41,770 nucleotides of DNA from a virus. The notes beneath the pieces were generated by a model. The model saw nothing but the letters and a program-made list of their open reading frames with translations, made no database searches and was not told where the DNA came from. The stretch's first letter is position 1. The number at the start of each line of letters is the position of its first letter. Of the stretch, positions 1-41,770 are shown piece by piece. The position numbers and the translations under genes are program-made. The DNA lies in IMG/VR virus record IMGVR_UViG_3300031730_000012, positions 1 to 41,770 of that record; one strand, written 5' to 3'.

Positions 1-1
1 C

Positions 2-784
2 CTGTGGACGCAATGCGACGACGCAGGCCGCGCCAAGGACAACGCCCGGCTGATCAAAGGGGATATCTGGCCGCTCGACAGCATCAACCCGCGCGACATC
101 GAAGAGGACCTCGAAACGCTCGCCGACCACGGGCGCATTGTGCGCTACGAAGTGGACGGCAAGCGGTACCTGGAGATCGTGAATTGGCACGCTCACCAGG
201 CCATCTCGAAGCCCACACCGAGCCGCATCCCGGCGCCGAGCGTGGGCCGGATCCTGACCGCCGAAGAGCCGCCGGCCGATCCCGACGACGAGCCCGAAGA
301 GGATGACTCCGACCCAACTCCGGTAGGGCTCCCGGAGGACTCCGGTAGGGCTCCCGTGGGGAAAGGAAAGGAAGGGAAAGGAGGGGAGGGGAAGGGAGGG
401 GATGCGCGGGTGCGCGTGAGCGACCCGGCTCCGGCGCCGATCGACCTCGGCTCAGACCCCCCACCCCTTCGATGCCCTGAGCACATCAAGACCCTCGACC
501 CGCCGCCGTGCCGCGCCTGCCGGACCGCCCGCGAGCTCCGCGAGCAGTGGGACCGCGACCGGGTGGCCGCCGCAGCCGCAGCCCAATCCAGCACGGCACG
601 CGAAAAGGCCGAGGCGGAACGCGCCGCCATAAACGCCTGCGACGAATGCGATTCCACGGGCCGACTTCACGGCGGACGGCTTTGTCACCACGACCCGGCG
701 AATAGCGATCGGGTAAATCGGGGCGCCGCCGCAGCCCGCGACGTCATTCGGCGATCCGTCATCAAGCCTGTGGAGGCAAAGTGA
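2..784 (+). CDS. Replisome-organiser-like phage replication protein (5' end across the circular junction)
   Basis: This is the 3' part of a gene whose start lies at 41465; joined across the circular overlap the protein is 290 residues. The N-terminal ~105 residues match the actinophage replication-initiation/helix-turn-helix family (MPRIRSIKPSFF start, LTWVGLWTQCDD, RYLEIVNWHAHQ). That family is thought to bind the origin and recruit host replication proteins; this role is inferred from family. The middle is low-complexity and acidic, then Gly/Lys-rich where the DNA is a purine tract. The C-terminal part has Cys pairs (CRAC, CDEC) that could bind zinc. It overlaps the next gene by 4 bp. Residue 60 is Pro in this copy and Leu in the right-end copy. 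Confidence 0.75.
   Translation: MWTQCDDAGRAKDNARLIKGDIWPLDSINPRDIEEDLETLADHGRIVRYEVDGKRYLEIVNWHAHQAISKPTPSRIPAPSVGRILTAEEPPADPDDEPEEDDSDPTPVGLPEDSGRAPVGKGKEGKGGEGKGGDARVRVSDPAPAPIDLGSDPPPLRCPEHIKTLDPPPCRACRTARELREQWDRDRVAAAAAAQSSTAREKAEAERAAINACDECDSTGRLHGGRLCHHDPANSDRVNRGAAAARDVIRRSVIKPVEAK
317..402 (+). other. Origin-like element: two 18-bp iterons and a 45-nt purine tract
   Basis: The 18-mer ACTCCGGTAGGGCTCCCG occurs exactly twice, at 317-334 and 339-356, a 22-bp period. The first copy sits in a hyphenated dyad, CTCCGG at 318-323 and CCGGAG at 332-337. A plus-strand run of only A and G follows immediately, 358-402. Everything is in frame inside the replisome-organiser-like gene. Lambda ori has the same plan inside gene O (18-bp iterons beside a strand-asymmetric tract), so an origin is a reasonable inference. 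Low-complexity coding repeat is the alternative. Confidence 0.45.
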
Positions 785-1035
785 CCACCATTGAGCCCAT
801 CCACCTCATCGCATACGAGGCCGGCGCCGACCCCATCGAACATGCCGCTTGGCACATCGCACTTCACATGGAAGTCAGCGAGGCCGTGCTTGCCGGCGAG
901 GTCAACCCCAACGTGCCCATCAGCAGGCTCAACCACGATTACCTGTCGGTAGCCCGGCGGGCCATCGGCGCATTGCTCGATGCAGGGTGGACGCCACCCG
1001 ACGTCACCTCGCTGCGCAAGGGAGCCGAGCAGTGA
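781..1035 (+). CDS. Hypothetical early protein, 84 aa
   Basis: The GTG start overlaps the stop of the replication gene by 4 bp, which suggests translational coupling. The protein is mostly helical by eye and has no membrane segment or Cys motif. I do not recognise the family. Its place after the replication gene suggests an accessory early role, but nothing in the sequence names it. Confidence 0.6.
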   Translation: MTTIEPIHLIAYEAGADPIEHAAWHIALHMEVSEAVLAGEVNPNVPISRLNHDYLSVARRAIGALLDAGWTPPDVTSLRKGAEQ

Positions 1036-1199
1036 CCGACGACGACCGCACCGCCCGCGAGCGGCTACTCGACGAACTCACCCAGGAACGCTGGGCCCCG
1101 AAACTGCCCGCCATGCAAGCGCAGCCACGCGCCGGCCACGCCCCCGATCCGGCGCCAGAACCACGCAAGCGGCGCACCGGCACGGGATGGCCCGCATGA
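1032..1199 (+). CDS. Hypothetical small basic protein, 55 aa
   Basis: The GTG start overlaps the upstream stop by 4 bp. The N-terminus is charged and helical (DDRTARERLLDEL); the C-terminal half is rich in Pro, Ala, Arg and Lys and looks disordered. No family is recognised. Unbroken 4-bp overlaps on both sides are the main support for it being a gene. Confidence 0.5.
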   Translation: MTDDDRTARERLLDELTQERWAPKLPAMQAQPRAGHAPDPAPEPRKRRTGTGWPA

Positions 1200-1351
1200 G
1201 CGTCCGCAACATCACCCACGCCGTCGGCATCGCCTACCGCACCGGGCTACTCGGGGTCGAACCCGTCGACGACGGGCAGGTCGCCATCGTGCGGAAGGCG
1301 GCGCGGATGGGCTGCTGGATCGCCCTCGTTCCGGGACGGGGGAGCGCGTGA
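1196..1351 (+). CDS. Hypothetical small protein, 51 aa
   Basis: The ATG start overlaps the upstream stop by 4 bp, and its own stop overlaps the next GTG by 4 bp. The product (MSVRNITHAVGIAYRTGLL start) may be one small helical-beta unit; no motif is recognised. Support comes from the coupled arrangement. Confidence 0.5.
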   Translation: MSVRNITHAVGIAYRTGLLGVEPVDDGQVAIVRKAARMGCWIALVPGRGSA

Positions 1352-2238
1352 GCACCGCCTGCGTCCGCTGCGAGCGGCCGATGCCCGATCAGGCGTATGC
1401 GTGCAGCGGCTGCGCCTACCGCGCCGGCGACCAGCTTCACGAGATTGCCGACATGGCGCCGGCCGCCCGCGACGTCGCCCACGGCTTCGCCCGCCGCGGC
1501 ACCAACGGAGCGTCCGGCAAGCCCGGATCGCGGCTGCCGTTCGACACGATGTCCACCGAGAAGCTCGACAAGATCCAGGCCCGGCTCAGCACGTGGGTCG
1601 GCGAGATCGCCCACGGCCGCAATCGGCCGATACCCGCGCCGCGGCACCTCGGCGACGACCCGATCATCCTGTGGGCGCGCTGGCTCGCCGGGCACGTCGA
1701 GTGGATCCGCAAGACCGACGACGCCGAGCGGTTCCTGATCGAGGTCGGCGAGTGCGCCAGCGTGCTGCGTGGCGTCGCCCGCGGCCCGGCCTCGCAGCGT
1801 TACCTCGGGCCGTGCGGCGCGCCCGAGCAGATCGACGTCAGCATCATCGATCAGGGTCCCCGCGTCACGTTCGTCGACGGCCCGCCCTGCGATGGCGACA
1901 TCTACGCCCGCGAAGGGGCCCAGTTCGGCGCGTGCCGCACGTGCGGGGCCACGGTGGGCACGCGGGACCGCCAGGCCTGGTTGGACGGCGAGGTTCGCTC
2001 TCACGCCTTCCGCGCGGCCCACATCGCCGAGGCGTACGGCGTGAGAGCGAACACGATCCGGGTGTGGGCGGACCGCGGACGGCTGACGGCGCATGGGCAC
2101 GACGCGGACGGGCGGCCGTTGTTCAACGTCGGCGAGGTGCTGGACCTGGCGGCGGGCGACGCGGCACGGCGAGCAGGCGAGCAGGCCAAGAGGGCACGAC
2201 GAGCAGCGGCACGCGAGGCCGCCGAGATGGGAGCATGA
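1348..2238 (+). CDS. Zinc-finger and MerR-like HTH protein, 296 aa
   Basis: The N-terminus carries two Cys pairs (CVRC and CSGC within the first 25 residues), a likely zinc ribbon. A second Cys pair (CRTC) lies near residue 195. The C-terminal part contains a MerR/excisionase-like helix-turn-helix (HIAEAYGVRANTIRVWADRG, then GRPLFNVGEVLDLA), the form used to read a DNA site. The last ~25 residues are Arg/Ala-rich. The family is common in actinophage early regions and usually unnamed. DNA binding is inferred; the target is unknown. It may regulate replication or late gene switching, since the late operon begins about 0.9 kb downstream. Confidence 0.65.
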   Translation: MSTACVRCERPMPDQAYACSGCAYRAGDQLHEIADMAPAARDVAHGFARRGTNGASGKPGSRLPFDTMSTEKLDKIQARLSTWVGEIAHGRNRPIPAPRHLGDDPIILWARWLAGHVEWIRKTDDAERFLIEVGECASVLRGVARGPASQRYLGPCGAPEQIDVSIIDQGPRVTFVDGPPCDGDIYAREGAQFGACRTCGATVGTRDRQAWLDGEVRSHAFRAAHIAEAYGVRANTIRVWADRGRLTAHGHDADGRPLFNVGEVLDLAAGDAARRAGEQAKRARRAAAREAAEMGA

Positions 2239-2242
2239 GCGC

Positions 2243-2638
2243 ATGGACGACCTGGTGACCTGGCTGCGCGCCCGGCTGGACGAAGACGAGCGGGTGGCGC
2301 TGGCCGCCTCGCCCGGACCGTGGAAGCCGAACGCCGAGCACGACGAGGTCCTGGCCGTCGACGACGTCACGGTTGCCGACGGCTTCGCGCTCAGCGGCAA
2401 CCAACTTCGCGCCACCGTCGGCCACATTGCCCGCTGGAATCCGGCCCGCGTGCTGGCCGAGGTGGACGCCAAGCGGCGCATCCTCGACGAGTACGAGATG
2501 TGGGCCGACGACGACGACCAGGACTACGAGCACGCACAGACGGCCGCCAACAGCGCAGCAGCTCTGCTCGTCGCCGTGAAGCTGGTCGCCCTGCCGATGG
2601 CCGAGCGGGACGGATACGACGAAAGCTGGAGACCATGA
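2243..2638 (+). CDS. DUF6221-like protein, 131 aa
   Basis: The pattern MDDLVTWLRARLDEDE, then GPWKP, HIARWNPARVLAEVDAKRRIL, and a C-terminal LPMAERDGYDESWRP end is that of DUF6221, a small protein common in actinobacteria and their phages with no known function. The ATG lies 4 bp past the upstream stop. Its stop overlaps the following ATG by 4 bp. Length fits the family. Confidence 0.7.
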   Translation: MDDLVTWLRARLDEDERVALAASPGPWKPNAEHDEVLAVDDVTVADGFALSGNQLRATVGHIARWNPARVLAEVDAKRRILDEYEMWADDDDQDYEHAQTAANSAAALLVAVKLVALPMAERDGYDESWRP

Positions 2639-2991
2639 CCGAGATTCAAGAACCCACCGTCACGCACGTCGGCAAGCCTGCCGTCGGGCTCATCCACGCC
2701 GGTGACGGCACCTGGATCCACCCCGGCGACATCGCCGCGACCTACGTCATCGACTGGGCGCCGGCCAGCCCCGAGGTCATCACGCCCGAGGGTGTGTGGA
2801 CGGACCTGCCCGAGGCGCGGCCGCGCTGTCGCGTGCGAGTCCACCAGGGCGACCCGGCGGTGACGATCCCGATCACCCGCGACGGAGCGATGCACCACGA
2901 CCCGGCGGCCGCCCTCGAGATCGACGCGTACGAGGGGCGGCAGTACGCGGACGTGCGGGCCGAAGGTGAGGCGCGCTGGACCACAGCTTGA
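2635..2991 (+). CDS. Hypothetical protein, 118 aa
   Basis: The ATG overlaps the DUF6221-like stop by 4 bp. The protein looks mainly beta-stranded with conserved-looking Gly and Pro turns (HAGDGTWIHPGDIAATYVIDW) and has no membrane segment. I do not recognise it. It is the last gene before the terminator at about 3.05 kb, so it closes the early transcription unit. Confidence 0.55.
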   Translation: MTEIQEPTVTHVGKPAVGLIHAGDGTWIHPGDIAATYVIDWAPASPEVITPEGVWTDLPEARPRCRVRVHQGDPAVTIPITRDGAMHHDPAAALEIDAYEGRQYADVRAEGEARWTTA

Positions 2992-3043
2992 CGCCGACCG
3001 TCAAGCCTGTAACCATCATCCGCAACAGGTGAAGTCTCGATCG

Positions 3044-3071
3044 AGCCCCCGCTACCCACGTGGCGGGGGCT
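3044..3071 (+). terminator. Hairpin terminator between early and late operons
   Basis: AGCCCCCGC at 3044-3052 pairs with GCGGGGGCT at 3063-3071. Three more pairs inside (one G-U) leave a 4-nt loop, giving a 12-bp GC-rich stem. The sequence after it is TCGTTGT, only a weak T tract. It lies between the early genes and the packaging genes. Confidence 0.6.
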
Positions 3072-3108
3072 TCGTTGTACCCCGGCACACCACGCGAGGA
3101 GCCCTGCC

Positions 3109-3255
3109 ATGACCGTCGCATTGCTGCTGCTCGTGGTCGCCTTCATCCTGCTGCTGCTCGCCGCGTTCGGCATCGGCGCACCACGGCTCTCGCTCGGCTG
3201 GCTCGGGCTGGCGCTGTGGCTGCTGGCAGTCGGGATCCTGCCCGCACTGAGCTGA
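3109..3255 (+). CDS. Small membrane protein, 48 aa
   Basis: The product is almost all hydrophobic, with two predicted membrane segments (about residues 3-22 and 28-46) separated by a short GAPRLS loop. A GAGGAG sequence sits about 10 nt upstream of the ATG. Short two-span membrane proteins next to the HNH/terminase genes occur in related actinophages, with unknown role. Its stop overlaps the HNH start by 1 base. Confidence 0.55.
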   Translation: MTVALLLLVVAFILLLLAAFGIGAPRLSLGWLGLALWLLAVGILPALS

Positions 3256-3572
3256 TGCCCGCACGATGGGCAGGACGCAAGGGCAGACCATGGCGTGACC
3301 TGTGCGCACGGGTGCTGGCCGAAGAGACCCACTGCATCAGGTGCGGGCAGTACGTAGACCAAGGCCTACCACCACGCACACCCAAGGCGCCCAGCGTGGA
3401 CCACATCATCGCCATCGAGCAGGGTGGGGCCAGGCTGAGCAGGGACAACGTGGCCCTCGCCCACCATGGATGCAACAGCAGACACGGGGCCAAGGTGCGA
3501 TGGGCCAAGCACAAGGGCACGACGCACACACCCACCCACATGATCGTGGACGTCGATCCTCACTCACTGTGA
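3255..3572 (+). CDS. HNH endonuclease next to terminase
   Basis: The 105-residue protein has a zinc-binding CIRC (27-30), the catalytic DH pair in SVDHIIAIEQGG (49-50), Asn65 in LSRDNVALAH and a second metal-binding HGCN (71-74), which together form an HNH nuclease. In HK97-like phages an HNH protein coded beside the terminase helps the terminase cleave DNA at packaging; that role is inferred from position. The ATG shares one base with the upstream stop and is chosen because upstream in-frame sequence overlaps the membrane gene. Confidence 0.85.
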   Translation: MPARWAGRKGRPWRDLCARVLAEETHCIRCGQYVDQGLPPRTPKAPSVDHIIAIEQGGARLSRDNVALAHHGCNSRHGAKVRWAKHKGTTHTPTHMIVDVDPHSL

Positions 3573-3687
3573 TGTCACAGAGGGTAGGGGGTTCGCGATG
3601 ACGATCATGGGGGCCGAATGACCCCACGCTTCAGCCTCCCTTTTCTCTCCCCGAGCGTTTTCGCACGACTACCGGCGGTGACTCTGC
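3567..3687. other. Terminase-upstream intergenic region, packaging-site candidate
   Basis: A short inverted repeat, CTGTGA at 3567-3572 and TCACAG at 3575-3580, overlaps the HNH stop. A purine-rich stretch with runs of G follows. This is the only sizeable gap between the HNH and terminase genes, where cos or pac sites often lie. Nothing in it proves a packaging site. Confidence 0.25.
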
Positions 3688-3906
3688 GTGGCGATGAACC
3701 GGCGGGACACTCTCTCTGACCTGCACGAACGTCTGACCGTCGCCCTCGACGACGTCGTTGACCCGCGCGACCTGGCCGCGCTGTCGAAGGAACTCCGCGC
3801 CGTCGTGGCCGAACTGGACACCCTGCCGGGCGGTGAGGAGGTCGACGCCGTTGACGACCTCGCTGCTCGACGTCAGGCGCGGCTCGCAGACGCCGCGGGT
3901 CAGTAA
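3688..3906 (+). CDS. Terminase small subunit-like protein, 72 aa
   Basis: The short acidic helical product (RRDTLSDLHERLTVALDD, then LAALSKELRAVVAELDTLP and DDLAARRQARLADAAG) matches the short small-terminase proteins of Streptomyces phages. They bind the packaging site and pass DNA to the large subunit. It precedes and overlaps the large subunit gene. The start may be the GTG used here or the ATG six bases later; no clear ribosome site separates them. Confidence 0.6.
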   Translation: MAMNRRDTLSDLHERLTVALDDVVDPRDLAALSKELRAVVAELDTLPGGEEVDAVDDLAARRQARLADAAGQ

Positions 3907-5341
3907 CTATCCGACCTACGACCTGTCCGCCGCGCCGGAGATCATCGACCTGGCCGCTTCCGCCGGCCTGCACCTCGACGAGTGGCAGCAGTACGTGCTC
4001 ACGCACGGGCTCGGGATGCACGCCGACGGCGAGTACACGGCTCGGCGAGTGTCGTGCTGGGTGCCGCGGCAGAACGGCAAGGGCGCCATCATCGAGGCGC
4101 TGGAGCTGGCCTGGCTGTTCCTGCTCGACGAAGAGCTGGTCATCCATTCGGCGCACCAGCACCGCACGTCGAAGCGGGCCTATGCGCGGCTGGAGAAGTA
4201 CATCCGGCGGACGCCGGCGATGTTCAAGCGGGTCAGGGCGTTCCGGCAGACCAACGGCGAGCACGAGATCGAGCTGCATGACGGCCGGCTTCTGCAGTAC
4301 ACGACCCGCTCGCGCACGGCGGTGCGCGGCTTCTCGTCGCCGAAGTTGGTGCTGGACGAGGCGCAGGAGCTCACCGGCGAGCAGATCGCCGCGATCGTGC
4401 CGACGGTTTCGGCGATGCCGAACTGGCAGATCTGGTTCTTCGGCACTCCGCCGGACGACCCGGCGGCGTGGGTGTACGGGCTGAAGGAGGACGGCGAGGC
4501 CGGCCGGCCTCGCCTGGCGCACTTCGACTGGGGCACGGAGCTCGTCGCCGAAGCGGCCGGTACGTACGAGAAGGCCGCGGATATCGAGGTGGCGTACGCG
4601 TCGAACCCGGCGCTGGGTGGCCGGATCGAAGTGGCGACCGTCGAGGACGAGTACCGGCCCTCCGGTCTGGGTGTGAAGTACCCGCAGGAGCGCCTCGGCG
4701 CGTGGAAGCCTCGGGCCCTTGTCGGCGGCGGCGTGATCGACCCGCGGGTGTGGGCGCAGCTCACCGACGCGGAATCGAAGCGCGCCGGAGACGTGGCCCT
4801 GGCCGTGGACGTGACCCCGCTGCGCGACCACGCGTCGATCTCGATGTATGGCCTGCGCGGCGATGGCCTGGGCCACGTGCAGACGGTGGTCTACGGCGAG
4901 GGCGTCGACTGGGTGGTCGCCAAGCTCCTCGAGCTCAGGGCCGTGCTGGACCCGATCGCGATCGGCTTGGACCCGAAAGGCGGCGCGGCGTCGTTACTCG
5001 GCGAGCTCGAGGCGGTCGGCATCAGGCCGCCGGAGGACGCGGAGCACCCAGTGCGCGGCGACCTGGCGTTGCCGCTGGTGCACGAGGTCGCGCAGGGCGT
5101 GGGCCAGTTCATCGACGCGTGCCGGGAGCGGAAGCTGCGGCACGTCGGGCAGACGGAGCTGTCCAGCGCGGTGGCGAACGCGAAGACCCGGCCGCTGGCG
5201 GATGCGGTGGCGTGGGGTCGCAAGCAGAGCGACGTGGACATCTCGCCGCTGGTCAGCGTGACGCTGGCGCGGTGGGCGTACGTGACGCGGATCGGCGTCA
5301 AGCCGAAGGCGCAGGAGCTGACCGGCTCCCTGATGGCGTGA
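3851..5341 (+). CDS. Terminase large subunit
   Basis: This is the DNA-packaging ATPase and nuclease. With the TTG start (496 aa), Walker A is VPRQNGKGA (71-79), Walker B LVLDE (166-170) and the coupling motif FFGTP (197-201). The C-terminal RNase-H-like nuclease shows Asp320 in LAVDVTPLRDH and Asp374 in IGLDPKGG. The early GSQTPRV motif is the usual beginning of this family, which places the true start just upstream and inside the small subunit gene. The TTG is the nearest in-frame candidate; it has no strong ribosome site, so the start is uncertain. It may be translated by coupling. Confidence 0.92.
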   Translation: MTTSLLDVRRGSQTPRVSNYPTYDLSAAPEIIDLAASAGLHLDEWQQYVLTHGLGMHADGEYTARRVSCWVPRQNGKGAIIEALELAWLFLLDEELVIHSAHQHRTSKRAYARLEKYIRRTPAMFKRVRAFRQTNGEHEIELHDGRLLQYTTRSRTAVRGFSSPKLVLDEAQELTGEQIAAIVPTVSAMPNWQIWFFGTPPDDPAAWVYGLKEDGEAGRPRLAHFDWGTELVAEAAGTYEKAADIEVAYASNPALGGRIEVATVEDEYRPSGLGVKYPQERLGAWKPRALVGGGVIDPRVWAQLTDAESKRAGDVALAVDVTPLRDHASISMYGLRGDGLGHVQTVVYGEGVDWVVAKLLELRAVLDPIAIGLDPKGGAASLLGELEAVGIRPPEDAEHPVRGDLALPLVHEVAQGVGQFIDACRERKLRHVGQTELSSAVANAKTRPLADAVAWGRKQSDVDISPLVSVTLARWAYVTRIGVKPKAQELTGSLMA

Positions 5342-5352
5342 AGGAGCAGACG

Positions 5353-5577
5353 ATGCGGGACCTGACGAACCGGCACCCGGGCACAGCGGGGATCGCACGG
5401 TACTTCGCCTTCAGCCACCTGCCCGAGGGCCCGTTGCGCGACACCAGCGAGGCGTGCCACAACCTGGCCGACGGCATGATCGGCCGCCTTCCGGACGGTC
5501 CGGAGCTGACGGCCGGGCTGCGGAAGCTGCTGGAGGCGAAGGACTGCTTCGTCCGGGCCGCGCTGGACCTGCGATGA
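5353..5577 (+). CDS. Acb2/Tad1-like hairpin protein, 74 aa
   Basis: The protein reads RYFAFSHLPEGPLRDTSEA, then two helices (about 30-47 and 50-72) with PDGPELTAGLRKLLEAKDC and FVRAAL at the end. This is the pattern of the small actinophage family annotated as Acb2/Tad1 hairpin domain. Acb2 sequesters the cyclic nucleotides of CBASS and Tad1 the gcADPR of Thoeris. The family match is from recognition, not a search, and ligand binding is inferred. AAGGAG at 5341-5346, overlapping the terminase stop, lies 6 nt before the ATG and decides this start over the GTG at 5338. The next gene overlaps by 4 bp. Confidence 0.65.
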   Translation: MRDLTNRHPGTAGIARYFAFSHLPEGPLRDTSEACHNLADGMIGRLPDGPELTAGLRKLLEAKDCFVRAALDLR

Positions 5578-5789
5578 CCACCCTCACGATCGCCGTGGAC
5601 CGGGTGAACGCCCGCGCGGCGCAGGTGGACTGGCGCCGCGTGTGGCTGGTCGCGCTGATGGTGCTGCCGTTCGTGCTGTTCTACGCCGCCCGGCTGACGG
5701 TCCGCACGGTCGGCTGGGTGCTGGCGTGGCTGTACGCGGCGGGCATGGAGGGCTGGGGTGCAGCCGGACCGCGTAAGGCGACCGGCTGA
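5574..5789 (+). CDS. Small membrane protein, 71 aa
   Basis: One long or two short hydrophobic segments span about residues 22-55 (WLVALMVLPFVLFYAARL, then VGWVLAWLYAAGM), with charged ends. The ATG overlaps the Acb2/Tad1-like stop by 4 bp. Function is unknown; small membrane ORFs between terminase and portal occur in related phages. Confidence 0.55.
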   Translation: MTTLTIAVDRVNARAAQVDWRRVWLVALMVLPFVLFYAARLTVRTVGWVLAWLYAAGMEGWGAAGPRKATG

Positions 5790-6016
5790 TGCAGGCGTTC
5801 GCTGCGGGCTTCGATGCGTCGTGGCGCCCGCCGCGCGTCGCGCTCAACCCGAACCTCACCGACGACGACGTGGCCTGGCTTAATGGGCAGCTGGAGCTCG
5901 TCGAAACGCCGACGGTCCGGTTCGCCCGCGAGATCAAGCCACCTCCGCTGCCGTCCGGCAAGGTGCCGCGCCCGGCGTCCGCAGAGCTTCGGCTCCCGAC
6001 CGAACGGATTCGGTAA
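5789..6016 (+). CDS. Hypothetical protein before portal, 75 aa
   Basis: The ATG shares one base with the upstream stop and its stop shares one base with the portal ATG. The central part (NPNLTDDDVAWLNGQLELVE) is helical and the end is Pro-rich. No family is recognised. The tight packing supports expression with the head genes. Confidence 0.55.
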   Translation: MQAFAAGFDASWRPPRVALNPNLTDDDVAWLNGQLELVETPTVRFAREIKPPPLPSGKVPRPASAELRLPTERIR

Positions 6017-7419
6017 TGGGCCTGCTCGAGCGCATCCAGGCGCGCCGCAACGGCGAGCACAAGCAGCGCTCCTGGCCTGTCGGCAAAGGCGAGCTGATCG
6101 CCCCCGACTACGCGTACGGGCACGACCAATCCGAGTTCTCGCCCGAGGAGTACGGCGACTACGCGGCCACCTCCAACGACATCTACTCCGTGATCACACA
6201 GCGGGCCCGGATGATGTCCCGGCTGCGCCTGCAGTTCTTCCACGGCACCGGCTCCGACAAGCTCGAGGACACCACCCACCCGGCGGTCCAGCAGTACCGC
6301 AAGGTCAATCCGTTCTGGACGGCGCCGCGACTGGCCCGCATGGACGAACTGTGCATGGGCCTCTGGGGCCAGACGGCCTGGGCTCTCGAGCCGCCGCAGC
6401 GGCGCGGGCAGCCCGGTGAGATCTGGTGGCTGAAGCCGTCGCGGCTCAAGCCGGTGGCGCACGAGACCGAGTACATCAAGCGGTACGCGTACCACTCGCT
6501 GACCGGCGAGATCATCTTCTTCGACCCGGAAGAGATCGTCTGGCAGCGCTACCCGAACCCCATCGACGAGTTCGCCCCGCTGTCGCCACTCGCCGCCGCA
6601 CGCCTGGCCGCGGACACCAGCCAGGCGATGATGCAGTCCAACCGGCAGCTGTTCAAGTCCGGCATGCAGATTGCCGGACTGGTCGTGCCGCCGGCCGACA
6701 AGGTGACGTTCTCCCAGGAGCAGGCCACCGACCTCGAGCGGCTGCTCGAGCGGCGGCTGTCCGGCGTCGACAAAGCGCACCGGTGGGCGGTGCTGCGCTA
6801 CGAGGCGCAGTTCAAACAGATGGCGATCACGCCGAAGGACGCCGAGTTCGTGGCCGGCATGGGCCTGTCGTTCAGGCAGGTCTGCCGGGTGTACGGGATG
6901 GCGCCACCGCTACTCGGCGACATGGAAGGCGCGACCCTCTCCAACGTGCGCGACCTCGAGCGCTCGGTGTGGGACAACACGCTCACCTCCGATGCGGAAT
7001 TCCGGGCGGCCGAGATCGAGGAGCAGTACCTGCCCCGATTCAAGTCCGGCGCACCCGACCACTGCGCGTACGACTTCACCAAGGTGTCCGCCTTGCAGGA
7101 GTCGGCAACGGAGTCGTGGACGCGCGAGGCGCAGGCCATCGACCGGGGCGCGATCACCATCAACGAGTGGCGCAAGGGCAAGGGCATGCCGCCTGTGGCC
7201 TGGGGCAACCAGCCGTACATGCCCGTCAACAAGGCCCCGGTCGGCCCGGACGGGCAGCTGCAGCTTCCGGCCTCAACTGGCGACACGCCGCCCCCGGACG
7301 ACGAAGTCAACCCTTCGAATCAGCCCGCGCAGGTGACGGGCGCCAAGGACGGCCTGGACCACATGGCCGCGCGCCGCCTGCTCGCGGCGCTCACCCCGAT
7401 CAACGGAGCGAAGCTATGA
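6016..7419 (+). CDS. Portal protein (HK97-like)
   Basis: The 467-residue product fits the HK97 portal family in length and order, between terminase and prohead protease. It begins MGLLERIQARRNG, has the DIYSVITQRARMMS region, the LSPLAAARLAAD segment and the late VYGMAPPLLGD motif typical of these portals. The dodecameric ring sits at the capsid vertex, where terminase docks and the tail attaches. The C-terminal ~50 residues are Pro/Asp-rich. The start is fixed by the 1-base overlap with the upstream stop. Confidence 0.92.
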   Translation: MGLLERIQARRNGEHKQRSWPVGKGELIAPDYAYGHDQSEFSPEEYGDYAATSNDIYSVITQRARMMSRLRLQFFHGTGSDKLEDTTHPAVQQYRKVNPFWTAPRLARMDELCMGLWGQTAWALEPPQRRGQPGEIWWLKPSRLKPVAHETEYIKRYAYHSLTGEIIFFDPEEIVWQRYPNPIDEFAPLSPLAAARLAADTSQAMMQSNRQLFKSGMQIAGLVVPPADKVTFSQEQATDLERLLERRLSGVDKAHRWAVLRYEAQFKQMAITPKDAEFVAGMGLSFRQVCRVYGMAPPLLGDMEGATLSNVRDLERSVWDNTLTSDAEFRAAEIEEQYLPRFKSGAPDHCAYDFTKVSALQESATESWTREAQAIDRGAITINEWRKGKGMPPVAWGNQPYMPVNKAPVGPDGQLQLPASTGDTPPPDDEVNPSNQPAQVTGAKDGLDHMAARRLLAALTPINGAKL

Positions 7420-8081
7420 CCATCCACCGCGCGCTCGGCTTCGTGGACCGGGCCAGCCTTCGCGAGGACTCCCCGCTGCGGGTCGTGATGGCGTCCGAAG
7501 GGCGCCAGGCCGACGGCATCGACCTGCGCATGTCCGGCGCCCAACTGGACCGCTACCGCGGCAACCCGGTGCTGGGCTACGGGCACTCGTACTACGGCCG
7601 GATGAACCTGCCCATCGGACGGACCGACCCGGCGTCGATCGCGATCGACGGCACGCAGCTGGCCGGCGAGCTGGACTTCGACCAGGGCGACGAGTTCGCC
7701 CGTGAGGTCGAGCGGAAGATGCGCGCCGGCTACCTCAACGCCGTGTCGATCGGCTTCGACGTCACCGAGTGGGAGAACGAGGCCGACAGCTACTGGCGCG
7801 GTGGCGTGGCCACCGGCTGGCAGCTGACCGAGCTGTCCGTGGTGCCGGTGCCGATGGACGAGAACGCGCTCGTCACCGCCGGCCGCGGCCTGGACCTCGC
7901 CGACCCGGGCCTGATCGCCGCGGTGCGCGGGCTCAACGACCAGGATTTCGACGCGCTTCTGCGCCGGCTGCGCGCGCTCGCCGAGCTCGTGCCGACGCCC
8001 ATCGAAGACACCCCGCCGCCGCCGGCCGCGGGCGTATCAAACGAAGCTGCGCGGAACCTCCTCGCAGCCCTCAAGATCTGA
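7416..8081 (+). CDS. Prohead protease (HK97 family, S78)
   Basis: The 221-residue protein has the assemblin-like catalytic set: His57 in LGYGHSYYG, Ser111 in YLNAVSIGF, and acidic Glu139 in WQLTELSVVPVP. It cuts the scaffold part from the capsid protein during head maturation. The ATG overlaps the portal stop by 4 bp. The C-terminal ~60 residues, after the LSVVPVPMDENAL region, are likely a dispensable tail. Confidence 0.92.
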   Translation: MTIHRALGFVDRASLREDSPLRVVMASEGRQADGIDLRMSGAQLDRYRGNPVLGYGHSYYGRMNLPIGRTDPASIAIDGTQLAGELDFDQGDEFAREVERKMRAGYLNAVSIGFDVTEWENEADSYWRGGVATGWQLTELSVVPVPMDENALVTAGRGLDLADPGLIAAVRGLNDQDFDALLRRLRALAELVPTPIEDTPPPPAAGVSNEAARNLLAALKI

Positions 8082-8093
8082 GACGAGGAGACC

Positions 8094-9629
8094 ATGAGCG
8101 ATCAGCTCACCCTTGAGGCGCTGGCCACCGAGATTCGCCAGCAGCTCACGAGCATCAACGACTCCGTGTCGGCGTCCACGTCGGATGAGAAGCTGCGCCA
8201 GCTCGTCACCGAGGCCATCGACGGGCTGAAGGACGACTCCGAGTTCGTGCGCAAGATCCGCTTCGGTGCGGGCGAGGCGACCGACCTGACGATGGTCGGC
8301 ACGAAGTACGCCCGCTGGGGCCTGTCCGTGCCGGACGTCGAGTTCCTGCACGACCTGATGTCCAGCCACCGCGGCAATCCCCGCAAGGGCGGCGGCGTGC
8401 ACCCCGGCCCGTCGGAGGAGCTTTCGCGCACCTTCGACTCGATCACCGCGGCCCGCTACATGTCGGCCGAGCAGGTCCGGTCGATGGATCAGCGGGCGCT
8501 CGACGACTTGTTCCCGAAGATCCCGCTGGCCGAGTTCCACGGCTCGGACCGCAAGCTCGCCCGGGCGGGCAAGTACGAGCTGACCGGCGCCTACCAGCGG
8601 GCGATCCGCGCGATGGACACCGCCGAGTCCGGGTACGGTTCGCAGCTGATCGGTGCGCAGTACGTCGGCGAGCTGTGGGACGCTCCGCGCAAGCTGGGCC
8701 GGATTTTCCCGCTGATCGACTCGTTCGAGATGACCGACCCGACGGCGTACCTGCCGGTCGAGGTGGACATCCCGGAGATGCTGTTCGTCGCGGAGAACAC
8801 GGCGAACAACTCGGCGGAGTACACGACGGTCAAGACCGGCAGCCAGCGGGTCCAGGTCGACGCGAAGAAGTTCATCATCCACCAGATGTGGTCGGGTGAG
8901 ATGGACGAGGACTCCATCATCCCGTTCATCCCGTTCCTGCGCCGCCAGGCCGCGCTCAGCGTCGCGCACTACGCCGACTCGCTCGTGCTCAACGGCGACA
9001 ACACGAACGCCGCGACCGGCAATATCAACCTGGACGACGCCGACCCGGCGGACACCAAGCACTACCTGGCGTTCGACGGCATTCGGCACGCCGCGATCGT
9101 CGACAACACGGCCAACAAGGTCGACGTGGCCGGCGCCATCACCCTGTCGCAGCTCAACAACCTGCGCGCGCTGATGATCGACACCACCCGGCTGGTCGAC
9201 TGGGGACACCCCACAAACAGCGACGACCTCGTCTACGTGTCGGACCCGTTCACCGCCGACAAGATCGCCATGTTCGACGAGTACCTGACCGTCGACAAGT
9301 ACGGCCCGCAGGCGACCGTGTTCAACGGCGAGGCCGGGCGCGTGTTGGGTCACCGGCACATCAGCTCCATCGCGATGCCGCTGACCGAGGCCGACGGCAA
9401 GCCGTCCACCACGGGCAGCAACAACACCAAGGGACAGGTCAACGCGTTCAACAGCCGCGGCTTCAAGGTCGGCTGGCGTCGGCGCGTGATGGTCGAGACC
9501 GAGCGGCTTCCCGCCCGCGACCAGACCCGCATCGTGTACTCGCTGCGGCTGGGCTTCGGCCGGTTCACGCCGACCGGTGCCGCGTCGGGCATCGAGGCGT
9601 CGGCCGTCGCCTACGACATCAGCGTCTGA
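8094..9629 (+). CDS. Major capsid protein (HK97 fold)
   Basis: The 511-residue length and position after the protease fit an HK97-type capsid protein with a built-in scaffold. The N-terminal ~115 residues are helical and charged (LEALATEIRQQLTSINDSV), as in the delta domain removed by the protease. The rest carries typical segments such as IFPLIDSFEMTDPTAYLPVE, SAEYTTVKTGSQRVQVDAKK and the late RHISSIAMPLTEADGKPS. GAGGAG lies just upstream of the ATG. Confidence 0.9.
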   Translation: MSDQLTLEALATEIRQQLTSINDSVSASTSDEKLRQLVTEAIDGLKDDSEFVRKIRFGAGEATDLTMVGTKYARWGLSVPDVEFLHDLMSSHRGNPRKGGGVHPGPSEELSRTFDSITAARYMSAEQVRSMDQRALDDLFPKIPLAEFHGSDRKLARAGKYELTGAYQRAIRAMDTAESGYGSQLIGAQYVGELWDAPRKLGRIFPLIDSFEMTDPTAYLPVEVDIPEMLFVAENTANNSAEYTTVKTGSQRVQVDAKKFIIHQMWSGEMDEDSIIPFIPFLRRQAALSVAHYADSLVLNGDNTNAATGNINLDDADPADTKHYLAFDGIRHAAIVDNTANKVDVAGAITLSQLNNLRALMIDTTRLVDWGHPTNSDDLVYVSDPFTADKIAMFDEYLTVDKYGPQATVFNGEAGRVLGHRHISSIAMPLTEADGKPSTTGSNNTKGQVNAFNSRGFKVGWRRRVMVETERLPARDQTRIVYSLRLGFGRFTPTGAASGIEASAVAYDISV

Positions 9630-9643
9630 TCATCCGCCGAGGG

Positions 9644-9669
9644 GGGCCGTACCGATACCGGTGCGGCCC
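9644..9669 (+). terminator. Hairpin after the capsid gene
   Basis: GGGCCGTACC at 9644-9653 pairs with GGTGCGGCCC at 9660-9669 (one G-U) around a 6-nt loop, followed by TTCCGCTT. It may attenuate transcription past the capsid gene or protect the 3' end of its mRNA. Confidence 0.45.
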
Positions 9670-9692
9670 TTCCGCTTGAGAGGAGCACACGA

Positions 9693-10121
9693 GTGCAGAT
9701 CGACCGCAGCATCTCCAAAGGTCAGCTGGTTCAGCTGACCTTCATGCAGGACGCGGTGGCCGCGTCCCAGACCGACGTCCAGCTGCCCATCGCCGAGGTC
9801 AACGCGGCCGCGGGCAACGCCGCGGACGGCTACGTGATGCCTTTCGCCGGCGAGGTCATCGCCCTGTCGTGGTTGCTGACCGCGGCCGGCACGACCGGCG
9901 CGTTCACGATCGGCCCGACCATCGGCGGCACCGAGAAGACCGCGCTGACCTCGACCGTCGGCACCGCCACCTCTGGCCGCGTCACGACCCCTCGCGGTAC
10001 CGCCACGTTCAACGCGGGCGACGCCGTCGGCGCCGAGATCACCACGGCGGCCGGCTGGGACGGCACGTCCGCCGACCTCGGCGTGTCCGTGTGGGTGCTG
10101 CTCTACCTGGACGGGATCTAG
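9693..10121 (+). CDS. Capsid decoration or head-fibre candidate, 142 aa
   Basis: The product is beta-rich with many Ala, Gly and Thr (EVIALSWLLTAAGTTGAFTI, TTPRGTATFNAGDAVGAEI). A GAGAGGAG ribosome site precedes the GTG. It follows the capsid gene, where decoration or head-fibre proteins commonly lie. I see no motif that proves this. Confidence 0.55.
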   Translation: MQIDRSISKGQLVQLTFMQDAVAASQTDVQLPIAEVNAAAGNAADGYVMPFAGEVIALSWLLTAAGTTGAFTIGPTIGGTEKTALTSTVGTATSGRVTTPRGTATFNAGDAVGAEITTAAGWDGTSADLGVSVWVLLYLDGI

Positions 10122-10124
10122 GCC

Positions 10125-10388
10125 ATGGCGACCACACAGTACGAGGTGCGGCACGCGTACCGGTCGTCACGCGACGGCCAGCAGTTCGGACCGTGGCGCG
10201 CCGGCGAGGTCATCGAGCTGTCCGAGGCTGACGCCGACTGGGTGAACCGGGACTCTCCCGGCTGCCTGCTCGCCGCCGGGGGCGTCGTCGAGGGGGCACC
10301 GCCCCCGGAAAGCGAGGCCGATGCCGAACGGCAGAAGCCGCCTGGCCGCAACCGGCAGCACCGCGGCAGTCCGAATCGGGGGCAGTGA
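10125..10388 (+). CDS. Hypothetical head-region protein, 87 aa
   Basis: The N-terminal ~55 residues look folded (YEVRHAYRSSRDGQQFGPW, then GEVIELSEADADWVN, a phrase often seen in small head-region ORFs). The C-terminal third is Pro, Arg and Gln-rich. Function is not recognised. Its stop overlaps the next GTG by 4 bp. Confidence 0.55.
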   Translation: MATTQYEVRHAYRSSRDGQQFGPWRAGEVIELSEADADWVNRDSPGCLLAAGGVVEGAPPPESEADAERQKPPGRNRQHRGSPNRGQ

Positions 10389-10657
10389 TGTCGGATGCCC
10401 AGATCAAGGCCGTGGCGGCGACTGGCGACATCACCACCGGCGACTCCTACCTGCACTGTGTCATCCTCACCGGCGGATCCGACGCCGCGACCGCCGTCGT
10501 CAAGGCCGGCGGCTCAGGCGGCGTCACCGTGCTGACGCTGAAGGCCGCCACGGCGACCTCGGTGTCCACCGGCGCGTTGGGTCCGGCGTACTGCGAGAAC
10601 GGCATCCACGTCACGCTGACCGGCACCGCCCCGGCCTTCACCGCCACGTTCGAGTAG
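10385..10657 (+). CDS. Small beta-rich head-region protein, 90 aa
   Basis: The product is Thr, Ala and Gly-rich with alternating beta segments (VILTGGSDAATAVVKAGGSG, GIHVTLTGTAPAFTATFE). This fits a minor decoration protein but no family is recognised. GTG at 10385 or ATG at 10388 can start it; the GTG is chosen for the 4-bp overlap. Confidence 0.5.
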   Translation: MMSDAQIKAVAATGDITTGDSYLHCVILTGGSDAATAVVKAGGSGGVTVLTLKAATATSVSTGALGPAYCENGIHVTLTGTAPAFTATFE

Positions 10658-10669
10658 GCGGGCTGTCCG

Positions 10670-11257
10670 ATGGCGACCACCGAGTACACGACGCTGGCCG
10701 TCGTCAAGGGCAGCCTCAGCAAGACCACGACGGACCGGGATGACCTGATCACGCAGGCGATCAAGTCGGCGTCGCGGATGATCGACGACCGGGCAGGGCG
10801 CCGCTTCTGGATCGACGACGCGGTGTCCGCCCGGCGGCTCTCGCTCGCCGAGGCGCATCTCGACGAGACCGGCGAGCTGCACATCGGCGTGCCCGACATT
10901 GCCACCGCGACCGGCCTGATCGTCGAGACCGGCGGCCCGACCACCTGGACGACGGTCACGTCGGGCACCTACTACACCGACCCGGACACCGCACCGGGCG
11001 ACGGGCGCCCGATCACGGACCTGTACGGCGCGGCCGGCTGGCTGCCGTCGGCGGGCCGGATCCGTGTTACCGCCAAATGGGGCTGGCCGAGCGTGCCCGA
11101 GTCGATCGTGCAGGCCACGGTCCTGCTCGCCTCCCGGATCTACCGGCGCAAGGACTCGCCACAGGGCGTGCTCGGCAACGCCGAGTGGGGCGCAATCCGG
11201 GTGTCCCGCATGGACCCGGACGTCGAGAGCCTTGTCGCCCCGTTCATCTTGATCTGA
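10670..11257 (+). CDS. Head-tail connector (gp6-like)
   Basis: The 195-residue protein has the phage head-tail adaptor layout: an N-terminal helical pair (ITQAIKSASRMIDDRAGRRF), a central beta domain, and a closing helix with PESIVQATVLLASRIYRRKD. These proteins form the ring below the portal. Position after the capsid and before tail genes agrees. The family match is by pattern. Confidence 0.7.
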   Translation: MATTEYTTLAVVKGSLSKTTTDRDDLITQAIKSASRMIDDRAGRRFWIDDAVSARRLSLAEAHLDETGELHIGVPDIATATGLIVETGGPTTWTTVTSGTYYTDPDTAPGDGRPITDLYGAAGWLPSAGRIRVTAKWGWPSVPESIVQATVLLASRIYRRKDSPQGVLGNAEWGAIRVSRMDPDVESLVAPFILI

Positions 11258-11266
11258 GAGGTACCG

Positions 11267-11521
11267 ATGGCGAAGATTCCCGTCAAGCCCGAGCGGACCA
11301 CCGAGAACCTCATTGCGGCTCTGCGCGAGCGGGGCGGCGACGTCCGGCAGCAGATCATCGCCCACGAGACCCTGGCTCGGCTACGCACTGAGCGGGCGAC
11401 CGCCAAGGATCCGGCCCGGGTCGCGCAGATCGACGTCGACATCCGGTTCTGGCGCGACAAGGTCGACGAAGACATCGACCAGCCCGCGCCGGCCGCGCCC
11501 GTCGCCGAGACGCGGGACTGA
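11267..11521 (+). CDS. Hypothetical helical protein, 84 aa
   Basis: The protein is highly charged and helical (ENLIAALRERGGDVRQQIIA, LARLRTERATAKDPARVAQI), with an Ala/Pro-rich end. It sits where the head-closure (stopper) protein is often found, but it is too short and all-helical to be assigned to that role. Confidence 0.5.
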   Translation: MAKIPVKPERTTENLIAALRERGGDVRQQIIAHETLARLRTERATAKDPARVAQIDVDIRFWRDKVDEDIDQPAPAAPVAETRD

Positions 11522-11523
11522 CG

Positions 11524-11949
11524 GTGAACCTCGCTGCCGTGCGTACGGGTCTGGCCAATGTGGTCCGGACGGCCCTGCCCGAGCTGACCTGCTACCCGTA
11601 CGTGCCGTTCGCGGTCGAGGTGCCGTGCTTCTACAGCACCGGCCCGACGATCACCTACGACGTCACCTACGGCGGCACTGACGACATGGACAACTGGGTG
11701 TGCCGCGTCCTGACGTCCAAGGCCGAGGACGCCGACGGCCAGGCGCTGCTCGACGCCTATCTCAGTCGCGGCGCGAAGTCGGTGAAGCTCGCCCTCGAGG
11801 GCACCCCCGGCGTGGCGCAGACCCTCGGTGGCGTCATCTCCGACCTGCACGTCAGGCGGGCCCAGAACTACGGCCTATTCCAGCACGGCGACGAGTACTA
11901 CTACGGCGCCGAACTGGTCGTGCACGTCATCGGCGAAAAGGAGGCATAG
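11524..11949 (+). CDS. Tail terminator-like protein, 141 aa
   Basis: The length, the N-terminal helix (MNLAAVRTGLANVVRTALP) and the following beta strands fit the tail terminator or neck family, which caps the tail tube and joins it to the head. The pattern CYPYVPFAVEVPCFYSTGP, then MDNWVCRVLTSKAEDADGQA supports this group. It lies directly before the tail-tube genes. A GTG start is used. Confidence 0.6.
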   Translation: MNLAAVRTGLANVVRTALPELTCYPYVPFAVEVPCFYSTGPTITYDVTYGGTDDMDNWVCRVLTSKAEDADGQALLDAYLSRGAKSVKLALEGTPGVAQTLGGVISDLHVRRAQNYGLFQHGDEYYYGAELVVHVIGEKEA

Positions 11950-11951
11950 AC

Positions 11952-12704
11952 GTGGCCAAGCACATCCTCAAGAACGTGCGGCTTTTCGCCGGCGGCGTGG
12001 ACCTGACGAGCCAGTCCAACAAGGTCGAGTGGTCGGCCGAGTACGAGACCAAGGAAACCACCACGTTCGGCAGCGTCGACGCCAACGGCGAGTTGTGGAA
12101 GGAGGTCGTGGCCGGTCTCGGCTCGGCGTCCGCGCAGGCGTCCGGGTTCTGGGAGGCCGGCGACGTCTCCAAGGTCGACAACGACATGTTCGCCACGCTC
12201 GGCGCGATTGGCCCGTGGACGATCTGCCCGCTGGCCGCAACGGATGGCAGCCTCGCGTACGTCCTGTCGGCGCTGCGCTCGTCGTACAACCTTTTCGACC
12301 AGCCCGGCGAGGTCGCCCCGTACGCGGGCCAGGCCAAGTCGACGTGGCCGATGGCGCGCGGCAAAGTCATCCACCCGGTCGGCACCGCCCGGTCGACGAC
12401 GGGCACCGGGACGATCACCCAGCTGGGCGCGCTCGCCGCCGGCCAGAGTCTCTACGTCTCGCTGCACGTCGTGTCGGCGTCCGGCACCACGCCGTCGTTG
12501 ACGGTCGCGATCCAGTCCGCCGCGGTGGTCGGCTTCGGCTCGCCGACGACCAGGGCCACGTTCACCGCCGCGACCACACCCGGCGGGCAGATCACGCGCA
12601 TCGCGGGTCCGGTCACCGACCAGTACTGGCGGGTCAGCTACACGATCTCCGGCACGACGCCGAGCTTCCTGTTCGCGGTCGCTGCGGGCATCGCCGTCTC
12701 GTAG
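11952..12704 (+). CDS. Tail-tube-like protein with extended C-terminus, 250 aa
   Basis: The N-terminal ~110 residues resemble a tail tube subunit: LKNVRLFAGGVDLTSQSNKV, then ETKETTTFGSVDANGELWKE. The C-terminal ~130 residues are Thr, Ser and Ala-rich beta (SLYVSLHVVSASGTTPSLTV) and may be an added surface domain. It precedes a shorter paralogue, and the two may make a mixed tube or one may be a tube-end protein. A GTG start follows closely on the upstream stop. Confidence 0.6.
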   Translation: MAKHILKNVRLFAGGVDLTSQSNKVEWSAEYETKETTTFGSVDANGELWKEVVAGLGSASAQASGFWEAGDVSKVDNDMFATLGAIGPWTICPLAATDGSLAYVLSALRSSYNLFDQPGEVAPYAGQAKSTWPMARGKVIHPVGTARSTTGTGTITQLGALAAGQSLYVSLHVVSASGTTPSLTVAIQSAAVVGFGSPTTRATFTAATTPGGQITRIAGPVTDQYWRVSYTISGTTPSFLFAVAAGIAVS

Positions 12705-12774
12705 CCCCAACCTCACCCTCCACCCCGGCTCCCTCGGTGCCCGGGTTCGTCGCCGTGCCTGAAAGGGGCCAGTC

Positions 12775-13185
12775 GTGGCCAAGTTCGTACTCGTCAGCAC
12801 CTACCTCGGATTGAACAGCGTCGACCGCTCGTCCTGGGTGTCCAAGGTCGAGGTCGCGGTCGAGGTCGAGGAAAAGGACGTCACCGTCTTCACTTCGGCC
12901 GGCTGGAAGGAAGTCCTCGGCGGTCTGAAGTCCGGCAACATCGCGATCACCTTCAAGAACGACATGGTGGACGCCTCGCTCGACGACACGATGTGGGCGC
13001 TGCTCGGCACCATCGTCACGTTCGAAGTCCGAGCGACCTCGGCGGTCGTCGGCGTCAACAACCCGAAGTACACCGGCTCTGTGCTGATCAACGGGTGGAC
13101 GCCGGTCACCGGCTCGCCCGGTGACGTCAACGAGCAGTCGGTCACCTTCCCCACGAGCGGCGCGGTCACCCGGGCCGAGGCCTGA
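12775..13185 (+). CDS. Major tail tube protein candidate, 136 aa
   Basis: The short beta-rich product has the tail-tube pattern STYLGLNSVDRSSWVSKVEV, then VTVFTSAGWKEVLGGLKSG and TMWALLGTIVTFEVRATSA. Length and place just before the chaperone genes fit the tube subunit. It shares the AEYETKETTTFG/VEVEEKDVTVFT and WKEVV/WKEVL features with the protein upstream. A GAAAGGGG site lies before the GTG. Confidence 0.7.
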   Translation: MAKFVLVSTYLGLNSVDRSSWVSKVEVAVEVEEKDVTVFTSAGWKEVLGGLKSGNIAITFKNDMVDASLDDTMWALLGTIVTFEVRATSAVVGVNNPKYTGSVLINGWTPVTGSPGDVNEQSVTFPTSGAVTRAEA

Positions 13186-13198
13186 TCGCGGTGCCGCT

Positions 13199-13690
13199 GT
13201 GATCGAGATGAGCATCGGGGCCGCCCGGCTCGAGGAGGTCATCTCGGCGCTGCGGTACGAGGAGGACGGCAAGCAGCTCCGCAAGGAGATGACCGCCAAC
13301 CTCAAGGCCGCCGTCGAGCCGGCCATCCCGGTGATGCGGTCCGGGCTGATGGCCATGGGCGGCTCGGGCTCTGTCACGCCGGCGCTGCGTACCACCATCG
13401 CCAACCGGATCCGGGTCGCGGTCCGCGGCACCGGCGGGCGGGCGGGCGTGCGCGTGTCGATCGGCCGCACTCCGCAGATCCGCGGGTTCCGCAACGCGCC
13501 GAAGCGGCTCAACCGGGAGAACTGGCGGCACCCGGTGTTCGGCAACCGCGAGGCCTGGGTCAGCCAGAGAGGCGCGCCCGGCTACTTCGACGACCCGCTG
13601 CGGGCCCGGCGCGACGAGATGCGCGCCGCGGTGGCCCGCGCGGTCGAGGACATGTCCCAGCGGATCGCCCGCCGGGCCGGAAGGGGATAG
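13199..13690 (+). CDS. HK97-gp10-like tail completion protein, 163 aa
   Basis: The protein has the family pattern: an N-terminal helical part (LEEVISALRYEEDGKQLRKE), a basic middle (TIANRIRVAVRGTGGRAGVR) and the motif RHPVFGNREAWVSQRGAPGY. Related proteins in Streptomyces phages lie between tail tube and tape measure and are thought to act at the head-tail joint or tail end. The GTG is chosen because it gives a compact protein just past the tube gene. Confidence 0.6.
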   Translation: MIEMSIGAARLEEVISALRYEEDGKQLRKEMTANLKAAVEPAIPVMRSGLMAMGGSGSVTPALRTTIANRIRVAVRGTGGRAGVRVSIGRTPQIRGFRNAPKRLNRENWRHPVFGNREAWVSQRGAPGYFDDPLRARRDEMRAAVARAVEDMSQRIARRAGRG

Positions 13691-13694
13691 CGCC

Positions 13695-14150
13695 GTGTTC
13701 GTGCAGTACAAGCCCAAGGACGGCGACGCACAGTCGTGGGAGTTCGTGCCCGACGACGTGTTCGAGGACGATGCCGAGCTCGTCGAGAAGTACTACGGCG
13801 CCGACTGGGACGAGTTCCTCAACGGCGTACGCGGCGGCAAGGCGCGCGCCCGCAAGGTGCTGCTCTGGCACCTGATGCGCCAGCAACACCCGCGGCTGCG
13901 GTTCGATGACGTGCCCCGGTTCCGGATGGGTGAGGTCACCGCCGACTTCTCTTCGGACGAGCTGCGCGAGCTCATCGCCAAGATGGACCGCCTCGACCGC
14001 ACCGGCATGGACGACGACCGCGTCGCCGAACTAGACGGCGTCTCCCGTCAGCTGCAGGTCGACCTCACGGATGCGCTGCTGCGCGAGCACGGCACCGCCG
14101 AAGCGGCCGAAGCCGCGCAGGAGGCGGAGCCGGCGGGAAAAGCCGGCTGA
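13695..14150 (+). CDS. Tail assembly chaperone gpG
   Basis: The 151-residue acidic protein (WEFVPDDVFEDDAELVEKYY, RARKVLLWHLMRQQHPRLRF) lies between tail tube and tape measure, the place of lambda gpG. It helps tape-measure protein fold and recruit tube subunits. The last codons contain a slippery heptamer, so a share of ribosomes makes a longer product. GTG start. Confidence 0.82.
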   Translation: MFVQYKPKDGDAQSWEFVPDDVFEDDAELVEKYYGADWDEFLNGVRGGKARARKVLLWHLMRQQHPRLRFDDVPRFRMGEVTADFSSDELRELIAKMDRLDRTGMDDDRVAELDGVSRQLQVDLTDALLREHGTAEAAEAAQEAEPAGKAG

Positions 14151-14290
14151 GGTCGCTGCGCGAGCGCAACCTCGGCCTCTTCGCCTCACAGCTGCACATC
14201 CGCCCCTGGGAGATCCGCCTGCTCACCGTCGACGACTTCCTGTCGCTGTGTTCCTGGCTGGACCGCAACAACGAGCCGAAGGAGGAGTAG
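13695..14290 (+). CDS. Tail assembly chaperone gpGT, -1 frameshift product (about 198 aa)
   Basis: The heptamer GGGAAAA at 14135-14141 is read G GGA AAA in the gpG frame, so it has the canonical X XXY YYZ form. A -1 shift there joins residue 149 of gpG to 49 residues in the other frame (SRLRSLRERNLGLFASQLHI, ending NNEPKEE). The shifted frame is open to the stop at 14288-14290, four bases before the tape-measure ATG. It has no good start of its own. Lambda, HK97 and most siphophages make the same fusion. Confidence 0.82.
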
Positions 14291-14293
14291 GCC

Positions 14294-16942
14294 ATGTCCG
14301 ATACCTCTCTCGTGTTCAACGTCCTCGGCCGCGAGCGAGTCGGCTCCGCGCTGAGCCGGGTGGCGTCGCTGTTTCGCTCGGCCGGCCAGCAGGCGGAGCG
14401 GGCAACCCGGCAGGCCACCCAGTCCACGGAGCGCCTCGACCGCCAGATCCACGACGTCGAGAAGTCGCTGGCGATGCTGAACGCCGAGTTCGCCGCGACC
14501 GGCAACAAAGAGCTGTTCGTGCGGATGAAGCGCGACCGGTCGCTGCTCACCCAGCTGCAGTCGGTACGCCGCGAGATCGGCGCAGCCAACGACGAAGTGG
14601 ACCGGCTCGGCGCCAACGACCGCGCGTCCAGCATGCTCGGCCGGCTCAGCCAAGCCGGTTCGGACGTCGGCAGCACACTGCAAACCGGGCTGAGGTCGAG
14701 TCTGGAGCTGGTTGCCAGCAACGCCTGGACGCTGGTCGGTGCGGCCGGTGCCGCAGCGGCCGCGCTCGCGGCGATCGCCCCGGCCGCGTTTCTTGCCGGC
14801 GGCGCGGTCGGATCCCTGCCCGCGATCTTCTCCGGCGCGGCCGCGGCGATGGCCACGCTGAAGCTGGGCACGATCGGTCTGGCCGAGCAGTGGAAGGCGC
14901 AGACCACCGCGACCGGCGGGGCGGCCCGGGCGGCGCGGGACATGACCGCGAAGCATCGGGCGGTCGAGCAGGCCGCCAAGGGCGTCGAGCGTGCCGAACG
15001 GGCCGTGCAGGACGCGATCAAGAACGTGGCCCGGGCGGAGCGCGACGTCACCGCAGCGCAGAAGGATGCTGCCGCCGCGGCGCTTGCCGTCGCGGATGCG
15101 GTCGCCGAGGAGCAGCGCCGCCGCCGGGACCTGGCCACCGACCTCGCGTCGGCGCGCCTCGACGTCGGCGACGCCATCGACGCCGAGACCGACGCCGAGA
15201 CGGCGCTGAACGCGGCCCGGGCCAACGGCGCGGACCCGGCCGAGATCGACGACCTGGAGCGCGCCTACGAGCGCGCGCAGATCGCCGTGACGCAGGCCAA
15301 GAACCGGGTCGAGGACCTGACTGACGCGCAGAAGGAAGCCGACAAGACCACCGTCGACGGCTCGGACGCTGTGGTCGCCGCGAAGGACCGAGTGAAGGAC
15401 GCGCAGCAGCGGGTCATCGACGCACAGGACGCCGAGGCGGCTGCGGTGCAGCGGGTCACCGACGCGCGCGATGCGCAGAAGGACGCGGTGCAGCAGCTGG
15501 CCGACGCGCAGAAGGCACTCAACACCTCAGCGGCTGGCGGTGGGGGCGGAGGAATCGTGCCGCCAGCGATCGCCGCGAGCGCACAGAAGTTCCTCGACGT
15601 GCTCAAGCAGCTGCGCCCCGCGTTCGAGCAGCTGCGCCTTGGCGTGCAGGAGAAGCTGTTCGCCGGACTTGCTGGACCGCTCCAGGCGATGGCGACGGCA
15701 TGGCTGCCGCAGCTGACCAGCTCGCTCGGCGCGATGGCGACGACATTCAACCGGATCATCAAGATATTCATGGCCACCGTGTCGCAGTCGTCGTTCATCA
15801 AGAACATCGCGATCGGCGTGGAAGCGTTCCGCGGCGCACTGGAGGCGGTCGGCAAGGTCGCGGCCGGCCCGCTCACCACGGCGTTCGGCAACCTCGCCGC
15901 GGCCGCCGCGCCGTTCGTCGAGACGCTGGGCAACGAGGTGGCGAAGGCCCTCGGATCGTTCGCCGGTTGGATCAACAAGCTGGCGCAGGGCGGGAAGAAC
16001 TCCAAGCTCAACCAGTTCTTCCGCACCGCCGCCGACGTACTCAAGGACGTCTTCAAGATCCTGCGTGACGTCGGCTCCATCCTCGGCTCGGTGCTGTCGG
16101 CGATTTTCGGCCAGCCCGAGAACGGGCTCGGCCCGTGGAAGTCGTTCGTCAAGACCATGGGCGACATCGCCGCCTGGTTCAGGGATCCCGAGAACCAGCG
16201 GGCGATCCGGGAGTTCATCGCCAATGTCAAGGACTGGGGCGGCCAGGTCGTCGCGTTCTTCAAGAGCATCGCCCCGGCCATCGGCCCGGCCATGGCTTTC
16301 ATCAAGTTCTCGCTGGTCACCTCCGCCAACATGGTCAAGGTCGTCATCGTGACCGTGCAGAACCTTATCGGCGTCGTGAAATGGATCGGCAAAAACGCAC
16401 CGGTCGCATGGAACGCAATGAAGAACGCGTTCGGCACCGCCAAGGACTGGATCGTCAACAAGGGCGGCGCGCTGATCGGCTGGTTCAAGAGCTTGCCGGG
16501 CAAGATCAGCTCGGCCGCGAGCGGCATGTGGAACGGCCTGCGCGACAGCTTCCGCTCGGCGATCAACTGGGTCATCCAGCGCTGGAACAACCTGTCCTTC
16601 ACCATTCCGTCGGTCACGCTGCCGCTGCTCGGCACCATTGGCGGTGGCCGGCTCGACACGCCGAACATCCCGTACTTGGCACAGGGTGGCGTTGTGCCGG
16701 CCACGCGCGGGGGCCGCCTCGCGGTGCTCGGTGAGGGCGGCCGGGATGAGGCGGTCATCCCGCTGGATCGAGCCGGCGGCATGGGTGGGCGCTCCGAGAT
16801 CGTCCTGTCGATCGCGGCGGCTGGTGATCCCGCACTGAAGGCGCTGCTGGAAGCACTGCTGCCGCACATGCGCTACGGGGTTCGTACGGCCGGCCGCGGC
16901 AGCGTGCAGAAGTGGATCGGCGTCAAGGGCGTGGCGGCGTGA
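14294..16942 (+). CDS. Tape measure protein
   Basis: The 882-residue protein sets tail length by spanning the tube lumen; at about 1.5 angstrom per residue this predicts a tail near 130 nm. The first ~130 residues are helical, followed by a hydrophobic region (about 138-200) that may insert in the host membrane. A long Ala, Asp and Gln-rich coiled coil comes next (about 210-415, repeats of AQK, VTDARDAQKDA). A globular helical half and the motif GGVVPATRGGRLAVLGEGGR near the end, typical of actinophage tape measures, complete it. It is short for the family. Confidence 0.88.
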   Translation: MSDTSLVFNVLGRERVGSALSRVASLFRSAGQQAERATRQATQSTERLDRQIHDVEKSLAMLNAEFAATGNKELFVRMKRDRSLLTQLQSVRREIGAANDEVDRLGANDRASSMLGRLSQAGSDVGSTLQTGLRSSLELVASNAWTLVGAAGAAAAALAAIAPAAFLAGGAVGSLPAIFSGAAAAMATLKLGTIGLAEQWKAQTTATGGAARAARDMTAKHRAVEQAAKGVERAERAVQDAIKNVARAERDVTAAQKDAAAAALAVADAVAEEQRRRRDLATDLASARLDVGDAIDAETDAETALNAARANGADPAEIDDLERAYERAQIAVTQAKNRVEDLTDAQKEADKTTVDGSDAVVAAKDRVKDAQQRVIDAQDAEAAAVQRVTDARDAQKDAVQQLADAQKALNTSAAGGGGGGIVPPAIAASAQKFLDVLKQLRPAFEQLRLGVQEKLFAGLAGPLQAMATAWLPQLTSSLGAMATTFNRIIKIFMATVSQSSFIKNIAIGVEAFRGALEAVGKVAAGPLTTAFGNLAAAAAPFVETLGNEVAKALGSFAGWINKLAQGGKNSKLNQFFRTAADVLKDVFKILRDVGSILGSVLSAIFGQPENGLGPWKSFVKTMGDIAAWFRDPENQRAIREFIANVKDWGGQVVAFFKSIAPAIGPAMAFIKFSLVTSANMVKVVIVTVQNLIGVVKWIGKNAPVAWNAMKNAFGTAKDWIVNKGGALIGWFKSLPGKISSAASGMWNGLRDSFRSAINWVIQRWNNLSFTIPSVTLPLLGTIGGGRLDTPNIPYLAQGGVVPATRGGRLAVLGEGGRDEAVIPLDRAGGMGGRSEIVLSIAAAGDPALKALLEALLPHMRYGVRTAGRGSVQKWIGVKGVAA

Positions 16943-19900
16943 CGCTGTTCAGCCCGAAGACGGAGCTGTACATCAACGGCGCCTGGGTCGATGTCAGCTC
17001 GTACGTCCGCTACGCGTCCGGCGTCGAGATCGGCCGCGGCCAGGCCGACGAGCAGGGCGAGCTCACCCCCTCGCGGCTGGCGCTGGCGCTGAAGAACACC
17101 GACGGCCGGTTCTCCAACCGCAATCCCGGCTCGCCGTACTTCGGGCTGCTCGGCCGCAACACGCCGCTGCGCCAGTCGGTGACGGGTTTTCCGTTTCACC
17201 TGCGCCTCGACGGCCAGGGGTATGCGACCACGCCGGACGCGGCGGCGCTCGACATCACCGGCGACATCGACATCCGCGCCGACATCGAGCCGGACTCGTG
17301 GACTCCGGCAGCCCGAACCGTCATCGCCTCGAAGTACCTCAACACCGGGAGCAACCGCTCCTGGTACCTGTCACTGGCGGGCACGGGTCACCTCGAGTTC
17401 GCATGGTCGGCCGCCGGCACCACCGTCGAAACGGCCACCTCGACCGCAGCCGTTCCGGCCACCACGGGCCGGCTGACGGTCCGCGTGGTGCTGGACGTTT
17501 CCAACGCGGGCAACCACACGGTCACGTTCTACACCGGCACCAGCGTCACGACAGCGACGACACAACTCGGGGCCGTGGTGACCACCGCGGGCGTCACGAG
17601 CATCTTCTCCGGCACCGCCGCGCTCGAGGTCGGCTCTGGCAACGGCGGCATCGTGATCTTCGTCGGCGATCAGCGGTTTGTCGGCCGGTTCTACCGGCTA
17701 CAGGTCTGCAACGGTATCGCCGGCACGGTCGTGGCCGACCCAGATTTCACGGGCCTGGCCGATGGGACGACGAGTTTTTCGGACACCTACCGCACGTGGA
17801 CGGTGGTCTCCCCGGGCTACGTCACCAGCGACGGCATCCGCTTCCGAGGCGAGGTGCCGACCTGGCCACCACGGTGGGACCTGTCCGGCCGCGACGTGTA
17901 CACCCCGATCGAGGCGGCCGGGATCACGCGCCGGCTCACCCAGGGCGCCGTCCCGCTGCGGTCAACGATCTTCCGGAATCTTGTCCGGTACGACAGCAGC
18001 ATCACCTTGGCGTACTGGACGTTCGAGGACGACTCGCAGGCGACGTCGGCCGCGTCGGCGGTCAGCGACGGCGTGCCGGCCACGACGACCGGGATCACGT
18101 TCGCAGGCGACGACACACTGCCGGGCGCTGCGCCTGTGGCGACGATCGACGGCACCACCAGCAGGATCTTCGGGTCGGTGCGCCGTACCCTGCCGACTGC
18201 CGCGACCGGCTGGGCTGTCCTGCTGTACTTCAAGCTCCCGGCGATCCCAGGGTCGGACACGACGCTGGTCCGGTGGACGTCGACGGGCACGATCCCCACC
18301 TGGCAGATCGTGGTCGGCACGCTGACCTACATGCTGCAGGGCTTCGACTCGCTCGGCGCCCTGGTACTCAACCTGAACATCGGGTTCGGGGCGGGCGCAG
18401 AACCGGCGAATCGGTGGATCGCGATGCGGGCGGCGACCACCTTGTCCGGCGGCACGGTGACCTACACGCTGGGCTGGCACGCGGTCGGCAGCGGAACGTT
18501 CTACGGCAACCAGGACACCTACTCCGGCGCTCCGGGCAGTCCACGCGGCTGGTCACTGAGCGGGGCGACGGCCCTAGTCGGCGCTTCCATCGCGCACGTC
18601 TACGTCGGGCAGAACACGCTGCCGTTCGCAACGTCAACATTCGCAGAATCATCGGACGGCTACCAGGGCGAGACTGCCGTAGCGCGCCTACAGCGCCTGT
18701 GCACCGAAGAGGACATAGACCTGCATGTCCACTCCCTCTTCGGCTACGCCCCCACTGACACCTCGGCGACGATGGGCCGTCAGGGCATCGACACGTTCGT
18801 AGGGCTGCTTACCTCCTGCCAGGACGCCGACCTGGGCATCCTGTACGAGCCCCGCGATCGGTTCGGCTACGCCTACTGGCCGCTCGACGCCTTGTACAAC
18901 GCCGACGGCGTGACGTTCAGCTATGGCACCCACGTGGCCGAGCCGTTCGAGCCGACCGACGACGACCAGCAGCTGCGCAACGCGGTCACCGCGACCCGGC
19001 CCGGCAACACTGTGGGCGCCCTGGCCGAACAGGAAACCGGCCCGCTGTCGATCCTGCCGCCCCCGGATGGCGTCGGCCGCTACGAGGTCTCCTACGACGT
19101 CAACGTGGACACCGACGACGAGCTCGCCTCTGCCGCGGCGTGGCTGCGGCACCTTGGCACCTACGACGAGCTTCGCTATCCGGCGGTCAGTTTCATCCTC
19201 GGCAACTCGGCGTTCACCGGCGACGCGGCCGCCACCTCTGATGTGGTGCGGCTGGACATCGGCCGGCGCTTCACCGTCGATTCGCTGCCCGCCTGGCTGC
19301 CCCCGGATCCGGCGCGGGCCCTGGTCCGGGGGACCTCGGAGACGCTGACCACCGACACGTGGGACGTCACCACCGCGACGACGCCCGCGGGCGTGTACGA
19401 CGTGGGCGTGTACGACGCCACCGACTCGCGCTGGGATTCGCGGACCACGGTCACCCACGAGAGCTACGCCTCCGGCGCGACCACGATCTTTTTCAGGACC
19501 GAGGACTTCGGCGACATCTGGGCCACGACTGGCAACGGCACCTCGTACGACTGCACCTGCTCAGGCGAGAAGTTCACGGTAACCGCAATGGAGCCCGACG
19601 CCACATTCGAGACTGCGGGGCTCGCGGGTTGGGGCACTCCCGCATCCGGCACATGGGCGCGCTCGACCGCGCAGGCGCACACCGGCACAGGCTCCGGCCT
19701 GCTCACCGTGACCGGTAGCCCGACGCAGACGTACGTGCGGCAGTCGACCCAGATCCCAGTGACCGTCGGGGTCAGCTACCGGGTGACGATGTGGGCGTAT
19801 TCGGTGGCCGGCAGCGCTGACATCGGTGTGGCCATCGACTGGTTCGATTCCGGCCACAACTACCTGTCCACGGACGCGCAAACCCTGACCTTGGCCGCGG

Positions 19901-20154
19901 CGACGTGGACCGCGTTCGGCAAGACCGCCGCAGCTCCGGCATCCGCCGCCTTCGCGGTTTATGGGCCGACAATCGGCAATTCGCCGCCCGCGGGCCGAGC
20001 GATATACGTCGACGACATCTACTTCCAGCAGGCAAGTGGCTCGACCGGCTACCTGCAGGCCGCGACCGTCACCCGGTCCATTAACGGCATCGCCAAAACA
20101 CTCCCGGCTGCAAGCGAGATCCATGTGGCCGACGCCGGTCGCTGGGCACGGTAG
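16939..20154 (+). CDS. Multidomain minor tail protein with lectin-like and carbohydrate-binding domains
   Basis: The 1071-residue protein starts with a Dit/baseplate-like segment (ELYINGAWVDVSSYVRYASG, then LTPSRLALALKNTDGRFSNR). Two LamG/concanavalin-like stretches follow (about 85-265, with ALDITGDIDIRADIEPDSW, and about 355-560, with TLAYWTFEDDSQ). A tail-associated middle comes next (about 570-880). The C-terminal jelly roll (about 900-1040: SGTWARSTAQAHTGTGSG, YRVTMWAYSVAGSADIGVAI, IYVDDIYF) resembles a carbohydrate-binding module. It likely forms the tail tip and binds host cell-wall glycans (inferred). GTG start overlaps the tape-measure stop by 4 bp. Confidence 0.82.
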   Translation: MTLFSPKTELYINGAWVDVSSYVRYASGVEIGRGQADEQGELTPSRLALALKNTDGRFSNRNPGSPYFGLLGRNTPLRQSVTGFPFHLRLDGQGYATTPDAAALDITGDIDIRADIEPDSWTPAARTVIASKYLNTGSNRSWYLSLAGTGHLEFAWSAAGTTVETATSTAAVPATTGRLTVRVVLDVSNAGNHTVTFYTGTSVTTATTQLGAVVTTAGVTSIFSGTAALEVGSGNGGIVIFVGDQRFVGRFYRLQVCNGIAGTVVADPDFTGLADGTTSFSDTYRTWTVVSPGYVTSDGIRFRGEVPTWPPRWDLSGRDVYTPIEAAGITRRLTQGAVPLRSTIFRNLVRYDSSITLAYWTFEDDSQATSAASAVSDGVPATTTGITFAGDDTLPGAAPVATIDGTTSRIFGSVRRTLPTAATGWAVLLYFKLPAIPGSDTTLVRWTSTGTIPTWQIVVGTLTYMLQGFDSLGALVLNLNIGFGAGAEPANRWIAMRAATTLSGGTVTYTLGWHAVGSGTFYGNQDTYSGAPGSPRGWSLSGATALVGASIAHVYVGQNTLPFATSTFAESSDGYQGETAVARLQRLCTEEDIDLHVHSLFGYAPTDTSATMGRQGIDTFVGLLTSCQDADLGILYEPRDRFGYAYWPLDALYNADGVTFSYGTHVAEPFEPTDDDQQLRNAVTATRPGNTVGALAEQETGPLSILPPPDGVGRYEVSYDVNVDTDDELASAAAWLRHLGTYDELRYPAVSFILGNSAFTGDAAATSDVVRLDIGRRFTVDSLPAWLPPDPARALVRGTSETLTTDTWDVTTATTPAGVYDVGVYDATDSRWDSRTTVTHESYASGATTIFFRTEDFGDIWATTGNGTSYDCTCSGEKFTVTAMEPDATFETAGLAGWGTPASGTWARSTAQAHTGTGSGLLTVTGSPTQTYVRQSTQIPVTVGVSYRVTMWAYSVAGSADIGVAIDWFDSGHNYLSTDAQTLTLAAATWTAFGKTAAAPASAAFAVYGPTIGNSPPAGRAIYVDDIYFQQASGSTGYLQAATVTRSINGIAKTLPAASEIHVADAGRWAR

Positions 20155-20166
20155 AGAGGACATCGC

Positions 20167-20667
20167 GTGGTCAGTGCGGGCGCCATTACCTACGCCGACG
20201 ACATCAACGACATCGCCGACGCGACGACCGGCAAGCCGCTGGTGCGACTGGTTCAGACCGTCGCGCAGTCCATCCCGGACGCGACGCTCACCGCGCTCAC
20301 GTTCTCCGGCGAGGACATCGACACTCACGGCTTCCACGACACGGGCAGCAACACCGCCCGGATCACCCCGACCATGGCCGGCTACTACCGGTTCACCGGC
20401 ACCTACTTCACGGCCGCGCCGACGACGCTGGCGAACATGGACGCCAGTCTGCGCAAGAACGGCTCGACGTCGATCGCGCCGGGGCCGCGCGGATCGGCCA
20501 CCGGGAACATCGCGCAGTCGCAGAGCTGCACCGCGATGGTTTCGTGCAACGGCACCACCGATTACGTGGAGCTGCTGGCATTCCAAGATTCGACCGGTGC
20601 CGTCAACTCCAACGTCAGCCAGCGCTTCAGCAGCGTGTTCGAGTGCGAATTCATCAGGCCACTGTGA
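20167..20667 (+). CDS. Jelly-roll tail protein, receptor-binding candidate, 166 aa
   Basis: The product looks like a C1q/TNF-like beta jelly roll: ALTFSGEDIDTHGFHDTGSN, TPTMAGYYRFTGTYFTAAPT, and a late FSSVFECEF strand. Such short proteins form trimers at phage tail tips. Place after the large minor tail protein and before the endolysin fits. GTG start with GAGAGGA just upstream. Confidence 0.6.
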   Translation: MVSAGAITYADDINDIADATTGKPLVRLVQTVAQSIPDATLTALTFSGEDIDTHGFHDTGSNTARITPTMAGYYRFTGTYFTAAPTTLANMDASLRKNGSTSIAPGPRGSATGNIAQSQSCTAMVSCNGTTDYVELLAFQDSTGAVNSNVSQRFSSVFECEFIRPL

Positions 20668-20692
20668 TTCGGCCCCGCCCCGAGGAGGCAGC

Positions 20693-20974
20693 ATGGTTGA
20701 GCAGGTCATCCAGTACGTCAACGGCATCGAGTACAACGGGGCTAACCGCGAGGACATCCTTGCCGCACTCCCGCCGCAGACGGTAATCGACTACCACGTC
20801 GAACTCCAGGCGGCAGCGGGTGACACTGCCGTCTACAGGTTCGACGACGGTTCCGGGCTGCAGACGTACACGCTCGCGGTCGGGGACTGGCTGATCTGGT
20901 CGTATGGCCCTCCCCAGTCGCTGCCGGCGGCAGCGTTCGCCAGCAGCTACGTCAAGAGGTCCGACCTGCCATGA
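20693..20974 (+). CDS. Hypothetical tail-region protein, 93 aa
   Basis: CGAGGAGG lies before the ATG. The protein has a beta-rich core (TVIDYHVELQAAAGDTAVYR, YTLAVGDWLIWSYGPP) and no membrane segment. Its role is not recognised; it may be a small tail-fibre or chaperone protein. It overlaps the endolysin start by 4 bp. Confidence 0.55.
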   Translation: MVEQVIQYVNGIEYNGANREDILAALPPQTVIDYHVELQAAAGDTAVYRFDDGSGLQTYTLAVGDWLIWSYGPPQSLPAAAFASSYVKRSDLP

Positions 20975-21861
20975 GTTGGCGACTCACCAAGAGCCTGGCC
21001 AGATTCCGGCGCCTCGTCGACGAACGCTGGCCGAACCGGGATCATGCGTCCGACGGCACGATCGGCGACACGGCGCACCAGGCCGAGACCTCGGGCCACA
21101 ACCCGGACGACACGGCCGGAAGCCGGCCCGAGTGGAACAGCGACTCCGACAGCGTCGCCGAGGTGCGCGCGTTCGACATGGACTCCGACCTGCGCGAGCC
21201 CGGCACGACCGCGCAGCAGCTGGTCGACCACCTGCGCGTGCTGCCCGGCCTGGACAAGGTGTTCCGGTACATCATCTTCGACCGGAAGATCTACCGCGCG
21301 TCCAACGACTGGAAGCCCGAGACGTACACCGGGGCCAGCCCGCACACCGAGCACATCCACTTTTCCGGCGCCTACACCCAGGCCGCAGACGACAACGAGA
21401 CCTTCGACTTCCGACTCGACGAGGTAGGGAACATGGCGCTGACCGATGACGACCTGGACAAGGTTGAGGCGAGGGTCCTCGCTCTGCTGCGGGGTGCGGA
21501 CGGCAAGCGTGCTGTCGGCCAGGCCGTGCTCGGCTACGACCCCGGCTACATCGACGGCGACCCCACCAAGGGCGTGTGGCCGGGCATCCCGGACGCCACC
21601 TACGGCAAGTCGTCGAGCACCAACGGCACGGTTGGCCTCGGCACGGCGGTCGGCACCCTGCTGTCCCGGCAGCAGACGAACGCCCAGGCCGACGCGGTCG
21701 CCGCCCAGGCGGTCACGACCGCGCTGGCCGCAGTGGTTCCCGCCGTCGCTGCCGCGGTCATCGCGAAACTGCCGCAAGGCGCGGACCAGATCAGCCAGGC
21801 CGAGGTCACCGAGGCGGTCCGGGTGGCGTTCGCTGACGCGTTCGGCTCGGCGTCCGCATGA
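20971..21861 (+). CDS. Endolysin, M15-type peptidase
   Basis: The N-terminal ~140 residues have the zinc peptidase layout of the VanY/M15 family: an early His (SGHNPDD), an acidic pair in VRAFDMDSDLREPG, VFRYIIFDRKIYRAS, and a late HIHFSG with two metal His (128, 130). It would cut peptidoglycan cross-links to release phage. The C-terminal half (GKRAVGQAVLGYDPGY, then Ala/Val-rich helices) is not a known binding domain and may target the wall. 4-bp overlap upstream. Confidence 0.8.
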   Translation: MSWRLTKSLARFRRLVDERWPNRDHASDGTIGDTAHQAETSGHNPDDTAGSRPEWNSDSDSVAEVRAFDMDSDLREPGTTAQQLVDHLRVLPGLDKVFRYIIFDRKIYRASNDWKPETYTGASPHTEHIHFSGAYTQAADDNETFDFRLDEVGNMALTDDDLDKVEARVLALLRGADGKRAVGQAVLGYDPGYIDGDPTKGVWPGIPDATYGKSSSTNGTVGLGTAVGTLLSRQQTNAQADAVAAQAVTTALAAVVPAVAAAVIAKLPQGADQISQAEVTEAVRVAFADAFGSASA

Positions 21862-21893
21862 GGCCGGCACGGCGGCGGATTGGCGGATCATGA

Positions 21894-22148
21894 GTGAGCA
21901 GGCGTGGAACGGCGCTGCCCGGAGCTTGGACGCTCATCCGGGACATCCTCAGTTTCCTGGGAGGTTGGGCGCTCATCTTCCTGGAGGCGCAGCGGCCCGA
22001 GGTGCGCGGCCTGGTGATGCTGGTCGGCGGGGCGGCGATCGGGATCCCGGGATTCGCGGTCGGCGCGGCCTCGGTGGCGGAGCTCATCAGCCAGCGTCGG
22101 GGTGGTACGCCAGACTTGCCGTCGCCGCGAGCGGAGCCTCGGGTCTAG
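21894..22148 (+). CDS. Holin-like membrane protein, 84 aa
   Basis: Two hydrophobic segments lie at about residues 16-30 (IRDILSFLGGWALIF) and 38-62 (VRGLVMLVGGAAIGIPGFAV), with a basic Pro-rich tail. It follows the endolysin gene. The GTG start is used; the ATG at 21890 opens a frame with no such features. Related two-span proteins are common in Streptomyces phage lysis cassettes. Confidence 0.6.
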   Translation: MSRRGTALPGAWTLIRDILSFLGGWALIFLEAQRPEVRGLVMLVGGAAIGIPGFAVGAASVAELISQRRGGTPDLPSPRAEPRV

Positions 22149-22188
22149 CGCTGCTCGCGATCGTGGCGGTGAGGTGGGCTGCCGGGTG

Positions 22189-22497
22189 ATGAGGACGACG
22201 CGGGCGATCCCCGTCTACTGGCTGATCGTGGGGCTGGCGACCGCGATTCTGTCGCCGCTGCTGTCCATCTTCGCCTCGGTGACCATCGCCGAGCGCAACG
22301 CCGAGGTCCAGCGGCAGCGGCAGGAGCAGGCGCAGGCGCAGGCCCAGATCGAGTCCCGCAAGGTGGTCTGCAACTGGATCGGCACCAACTTGGACGTCTT
22401 CGATGAGACGCCCCCGGCCGGAGCTGCTGGGAAGAACCTGCGTACCCGGTATCTGGAGCTGTATCAGATCTCGCAGTGTCAGCCACCGCGGAAGTAG
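22189..22497 (+). CDS. Membrane protein with coiled coil, 102 aa
   Basis: An N-terminal membrane segment (VYWLIVGLATAILSPLLSIF, about residues 9-30) is followed by a Gln/Ala/Glu coiled coil (AERNAEVQRQRQEQAQAQAQ) and a conserved end with DVFDETPP and YLELYQISQCQPPRK. Two Cys (near residues 62 and 97) may be paired. The family recurs in Streptomyces phage lysis regions; it may regulate the holin. Function is not established. Confidence 0.6.
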   Translation: MRTTRAIPVYWLIVGLATAILSPLLSIFASVTIAERNAEVQRQRQEQAQAQAQIESRKVVCNWIGTNLDVFDETPPAGAAGKNLRTRYLELYQISQCQPPRK

Positions 22498-22528
22498 TGC
22501 CACCACACAGACCCCCGAAGGAGACGTC

Positions 22529-22714
22529 ATGATCGCGAGAATCCGTAAGGCAGTCATTGCCGGACTGAGCGCCGGCCTGTCCGTGGCCGTCGGAGCCCTG
22601 GTCGCCGCTGGCTCGCTCGACCAGGAGCAGATCTCCAAGGCCATCGGCGCCGGAGTCGCCGCGGCGGTCGTCGCCGGGTGGGCGACCTGGCGCGTCCCGA
22701 ACGCGCCCGCCTGA
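22529..22714 (+). CDS. Small holin-like membrane protein, 61 aa
   Basis: GAAGGAG lies 6 nt before the ATG. Two hydrophobic segments flank an acidic turn (AGLSAGLSVAVGALVAAGSL, SLDQEQISKAIGAGVA, AAAVVAGWATW). It closes the lysis module before the terminator. It could be the holin or an antiholin beside the 84-residue protein. Confidence 0.6.
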   Translation: MIARIRKAVIAGLSAGLSVAVGALVAAGSLDQEQISKAIGAGVAAAVVAGWATWRVPNAPA

Positions 22715-22747
22715 CTCAGCGCGTAGCACGCACCTCTGACAAAACTG

Positions 22748-22775
22748 CGCCCCTCGAGCTCCGGCTCGAGGGGCG
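22748..22775. terminator. Bidirectional hairpin terminator (module A side)
   Basis: A perfect 11-bp stem, CGCCCCTCGAG at 22748-22758 and CTCGAGGGGCG at 22765-22775, encloses a CTCCGG loop. TTTCG follows on plus and AGTTTTGT on minus. It ends the late operon from the left and the minus-strand HTH gene from the right. Confidence 0.75.
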
Positions 22776-22792
22776 TTTCGTCATGTCCGGGA

Positions 22793-22993
22793 TCAGGCGT
22801 CGCCTTCGGGTTCCTCGGCGACCTGCTTCCGGTTCGTCCGGATCCAGGCCTCGACGACCTCGGCGTCCCACACCGCGCCCATCTCGAGCGTGTCGAGCGG
22901 CTCGGGGAATCCGCGTTGCCGGGAGATGACGTACGCCCGCTGCCGCCCGACGCCGAGCGCCTTGGCGATCTCCGCGGTGCCCATCAACCTCAT
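22793..22993 (-). CDS. AlpA/MerR-like HTH protein, copy A, 66 aa
   Basis: The small DNA-binding protein has the helix-turn-helix GTAEIAKALGVGRQRAYVIS and the wing-like FPEPLDTLEMGAVWDAEVVE, the AlpA/excisionase pattern. It is a paralogue of the protein at 23198-23434; both share LGVxRQRA, FPEPxDTL and a closing ExPExD tail. MRLMG at 22993 or MG at 22984 may start it. It lies inside a duplicated module and is likely a regulator or excisionase. DNA target unknown. Confidence 0.65.
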   Translation of the reverse strand: MRLMGTAEIAKALGVGRQRAYVISRQRGFPEPLDTLEMGAVWDAEVVEAWIRTNRKQVAEEPEGDA

Positions 22994-23046
22994 AGACGCA
23001 CACGCTAAGTACACATACGGTTTACGCCCGGAGTGCGTCTGCCCTG

Positions 23047-23075
23047 TTAACAATCGCTGTGTACGCGTGTAACCT
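23047..23075 (+). promoter_or_regulatory. Plus-strand promoter of module A
   Basis: TTAACA at 23047-23052 and TAACCT at 23070-23075 are spaced by 17 nt beginning ATCG. The same spacing and -10 box occur at 23464-23492, which strengthens the call. A short transcript into the terminator at 23146-23182 would result. Confidence 0.5.
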
Positions 23076-23081
23076 GCGATC

Positions 23082-23185
23082 ACAGAAGGCAGACGAGCAG
23101 ACCTTGGCCGGGTGCGCACTCGTCGCCCCCTTTCCGTGAGCACGAAAGCGCCGCCCGGACCAGATGGTCGCGGGCGGCGCTTCTT
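23082..23185 (+). ncRNA. Candidate short transcript with conserved hairpin (copy A)
   Basis: A transcript from the promoter at 23047-23075 would start near 23082, pass a 33-nt hairpin (GACGAG at 23092-23097 with CTCGTC at 23119-23124), and end at the strong stem at 23146-23182. No good ORF lies in it. The hairpin recurs at 23507-23539 with one compensatory A-U to G-C change. This may be a small RNA or a remnant leader; expression is unproven. Confidence 0.3.
23146..23182. terminator. Bidirectional hairpin terminator (between modules A and B)
   Basis: AAGCGCCGCCCG at 23146-23157 pairs with CGGGCGGCGCTT at 23171-23182, a perfect 12-bp stem. GACC at 23158-23161 and GGTC at 23166-23169 extend it past a one-base bulge, leaving an AGAT loop. 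CTTCG follows on plus and CGTG on minus. It can end the minus HTH gene B and the plus transcript A. Confidence 0.7.
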
Positions 23186-23197
23186 CGCGTCTGGGGT

Positions 23198-23434
23198 TCA
23201 GGTGTCGGTCTCGGGGTCCTCGGAAAGCGCTGGCCGATGCTTGGCCATCCAGCGGTCGACGTCCTCGATCAGCCACACCTGGATGTTGCCGGGCAGCGTG
23301 TCGAACGGCTCGGGGAAGTTCAGGCGGCGGTCGTTGACGACTTGGAGAGCGCGCTGCCGGGTGACGCCGAGCAGGTCGGCGATGTCCCCCGTCGTGTAGA
23401 GCTTCCTCGGCACGTTGATCACCGTACGTACCAA
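23198..23434 (-). CDS. AlpA/MerR-like HTH protein, copy B, 78 aa or less
   Basis: The helix-turn-helix is TTGDIADLLGVTRQRALQVV, followed by NFPEPFDTLPGNIQVWLIED and a DRWMAKH helix. It is a paralogue of copy A. The listed start is TTG; a GTG at 23422 gives 74 residues and is as likely, as neither has a clear ribosome site. It may be leaderless. Probable role: transcription control or excision. Confidence 0.65.
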   Translation of the reverse strand: MVRTVINVPRKLYTTGDIADLLGVTRQRALQVVNDRRLNFPEPFDTLPGNIQVWLIEDVDRWMAKHRPALSEDPETDT

Positions 23435-23463
23435 GGCGCTTTACGTTGGGTGTAACCAGCGTC

Positions 23464-23492
23464 TTTACCATCGACTTGTCGACGGGTAACCT
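23464..23492 (+). promoter_or_regulatory. Plus-strand promoter of module B
   Basis: TTTACC at 23464-23469 and TAACCT at 23487-23492 are spaced by 17 nt beginning ATCG, just as in copy A. It points at the 57-residue gene at 23570. Confidence 0.5.
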
Positions 23493-23506
23493 CCCGTGCA
23501 CAAGGC

Positions 23507-23539
23507 GACGGGCAAAATCCCTGGCCGGGCGCGCCCGTC
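23507..23539 (+). promoter_or_regulatory. Conserved 33-nt leader hairpin (copy B)
   Basis: GACGGGC at 23507-23513 pairs with GCCCGTC at 23533-23539. The loop holds CTGGCCGGG, shared (as TTGGCCGGG) with copy A at 23092-23124, which is also 33 nt. It lies in the 5' leader of the 23570 gene, before a GGGAG ribosome site. It may be an RNA control element or a protein-binding DNA site. Confidence 0.4.
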
Positions 23540-23569
23540 GTCGCCCGACACCGATGGGAGATCGCTCAG

Positions 23570-23743
23570 ATGCGCCTGATGCGACAACTTTGGCTTTTGA
23601 TCAACTGGCGGCGGCGCCGCCTCTACCGCGCGGCGGTCGCCGAGACGCGCCGGTGGCAGCGCGAAGAGCGCGAGAAGATGGCGCAGTACTGCCCCCACGT
23701 GCGGCGCATCATCGCGGATGACGGCGGCCGGTCATGGCGGTAG
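23570..23743 (+). CDS. Small basic protein, 57 aa
   Basis: The very Arg-rich product (MRLMRQLWLLINWRRRRLYR start) is helical with a hydrophobic face. GGGAG lies about 9 nt upstream, behind the promoter and leader hairpin. It overlaps the next gene by 10 bp. No family is recognised; the basic helix could bind nucleic acid or membrane. Confidence 0.45.
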   Translation: MRLMRQLWLLINWRRRRLYRAAVAETRRWQREEREKMAQYCPHVRRIIADDGGRSWR

Positions 23744-24177
23744 TCGGCGGCGCGTCCCACTACGACCTGCCGCCCGGCGACGAGCTGAGCTGGCGCAACC
23801 GGCGCATCATCGCCGAGCGCATGCGCTGGCCCGCGGGCGCCCTCGAGGCGTGCGAGGAGATCGAGCGTACGCACCCCGGCTGGTCGCCCAGCTGGCACGA
23901 CGCGAACATCTACCCGGGCTTCGAAGCGCCCGCGGGGTACTACGCCCTGCGACTCGAGCGGAACCGGGGCGAGGGCCCCGCCTATGGCGTGGACGCCGCA
24001 GCGCTGACCGCGGCGATCGAGGCGGTGTTCAGTCGCTGTCCCACCTGCGGCCTGCGCTATCCGGTCCCACCGGACAGCGACATCCCGCTACACGAGGCCC
24101 CGGGTACGGGCCGCCGGTGCGATGTCCATTGGAGCAGGCGCACCGTCGAGGCCGAGCCCGGCAGCTGCGTCGCCTGA
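23734..24177 (+). CDS. Hypothetical protein, 147 aa
   Basis: The protein has a helical N-terminus (ELSWRNRRIIAERMRWPAGA), a middle with HPGWSPSWHDANIYPGF, and a late CPTCGLRY Cys pair with a further Cys (GRRCDVHW), so a zinc site is possible. I do not recognise the family. It lies between the regulatory module and the membrane-protein gene on the other strand. Confidence 0.55.
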   Translation: MAVVGGASHYDLPPGDELSWRNRRIIAERMRWPAGALEACEEIERTHPGWSPSWHDANIYPGFEAPAGYYALRLERNRGEGPAYGVDAAALTAAIEAVFSRCPTCGLRYPVPPDSDIPLHEAPGTGRRCDVHWSRRTVEAEPGSCVA

Positions 24178-24204
24178 CGTTCCGCCCGCCGCGCCCGGTG
24201 CAGC

Positions 24205-24218
24205 CAGACGACCGTCTG
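24205..24218. terminator. Short hairpin between convergent genes
   Basis: CAGACG and CGTCTG are separated by 2 nt. The gap between the two convergent stops is only about 45 bp. The stem is too short to be a convincing terminator. Confidence 0.2.
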
Positions 24219-24222
24219 AGGC

Positions 24223-24996
24223 TTAACCCGTGCAGGACTGATAGGCCTTGGAGTACCCCGGGTCGCCTGCGGCGTCAGCCGACTCCCGATACTTCCCGCC
24301 GCCGTAACCCCAGCCAGGCCTTGCGCCCGTCTCGGCGCCGATGATCGAGAATAGGTGGCGGCCGTCGGCACAGTCCGAGTTGCCGATGAACTGCATGCCA
24401 CCGCTGGCGTCTACGCAGCCGGCCAGCGCCTTTTCTTCGTCGATGACCTTGCCGGGCTGAAACACTTCGGAGCACTTCGGAGTGGCGGCGGCGGTGGGCG
24501 CTGCGCCAGGGGCGCCGCTGGCGTTGCCAGCGAGGTTCATGTCGACGATGACGCCGCGGTCGGCGCAAGCCGACTGCAGGGCTGTCGCCTGTGTCATGAG
24601 CGGTCCCATGTAGGCGAGCGCGCCGAGTCCCGGATCGGCGCCGAGCTTGCTCATCTGCCACACGACGTCGACCAGCTTGGTGCCATGATCGCGAATGTCG
24701 CCGTACCGAGAGTCCTCGAACTGGCCGCGGAGCTGCTTGTACTCCGCCTCGGTCATCTGGGCCGAGTTCTTGGCTGGCGCCGTCTTGGCGTTGTCGCGCA
24801 TGGCCTTGCAGGCGGCTACGCCGGAGTCCTCTCGGATCACCTGGTCGTAGATGACCCAGGAGACGCCGGCGAGGAAGACGATCGCGACGGCCAAGACGAG
24901 CCACGGCCAGAGCGCCCGTCGCTGCGGAGGGGCGACAGCCGGCGTGGGCACGGGCGGCCAGTATTGATCGTTTCCGGGGACTATCGGCGTGCTCAT
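24223..24996 (-). CDS. Membrane-anchored exported protein, lysogenic-conversion candidate, 257 aa
   Basis: A Pro-rich N-terminus is followed by one membrane segment (about residues 29-50: WPWLVLAVAIVFLAGVSWVI) and a ~205-residue outer domain with several Cys (Cys63 in AACKAMRDN, and later CADRG, CSEVF, CVDAS, NSDCADG, YQSCTG). GAAGGA lies just before the ATG, which rules out the longer frame. It is transcribed toward the regulatory genes and sits beside attP, where phages keep host-expressed cargo. Function is not recognised. Confidence 0.6.
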   Translation of the reverse strand: MSTPIVPGNDQYWPPVPTPAVAPPQRRALWPWLVLAVAIVFLAGVSWVIYDQVIREDSGVAACKAMRDNAKTAPAKNSAQMTEAEYKQLRGQFEDSRYGDIRDHGTKLVDVVWQMSKLGADPGLGALAYMGPLMTQATALQSACADRGVIVDMNLAGNASGAPGAAPTAAATPKCSEVFQPGKVIDEEKALAGCVDASGGMQFIGNSDCADGRHLFSIIGAETGARPGWGYGGGKYRESADAAGDPGYSKAYQSCTG

Positions 24997-25215
24997 GGAC
25001 TGTCCTTCGAGGTGAGAGGCCGCGGCCGGGCGCATCGCGCAGTGTGCACTCTCAGCAGTGATCTAGCAACACATAGTCGCCGATCCGATCTGGACGGTGG
25101 ATCTCCACTCAACGATCATGCCCACCGGGGTCATGGTCACGGTCGATGCGTCAACCGTTTACCCAGCGTTAACTGGATCGGCGCCCGGCCTTCCATCCAC
25201 CGATAGGGAGCCACC
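24997..25215. promoter_or_regulatory. Divergent intergenic region between two exported-protein genes
   Basis: This gap holds the promoters of the two divergent genes. On plus, TTTACC near 25158 and TTAACT near 25170 look promoter-like but do not have a 17-nt spacing. GATAGGGAG just before 25216 is the ribosome site of the right gene. No large inverted repeat is visible. Confidence 0.35.
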
Positions 25216-25812
25216 ATGCACAGCCAAACCGGCATCGTTGCCGGACTGGCCCTGATCATCGTCATCCTCACCGCCGACCCGGCCGCCGCCGATCCGGTGC
25301 TGCCGCTGCCGGTGGTGTCCATCGACCTACTGCCCGACCGCAACCCGCACACCACCACGGCCACCACCGCGCCGCCGGCGACGACCCAGACCCCGTCGCC
25401 GAAGCCGGCCAGCGCAAAGCCGATCAAGACCACCACGAGGGAGCAGCACGCAGTGCGCACAAACGGGGGCGGCACGAACGGTGTCGCGCAACACGAAAAG
25501 GCGACCCAGACCCCGTCGCCGAAGCCGACGTTGAGACCAGCGGCTCCTGAGCCGCCGAGGGAGGCCGCCGGGCCGAACGACAACATGGTCGGCCGACGCG
25601 ATCGCTGGTTTGATCTGGCCGCGCTCGCCCTCGTGGCGCTCGTGGCAGCGGCCTTCATGCCGTGGCGCCCGCGATCGCCTCGGCCGCGGACCACGCCGCC
25701 GCGCGGCATACCGCCGTGCATCGACCCCGAGACGGCTGTCGATGCCCTCTTGGTCGAGGTGTACCGGGACGGGTACGGGGACGGCTACGTCGACTGCACC
25801 ACGCTGAAGTGA
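25216..25812 (+). CDS. Secreted/membrane Pro-Thr-rich protein, lysogenic-conversion candidate, 198 aa
   Basis: A signal-peptide-like start (LALIIVILTADPAAADP, cut near residue 25) leads to a Thr/Pro-rich outer stretch with the repeated TQTPSPKP, then a membrane segment (about 131-150: LAALALVALVAAAFMPW) and a short basic cytoplasmic tail. Exact 26-bp repeats at 25382-25407 and 25502-25527 encode TQTPSPKP. It could alter the lysogen surface; no enzyme motif is seen. Confidence 0.6.
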   Translation: MHSQTGIVAGLALIIVILTADPAAADPVLPLPVVSIDLLPDRNPHTTTATTAPPATTQTPSPKPASAKPIKTTTREQHAVRTNGGGTNGVAQHEKATQTPSPKPTLRPAAPEPPREAAGPNDNMVGRRDRWFDLAALALVALVAAAFMPWRPRSPRPRTTPPRGIPPCIDPETAVDALLVEVYRDGYGDGYVDCTTLK

Positions 25813-25848
25813 AGTCCTAGCCGATTCCCCTACCAGTCCCCTAAAGCA

Positions 25849-25879
25849 GTGGGCCCCGGTCTTCAAGACCGGGGCCCAC
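25849..25879. terminator. Bidirectional hairpin terminator next to attP
   Basis: GTGGGCCCCGGTC at 25849-25861 pairs with GACCGGGGCCCAC at 25867-25879 around a TTCAA loop. CTGCATGTTTGG follows. It separates the surface-protein gene from attP and the integrase. Confidence 0.7.
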
Positions 25880-25903
25880 CTGCATGTTTGGAGATCTACT
25901 TCT

Positions 25904-25933
25904 GTGTCCGGAGGGGGACTTGAACCCCCTCCA
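25904..25933 (-). other. attP core candidate: 3' end of a tRNA gene
   Basis: On the minus strand this reads as a tRNA T arm and acceptor 3' strand: GGGGG, loop TTCAAGT, CCCCC (25913-25929), then TCCGGAC (25906-25912) and discriminator A. No full tRNA is present, so it is a phage-carried 3' fragment that restores the host tRNA on integration. It lies directly downstream of the integrase, in the same orientation. I cannot fix the amino acid. Confidence 0.7.
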
Positions 25934-25950
25934 CCCCCCTGGTCAGTAGG

Positions 25951-27132
25951 TCAGGATGCCGTCTGACCTGCTGGTTCTTCCTCGCTCTCCCCCGTTGATT
26001 CCCGTTGTTCCCCGCCGGGTTCCCCTAGGATTCCCCTAAAGTCGATCTTGCAGAGGGAGTGCTCCGTGGCCGCGATGATGTTGTCGTCCACGATCGGCAG
26101 CAAGTGCCCGTACATGTCCGATGTGACCGTGATCGAGCTATGACCGAAGCGGCGCTGAATGCCGGTGAGCGGCACGCCGTCTGAGATCAGGTGCGCCGCA
26201 TGGGTGTGCCGAAGGTCGTGGATGCGCAGCCCGACAAGACCGGCCCGCGCCGCACAGGCCACGAAGAGCCGCCAGAACCTTCGGTAGCGCACCGCGCCGC
26301 CGTCCGGCTCGCGGAACACGTACGCGTCGCGGTGCTGCATCGCCACCGCCGGAATGAGCAGCTCCGCCACGTCCTGCGGGTAGGTCACCGTACGCCGGGA
26401 CTCGGCCGTCTTCGGTGGGCCTGTGACGAGCGGCTGACCGGGGGACAACTCGTGCAGCGTCTCTTCCACGCGCAGCGTCCGCGCCAGCACATCCACGCGC
26501 TGGATCTTCAGCCCGGCCACCTCCGACCAGCGCAGGCCCGTGGCGACCAGCAGCACAACGAGCGGACGCCAGTACGCCGGCATCGCCATGACCAGCCGGC
26601 CGATCTCCGCCTCGTCCAGGTATCGCTGCTCCCTGAACTCGACCTTGGGCAGGCCGGTGCGGTAGCACGGATTCTTGCGGACCATCCGCTCATCGACGGC
26701 GCCCTGGAGGATGGAGTACAGGACACCGTGGACGTTGCGGATCGTCTTCTCCGCCAGCGGATAGCGGTCCATCTCCTCATCCCCGGAGAGCAACAGGGAT
26801 ACCCAGCTCTTGATGATCAGCGGAGTCAGCTCGTCGAGGCGGTACTCCCCCAGCAGCGGCAGGATGTGGTTGCGCACCCGGGCGCCCTCGCTCTTGCGTG
26901 AGCTTGGCCTGAGGCCGGCCTCGTGCGTCGGCCAGAAGAGCGCGGTCCACTCCTCGAGGGTGATCCGGCCGCCCCGCGGGTCGATGTATTCGCCCCTGAG
27001 CCGGTCCCCCTCGAGGAGCGTCATCGCCTTCTTGGCCACGGTCTTGTTCGGATAGCCCGACTCGACGGTCACCTTCCTGCCGGCGACCAGGTCGCGGATG
27101 CGGTAGGTCGGCCCGTTCTTCTCGACCCACAT
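25951..27132 (-). CDS. int: Tyrosine integrase
   Basis: The 393-residue protein has an N-terminal arm-binding region (about 1-55), an SAM-like core-binding domain (about 58-160) and the catalytic domain with Arg201 (ATGLRWSEVAGL), Lys241 (GPPKTAESRR), His305 and Arg308 (HDLRHTHAAHL), His331 (FGHSSI) and Tyr341 (TSDMYGHL). It recombines phage attP with host attB. Its gene ends about 20 bp from the tRNA-like attP core, the usual arrangement. All catalytic residues are present, so it should be active. Confidence 0.95.
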   Translation of the reverse strand: MWVEKNGPTYRIRDLVAGRKVTVESGYPNKTVAKKAMTLLEGDRLRGEYIDPRGGRITLEEWTALFWPTHEAGLRPSSRKSEGARVRNHILPLLGEYRLDELTPLIIKSWVSLLLSGDEEMDRYPLAEKTIRNVHGVLYSILQGAVDERMVRKNPCYRTGLPKVEFREQRYLDEAEIGRLVMAMPAYWRPLVVLLVATGLRWSEVAGLKIQRVDVLARTLRVEETLHELSPGQPLVTGPPKTAESRRTVTYPQDVAELLIPAVAMQHRDAYVFREPDGGAVRYRRFWRLFVACAARAGLVGLRIHDLRHTHAAHLISDGVPLTGIQRRFGHSSITVTSDMYGHLLPIVDDNIIAATEHSLCKIDFRGILGEPGGEQRESTGESEEEPAGQTAS

Positions 27133-27134
27133 GC

Positions 27135-27542
27135 TCAGCCCACCTCGGGCTGCTTGGGGGCTACGTCGATCATCGCCTGGAAGTCGGCGAGCCGCTCCAG
27201 CCGGTCGCGTTCGCGGCGCTCGTAGAGCTTGCCCAGCATCGTCTGCTTCAGCTCGTCGTCAACCGGCGCCCGCATGATCAGCGCAACTTCCTCATCCTTC
27301 TCCGGCTGCCCCTCCGCATCGCCGGCGGCCCGTAGTGCGTTCTCCACGTTGTCGTCGAGCGCCTTCGCGATGGCGCGGACGCTGTTGACGTTGACCCCGG
27401 CGCCGCCCTTCATCCACTTGAAGATCGTTCCCCGGTTGATCCCGGCTTCGCGGGCCAGGCGGGCAACGCTCCATCCGGGGCGGTCGGTCATGCGGCGTAG
27501 GTAACCGGCCCAGTCTTCGCGGGGCTGGGATGCGTCGCTCAT
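27135..27542 (-). CDS. Repressor-like HTH protein, 135 aa
   Basis: A helix-turn-helix (WSVARLAREAGINRGTIFKW) fits the Cro/CI-type fold, followed by a helical tail (LKQTMLGKLYERRERDRLER) that may dimerise. It is divergent from the Cro-like gene at 27826 across an operator-rich gap, the classic immunity layout. Start MSDASQ is used; MPM at 27548 is possible. The palindrome at 27545-27557 abuts the start and could allow autoregulation. It has no cleavage motif of the LexA type. It lies 2 bp before the integrase start and is likely cotranscribed with it. Confidence 0.75.
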   Translation of the reverse strand: MSDASQPREDWAGYLRRMTDRPGWSVARLAREAGINRGTIFKWMKGGAGVNVNSVRAIAKALDDNVENALRAAGDAEGQPEKDEEVALIMRAPVDDELKQTMLGKLYERRERDRLERLADFQAMIDVAPKQPEVG

Positions 27543-27544
27543 AG

Positions 27545-27557
27545 GCATACGGTATGC
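27545..27557. promoter_or_regulatory. Palindromic operator candidate at repressor start
   Basis: GCATAC-G-GTATGC is a perfect 13-bp dyad that abuts the repressor ATG. It can bind a dimeric regulator, most likely the repressor itself. Confidence 0.5.
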
Positions 27558-27588
27558 GGTATCTGAGCTGCACCGATACGTCCACGGG

Positions 27589-27850
27589 CGTCGCCCTTTA
27601 GCGTCGCTGCGCAGCGACGCTTTCTTACGACGGCTGGCCTGCCCGTCCGATGCGTACGGCGTGCTCATCCGCTGCGCTCGCATAGTTCGACCCCCATCAA
27701 TAACGTCTCTCTATAGCGACGGTACAGGACTGACCGTGGGGGGTACACCTCAGCCGAACGGATGAAAACGACGCTAGAAGGCGTCGCACCTTGCGTCGGG
27801 AAATAGCGACGGTTAGCTTGGTCTCATGCCACCGACACAAAAAAGCGACG
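27589..27850. promoter_or_regulatory. Immunity control region with seven GCGACG/CGTCGC sites
   Basis: The 6-mer or its complement occurs at 27589, 27602, 27614, 27716, 27782, 27806 and 27845. The pair at 27601-27620 forms a perfect 20-bp palindrome GCGTCGCTGCGCAGCGACGC. The longer ATAGCGACGGT occurs exactly twice, 27713-27723 and 27803-27813, the second 12 bp before the Cro-like ATG. The region divides repressor and Cro-like genes, so these are likely operators. Confidence 0.55.
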
Positions 27851-28104
27851 CACCGTCGTCGAAAGCCGACGCTGCCGTTAGGCTCCGCGTCGACGAGTAC
27901 GACCGGCTGGCCGCGAAGAAGGGCGCCAAGACCGTCGTCGCCGCCGCCGGCCTGCACCGGCTGGCGCGGACCACCCTCTTCGACTACCGGTCGGGGCGCA
28001 AGACCCCGAACCTGGCGACGGCGATGAACATGGCCGCCGACCTCGGAACCACCGTCGAGAAGCTGTTCGAGCTCCGCCGGCGCAACGGCGGGCGGCAGGC
28101 ATGA
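27826..28104 (+). CDS. Cro-like XRE-type HTH protein, 92 aa
   Basis: A Cro/CI-like helix-turn-helix runs from about residue 35 to 75 (VAAAGLHRLARTTLFDYRSG, then TPNLATAMNMAADLGTTVEK). A polar N-terminus precedes it. No ribosome site is seen before the ATG, so translation may be leaderless, common in actinobacteria. It starts the rightward early operon and opposes the repressor. Confidence 0.7.
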   Translation: MPPTQKSDAPSSKADAAVRLRVDEYDRLAAKKGAKTVVAAAGLHRLARTTLFDYRSGRKTPNLATAMNMAADLGTTVEKLFELRRRNGGRQA

Positions 28105-28445
28105 GCGACGGGCTGCGCAACGTCAAGGAGGCGGCGGCCTATCTCGGCATCCCGCCGAAGACGCTCTACGCGCTGACCGCCGCGCGGGCCGTGCCGTTCA
28201 GCCGGCCCGCCGGCACGAAGCACATCCGTTTCACCCAGGAGCACCTCGACCAGATCGTGGCCGATGGTGAGCAACCCGTCTTGACGCCGCCGACCCGGCT
28301 CCAGCTCGTCGCCGCCCGTGCCGCGCAAGGCAACGCCACCGGCCCGCGTCCGCCGGCCGGGCCGCCCCGGACTCAGCCCAAGCCGAGGCCACAGCCCAAG
28401 CCACGACCGCAGCCCAAGCCGAAGCCGAAAGGAGCGGCGGCATGA
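28101..28445 (+). CDS. Excisionase-like HTH protein with PKP repeats, 114 aa
   Basis: The N-terminal ~55 residues form the MerR/excisionase-type winged helix (NVKEAAAYLGIPPKTLYALT, HIRFTQEHLDQIV), used by Xis to bend DNA at attP. The C-terminal third is a Pro/Lys/Arg/Gln repeat tail (PKPRPQ units). It overlaps the Cro-like gene by 4 bp. Xis function is inferred from fold and place; it could instead be a regulator. Confidence 0.65.
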   Translation: MSDGLRNVKEAAAYLGIPPKTLYALTAARAVPFSRPAGTKHIRFTQEHLDQIVADGEQPVLTPPTRLQLVAARAAQGNATGPRPPAGPPRTQPKPRPQPKPRPQPKPKPKGAAA

Positions 28446-28945
28446 GCGATCCAGGACGCGATGAACCGTGGCGGTGCGGCATGAGCGACCACCTGTTCGA
28501 CCTGCTCTACGGCGACGTCATCGCGGCCCGTGCCGCGTTCGACCGCCTCACCAAGTCTCCGGCTCGCCGGTCCCCCACATCTCCGGCTGGCGAGCCGGTC
28601 CTACCTCCCGTACCTGCGGGTGAGTGCCGTACGCCCGGCTCCACCGCTGTGGTTGCTGCCGCGGCGCGTGAAAGCACTGAGTTGGTGGAGCTCAGTGCAG
28701 GCGCAATCTCCGATCCCCGGCGCGGCAGGGAAGGGGCCATTCGTGGTCTTGCCGCGTCGGGGGTCGGCCCAGCACACGAGCCGGATCGGCCGACCGCGCC
28801 GGGTCTGCCGCCGAGGCCGATCGACTACCCGCGCCCGACGGTGCCGAGCGTGGACGAGATCTTCGCCGCCGCTGACGCTCTCGGCCTGGACCCGGCGCGT
28901 CTCAGGGCCGCCGTCGTGCGGCGCGCGTTCGGACGGCTGCGGTGA
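28442..28945 (+). CDS. Hypothetical protein, 167 aa
   Basis: Two short folded parts (HLFDLLYGDVIAARAAFDRL near the start, and PTVPSVDEIFAAADALGLDP at the end) are joined by a Pro/Ser-rich linker. No family is recognised. The ATG overlaps the upstream stop by 4 bp; an ATG at 28481 is also possible. Confidence 0.5.
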   Translation: MSDPGRDEPWRCGMSDHLFDLLYGDVIAARAAFDRLTKSPARRSPTSPAGEPVLPPVPAGECRTPGSTAVVAAAARESTELVELSAGAISDPRRGREGAIRGLAASGVGPAHEPDRPTAPGLPPRPIDYPRPTVPSVDEIFAAADALGLDPARLRAAVVRRAFGRLR

Positions 28946-29031
28946 GCGCGACCCGAACACGGCGGTCGACGAAGCCGGGCGACCTCCGGCCGTTCACCGT
29001 CCCCCGCCCCGGCGCGAGGCCGCGCCGCTGA
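28942..29031 (+). CDS. Possible 29-residue basic peptide
   Basis: A GTG overlaps the upstream stop by 4 bp and opens a short Arg/Pro-rich frame (MSATRTRRSTKPGDLRPF start). Only the coupling supports it. The rest of the gap to 29109 shows a GAAGAAAGGA ribosome site for the next gene and nothing else. Confidence 0.25.
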   Translation: MSATRTRRSTKPGDLRPFTVPRPGARPRR

Positions 29032-29109
29032 GCAAGAAGCGGGCCACCCGGATAGCGCCCGGATAGCCCGCCGATCACCGGAAACCTCCCGACGAAGAAA
29101 GGACCTCCG

Positions 29110-30480
29110 ATGACCAACCCGATCGTACAGCCGGACGACGCCGCCAAGCGCGCCGCGAAGATCGCTGCGATCCGCAACCTTGCCGACTGGCTGACCGACA
29201 ACCCCGCCGCGCCGGTGCCGACCCTGGACCTCCACAGGCACCTGGGCAACAACGACGGCACCGAGGCCGAGAACCTGGCCACCGTTCGGAGCCTCGCCGT
29301 CAGCCTCGGCGTCGACGCCGACGAGGAGCTCGACGACCGCACCGTCCTGCGTGTTCGCGTCAACGAGCACGTCTGGTACGAGCTGTTCGCCTGGCACAAG
29401 AGCGGCAGGGATGCGCTCGGCGAGTTGGAGCGCCTGCGTGCCGAGGTCGCCGAGCTGCGTTCCGGTGCCGCCTCGACCAAGCCGGACGCGACCGGGCTGG
29501 GCTACTCCCGCACCGACGGCGAGCCGGACGACCCGACGCCCGTGTCGCCTGCCCGCGTACCGCTGCACACCGGCGGCATGGTCGGACCGCTCGACGGTGG
29601 CGAGCTGGTCGACGAGACCGAGCCGGCCGCCGAGCATCGCCACGCCGGTGGGAGCGCCGGGGGCTTCGGCGAGAACAGCGCCGAATGCGCGTGCGGCACG
29701 ACCTTCGACGGCTTCGACACGCCCGCCGAGGCAACGAAGCTGCTGGCTCTGCACATCGAGGCGGCGACATCGGCGACGGGTCTGACCCGCGCGGCCGACC
29801 AGACGCGGGGCGTGCTGGCCTTCACGACGCCGGTCGTCGCCTACTTCTCCTTCGGTCACGGCCAGTCGGACCCGCGCACGGGCAAGCGCCTGCTCGACCA
29901 CTACGTGACCATCGTCGCGCCGACGTACGAGGAGTGCCGGGAGGCGATGCTCGGGAGCCGCTTCGGTCGGGCGTGGTCCTTCGACTATCTGGCGGGGACG
30001 GCACGGGCGACGGAGTGGATTCCGCGCTGGACGGAGCACGAGGTGATCGTCGCGCCGGGCACCGACAAGGCGCTTGCCGAGTCGGCGCTGAACGCGGCGC
30101 GCGAGCTGCTGACCGGCGAGGACAACGAGCGGGCGAAGCAGGACGCGGGCCGCGTGTCCAACCTGAATCTGGCGCGCTACATCGCCGAGCGCGAGGACCG
30201 CCGCCGCTACCAGCGCCACTACCTCGGCCTGGAGGAGTCGGCCAAGCACAACCCGGCCGAGTTGAAGCCGTGGGAATCGAACGCCCCGCTGGCCGACCGG
30301 ATCGCCGAGTCGATGGTGCCGATCGCCGACGGTGCCGAGCCGCTGGTTTCGGACGAGACGATCGCCGAGGCCGCCGCGATGGAGGAACGCGACCGTCTCG
30401 CGGGCGGTCCGCCGTGGGAGGTCCCCGACCACCCGGACCACAACCTGCCGGGCGGCTGGCACCACGGGCAGATCCGCTGA
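29110..30480 (+). CDS. Large hypothetical early protein, 456 aa
   Basis: GAAAGGA precedes the ATG. The protein seems to have three parts: an N-terminal helical domain (about 1-100), an Asp/Pro-rich linker with a Cys pair (ECACGTTFDGFDTP near 190-205), and a C-terminal region (about 230-350) with the striking motif VVAYFSFGHGQSDPRTGKRL, then TIVAPTYEECREAMLGSRFG and WSFDYLAGTARA. The end is acidic. I do not recognise it. Its size and early place suggest a role in replication or host takeover. Confidence 0.6.
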   Translation: MTNPIVQPDDAAKRAAKIAAIRNLADWLTDNPAAPVPTLDLHRHLGNNDGTEAENLATVRSLAVSLGVDADEELDDRTVLRVRVNEHVWYELFAWHKSGRDALGELERLRAEVAELRSGAASTKPDATGLGYSRTDGEPDDPTPVSPARVPLHTGGMVGPLDGGELVDETEPAAEHRHAGGSAGGFGENSAECACGTTFDGFDTPAEATKLLALHIEAATSATGLTRAADQTRGVLAFTTPVVAYFSFGHGQSDPRTGKRLLDHYVTIVAPTYEECREAMLGSRFGRAWSFDYLAGTARATEWIPRWTEHEVIVAPGTDKALAESALNAARELLTGEDNERAKQDAGRVSNLNLARYIAEREDRRRYQRHYLGLEESAKHNPAELKPWESNAPLADRIAESMVPIADGAEPLVSDETIAEAAAMEERDRLAGGPPWEVPDHPDHNLPGGWHHGQIR

Positions 30481-30635
30481 TGACCGCCGTCGACCTGGAC
30501 CCATCCGCCCGGCTGTGCGTCTGCGGCATCCGCGGCTGCGACCTCGAGACCGAGCACTGCGCCGCGTTCGCCGGCACGGCGCGGGGCCGTAAGGGCCAGG
30601 CGATTAAGCACCGCCGCCGCAACCGTCCCCTCTGA
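30480..30635 (+). CDS. Small Cys-containing protein, 51 aa
   Basis: The product has C-x-CGIRGC and a later Cys (EHC), a possible zinc knuckle, and an Arg/Lys-rich end (GRKGQAIKHRRRNRPL). ATG shares one base with the upstream stop. Function unknown. Confidence 0.5.
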   Translation: MTAVDLDPSARLCVCGIRGCDLETEHCAAFAGTARGRKGQAIKHRRRNRPL

Positions 30636-30676
30636 CCCGGCCCGGCGGCGCTTCCCCTGCCGCCGAGCCCTGTACC

Positions 30677-30720
30677 GGCCCGGGACCTGGACCCACGGGA
30701 CAGACGCCAGGTCCCGGGCC
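30677..30720 (+). terminator. Strong 14-bp hairpin
   Basis: GGCCCGGGACCTGG at 30677-30690 pairs exactly with CCAGGTCCCGGGCC at 30707-30720 around a 16-nt loop. No T tract follows. It may be a partial terminator or mRNA-stability element that splits the early operon. Confidence 0.5.
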
Positions 30721-30766
30721 CCGAACTTCACACCACCACTTCGCACTTCGCACGGAGGACATAGAG

Positions 30767-31210
30767 ATGACCGACCTGCTTATCGACCGCGCCGACTCCG
30801 GCGAGGTCCCGCGCTTCGGCTGGCACCCGTCCATCGTCGACACGGACCGCCTGGACCTCGGCGGCCCCACCCGCCCGATGAACTCGTACCTCGCCACCGC
30901 CCCGGCGCAGTCGGCGCTGCGCCGCCAGACCGACGAGCACGCGGCCATCGAGGTGCCGCACACCTGGATCTACCCGCCGCTGGCGTCCCAGCCTCTCCCA
31001 CGCCCGAACGGCCCGACCCACCCGCCGATCCCGCCTCCGCCGCCGCCGTCCGTCGAGGTGGTCGCCGAGGAGGCGCAGGCCCGGCCGCGCTATCACCGGC
31101 CGCGCCACCGTCGCCCCGTTGCGGCGTGGGCGTTGCTGCTGACGGGTGCCGTGCTGGTGCTGCTGTCCCAGGCCGGTGCCAGCCTCGCCGCGCTGGCGGT
31201 GCTGCGATGA
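30767..31210 (+). CDS. C-terminally anchored membrane protein, 147 aa
   Basis: The front is polar with a Pro-rich stretch (PPIPPPPPPS, about 86-95). A basic segment precedes a single C-terminal membrane span (about 119-142: WALLLTGAVLVLLSQAGASL). A membrane-tethered early protein is implied. Function unknown. The following ATG overlaps its stop by 4 bp. Confidence 0.55.
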   Translation: MTDLLIDRADSGEVPRFGWHPSIVDTDRLDLGGPTRPMNSYLATAPAQSALRRQTDEHAAIEVPHTWIYPPLASQPLPRPNGPTHPPIPPPPPPSVEVVAEEAQARPRYHRPRHRRPVAAWALLLTGAVLVLLSQAGASLAALAVLR

Positions 31211-31377
31211 GGCTTGCCGCCGCCTCCTCCCTGCTGGTCGCTGCCATGTGGACTATCGCTGTCGGCCAAGACTCCGACAGGTCGGTCACCCGGATCGTGT
31301 GCGGCGTGGTGGCCGGAACGGCGGCGTACTGGGGCGTGGTCCTGATCGCGACCTACCGCCGAGGTGGTCCCCGATGA
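31207..31377 (+). CDS. Small two-span membrane protein, 56 aa
   Basis: Two hydrophobic segments (about 2-18, and 31-48: IVCGVVAGTAAYWGVVLIAT) flank an acidic loop. It is coupled to the membrane protein upstream by a 4-bp overlap, so the two may work together. Confidence 0.55.
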   Translation: MRLAAASSLLVAAMWTIAVGQDSDRSVTRIVCGVVAGTAAYWGVVLIATYRRGGPR

Positions 31378-31829
31378 CCGCGCCGACGCCGAACGCCGAT
31401 CTGGCGTACAAGGTGCTGGACCACATCGACGCCCACCCTGAGAGCTGGGATCAGAAGCGGTGGTGGTGCGGCACGTCCGGCTGCTACGCCGGATGGACCG
31501 TAGAGCTGTCCGGCGAGCGGATCGACGAAGGCAACCAGGTCCGGGTTGGGCCTGACGAGTTCGACGTCGTGCACGTCGGCGAGCGCGCCGCGCAGCTGCT
31601 CGGCTTCGACGGCGAGGCGCATCTCAACGGCATCGCTTGGGAGGCGCTCGGCCGACCCGATGACGACGAAGACGCCGAGGCGTTCGGCGCGTGCAACACC
31701 CGCGAGGACCTCGGCCGCATCGTCGAGGCGGTCTTCGGCCCGCGCCCGGCCCCGGCCGACGAAGGCGTGCCGGTCAGCGAGCTGCCGGAGTACAACCCGG
31801 CGGACGAGCGCCCGGACGCCGCCTCATGA
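31374..31829 (+). CDS. Hypothetical protein, 151 aa
   Basis: The protein has Trp/Cys-rich (RWWCGTSGCYAGW) and acidic parts, and ends VPVSELPEYNPAD. A family of this kind is frequent in actinophage early regions, without known role. ATG overlaps the upstream stop by 4 bp. Confidence 0.55.
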   Translation: MTAPTPNADLAYKVLDHIDAHPESWDQKRWWCGTSGCYAGWTVELSGERIDEGNQVRVGPDEFDVVHVGERAAQLLGFDGEAHLNGIAWEALGRPDDDEDAEAFGACNTREDLGRIVEAVFGPRPAPADEGVPVSELPEYNPADERPDAAS

Positions 31830-32131
31830 CCGCCCCGAAGCCGAAGCCGGACGTGTTCGGCGCCAACGCCGTCGACCGCGACCAGCTGCTCGCCAAGCTG
31901 CGGCTCGTCCAGCACCAGGGCTGCGCCGGGTGGCTGCGGCACTGGTGGCGTGTCGAGGACGAGCGCACCGGTATCGCCGTCGCGTCCGGCCGTGCGCTGA
32001 CCGAGTGGGGCGCGCGCCGGCGCAAGCACCGCGCCTACCTGACGGCACTGAACCCCGAGCGGAGCGGCCGGCTGAAGCGGGCCGTCGAGACGTCGCCGCT
32101 GCTGAACCGCTACCGATCGTGGGTGAACTGA
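31826..32131 (+). CDS. Hypothetical basic protein, 101 aa
   Basis: A Trp/Arg-rich middle (GCAGWLRHWWRVEDERTG, ALTEWGARRRKHRAYLTAL) gives it a basic face. It is a helical protein with no known family. ATG overlaps the upstream stop by 4 bp. Confidence 0.5.
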   Translation: MTAPKPKPDVFGANAVDRDQLLAKLRLVQHQGCAGWLRHWWRVEDERTGIAVASGRALTEWGARRRKHRAYLTALNPERSGRLKRAVETSPLLNRYRSWVN

Positions 32132-32430
32132 TGAAGACCCTGGAACAGGCACTCGCCGAACTCCCCGACACCGCCGACAGCATCGCCGAGTACTTCATTC
32201 AGCAGGAATGCCGGGGCGTGCCCGGGGACTCCATCTGCTGCCCGATCGCCAACTACCTCACCGGCATCGGCTTCATGGGCCCGTCCGTCCGCGACATCGC
32301 GATGGACGCCTACGACGACGAAGACCTCTGGAGCCAGGCCGACACGCCGCCGCACATCGGTGAGTTCATCAGCCGCTTCGACAAGGGCGAGTGGCCGGAG
32401 CTGGCGCTGACGGACGGAGCCGAGTCGTGA
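32131..32430 (+). CDS. Hypothetical acidic protein, 99 aa
   Basis: The product holds a Cys-rich helix pair (FIQQECRGVPGDSICCPIAN) and an acidic end. It resembles the 31374 protein only loosely. ATG shares one base with the upstream stop. Function unknown. Confidence 0.5.
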   Translation: MKTLEQALAELPDTADSIAEYFIQQECRGVPGDSICCPIANYLTGIGFMGPSVRDIAMDAYDDEDLWSQADTPPHIGEFISRFDKGEWPELALTDGAES

Positions 32431-32696
32431 GAACCGTCATCATTCCGCCGCCGGGGATCCTCGGCCTCGGCCGGTCCCGCACCGTCGACGTCATCGGCCA
32501 CCTGCCGACCGACGCCGACTGCGACACCATCGCCGACCTGCTCGCCCCGCTCGGCGTCAGCCTCTCGTGGGGACCCGGCCATCAGGCCCACCTGCGGACG
32601 TTGACCGCGATCACCACTGAGCAGGAGGTCTGGGCGCTCCAGATCGTCGTGGCCGTCACCGACTGCCGGATCGTCTGGCACAAGGCGGCCGGCTGA
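32427..32696 (+). CDS. Hypothetical protein, 89 aa
   Basis: GTG overlaps the upstream stop by 4 bp. The fold looks alpha/beta (VDVIGHLPTDADCDTIADLL, LQIVVAVTDCRIVWHK). No family is recognised. Confidence 0.5.
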   Translation: MRTVIIPPPGILGLGRSRTVDVIGHLPTDADCDTIADLLAPLGVSLSWGPGHQAHLRTLTAITTEQEVWALQIVVAVTDCRIVWHKAAG

Positions 32697-32875
32697 TGGC
32701 GCGCCGTCGAGTCGCCAAGGGCAAGGCAGCACGCGAACGCCGGTACGAAGCCGCTGTCTACCGCCAAATCCGCCTCATCGCGGCGGCACCGCTGCTGCAC
32801 CGGTACGAGGACGCCGAGTACTTCCTGCGCCGGGGCGACACGCTGGCGATGTTCACCGAGGACGGCACGCGATGA
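32696..32875 (+). CDS. Small basic protein, 59 aa
   Basis: The N-terminal half is very basic (MARRRVAKGKAARERRYEAA); the second half is helical. ATG shares one base with the upstream stop and its own stop overlaps the RecE-like ATG by 4 bp. It may bind nucleic acid and help the recombination genes that follow. Confidence 0.5.
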   Translation: MARRRVAKGKAARERRYEAAVYRQIRLIAAAPLLHRYEDAEYFLRRGDTLAMFTEDGTR

Positions 32876-33762
32876 CCGAGCAGCTCACCATTCCGCCGGC
32901 GGCCGCGCCCGTCCAGATCACCGAGCCCGGACCCTACGAGGGCATGCCCGAAGCCGACTACCACGGCGACCCCGTACCCGGCGGATCGCTGTCGTCGACA
33001 GGCACCCGCAAGCTCCTGCCGCCGTCCTGCCCGGCGAAGTTCCGGTACTGGCTCGACCACGAGCAGGCACCCAAGACCGTCTTCGAGGAAGGCTCGGCCG
33101 CCCACAAGCTGGTCCTCGGCGTCGGCCCGAAGCTGGAGCTGGTCGACAAGGCCCGCTGGGACACCAACGAGGTCAAGGCGAAGCTCGCCGAGATCCGCGC
33201 CCGCGGCGACATCCCGCTGAAGAAGCCGCAGTACGACATGGTCCACGCGATGGCCGAGGCGCTGCGGTCCGACCCGATCGCCGGGCCGCTGCTCGACCCG
33301 GCGAGGGGCGTGTCCGAGCTGTCGCTGTTCTGGCGTGACCACAGCGTCTGGGGACGCGCCCGGCTCGACCGGCTGACCTGGATCGGTCAGCGCGGACGCC
33401 CGGTGATCGTCGACTACAAGACCTGCGCGTCCGCCGCCCCGGCGAAGGTCGAGAAGGCGATAAGCGACCGTGGCTACCACATCCAGGGCGCGCACTACAC
33501 AGCCGGCGCCCGCGCGCTGCTGCTCGGCGGCGAGGACCTGGGCTTCCTGCTGGTGATGCAGGAGAAGGAGCCGCCGTACCTAGTCACGGTCGTCGAGCCG
33601 GACTCGACGGCGATGCGGATGGGCGCGATCCGGGTGCGGCAGGCGTTCGACCTCTACGCCGAATGCCAGGCGTCCGACCGCTGGCCGGGCTACGCCGATG
33701 ACGTGGTGCTCGCCGAGCTGCCGCCGTGGGAGACCCGCGAGCTCAAGGGCGAGGTGTGGTGA
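32872..33762 (+). CDS. RecE-like PD-(D/E)XK exonuclease
   Basis: The 296-residue protein has the family set: GSAAHKLVLG (His78), SELSLFW (Glu149), ARLDRL (Asp166), VIVDYKT (Asp181, Lys183) and the QxxxY helix in YHIQGAHYTAG (Gln205). It would resect double-stranded ends 5' to 3' and leave 3' ssDNA for the RecT-like protein two genes on. All metal-binding residues are present. The family call is from the motifs. Confidence 0.82.
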   Translation: MTEQLTIPPAAAPVQITEPGPYEGMPEADYHGDPVPGGSLSSTGTRKLLPPSCPAKFRYWLDHEQAPKTVFEEGSAAHKLVLGVGPKLELVDKARWDTNEVKAKLAEIRARGDIPLKKPQYDMVHAMAEALRSDPIAGPLLDPARGVSELSLFWRDHSVWGRARLDRLTWIGQRGRPVIVDYKTCASAAPAKVEKAISDRGYHIQGAHYTAGARALLLGGEDLGFLLVMQEKEPPYLVTVVEPDSTAMRMGAIRVRQAFDLYAECQASDRWPGYADDVVLAELPPWETRELKGEVW

Positions 33763-33947
33763 TGGCCAAGGTTCGGACCATGCATCGCAGAGACCCGGAA
33801 GACGCCGAGGCGATGTGCCAGGCATGCGGCTGGACCCTGCATTGCACCCGCGAACGCGCCCGCCAGCACGTGATCACCACGGGCCATTCCGTCGACTACA
33901 TCGTCCCCGACGTCACCGTCTATTCACCCCTGGAGGGCCAGGCATGA
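33762..33947 (+). CDS. C2H2-like zinc finger protein, 61 aa
   Basis: CQACGWTLHCTRERARQHV followed by ITTGH gives a Cys2-His2-like site, with a short beta end. It lies between the RecE-like and RecT-like genes and may assist DNA binding. ATG shares bases with the upstream stop. Confidence 0.6.
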   Translation: MAKVRTMHRRDPEDAEAMCQACGWTLHCTRERARQHVITTGHSVDYIVPDVTVYSPLEGQA

Positions 33948-34888
33948 CCACCAACGCCGTCGACCGCATCGCACAGGCCCCCGCGCCGGCCCACGTCGGG
34001 CAGGCGACCGCGATCGAGCAGTCCCGCGCGGCCGCCGAAGTCGCCGCCGCCGTCCACGTCGCACAGCAGTGCCCGCGCGACCTGCAGAAGGCCCTCGCCG
34101 AGATGCGCGAATCCTGCAAGCAGCTCCGTCTCGCCGAGCGGGCATTCTTCCGCTACAGCCGCGGCGGAAACACCGTCACCGGACCCACCGTCCACCTCGC
34201 CCGCGAACTCGCCCGCTGCTTCGGCAACGTGCAGTACGGCATCGCCGAGCTGGCCCGCGACAACGGCAAGGCCGAAAGCGAGATGCAGGCGTACGCCTGG
34301 GACGTCGAGCGCAACACTCGGGCCGCGCAGATCTTCATCGTCCCGCACGGCCGTGACACCAAGCAGGGCGTCAAGCAGCTCACCGACATGCGCGACATCT
34401 ACGAGAACAACGCGAACATGGGCGCCCGCCGGCTCCGCGCGCAGATCTGGGCCATCCTGCCGCCGTGGTTCGTCGATGAGGCGCAGGAGATCTGCCAGCA
34501 GACGCTGGCAGACGGCGGCGGTAAGCCGCTGGCACAGCGAGTAGGGGACGCCATCAAGGCGTTCGGTGGGCAGGGTGTGACCGCGCTGCAACTGGAGCAG
34601 AAGCTTGGCCGCGAGTCGGCCCGGTGGACGGAGCATGACGTCGCGCAGCTGCAGGTCATCTTCAAGTCGCTGCAACGCGGCGAGGTGAAGCGTGAGGACG
34701 AGTTCCCGCCGGAGCGGGTGACGCGCGAGGAGATCACGGGCACACCGCCGCCGGCGCCGAGCGGTCCGCCAGCCGTGTGCGGGTTCGAGACACCGGACGG
34801 GCCGTGCAACCTCGCCGCGGGGCATCCGGTGGGCGCGGAGTATGCGGGCTTCGACGGGCACGACGTTGTGCCGGGTGGTGACCAGTGA
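33944..34888 (+). CDS. RecT-like ssDNA-annealing protein
   Basis: The 314-residue product matches the actinophage RecT-like family: AFFRYSRGGNTVTGPTVHLA, FGNVQYGIAELARDNGKAES, RNTRAAQIFIVPHGRD, and MGARRLRAQIWAILPPWFVD. It anneals complementary strands made by the nuclease. The C-terminus has a Cys pair (CGFETPDGPCN). Place beside the RecE-like gene supports a two-part recombination system. 4-bp overlap upstream. Confidence 0.75.
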   Translation: MTTNAVDRIAQAPAPAHVGQATAIEQSRAAAEVAAAVHVAQQCPRDLQKALAEMRESCKQLRLAERAFFRYSRGGNTVTGPTVHLARELARCFGNVQYGIAELARDNGKAESEMQAYAWDVERNTRAAQIFIVPHGRDTKQGVKQLTDMRDIYENNANMGARRLRAQIWAILPPWFVDEAQEICQQTLADGGGKPLAQRVGDAIKAFGGQGVTALQLEQKLGRESARWTEHDVAQLQVIFKSLQRGEVKREDEFPPERVTREEITGTPPPAPSGPPAVCGFETPDGPCNLAAGHPVGAEYAGFDGHDVVPGGDQ

Positions 34889-35052
34889 TCGTCGACCACG
34901 CGTGGCGCCCGACGCACGCCAGCGGCACCCAGCCGGTCGCCGTCCGGTTCCAGTGCAGCTACCTGGGCACCTGCGGCCGTCTCCGCGACGAGCACGAGCA
35001 GGCGGTCACGGCCGCGAGGCTGCTGCGGACCACGAAGGTGAGGCAGTCGTGA
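34885..35052 (+). CDS. Hypothetical small protein, 55 aa
   Basis: GTG overlaps the RecT-like stop by 4 bp. The short product has two Cys (FQCSYLGTCGRL) and a helical end. It lies between two recombination genes and may be an accessory. No family recognised. Confidence 0.45.
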   Translation: MIVDHAWRPTHASGTQPVAVRFQCSYLGTCGRLRDEHEQAVTAARLLRTTKVRQS

Positions 35053-35408
35053 ACGCCGCACTGACCATGTCCGAGGATGACCTGCTCGGCACCGTCCTCG
35101 ACATGGCCTCCACTCTCGGCATCCGCACCGCGCATTTCCGGGCCGCGCAGACCACTCAGGGCTGGCGTACGCCTGTGCAGGGCGACGGCAAGGGCTGGCC
35201 CGATCTGGTGCTCGTCGGCGCGCAAGTGCTGTACCGCGAGCTGAAGTCGGCGCGGGGTGGGCCGTCGAAAGAGCAGGGGATGTGGCTGGCCGCGCTGACG
35301 CGGGCGGGTCAGGACGCGGGTGTGTGGCAGCCCGCCGATCTGCGTTCGGGCCGGATTCTGGCCGAGCTGCGGGCCATCCGCACGCACACCGAGGCGGTGC
35401 GCCGGTGA
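35049..35408 (+). CDS. VRR-NUC nuclease, Holliday-junction resolvase-like
   Basis: The 119-residue protein has the VRR-NUC motifs: GWPDLVLVG (Asp52), LYRELKSARGGPSKEQ (Glu64, Lys66, Gln76) and WQPADL. Such single-domain nucleases resolve branched DNA before packaging. GTG overlaps the upstream stop by 4 bp. Activity is inferred from the intact D...ExK set. Confidence 0.8.
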   Translation: MNAALTMSEDDLLGTVLDMASTLGIRTAHFRAAQTTQGWRTPVQGDGKGWPDLVLVGAQVLYRELKSARGGPSKEQGMWLAALTRAGQDAGVWQPADLRSGRILAELRAIRTHTEAVRR

Positions 35409-35785
35409 ACAGCTGGAACCACGCCGTCTCTGCCGCCCGGAAATGGGGCGGCGAAGCGGACCACTACATCGCCGTCGAGGAGTTCATCGACTCGTCCAAG
35501 GAGATCCTCGGCGACGTCCGGCACCGCTCCATGTACCACCACACCGCCGGTGCCTGGCTGTGCCAGCGCATCTTCGGCCGCACCATCACCGTGCCCAAGG
35601 CCAACGGTCACGGGTGGGTCGAAGTGCCCGTTCGCCTGATCGCGGAGCGGCACGTCATCGAGGACCTGGGCTGGCTGCCGTCGCCAGCCGACTACATCGC
35701 CGGGATGCCGATCGCCGCGTGGATGTCCGGCTCCCAGCGCAAAGAACTTCCCCTCTCTCACCTCCTCAAAGGAGCAGCCAAGTGA
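35405..35785 (+). CDS. DUF6915-like protein, 126 aa
   Basis: The pattern NHAVSAARKWGGEADHYI, then EEFIDSSKEILGDVRHRSMY, HHTAGAWLCQRIFGRTI, and VPVRLIAERHVIEDLGWLPS is that of DUF6915, frequent in phages. The role is unknown. GTG overlaps the upstream stop by 4 bp. Confidence 0.7.
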   Translation: MNSWNHAVSAARKWGGEADHYIAVEEFIDSSKEILGDVRHRSMYHHTAGAWLCQRIFGRTITVPKANGHGWVEVPVRLIAERHVIEDLGWLPSPADYIAGMPIAAWMSGSQRKELPLSHLLKGAAK

Positions 35786-36276
35786 CCACCAAGACCAACT
35801 TTCTCGGTATCCCCGTCGAGGGCGACATCAACAAGGCTGACGAGCGGACGCCGCAGAAGCCGCTGTCCGAGCTGGAGCCGCTGATCCGGGCCGTTCTCGA
35901 CGACCCGACGATGAAGGCGTTCGGCTGGAACCAGTACACGCCGTACTTCAACGACGGCGACCCGTGCGTGTTCAGGGTCAACGGGCCGTGGTTCCTCACC
36001 GAAGCCGACCCGGACCCGGACGACGTCGAGGACCACTACGACTTCTCGATGGACTCCGACCACCCGAGCCTCGGTAAGCGCGTGTACGACTGGCGCAACA
36101 AGGTCTATGGACCCTACGAGGGCTCAGATGAGGCGCGGTACGACCGCGTCAAGGAGCTCGCGGGCGCCCTCGAGGCGGGCGCTTTCGAGAACGTGCTGTT
36201 GGAGGCGTTCGGCGACCACGCGCAGGTGACGGTTCGGGCGTCGGGCATCACCGTCGACTTCTACAGCCACGACTGA
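35782..36276 (+). CDS. Hypothetical protein, 164 aa
   Basis: The protein is acidic with many aromatic residues (KAFGWNQYTPYFNDGDPCVF, DDVEDHYDFSMDSDHPS) and a helical third (YDRVKELAGALEAGAFENVL). It could bind another protein. GTG overlaps the upstream stop by 4 bp. No family recognised. Confidence 0.5.
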   Translation: MTTKTNFLGIPVEGDINKADERTPQKPLSELEPLIRAVLDDPTMKAFGWNQYTPYFNDGDPCVFRVNGPWFLTEADPDPDDVEDHYDFSMDSDHPSLGKRVYDWRNKVYGPYEGSDEARYDRVKELAGALEAGAFENVLLEAFGDHAQVTVRASGITVDFYSHD

Positions 36277-36515
36277 TGACCTCGGCTGACATCCACTGGG
36301 TCACCGCGCCCGCCGAGCCGCTCATGCGGGCACGGGACTGGCACCGCGCCGACCGGCGGATGCGTGACAACCTCGCCGCCGTCGACCGGTGCCTGTCCGC
36401 GTGGGCGGGTCACGAGCCGAAGACCGTGGCCGTCGATCACCTGCTCGACGAGCGGCTGTTCTTGCGCCCGGCGGACGTGATGGCGACGTGGCCAGGCCCG
36501 GAGCGTGCGTCGTGA
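36276..36515 (+). CDS. Hypothetical protein, 79 aa
   Basis: The basic N-terminal half (LMRARDWHRADRRMRDNLAA) is helical. ATG shares one base with the upstream stop and its own stop overlaps the next GTG by 4 bp. Function unknown. Confidence 0.45.
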   Translation: MTSADIHWVTAPAEPLMRARDWHRADRRMRDNLAAVDRCLSAWAGHEPKTVAVDHLLDERLFLRPADVMATWPGPERAS

Positions 36516-36898
36516 GCGCGCCGGAGTCGCGCAAGCTCGGTGATCCGTCCACGGCGGAGTGGCGCGCCGCTCTTGGCCTGCCGCCGCTGACCGAAAACAC
36601 GCTGTCGACGTCGGCGCGGCTGCGCCAGGTCCAAGCCGACCTCGCCGCCTCACAGGCCGACCTGACCCGCGCCGAGCGTGAGCGTGACCGGTTCATCGCG
36701 GCGGCCGACAAGCTCCACGGCGAGTGGCTGGACCTCAAGGCCGAGCTGGCCTCCGCGCGGCAGGAGCTCGCACTGCTGCGCGCCGAACTGGACGCCGCAC
36801 GCGAGCACATCACCGTCCTGGACCACGGCGAGGCCATCGACGACCAGCTACGCGCCCGCTTTACAAAACCTGACAACCAGACCGGAGCAACCGCATGA
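36512..36898 (+). CDS. Coiled-coil protein, 128 aa
   Basis: About residues 33-105 form a long coiled coil (RLRQVQADLAASQADLTRAE, LKAELASARQELALLRAELD). It may dimerise or form a scaffold. The end has Asp/Lys and no membrane segment. GTG overlaps the upstream stop by 4 bp. Confidence 0.55.
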   Translation: MSAPESRKLGDPSTAEWRAALGLPPLTENTLSTSARLRQVQADLAASQADLTRAERERDRFIAAADKLHGEWLDLKAELASARQELALLRAELDAAREHITVLDHGEAIDDQLRARFTKPDNQTGATA

Positions 36899-37227
36899 CC
36901 CCCGAGGAGTACTACGAGCGCGGCAAGAAGCTGCTCGCCGAGGCCGAGGGAAGGTACCGCAGCGGCAGCTGGGACCTGGCGAAGGTTGAGGCCGCTCTCG
37001 CGTCGGCGAACCTCGAGGCGGCTCCGCTCCAGAGGTTCCTAGAAAGCGATGGCGCCCGGCGCGGGGCCATCGACGACCCACGCGAGCTGCGTGCGTGGTG
37101 CCTCGATCGAGCCATCCAGCTGCGCGGCTTCATGCTCGAGGGCAAAGAGGTCGAGCAGTTGATCCAGGTGGCCGAAAAGTTCCGGGCGTACGTGGCCAGC
37201 GAGCAGCCCGAGGACGGCACGTCGTGA
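36895..37227 (+). CDS. Hypothetical helical protein, 110 aa
   Basis: The product is helical (EEYYERGKKLLAEAEGRYRS, LEGKEVEQLIQVAEKFRAYV) with no motif recognised. ATG overlaps the coiled-coil gene by 4 bp. Confidence 0.5.
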   Translation: MTPEEYYERGKKLLAEAEGRYRSGSWDLAKVEAALASANLEAAPLQRFLESDGARRGAIDDPRELRAWCLDRAIQLRGFMLEGKEVEQLIQVAEKFRAYVASEQPEDGTS

Positions 37228-37436
37228 CCGCCGCGACTGTCCAGCGTGAGATCCGCGTTGTGCGCCTGCCCGACCGGACCATCGCGCTCGGCGCGCTCGC
37301 CGGGACCGCCGTGGCGCACGGCTTCCTACCCGACCTGCACACGGGCACGTCGTGCGTGGCCTGCTTCGGCTGGTCCAACGACTACCGGCACACCCACCGC
37401 TTGCCGCTCGGCCGAGAGGAGCCACGCCGTGGCTGA
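37224..37436 (+). CDS. Hypothetical protein, 70 aa
   Basis: A beta-rich start (REIRVVRLPDRTIALGA) is followed by a CVACFGW Cys pair and HTHRLPLG. A zinc site is possible. GTG overlaps the upstream stop by 4 bp. Confidence 0.45.
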   Translation: MTAATVQREIRVVRLPDRTIALGALAGTAVAHGFLPDLHTGTSCVACFGWSNDYRHTHRLPLGREEPRRG

Positions 37437-37692
37437 CTCACACCCGTTCACGTCGGGCGAACTGATCATGCACCACCGCTACGAGCAGGGCTCGCCGATC
37501 ACATGCGGCGTCACCCACGGATGCGTTACCGCCGTCGTTGACGCCGTCCGCTGCCCCGACTGCATCGGCGTGCTCCAGGCCGAGACCCGGAACCTCGGGC
37601 TGGAGGACCCGTTCAGCGAGGCGTTCGACCTCTTCGAGGAGCTGCGCCCCGGCGCTACCCGCCAGCAGTCGCCGGAGGTGCCCGGTGCCTGA
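37429..37692 (+). CDS. Hypothetical Cys-containing protein, 87 aa
   Basis: GAGAGGAG lies before the GTG, which overlaps the upstream gene by 8 bp. Cys residues in TCGVTHGCVT and RCPDCIG may bind zinc; the end is acidic and helical. Function unknown. Confidence 0.5.
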   Translation: MADSHPFTSGELIMHHRYEQGSPITCGVTHGCVTAVVDAVRCPDCIGVLQAETRNLGLEDPFSEAFDLFEELRPGATRQQSPEVPGA

Positions 37693-37954
37693 GATCCCGA
37701 TCCCCGCCGACCAGCACCACGAGGTGTCCGAGCTGGTCGCCTCGATCCAGCGCGGCGAATACATCGTCTGTTACGCAAAGTGCACGCCCTGCCAGTTCGG
37801 CGGATGCCCTGACGAGCCGCACACGTGGATGGAGAGCGAAGACCTCGACCATGCGGGCATCGCTGCGCCGACGTCGCCGGAGGGCTGGGAGGCGCTGGCC
37901 AAGGACAAGCCGTGCGGCTGCCACTGCATGCGGGAAGGCGGCGACCGTGGCTGA
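37685..37954 (+). CDS. Cys-rich small protein, 89 aa
   Basis: The middle has CYAKCTPCQFGGCP and the end KPCGCHCMREGG, a zinc-binding pattern at both parts. It overlaps both neighbours by 8 bp. It belongs to a run of small Cys-rich genes. Confidence 0.5.
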   Translation: MPEIPIPADQHHEVSELVASIQRGEYIVCYAKCTPCQFGGCPDEPHTWMESEDLDHAGIAAPTSPEGWEALAKDKPCGCHCMREGGDRG

Positions 37955-38339
37955 GTACCGCACCGGCAACCACCACGGCATCACCATCGTCCGCGAGGGC
38001 GACGGCGCCCGCTGCGGCCGGGAGGACCACGACTGCAACCGAGGCCACCTCGTCGCCGTTGTTGTCGACGGCGGCCAGGAGCTGGCCGAGCGGATCTGCG
38101 CGCTGCTCAACGCCTCCGACGACCCGGAGGCCGGGCCTTGCGTCGGGATCTGCGCGGGCTGCACGCCGGATTGCCGCCTCGTCGGCGACTCGTGCAGTTG
38201 CACCAAGGCCGGGCCGGACCCGGGCTGCGTCGTCCACCAAGGGCGCCGGGCGCGCGGGCCCAAGCCGCCGCCGCTCGGCCCTGGCTGCGTGTGCGACGGA
38301 TCCGGGCGCACCTGCCCACGACACGGGGCGGTGATCTGA
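37947..38339 (+). CDS. Cys-rich protein, 130 aa
   Basis: After a beta-rich start with CGREDHDC, the second half has many closely spaced Cys (CVGICAGCTPDCRLVGDSC, then SCTKAGPDPGCVVHQG and CVCDGSGRTCPRH). This density suggests several metal sites. Function unknown. GTG start. Confidence 0.5.
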   Translation: MAEYRTGNHHGITIVREGDGARCGREDHDCNRGHLVAVVVDGGQELAERICALLNASDDPEAGPCVGICAGCTPDCRLVGDSCSCTKAGPDPGCVVHQGRRARGPKPPPLGPGCVCDGSGRTCPRHGAVI

Positions 38340-38340
38340 C

Positions 38341-38769
38341 GTGGCCAGCATGCGCAAGCTCAACGCCCGCCTCGCGACCTGGCAGCGCTACGCCCGCAAG
38401 TCGTACTGGAATCCGCGCGTCACCGGGCCCCGCTGGATGCGGCCCGGAAGCGCCACGGCCTGCTCACCCGGCCACACACGCGCCTGGAACGCCCGCGAGC
38501 ACGAGCGGGAACGCCGACAGTGCCACCAGTTCTACACCGGGCCCTGCTTCGAATGCGGCCTGCCCGACCTGCACAACGGCGACGGCGACGGCATCGGCTC
38601 GTGCGACTGCACCCGGTGCGAGGACTGCGGTTCCGGGCCCGGCTGCGAGTGCGACTGGGCACGAGAGGACGACTGGCCGGACGACGACGCGGGACACGGC
38701 GACGACTGGCCCGCAGACGTCATCGTCATACCGGCCATCGAAACCGTCGACACGGGAGGGCTCACATGA
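38341..38769 (+). CDS. Cys-rich basic-to-acidic protein, 142 aa
   Basis: The basic N-terminus (KLNARLATWQRYARKSYWNP) leads to a Cys cluster (CFECGLPDL, SCDCTRCEDCGSGPGCEC) and an Asp-rich end (DDWPDDDAGHGDDW). It may bind metal and DNA or protein. GTG start. Confidence 0.5.
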   Translation: MASMRKLNARLATWQRYARKSYWNPRVTGPRWMRPGSATACSPGHTRAWNAREHERERRQCHQFYTGPCFECGLPDLHNGDGDGIGSCDCTRCEDCGSGPGCECDWAREDDWPDDDAGHGDDWPADVIVIPAIETVDTGGLT

Positions 38770-39008
38770 TCGTCGCCGTCCCCGAACAGACGCGCTGCCT
38801 GTTCACCCCGATGGGCCCGGCCAACCCGCCCCCGCCGTACTGGGCAAGCGTCACGTGGTGGCACTGGTGGTGCTCCACGTGCCGCCGGACATCCAAGCCG
38901 CGCGCACTGTTCTCGCACGCGCCCTCAGCGCTCGAAATGGGCGACCGGCACGAAGAGCGCGAGCAGTGCCAGGACGGCCAGCTACTCCTGTTCGGCGGTG
39001 TCCGGTGA
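38766..39008 (+). CDS. Small protein with C-terminal QLLLF clamp-like motif, 80 aa
   Basis: A Trp/Cys-rich middle (WWHWWCSTC) is followed by a polar helix and the end DGQLLLFGGVR. QLLLF (72-76) has the QLxLF form of a bacterial sliding-clamp binding motif, near the free C-terminus. Clamp binding is inferred. ATG overlaps the upstream stop by 4 bp. Confidence 0.55.
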   Translation: MIVAVPEQTRCLFTPMGPANPPPPYWASVTWWHWWCSTCRRTSKPRALFSHAPSALEMGDRHEEREQCQDGQLLLFGGVR

Positions 39009-39277
39009 GCGGCGACATGTCCACCCAGCTCGACCGGCCGTACGCGCAACAGCCGGCCACCCGCGAAGCGGCAATCCGCTACATCGAGCGCACCGGCAAC
39101 GACGACGTGCTGGCCGCGCTCGGCCTGGTCGACGACCCGGAGCCGGTCATCATCGACGGCCGCGCCTGCTGCCCCACCTGCGAGGAGCCGCTACCCGGCG
39201 ACGGGCGGCGCTTGTGCAGGCGCAGCACATGCCCGGCCGGGCCGAAGTCCCGCGAGACCGACGGAGGTGTGCGGTGA
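39005..39277 (+). CDS. Cys-containing protein, 90 aa
   Basis: A helical start (TREAAIRYIERTGNDDVLAA) leads to a zinc-ribbon-like CCPTCEEPLPGDGRRLCRRS plus one more Cys. GTG at 39005 overlaps the upstream stop by 4 bp; an ATG at 39017 is possible. Function unknown. Confidence 0.5.
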   Translation: MSGDMSTQLDRPYAQQPATREAAIRYIERTGNDDVLAALGLVDDPEPVIIDGRACCPTCEEPLPGDGRRLCRRSTCPAGPKSRETDGGVR

Positions 39278-39510
39278 TCGACGCCACCTACACGCGGGTA
39301 TGCCAGCGGCTGGCCGAGGCGGTCATCTTCCCGATGTCGTACCGCAGCATGGACGACTGGCGGACTAGCCGCTGCTGCCTCATCCGCCACGAGCTGGACC
39401 GGGTCATAGCTGCGGCGTTGCCGATCTCCGGCGGTGAGGTCCGCAAGCGGCTGAAGCAGTTGCGGCGCGCCCTGGCCGAGGGCGACGCCAAGCGGGACGG
39501 CACGCCATGA
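39274..39510 (+). CDS. Hypothetical helical protein, 78 aa
   Basis: The product is mostly helix (YTRVCQRLAEAVIFPMSYRS, GEVRKRLKQLRRALAEGDAK), with a basic end. No family recognised. GTG overlaps the upstream stop by 4 bp. Confidence 0.45.
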   Translation: MIDATYTRVCQRLAEAVIFPMSYRSMDDWRTSRCCLIRHELDRVIAAALPISGGEVRKRLKQLRRALAEGDAKRDGTP

Positions 39511-39803
39511 CCGGCGCGCACTGCGTCATCTCGCTCATCAACGGCACCGACCCGGCATGCATGGTGCACACCCACTACGCGCCGTGCCCCCGCGACGGCG
39601 AGCCCGCCAACCCGGGCGTAGTGCACACCGACCCGCATCCGACCCGGAACGAAGCGGTCGCGCACTGGCGGGCACGCACGGCAGGGCAGCGGACGCTCGT
39701 CATCCACACGGGACGGCTCGGCGACGACCACCGCATCGGCGAGAACGACGTGGACTGCCCGTGCGGCCCCGACGTCATCTGGGCACGAGAGAGCACGCCA
39801 TGA
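39507..39803 (+). CDS. Hypothetical Cys/His-containing protein, 98 aa
   Basis: Cys and His residues are spread through the product (CMVHTHYAPCPRDG, DVDCPCGPD), so a metal site is possible. ATG overlaps the upstream stop by 4 bp. Function unknown. Confidence 0.45.
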   Translation: MTGAHCVISLINGTDPACMVHTHYAPCPRDGEPANPGVVHTDPHPTRNEAVAHWRARTAGQRTLVIHTGRLGDDHRIGENDVDCPCGPDVIWARESTP

Positions 39804-39997
39804 AGCCACCGAAGAGCCACGTCAAGCCCCACGTGCTCGCCCTCGACCCGGACGTGCCCCCCGACCTCGACGGCCGCGGCACATGCCGATGCGGGCTCAT
39901 CGACATCCCCGGCGACCTGCGCCACACCCTGCCTGACCGGCCAGCGGGGACGGACGCACGCGAGAGAGCGGCCGGCGAGAGCTGGGGTGCCGAGTGA
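39800..39997 (+). CDS. Hypothetical protein, 65 aa
   Basis: A single CRCG and a Pro/Asp-rich sequence (ALDPDVPPDLDGRG) are seen. ATG overlaps the upstream stop by 4 bp, and the next GTG overlaps its stop by 4 bp. Function unknown. Confidence 0.45.
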   Translation: MKPPKSHVKPHVLALDPDVPPDLDGRGTCRCGLIDIPGDLRHTLPDRPAGTDARERAAGESWGAE

Positions 39998-40284
39998 CGC
40001 CGCTCTGCCCACCGTGCAGCGCCGCCCGTGCGGCGTGGCTCGACTACCGCCCACCCCCGGTGCGCGGCTTCGCCCACGGCTCCGGCGCGCCCTACGACGT
40101 GTCGGCGGCGGGACTGCGCGATCGGCGGCGTTCCCGGTTCGAGCAGTGGCGCTCGACGGTCCGTTTCCAGATGGACCTGATCGCCGCCCAGTGCCGTGCC
40201 GCTCGCCATGTAGCCGAAGCGCCGCCCGCCCGCGTGGTCCAGCTCGACCTGTTCGCGGCGCTCGAACAGAAGGGAGCCGCCTGA
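39994..40284 (+). CDS. Small protein with C-terminal QLDLF clamp-binding motif, 96 aa
   Basis: A CPPC near the start, a basic helical middle (LRDRRRSRFEQWRSTVRFQM) and RVVQLDLFAALEQ near the end are seen. QLDLF (83-87) is a textbook beta-clamp binding motif. The protein may attach to or block the host sliding clamp. It is the second small protein of this cluster with such a motif; clamp binding is inferred. Confidence 0.55.
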   Translation: MTPLCPPCSAARAAWLDYRPPPVRGFAHGSGAPYDVSAAGLRDRRRSRFEQWRSTVRFQMDLIAAQCRAARHVAEAPPARVVQLDLFAALEQKGAA

Positions 40285-40541
40285 CACCGGCCTGCACCAT
40301 TCCCATCGTGGCCGAGTCGCAATTCCCGGAGCGCATTTACGCGCTACCGGGAATGTGCGCAGATTGCGAATCAGAGCACGGAGCAGATAGTGGTCATGAA
40401 GACAGTGGAATTCCGGCGCGTCGATGATCGCAAAGCGACGCGGGCAGGAAGAATTGGGTGGACCGGAAAGGGCGCGGGAACGCCCAGACCGGCCGCTAGG
40501 CACATCCCGATTCGAACCACCGAGCCGGAAGGAGCCCTGGC
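40285..40541. other. Gap before the HNH gene with a hairpin
   Basis: No secure gene is seen here. A 39-codon GTG frame at 40308-40427 (CADCESEHGADSG) lacks a ribosome site. A hairpin with arms at 40322-40334 (ATTCCCGGAGCGC) and 40341-40354 (one bulged A) has an ATTTAC loop. GGGCG and CGCCC near 40464-40480 form another short stem. GGAAGGAG at 40527-40534 is a strong ribosome site for the next small frame. Confidence 0.4.
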
Positions 40542-40622
40542 GTGATGATGCCATGGGCGCGCCCTCTATGGCGCCAACGCAACGCTGTGTCCCGCACCGC
40601 CCGTTCGGGTGGTGATCTCTGA
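40542..40622 (+). CDS. Possible 26-residue leader peptide before the HNH gene
   Basis: GGAAGGAG at 40527-40534 lies 7 nt before a GTG, with two ATGs right after it, and the frame reads MMMPWARPLWRQRNAVSRTA and ends with a stop that shares one base with the HNH ATG. The ribosome site has no other use, as the HNH ATG is about 87 nt further on. It would couple translation of the HNH gene. Confidence 0.4.
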   Translation: MMMPWARPLWRQRNAVSRTARSGGDL

Positions 40623-41464
40623 TGCCCAAGGTCAGCAAGCGGCTTCGATACGAGATCCTGCGCCGCGACGGATTTCGGTGCCGGTACTGCGGCACCGAGC
40701 CCGGCGAGCGGGCGCTACAGATCGACCACGTCGTTCCCGAGGCGCTCGGCGGCACGAATGAGCCGGCCAACCTCGCTACCGCCTGCGAGCCCTGCAACAG
40801 CGGCAAGACGTCAACCACCCCGGACGCCCCGCTTGTCGATGAGGTGGCCGAGGGCGCCCTGCGCTGGGCCAGCGCCATGCAGGCTGCCGCCGCCCTCAAG
40901 GAGAAGGAGATCCGCGACCGGCGGAGCCGTAATGACTGGTTCCTGGCGGTCTGGAACGAATACAAGCTCGACAACGGCAAGGCCGTGCCGCTCCCGCCCG
41001 ACTGGAGTGAAGCGGTCACGCGGCTCGAATCCTCGGGCCTGACCTATCCCCTTTTCGAGGAGGCGGCCGAGGCGGCCATGAAGGCGTATCGGGTGCTGCC
41101 CGAGAACCGCTTCCGGTACTTCTGCGGCGTGGCCTGGAACATGGTTACCGATCTGCAGGAGAAAGCTCAGCAGATCGCATCGGGCGTAGCCGCCGAGGAA
41201 GAGGAAGAGGAAGATGCCTACTACCCCGGCGTGGACCGCGACTTCCTCAGCGACGCGCTCGCGACGTTCGAGAACATCACCGAGACGTTTCTGAAGCGGC
41301 TTCCAGTTTGGATGCATGAGGGCGCCGAGCGGTTCGCCAGAGACGACGTCGAGAACGCCGGGGAGCCGGACGCCACCCGGGTCGAAGTTCTCCCGCACGT
41401 ACTCCGGCACGCCGGCAGCCTTCTCTCCCAGTGCCACATTCAGCCGGTGCGGGAGGGCGACTAG
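40622..41464 (+). CDS. HNH endonuclease with large C-terminal domain, 280 aa
   Basis: The first ~65 residues form a complete HNH motif: RDGFRCRYCG (Cys20, Cys23), IDHVVPEALGG (Asp35, His36), NEPANLATACEPCNSGK (Asn50, Cys55, Cys58). The remaining 215 residues are helical (RNDWFLAVWNEYKLDNGKAV) with a Glu run near 196, then MHEGAERF, and are not recognised. The gene is one base from the replication gene start, so it may serve replication or be a homing nuclease. The long C-terminal domain is unusual for an HNH protein. Confidence 0.75.
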   Translation: MPKVSKRLRYEILRRDGFRCRYCGTEPGERALQIDHVVPEALGGTNEPANLATACEPCNSGKTSTTPDAPLVDEVAEGALRWASAMQAAAALKEKEIRDRRSRNDWFLAVWNEYKLDNGKAVPLPPDWSEAVTRLESSGLTYPLFEEAAEAAMKAYRVLPENRFRYFCGVAWNMVTDLQEKAQQIASGVAAEEEEEEDAYYPGVDRDFLSDALATFENITETFLKRLPVWMHEGAERFARDDVENAGEPDATRVEVLPHVLRHAGSLLSQCHIQPVREGD

Positions 41465-41770
41465 ATGCCTCGCATACGCTCGATCAAGCCAAGCTTCTTT
41501 CGCTCCGAGGACGTGTCGGCGCTGCCACTGCGCGCTCGCCTGACATGGGTCGGCCTGTGGACGCAATGCGACGACGCAGGCCGCGCCAAGGACAACGCCC
41601 GGCTGATCAAAGGGGATATCTGGCCGCTCGACAGCATCAACCTGCGCGACATCGAAGAGGACCTCGAAACGCTCGCCGACCACGGGCGCATTGTGCGCTA
41701 CGAAGTGGACGGCAAGCGGTACCTGGAGATCGTGAATTGGCACGCTCACCAGGCCATCTCGAAGCCCACA
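41465..41770 (+). CDS. 5' part of the replisome-organiser-like gene (continues at position 218)
   Basis: The ATG immediately follows the HNH stop. The first 102 codons are read here, MPRIRSIKPSFFRSEDVSAL onward; past the 217-base overlap the gene goes on in the left-end copy from position 218. Residue 60 is Leu here and Pro at the left end. See the first entry for function. Confidence 0.75.
   Translation, partial: MPRIRSIKPSFFRSEDVSALPLRARLTWVGLWTQCDDAGRAKDNARLIKGDIWPLDSINLRDIEEDLETLADHGRIVRYEVDGKRYLEIVNWHAHQAISKPT
41554..41770. repeat. Terminal repeat of the window start (217 bp, one mismatch)
   Basis: Bases 41554-41770 equal bases 1-217 except 41643 T against 90 C. This marks a circular or circularly permuted genome of about 41,553 bp. 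The overlap lies within the replication gene and keeps its reading frame. Confidence 0.9.

What the first reader, a model, noticed from the sequence alone, without database searches (positions are those of the whole stretch)
22748..23570. Duplicated regulatory module: HTH gene, divergent promoter and conserved hairpin
Two adjacent units have the same plan: hairpin terminator, minus-strand AlpA-like HTH gene, then a plus-strand promoter (TTAACA or TTTACC, 17-nt spacer starting ATCG, TAACCT) and a 33-nt hairpin holding TGGCCGGG. The HTH proteins are clear paralogues (LGVxRQRA, FPEPxDTL). The hairpin stems (GACGAG/CTCGTC against GACGGGC/GCCCGTC) differ by a compensatory A-U to G-C change. Unit B feeds a real gene, unit A ends at a terminator. 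I know of no described system with this plan; whether the hairpin acts as RNA or as a DNA site for the HTH proteins is open.
Basis: partly seen in the sequence, partly recalled or inferred. Interest (0 to 1): 0.76.

Follow-up and report, generated by a model that had tools for sequence, protein, structure and literature searches.

The report
Integrase-linked phage cassette with leader hairpin
Many viruses of Actinoplanes and related bacteria carry, beside their integrase gene, a small DNA-binding regulator that faces a promoter, a strong hairpin at the very start of the RNA and an exchangeable small gene; the window holds two such units, one of which has no gene, and nobody seems to have described the arrangement.

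Summary
The window (an IMG/VR phage record) holds two paralogous HTH genes (44% identity), each facing a promoter with a 17-nt spacer and a leader hairpin. Unit B feeds a small gene; unit A ends at a terminator.
I found the same plan in about 50 other units in Actinoplanes prophages and uncultured actinophages, nearly always 0.6-4 kb from the integrase.
Between HTH start and -10, close relatives of unit B are 76% identical without gaps; right after the -10 identity falls to 35%. Only the structure persists: in 34 of 36 units with a strong stem, it starts 5-14 nt after the -10, at or just after the predicted transcription start. The hairpin follows the downstream gene, not the HTH. So the hairpin is very probably an RNA leader belonging to the gene, and the operators are more likely repeated boxes over both promoters (TTTACC in unit B's clade).
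Best model: a prophage accessory-gene cassette under a divergent, leaderless, MerR/Xis-like autoregulator, functionally like acr-aca, with a 5'-terminal stem-loop that stabilises or insulates the mRNA. The TGGCCGGG loop is peculiar to this phage. Repression, RNA role and cargo function are inferred.

The parts
22748..22775 (-). terminator-like hairpin downstream of HTH-A
   Evidence: 12-pair stem plus T-rich tail on the - strand
22793..22993 (-). HTH-A, 66 aa, MerR/Xis/AlpA-like winged HTH, paralogue of HTH-B
   Evidence: 44% identity to HTH-B, E 5e-16; PHROG excisionase/regulator hits
22999..23014 (-). predicted promoter end of HTH-A: TAGCGT-type -10 about 8 nt before its ATG (leaderless)
   Evidence: sequence; conserved in relatives
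23047..23075 (+). promoter A: TTAACA, 17 nt, TAACCT; predicted start near 23082
   Evidence: sequence
23088..23127 (+). leader hairpin A (GGC-A-GACGAG / CTCGTC-GCC) with the TGGCCGGG loop
   Evidence: weak as a stem alone
23148..23180 (.). strong terminator-like hairpin, end of the gene-less unit A transcript and of HTH-B
   Evidence: (A leader plus this hairpin z = -5.0); no ORF with SD between
23198..23413 (-). HTH-B, 71 aa if it starts at the leaderless GTG 23411-23413 (the longest ORF starts at 23434)
   Evidence: -10 TACGGT exactly 7 nt before GTG, conserved in the clade
23440..23492 (.). putative operator region of HTH-B: two TTTACS-WTSG boxes 24 bp apart plus GGTAAC over the -10
   Evidence: ungapped block of 76% identity among five relatives
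23464..23492 (+). promoter B: TTTACC, 17 nt, TAACCT; predicted start near 23499
   Evidence: sequence, conserved in relatives
23504..23545 (+). leader hairpin B, nearly 5'-terminal, ~20-nt loop with TGGCCGGG
23556..23561 (+). Shine-Dalgarno sequence (GGGAG) before the cargo gene
   Evidence: sequence
23570..23743 (+). cargo gene 1, 57 aa, basic; same class by eye as cargo of L132, L170, L236, L260
23734..24177 (+). cargo gene 2, 147 aa; related by eye to cargo in L241, L249, L251, L265; no Pfam, PHROG or cultured-phage match
25951..27132 (-). tyrosine integrase to which the module is linked
   Evidence: Pfam Phage_integrase E 9e-22

Best explanation
Each unit is a self-regulated accessory-gene cassette of a temperate actinophage, placed between the late lysis genes and the integrase. 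The small leaderless HTH protein (MerR/BldC/Xis fold) binds repeated boxes that lie over its own promoter and the divergent cargo promoter (-35 and -10) and represses both (inferred). The cargo transcript starts about 7 nt after the -10 and opens almost at once with a GC-rich stem-loop (stem about 10-16 bp, loop often about 20 nt), followed about 25-30 nt later by a start codon with a free Shine-Dalgarno sequence and a small exchangeable gene. The hairpin belongs to the leader-plus-cargo half and acts in the RNA; its likeliest job is a 5'-terminal stem that protects and insulates the mRNA of the short cargo (inferred). Unit A is a cassette whose cargo has been lost, leaving a ~100-nt RNA that ends at a terminator (inferred).
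For: Same plan in about 50 further units. Stem statistics: p = 4e-11, 5e-10 in a second set with GC-matched controls, 67% of units against 7% of other gene leaders above the cut-off. Position lock: 34 of 36 strong stems start 5-14 nt after the -10. Arms match their own partner: -26.8 against -15.3 kcal/mol when swapped. Sharp boundary: 76% identity from HTH start to -10, 35% after it. Leader similarity tracks cargo (Mantel r = 0.32, 0 of 5000 permutations) more than HTH (r = 0.11); e.g. L145/L265 share leader and cargo with HTH similarity 0.33, while L139/L141 share HTH (0.89) but not leader (0.09). Fold: wHTH, nearest to MerR-type regulators, RacA, BldC and excisionases, though no Foldseek hit has E <= 0.001. 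Integrase 0.6-4.1 kb away in 31 of 33 records. The hairpin is not followed by a T tract and the scan finds no terminator there.
Against: No expression or binding data. About a quarter of the 48 units have no strong hairpin (e.g. L241, L256, L259, L268, L270), so it is not essential to the plan. In the window hairpin A is weak by itself. The stabiliser role rests on position, strength and lack of sequence constraint only. Promoters, starts and operators are predicted from sequence.
Confidence: 0.6

Rival explanations
1. The hairpin is a binding site of the HTH protein, either as DNA operator or as RNA, as reported for the anti-CRISPR regulator Aca2 (own knowledge).
For: The HTH gene, promoter and hairpin occur together; HTH proteins that bind both DNA and leader RNA exist (own knowledge; the paper was not found in the library).
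Against: HTHs with closely similar sequence (B, L139, L140, L141) have unrelated hairpin sequences; the hairpin follows cargo, not HTH; stems are GC-rich and do not contain the TTTACC/GGTAAC boxes.
Confidence: 0.1
2. The hairpin is a conditional terminator (attenuator) in front of the cargo, opened by an unknown antitermination factor or alternative structure.
For: Very stable GC-rich stem between promoter and gene in most units; many 3' arms carry CCUCC and 5' arms GGAGG, so an alternative pairing with the real SD is conceivable.
Against: No T tract after the stem; the terminator scan finds nothing at the hairpin; no proven alternative structure; the second SD-proximal hairpin I suspected is not above chance (p = 0.62).
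Confidence: 0.15
3. Read-through switch as in T4 gene e (own knowledge): sequence between -10 and +1 pairs with the SD only in transcripts that come from upstream, so only transcripts from the cassette's own promoter are translated.
For: Pairing between the -10..+1 segment and the SD region exceeds swapped pairs: p = 0.009 (n = 17), p = 0.0086 (all, n = 34).
Against: In the new set alone p = 0.08 (n = 17); post hoc idea; little upstream transcription is expected across a convergent HTH gene.
Confidence: 0.12
4. The HTH is mainly the excisionase (recombination directionality factor) of the neighbouring integrase, and the divergent gene and hairpin are incidental.
For: Constant linkage to the integrase; PHROG excisionase-and-regulator hits; fold like RdfS, GIsul2 excisionase and BldC.
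Against: The same family sits beside tyrosine and serine integrases alike; divergent promoter and operator block are strongly conserved; two HTHs in this phage. A double role is not excluded.
Confidence: 0.15
5. Unit A makes a trans-acting small RNA that uses the shared TGGCCGGG loop to act on the unit B leader (kissing loops).
For: Loop shared at 13 of 15 positions although stems and HTHs differ; unit A has no gene and ends at a strong terminator-like hairpin.
Against: Another unit without a recognised gene (L140) has no matching partner that I found; shared ancestry of the two leaders explains the loop.
Confidence: 0.08

Closest known systems
acr-aca anti-CRISPR operons with autoregulatory Aca proteins (PMC9410906)
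   Same: small HTH protein represses the promoter of small, unrelated, exchangeable phage accessory genes through repeats over -35/-10
   Different: HTH is divergent and leaderless, of MerR/Xis type, no match to an Aca or Acr family seen; operators look like direct or inverted TTTACC boxes; a leader hairpin follows the promoter; cargo function unknown
SAS/ESAS elements of cluster K mycobacteriophages (PMC3203893, PMC12699233)
   Same: inverted repeat with spacer upstream of the start site of many non-structural actinophage genes
   Different: ESAS repeats are conserved in sequence within a phage or subcluster; here the stem sequence is free and only structure and position are kept; an HTH gene is linked here
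BldC (PMC5859096) and RdfS/Xis-type wHTH proteins (PMC11963761)
   Same: 68-80 aa single wHTH domain; BldC binds direct repeats as cooperative multimers
   Different: Foldseek E-values are weak (about 0.2-0.4 for BldC and RdfS), low sequence identity; own operator type and genetic context
Prophage-expressed defence genes of Mycobacterium and Gordonia phages near integration and immunity functions (PMC6426606)
   Same: variable accessory genes beside the integrase of temperate actinophages
   Different: in the system studied there (CarolAnn 43/44) the defence genes are co-expressed with the immunity repressor; no dedicated HTH/leader-hairpin unit was seen in the passages read; expression in lysogeny is untested here

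Membership tests
acr-aca operon | HTH gene regulates the promoter of the accessory genes through repeats over the core promoter | tested here: inconclusive
   conserved boxes over -35/-10; no binding or repression data
acr-aca operon | a gene of a known Acr or Aca family | tested here: inconclusive
   no Pfam, PHROG or PADLOC assignment of cargo, HTH matches weak; no dedicated Acr/Aca library was on hand
acr-aca operon | aca lies in the same operon as the acr gene | tested here: not met
   HTH gene is divergent from the cargo
SAS/ESAS | sequence-conserved 17-bp inverted repeats within a phage or subcluster | tested here: not met
   stem sequences differ between units, 35% identity after the -10
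SAS/ESAS | 13-bp GGGATAGGAGCCC at the start codon | not tested
   not searched for as a pattern; not seen in the leaders read by eye
MerR/Xis/AlpA-like wHTH (HTH_17) | wHTH fold | tested here: met
   AlphaFold model pLDDT 77 with strand-helix-helix-strand-strand-helix order; nearest solved folds MerR types, RacA, BldC, excisionases, though none at E <= 0.001
MerR/Xis/AlpA-like wHTH (HTH_17) | Pfam HTH_17 score above the gathering cut-off | tested here: not met
   16 and 19 bits against 27
excisionase (RDF) | needed for excision with the adjacent integrase | not testable with these tools
   linkage only
known Rfam RNA family | match above the gathering score | tested here: not met
   no Rfam match in the window
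intrinsic terminator | stem followed by a U tract | tested here: not met
   leader hairpins not listed by the terminator scan

The most novel reading that the evidence does not exclude
The units are a previously undescribed cassette system of temperate actinophages: an integrase-linked regulator-plus-promoter half and a leader-hairpin-plus-cargo half recombine at the -10/start, bringing small anti-defence or lysogenic-defence genes under one dedicated autoregulator, with a structural 5'-terminal RNA stem as a standard part of most cargos.
Probability: 0.3. Interest if true: 0.75.

Novelty: new variant of a known kind. Interest (0 to 1): 0.56.

Why it matters
If right, the HTH family marks a fixed position where actinophages keep small exchangeable genes of unknown function, which gives a direct way (guilt by association, as with aca genes) to find new anti-defence or superinfection-exclusion genes in a host group where such genes are little known. 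It also gives a case where a 5'-terminal mRNA stem is kept for structure and position alone across dozens of unrelated sequences, which makes the function of such leader stems in actinobacteria testable with simple stem-swap experiments.

Tried and rejected
Loop pattern CCYTGGCCGGGYGCGCMC: 10 matches, none with the promoter/stem context. Second, SD-proximal hairpin in the leader tail: not above shuffles (p = 0.62). Outer helix of -10..+1 with the SD: borderline, kept as a rival only. Hairpin as HTH operator: disfavoured by cargo tracking and the sharp boundary. Rfam: nothing. Cultured phages: no relatives of HTH-B, of cargo 2, of a class-2 cargo or of two diverged phage HTHs; HTH-A has one weak match, to a protein annotated antitoxin in an M. 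abscessus prophage. A covariance model was not built because stems share no sequence and MAFFT could not align them by structure. The library does not seem to hold the Aca2 RNA-binding paper.

Full report
What is there. The window is a 41,770-base IMG/VR phage record. Between the late/lysis genes (an ORF at 20971-21861 whose DNA resembles Actinoplanes phage phiAsp2) and a tyrosine integrase (25951-27132, -) lie two units of the same plan. Unit A: terminator-like hairpin 22748-22775, HTH-A 22793-22993 (-), promoter TTAACA-17-TAACCT (23047-23075), hairpin 23092-23124, terminator-like hairpin 23148-23180. Unit B: HTH-B (-, stop at 23198, probable leaderless start GTG at 23413-23411), promoter TTTACC-17-TAACCT (23464-23492), hairpin 23507-23539, SD, a 57-codon gene at 23570-23743 and an overlapping 147-codon gene at 23734-24177. 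The HTHs are 44% identical.

Is it more than chance? Taken alone, hairpin A is weak and hairpin B moderate. The shared loop (13 of 15 positions at the same register) is expected about once in 10,000 random pairs. The convincing evidence is comparative.

Relatives. Searches with HTH-B, HTH-A and their alignments found relatives in IMG/VR phages and in genomes of Actinoplanes, other Micromonosporaceae and a few other actinobacteria: 44 of 301 Micromonosporaceae genomes at E <= 1e-22, 12 of 68 in the genus of G002 at 1e-25, but only 2 of 395 across the class at 1e-25 (one of them G002 itself). Cultured phage records hold no relative of HTH-B and one weak match to HTH-A. Reading the divergent strand upstream of each HTH gene shows the same plan again and again: a TANNNT -10 about 7 nt before the HTH start codon (leaderless HTH mRNA), repeated operator-like boxes, a divergent promoter, a GC-rich hairpin, an SD and a small gene.

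The hairpin is a property of the RNA leader. With a simple stem score, 31 first-set units exceed random windows of their own loci with Fisher p = 4e-11. A second set of 28 units found afterwards, against GC-matched windows, gives 5e-10. Leaders of other genes in the same loci reach the cut-off in 7% of cases against 67%. In the 36 of 48 units with a strong stem, the 5' arm starts 5-14 nt after the end of the -10 in 34, so the stem begins at or just after the predicted start of the RNA. Arms pair far better with their own partner than with other units' arms (-26.8 against -15.3 kcal/mol), that is, sequence changes while pairing stays. Units share some ancestry, so these p-values are not for fully independent events.

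It is probably not the HTH operator. For five close relatives (B, L139, L140, L141, L129) the block from HTH start to -10 aligns without gaps at 76% identity, and the next 70 nt at 35%, close to the level for unrelated GC-rich sequence. Over 48 units, leader similarity follows cargo similarity (r = 0.32, no permutation of 5000 as high) more than HTH similarity (r = 0.11); pairs such as L139/L141 share the HTH but not the leader, and L145/L265 share leader and cargo with a distant HTH. The conserved TTTACC/GGTAAC boxes inside the promoter block are the natural operator candidates; in other HTH clades the boxes differ but sit in the same place (TGTCA/TGACA in L196-L206; CTTTACGA...TCGTAAAG in L136).

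Context. In 31 of 33 phage records examined an integrase domain lies 0.6-4.1 kb from the HTH gene, tyrosine type in most and serine type in eight records (distances worked out by hand from those tables). One record (G016) has its integrases about 36 kb away and one (G723) has none in the record. In the window the cargo points towards the integrase and the HTH towards the late genes. Cargo proteins fall by eye into several small classes (basic 'RR..VRRIIAQD' proteins, 'VTVLPPY' proteins, 'DEDLSLGY' proteins, 'C..C..PWPC' proteins), without Pfam, PHROG or PADLOC assignment for those scanned.

Mechanism. Shown here: gene order, promoter-like sequences, operator-block conservation, the position-locked structured leader, cargo tracking, integrase linkage. 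Inferred: repression by the HTH, transcription starts, the role of the stem (5'-end protection and insulation being most likely because only structure and position are kept), accessory or anti-defence function of the cargo. The HTH model (pLDDT 77) resembles MerR-type regulators, RacA, BldC and excisionases at low significance; BldC binds direct repeats as cooperative multimers (PMC5859096), which would suit the repeated boxes. Unit A is best seen as a cassette without cargo; a second apparent case is L140. A trans-acting role of unit A RNA is possible but unsupported.

Comparison with the known. It works like acr-aca loci (PMC9410906), where a small HTH protein represses the promoter of small accessory genes, but the gene is divergent, the family is different and no Acr or Aca match was seen, so I do not file it as one. 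ESAS elements of cluster K mycobacteriophages (PMC3203893) are the closest described leader repeats, but they are conserved in sequence. The position recalls prophage-expressed defence genes near the integration functions of actinophages (PMC6426606). I therefore call it a new variant of a known kind.

Limits. No experimental data were available; starts and operators are predictions; about a quarter of units lack a strong hairpin; start codons of some cargo genes were chosen by hand; the outer-helix idea is borderline (p = 0.009 in the first set, 0.08 in the second) and the second-hairpin idea failed.

Noticed in passing
L140 near 3700-3900 (divergent side of HTH at 4001): A second unit whose leader hairpin is followed by terminator-like hairpins instead of a clear gene, like unit A.
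   Followed up: partly
L196, L197, L201-L203, L206, L208: Diverged Micromonosporaceae HTH genes with TGTCA/TGACA boxes and a downstream hairpin GGTCCGGC...GCCGGACC whose loop (TACCTGATCAGGGATCGGTG) is largely conserved while the stem covaries; could give a proper covariance model.
   Followed up: no
G002:C3 411844, G006:C18 112576, G013:C1 30062, G011:C1 8037, L136 2836-3117: A second, more distant HTH gene about 1 kb from the unit HTH; upstream regions read lack the hairpin and some carry GATC-rich palindromes (GTTGATCAG, GACCGATCGG).
   Followed up: no
L148, L256, L259, L268, L270: Cargo class MxWKLT...DEDLSLGY goes with a short leader and, in most, a tiny palindrome such as GCACATGTGC instead of the large hairpin.
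   Followed up: no
leaders of e.g. L237, L247, L261, L263, L265: The 5' arm of the stem often carries GGAGG (GAGG/GGAGG-like in the first 8 nt in 19 of 36), so the 3' arm carries CCTCC, an anti-SD sequence; a possible alternative pairing with the real SD was not tested.
   Followed up: no
window 24223-25035: Minus-strand 270-aa protein with an apparent N-terminal membrane segment and no family match, between the cargo and the integrase.
   Followed up: no
window 25382-25407 and 25502-25527: Exact 26-bp direct repeat, start to start 120 bp apart, between the cargo and the integrase gene.
   Followed up: no
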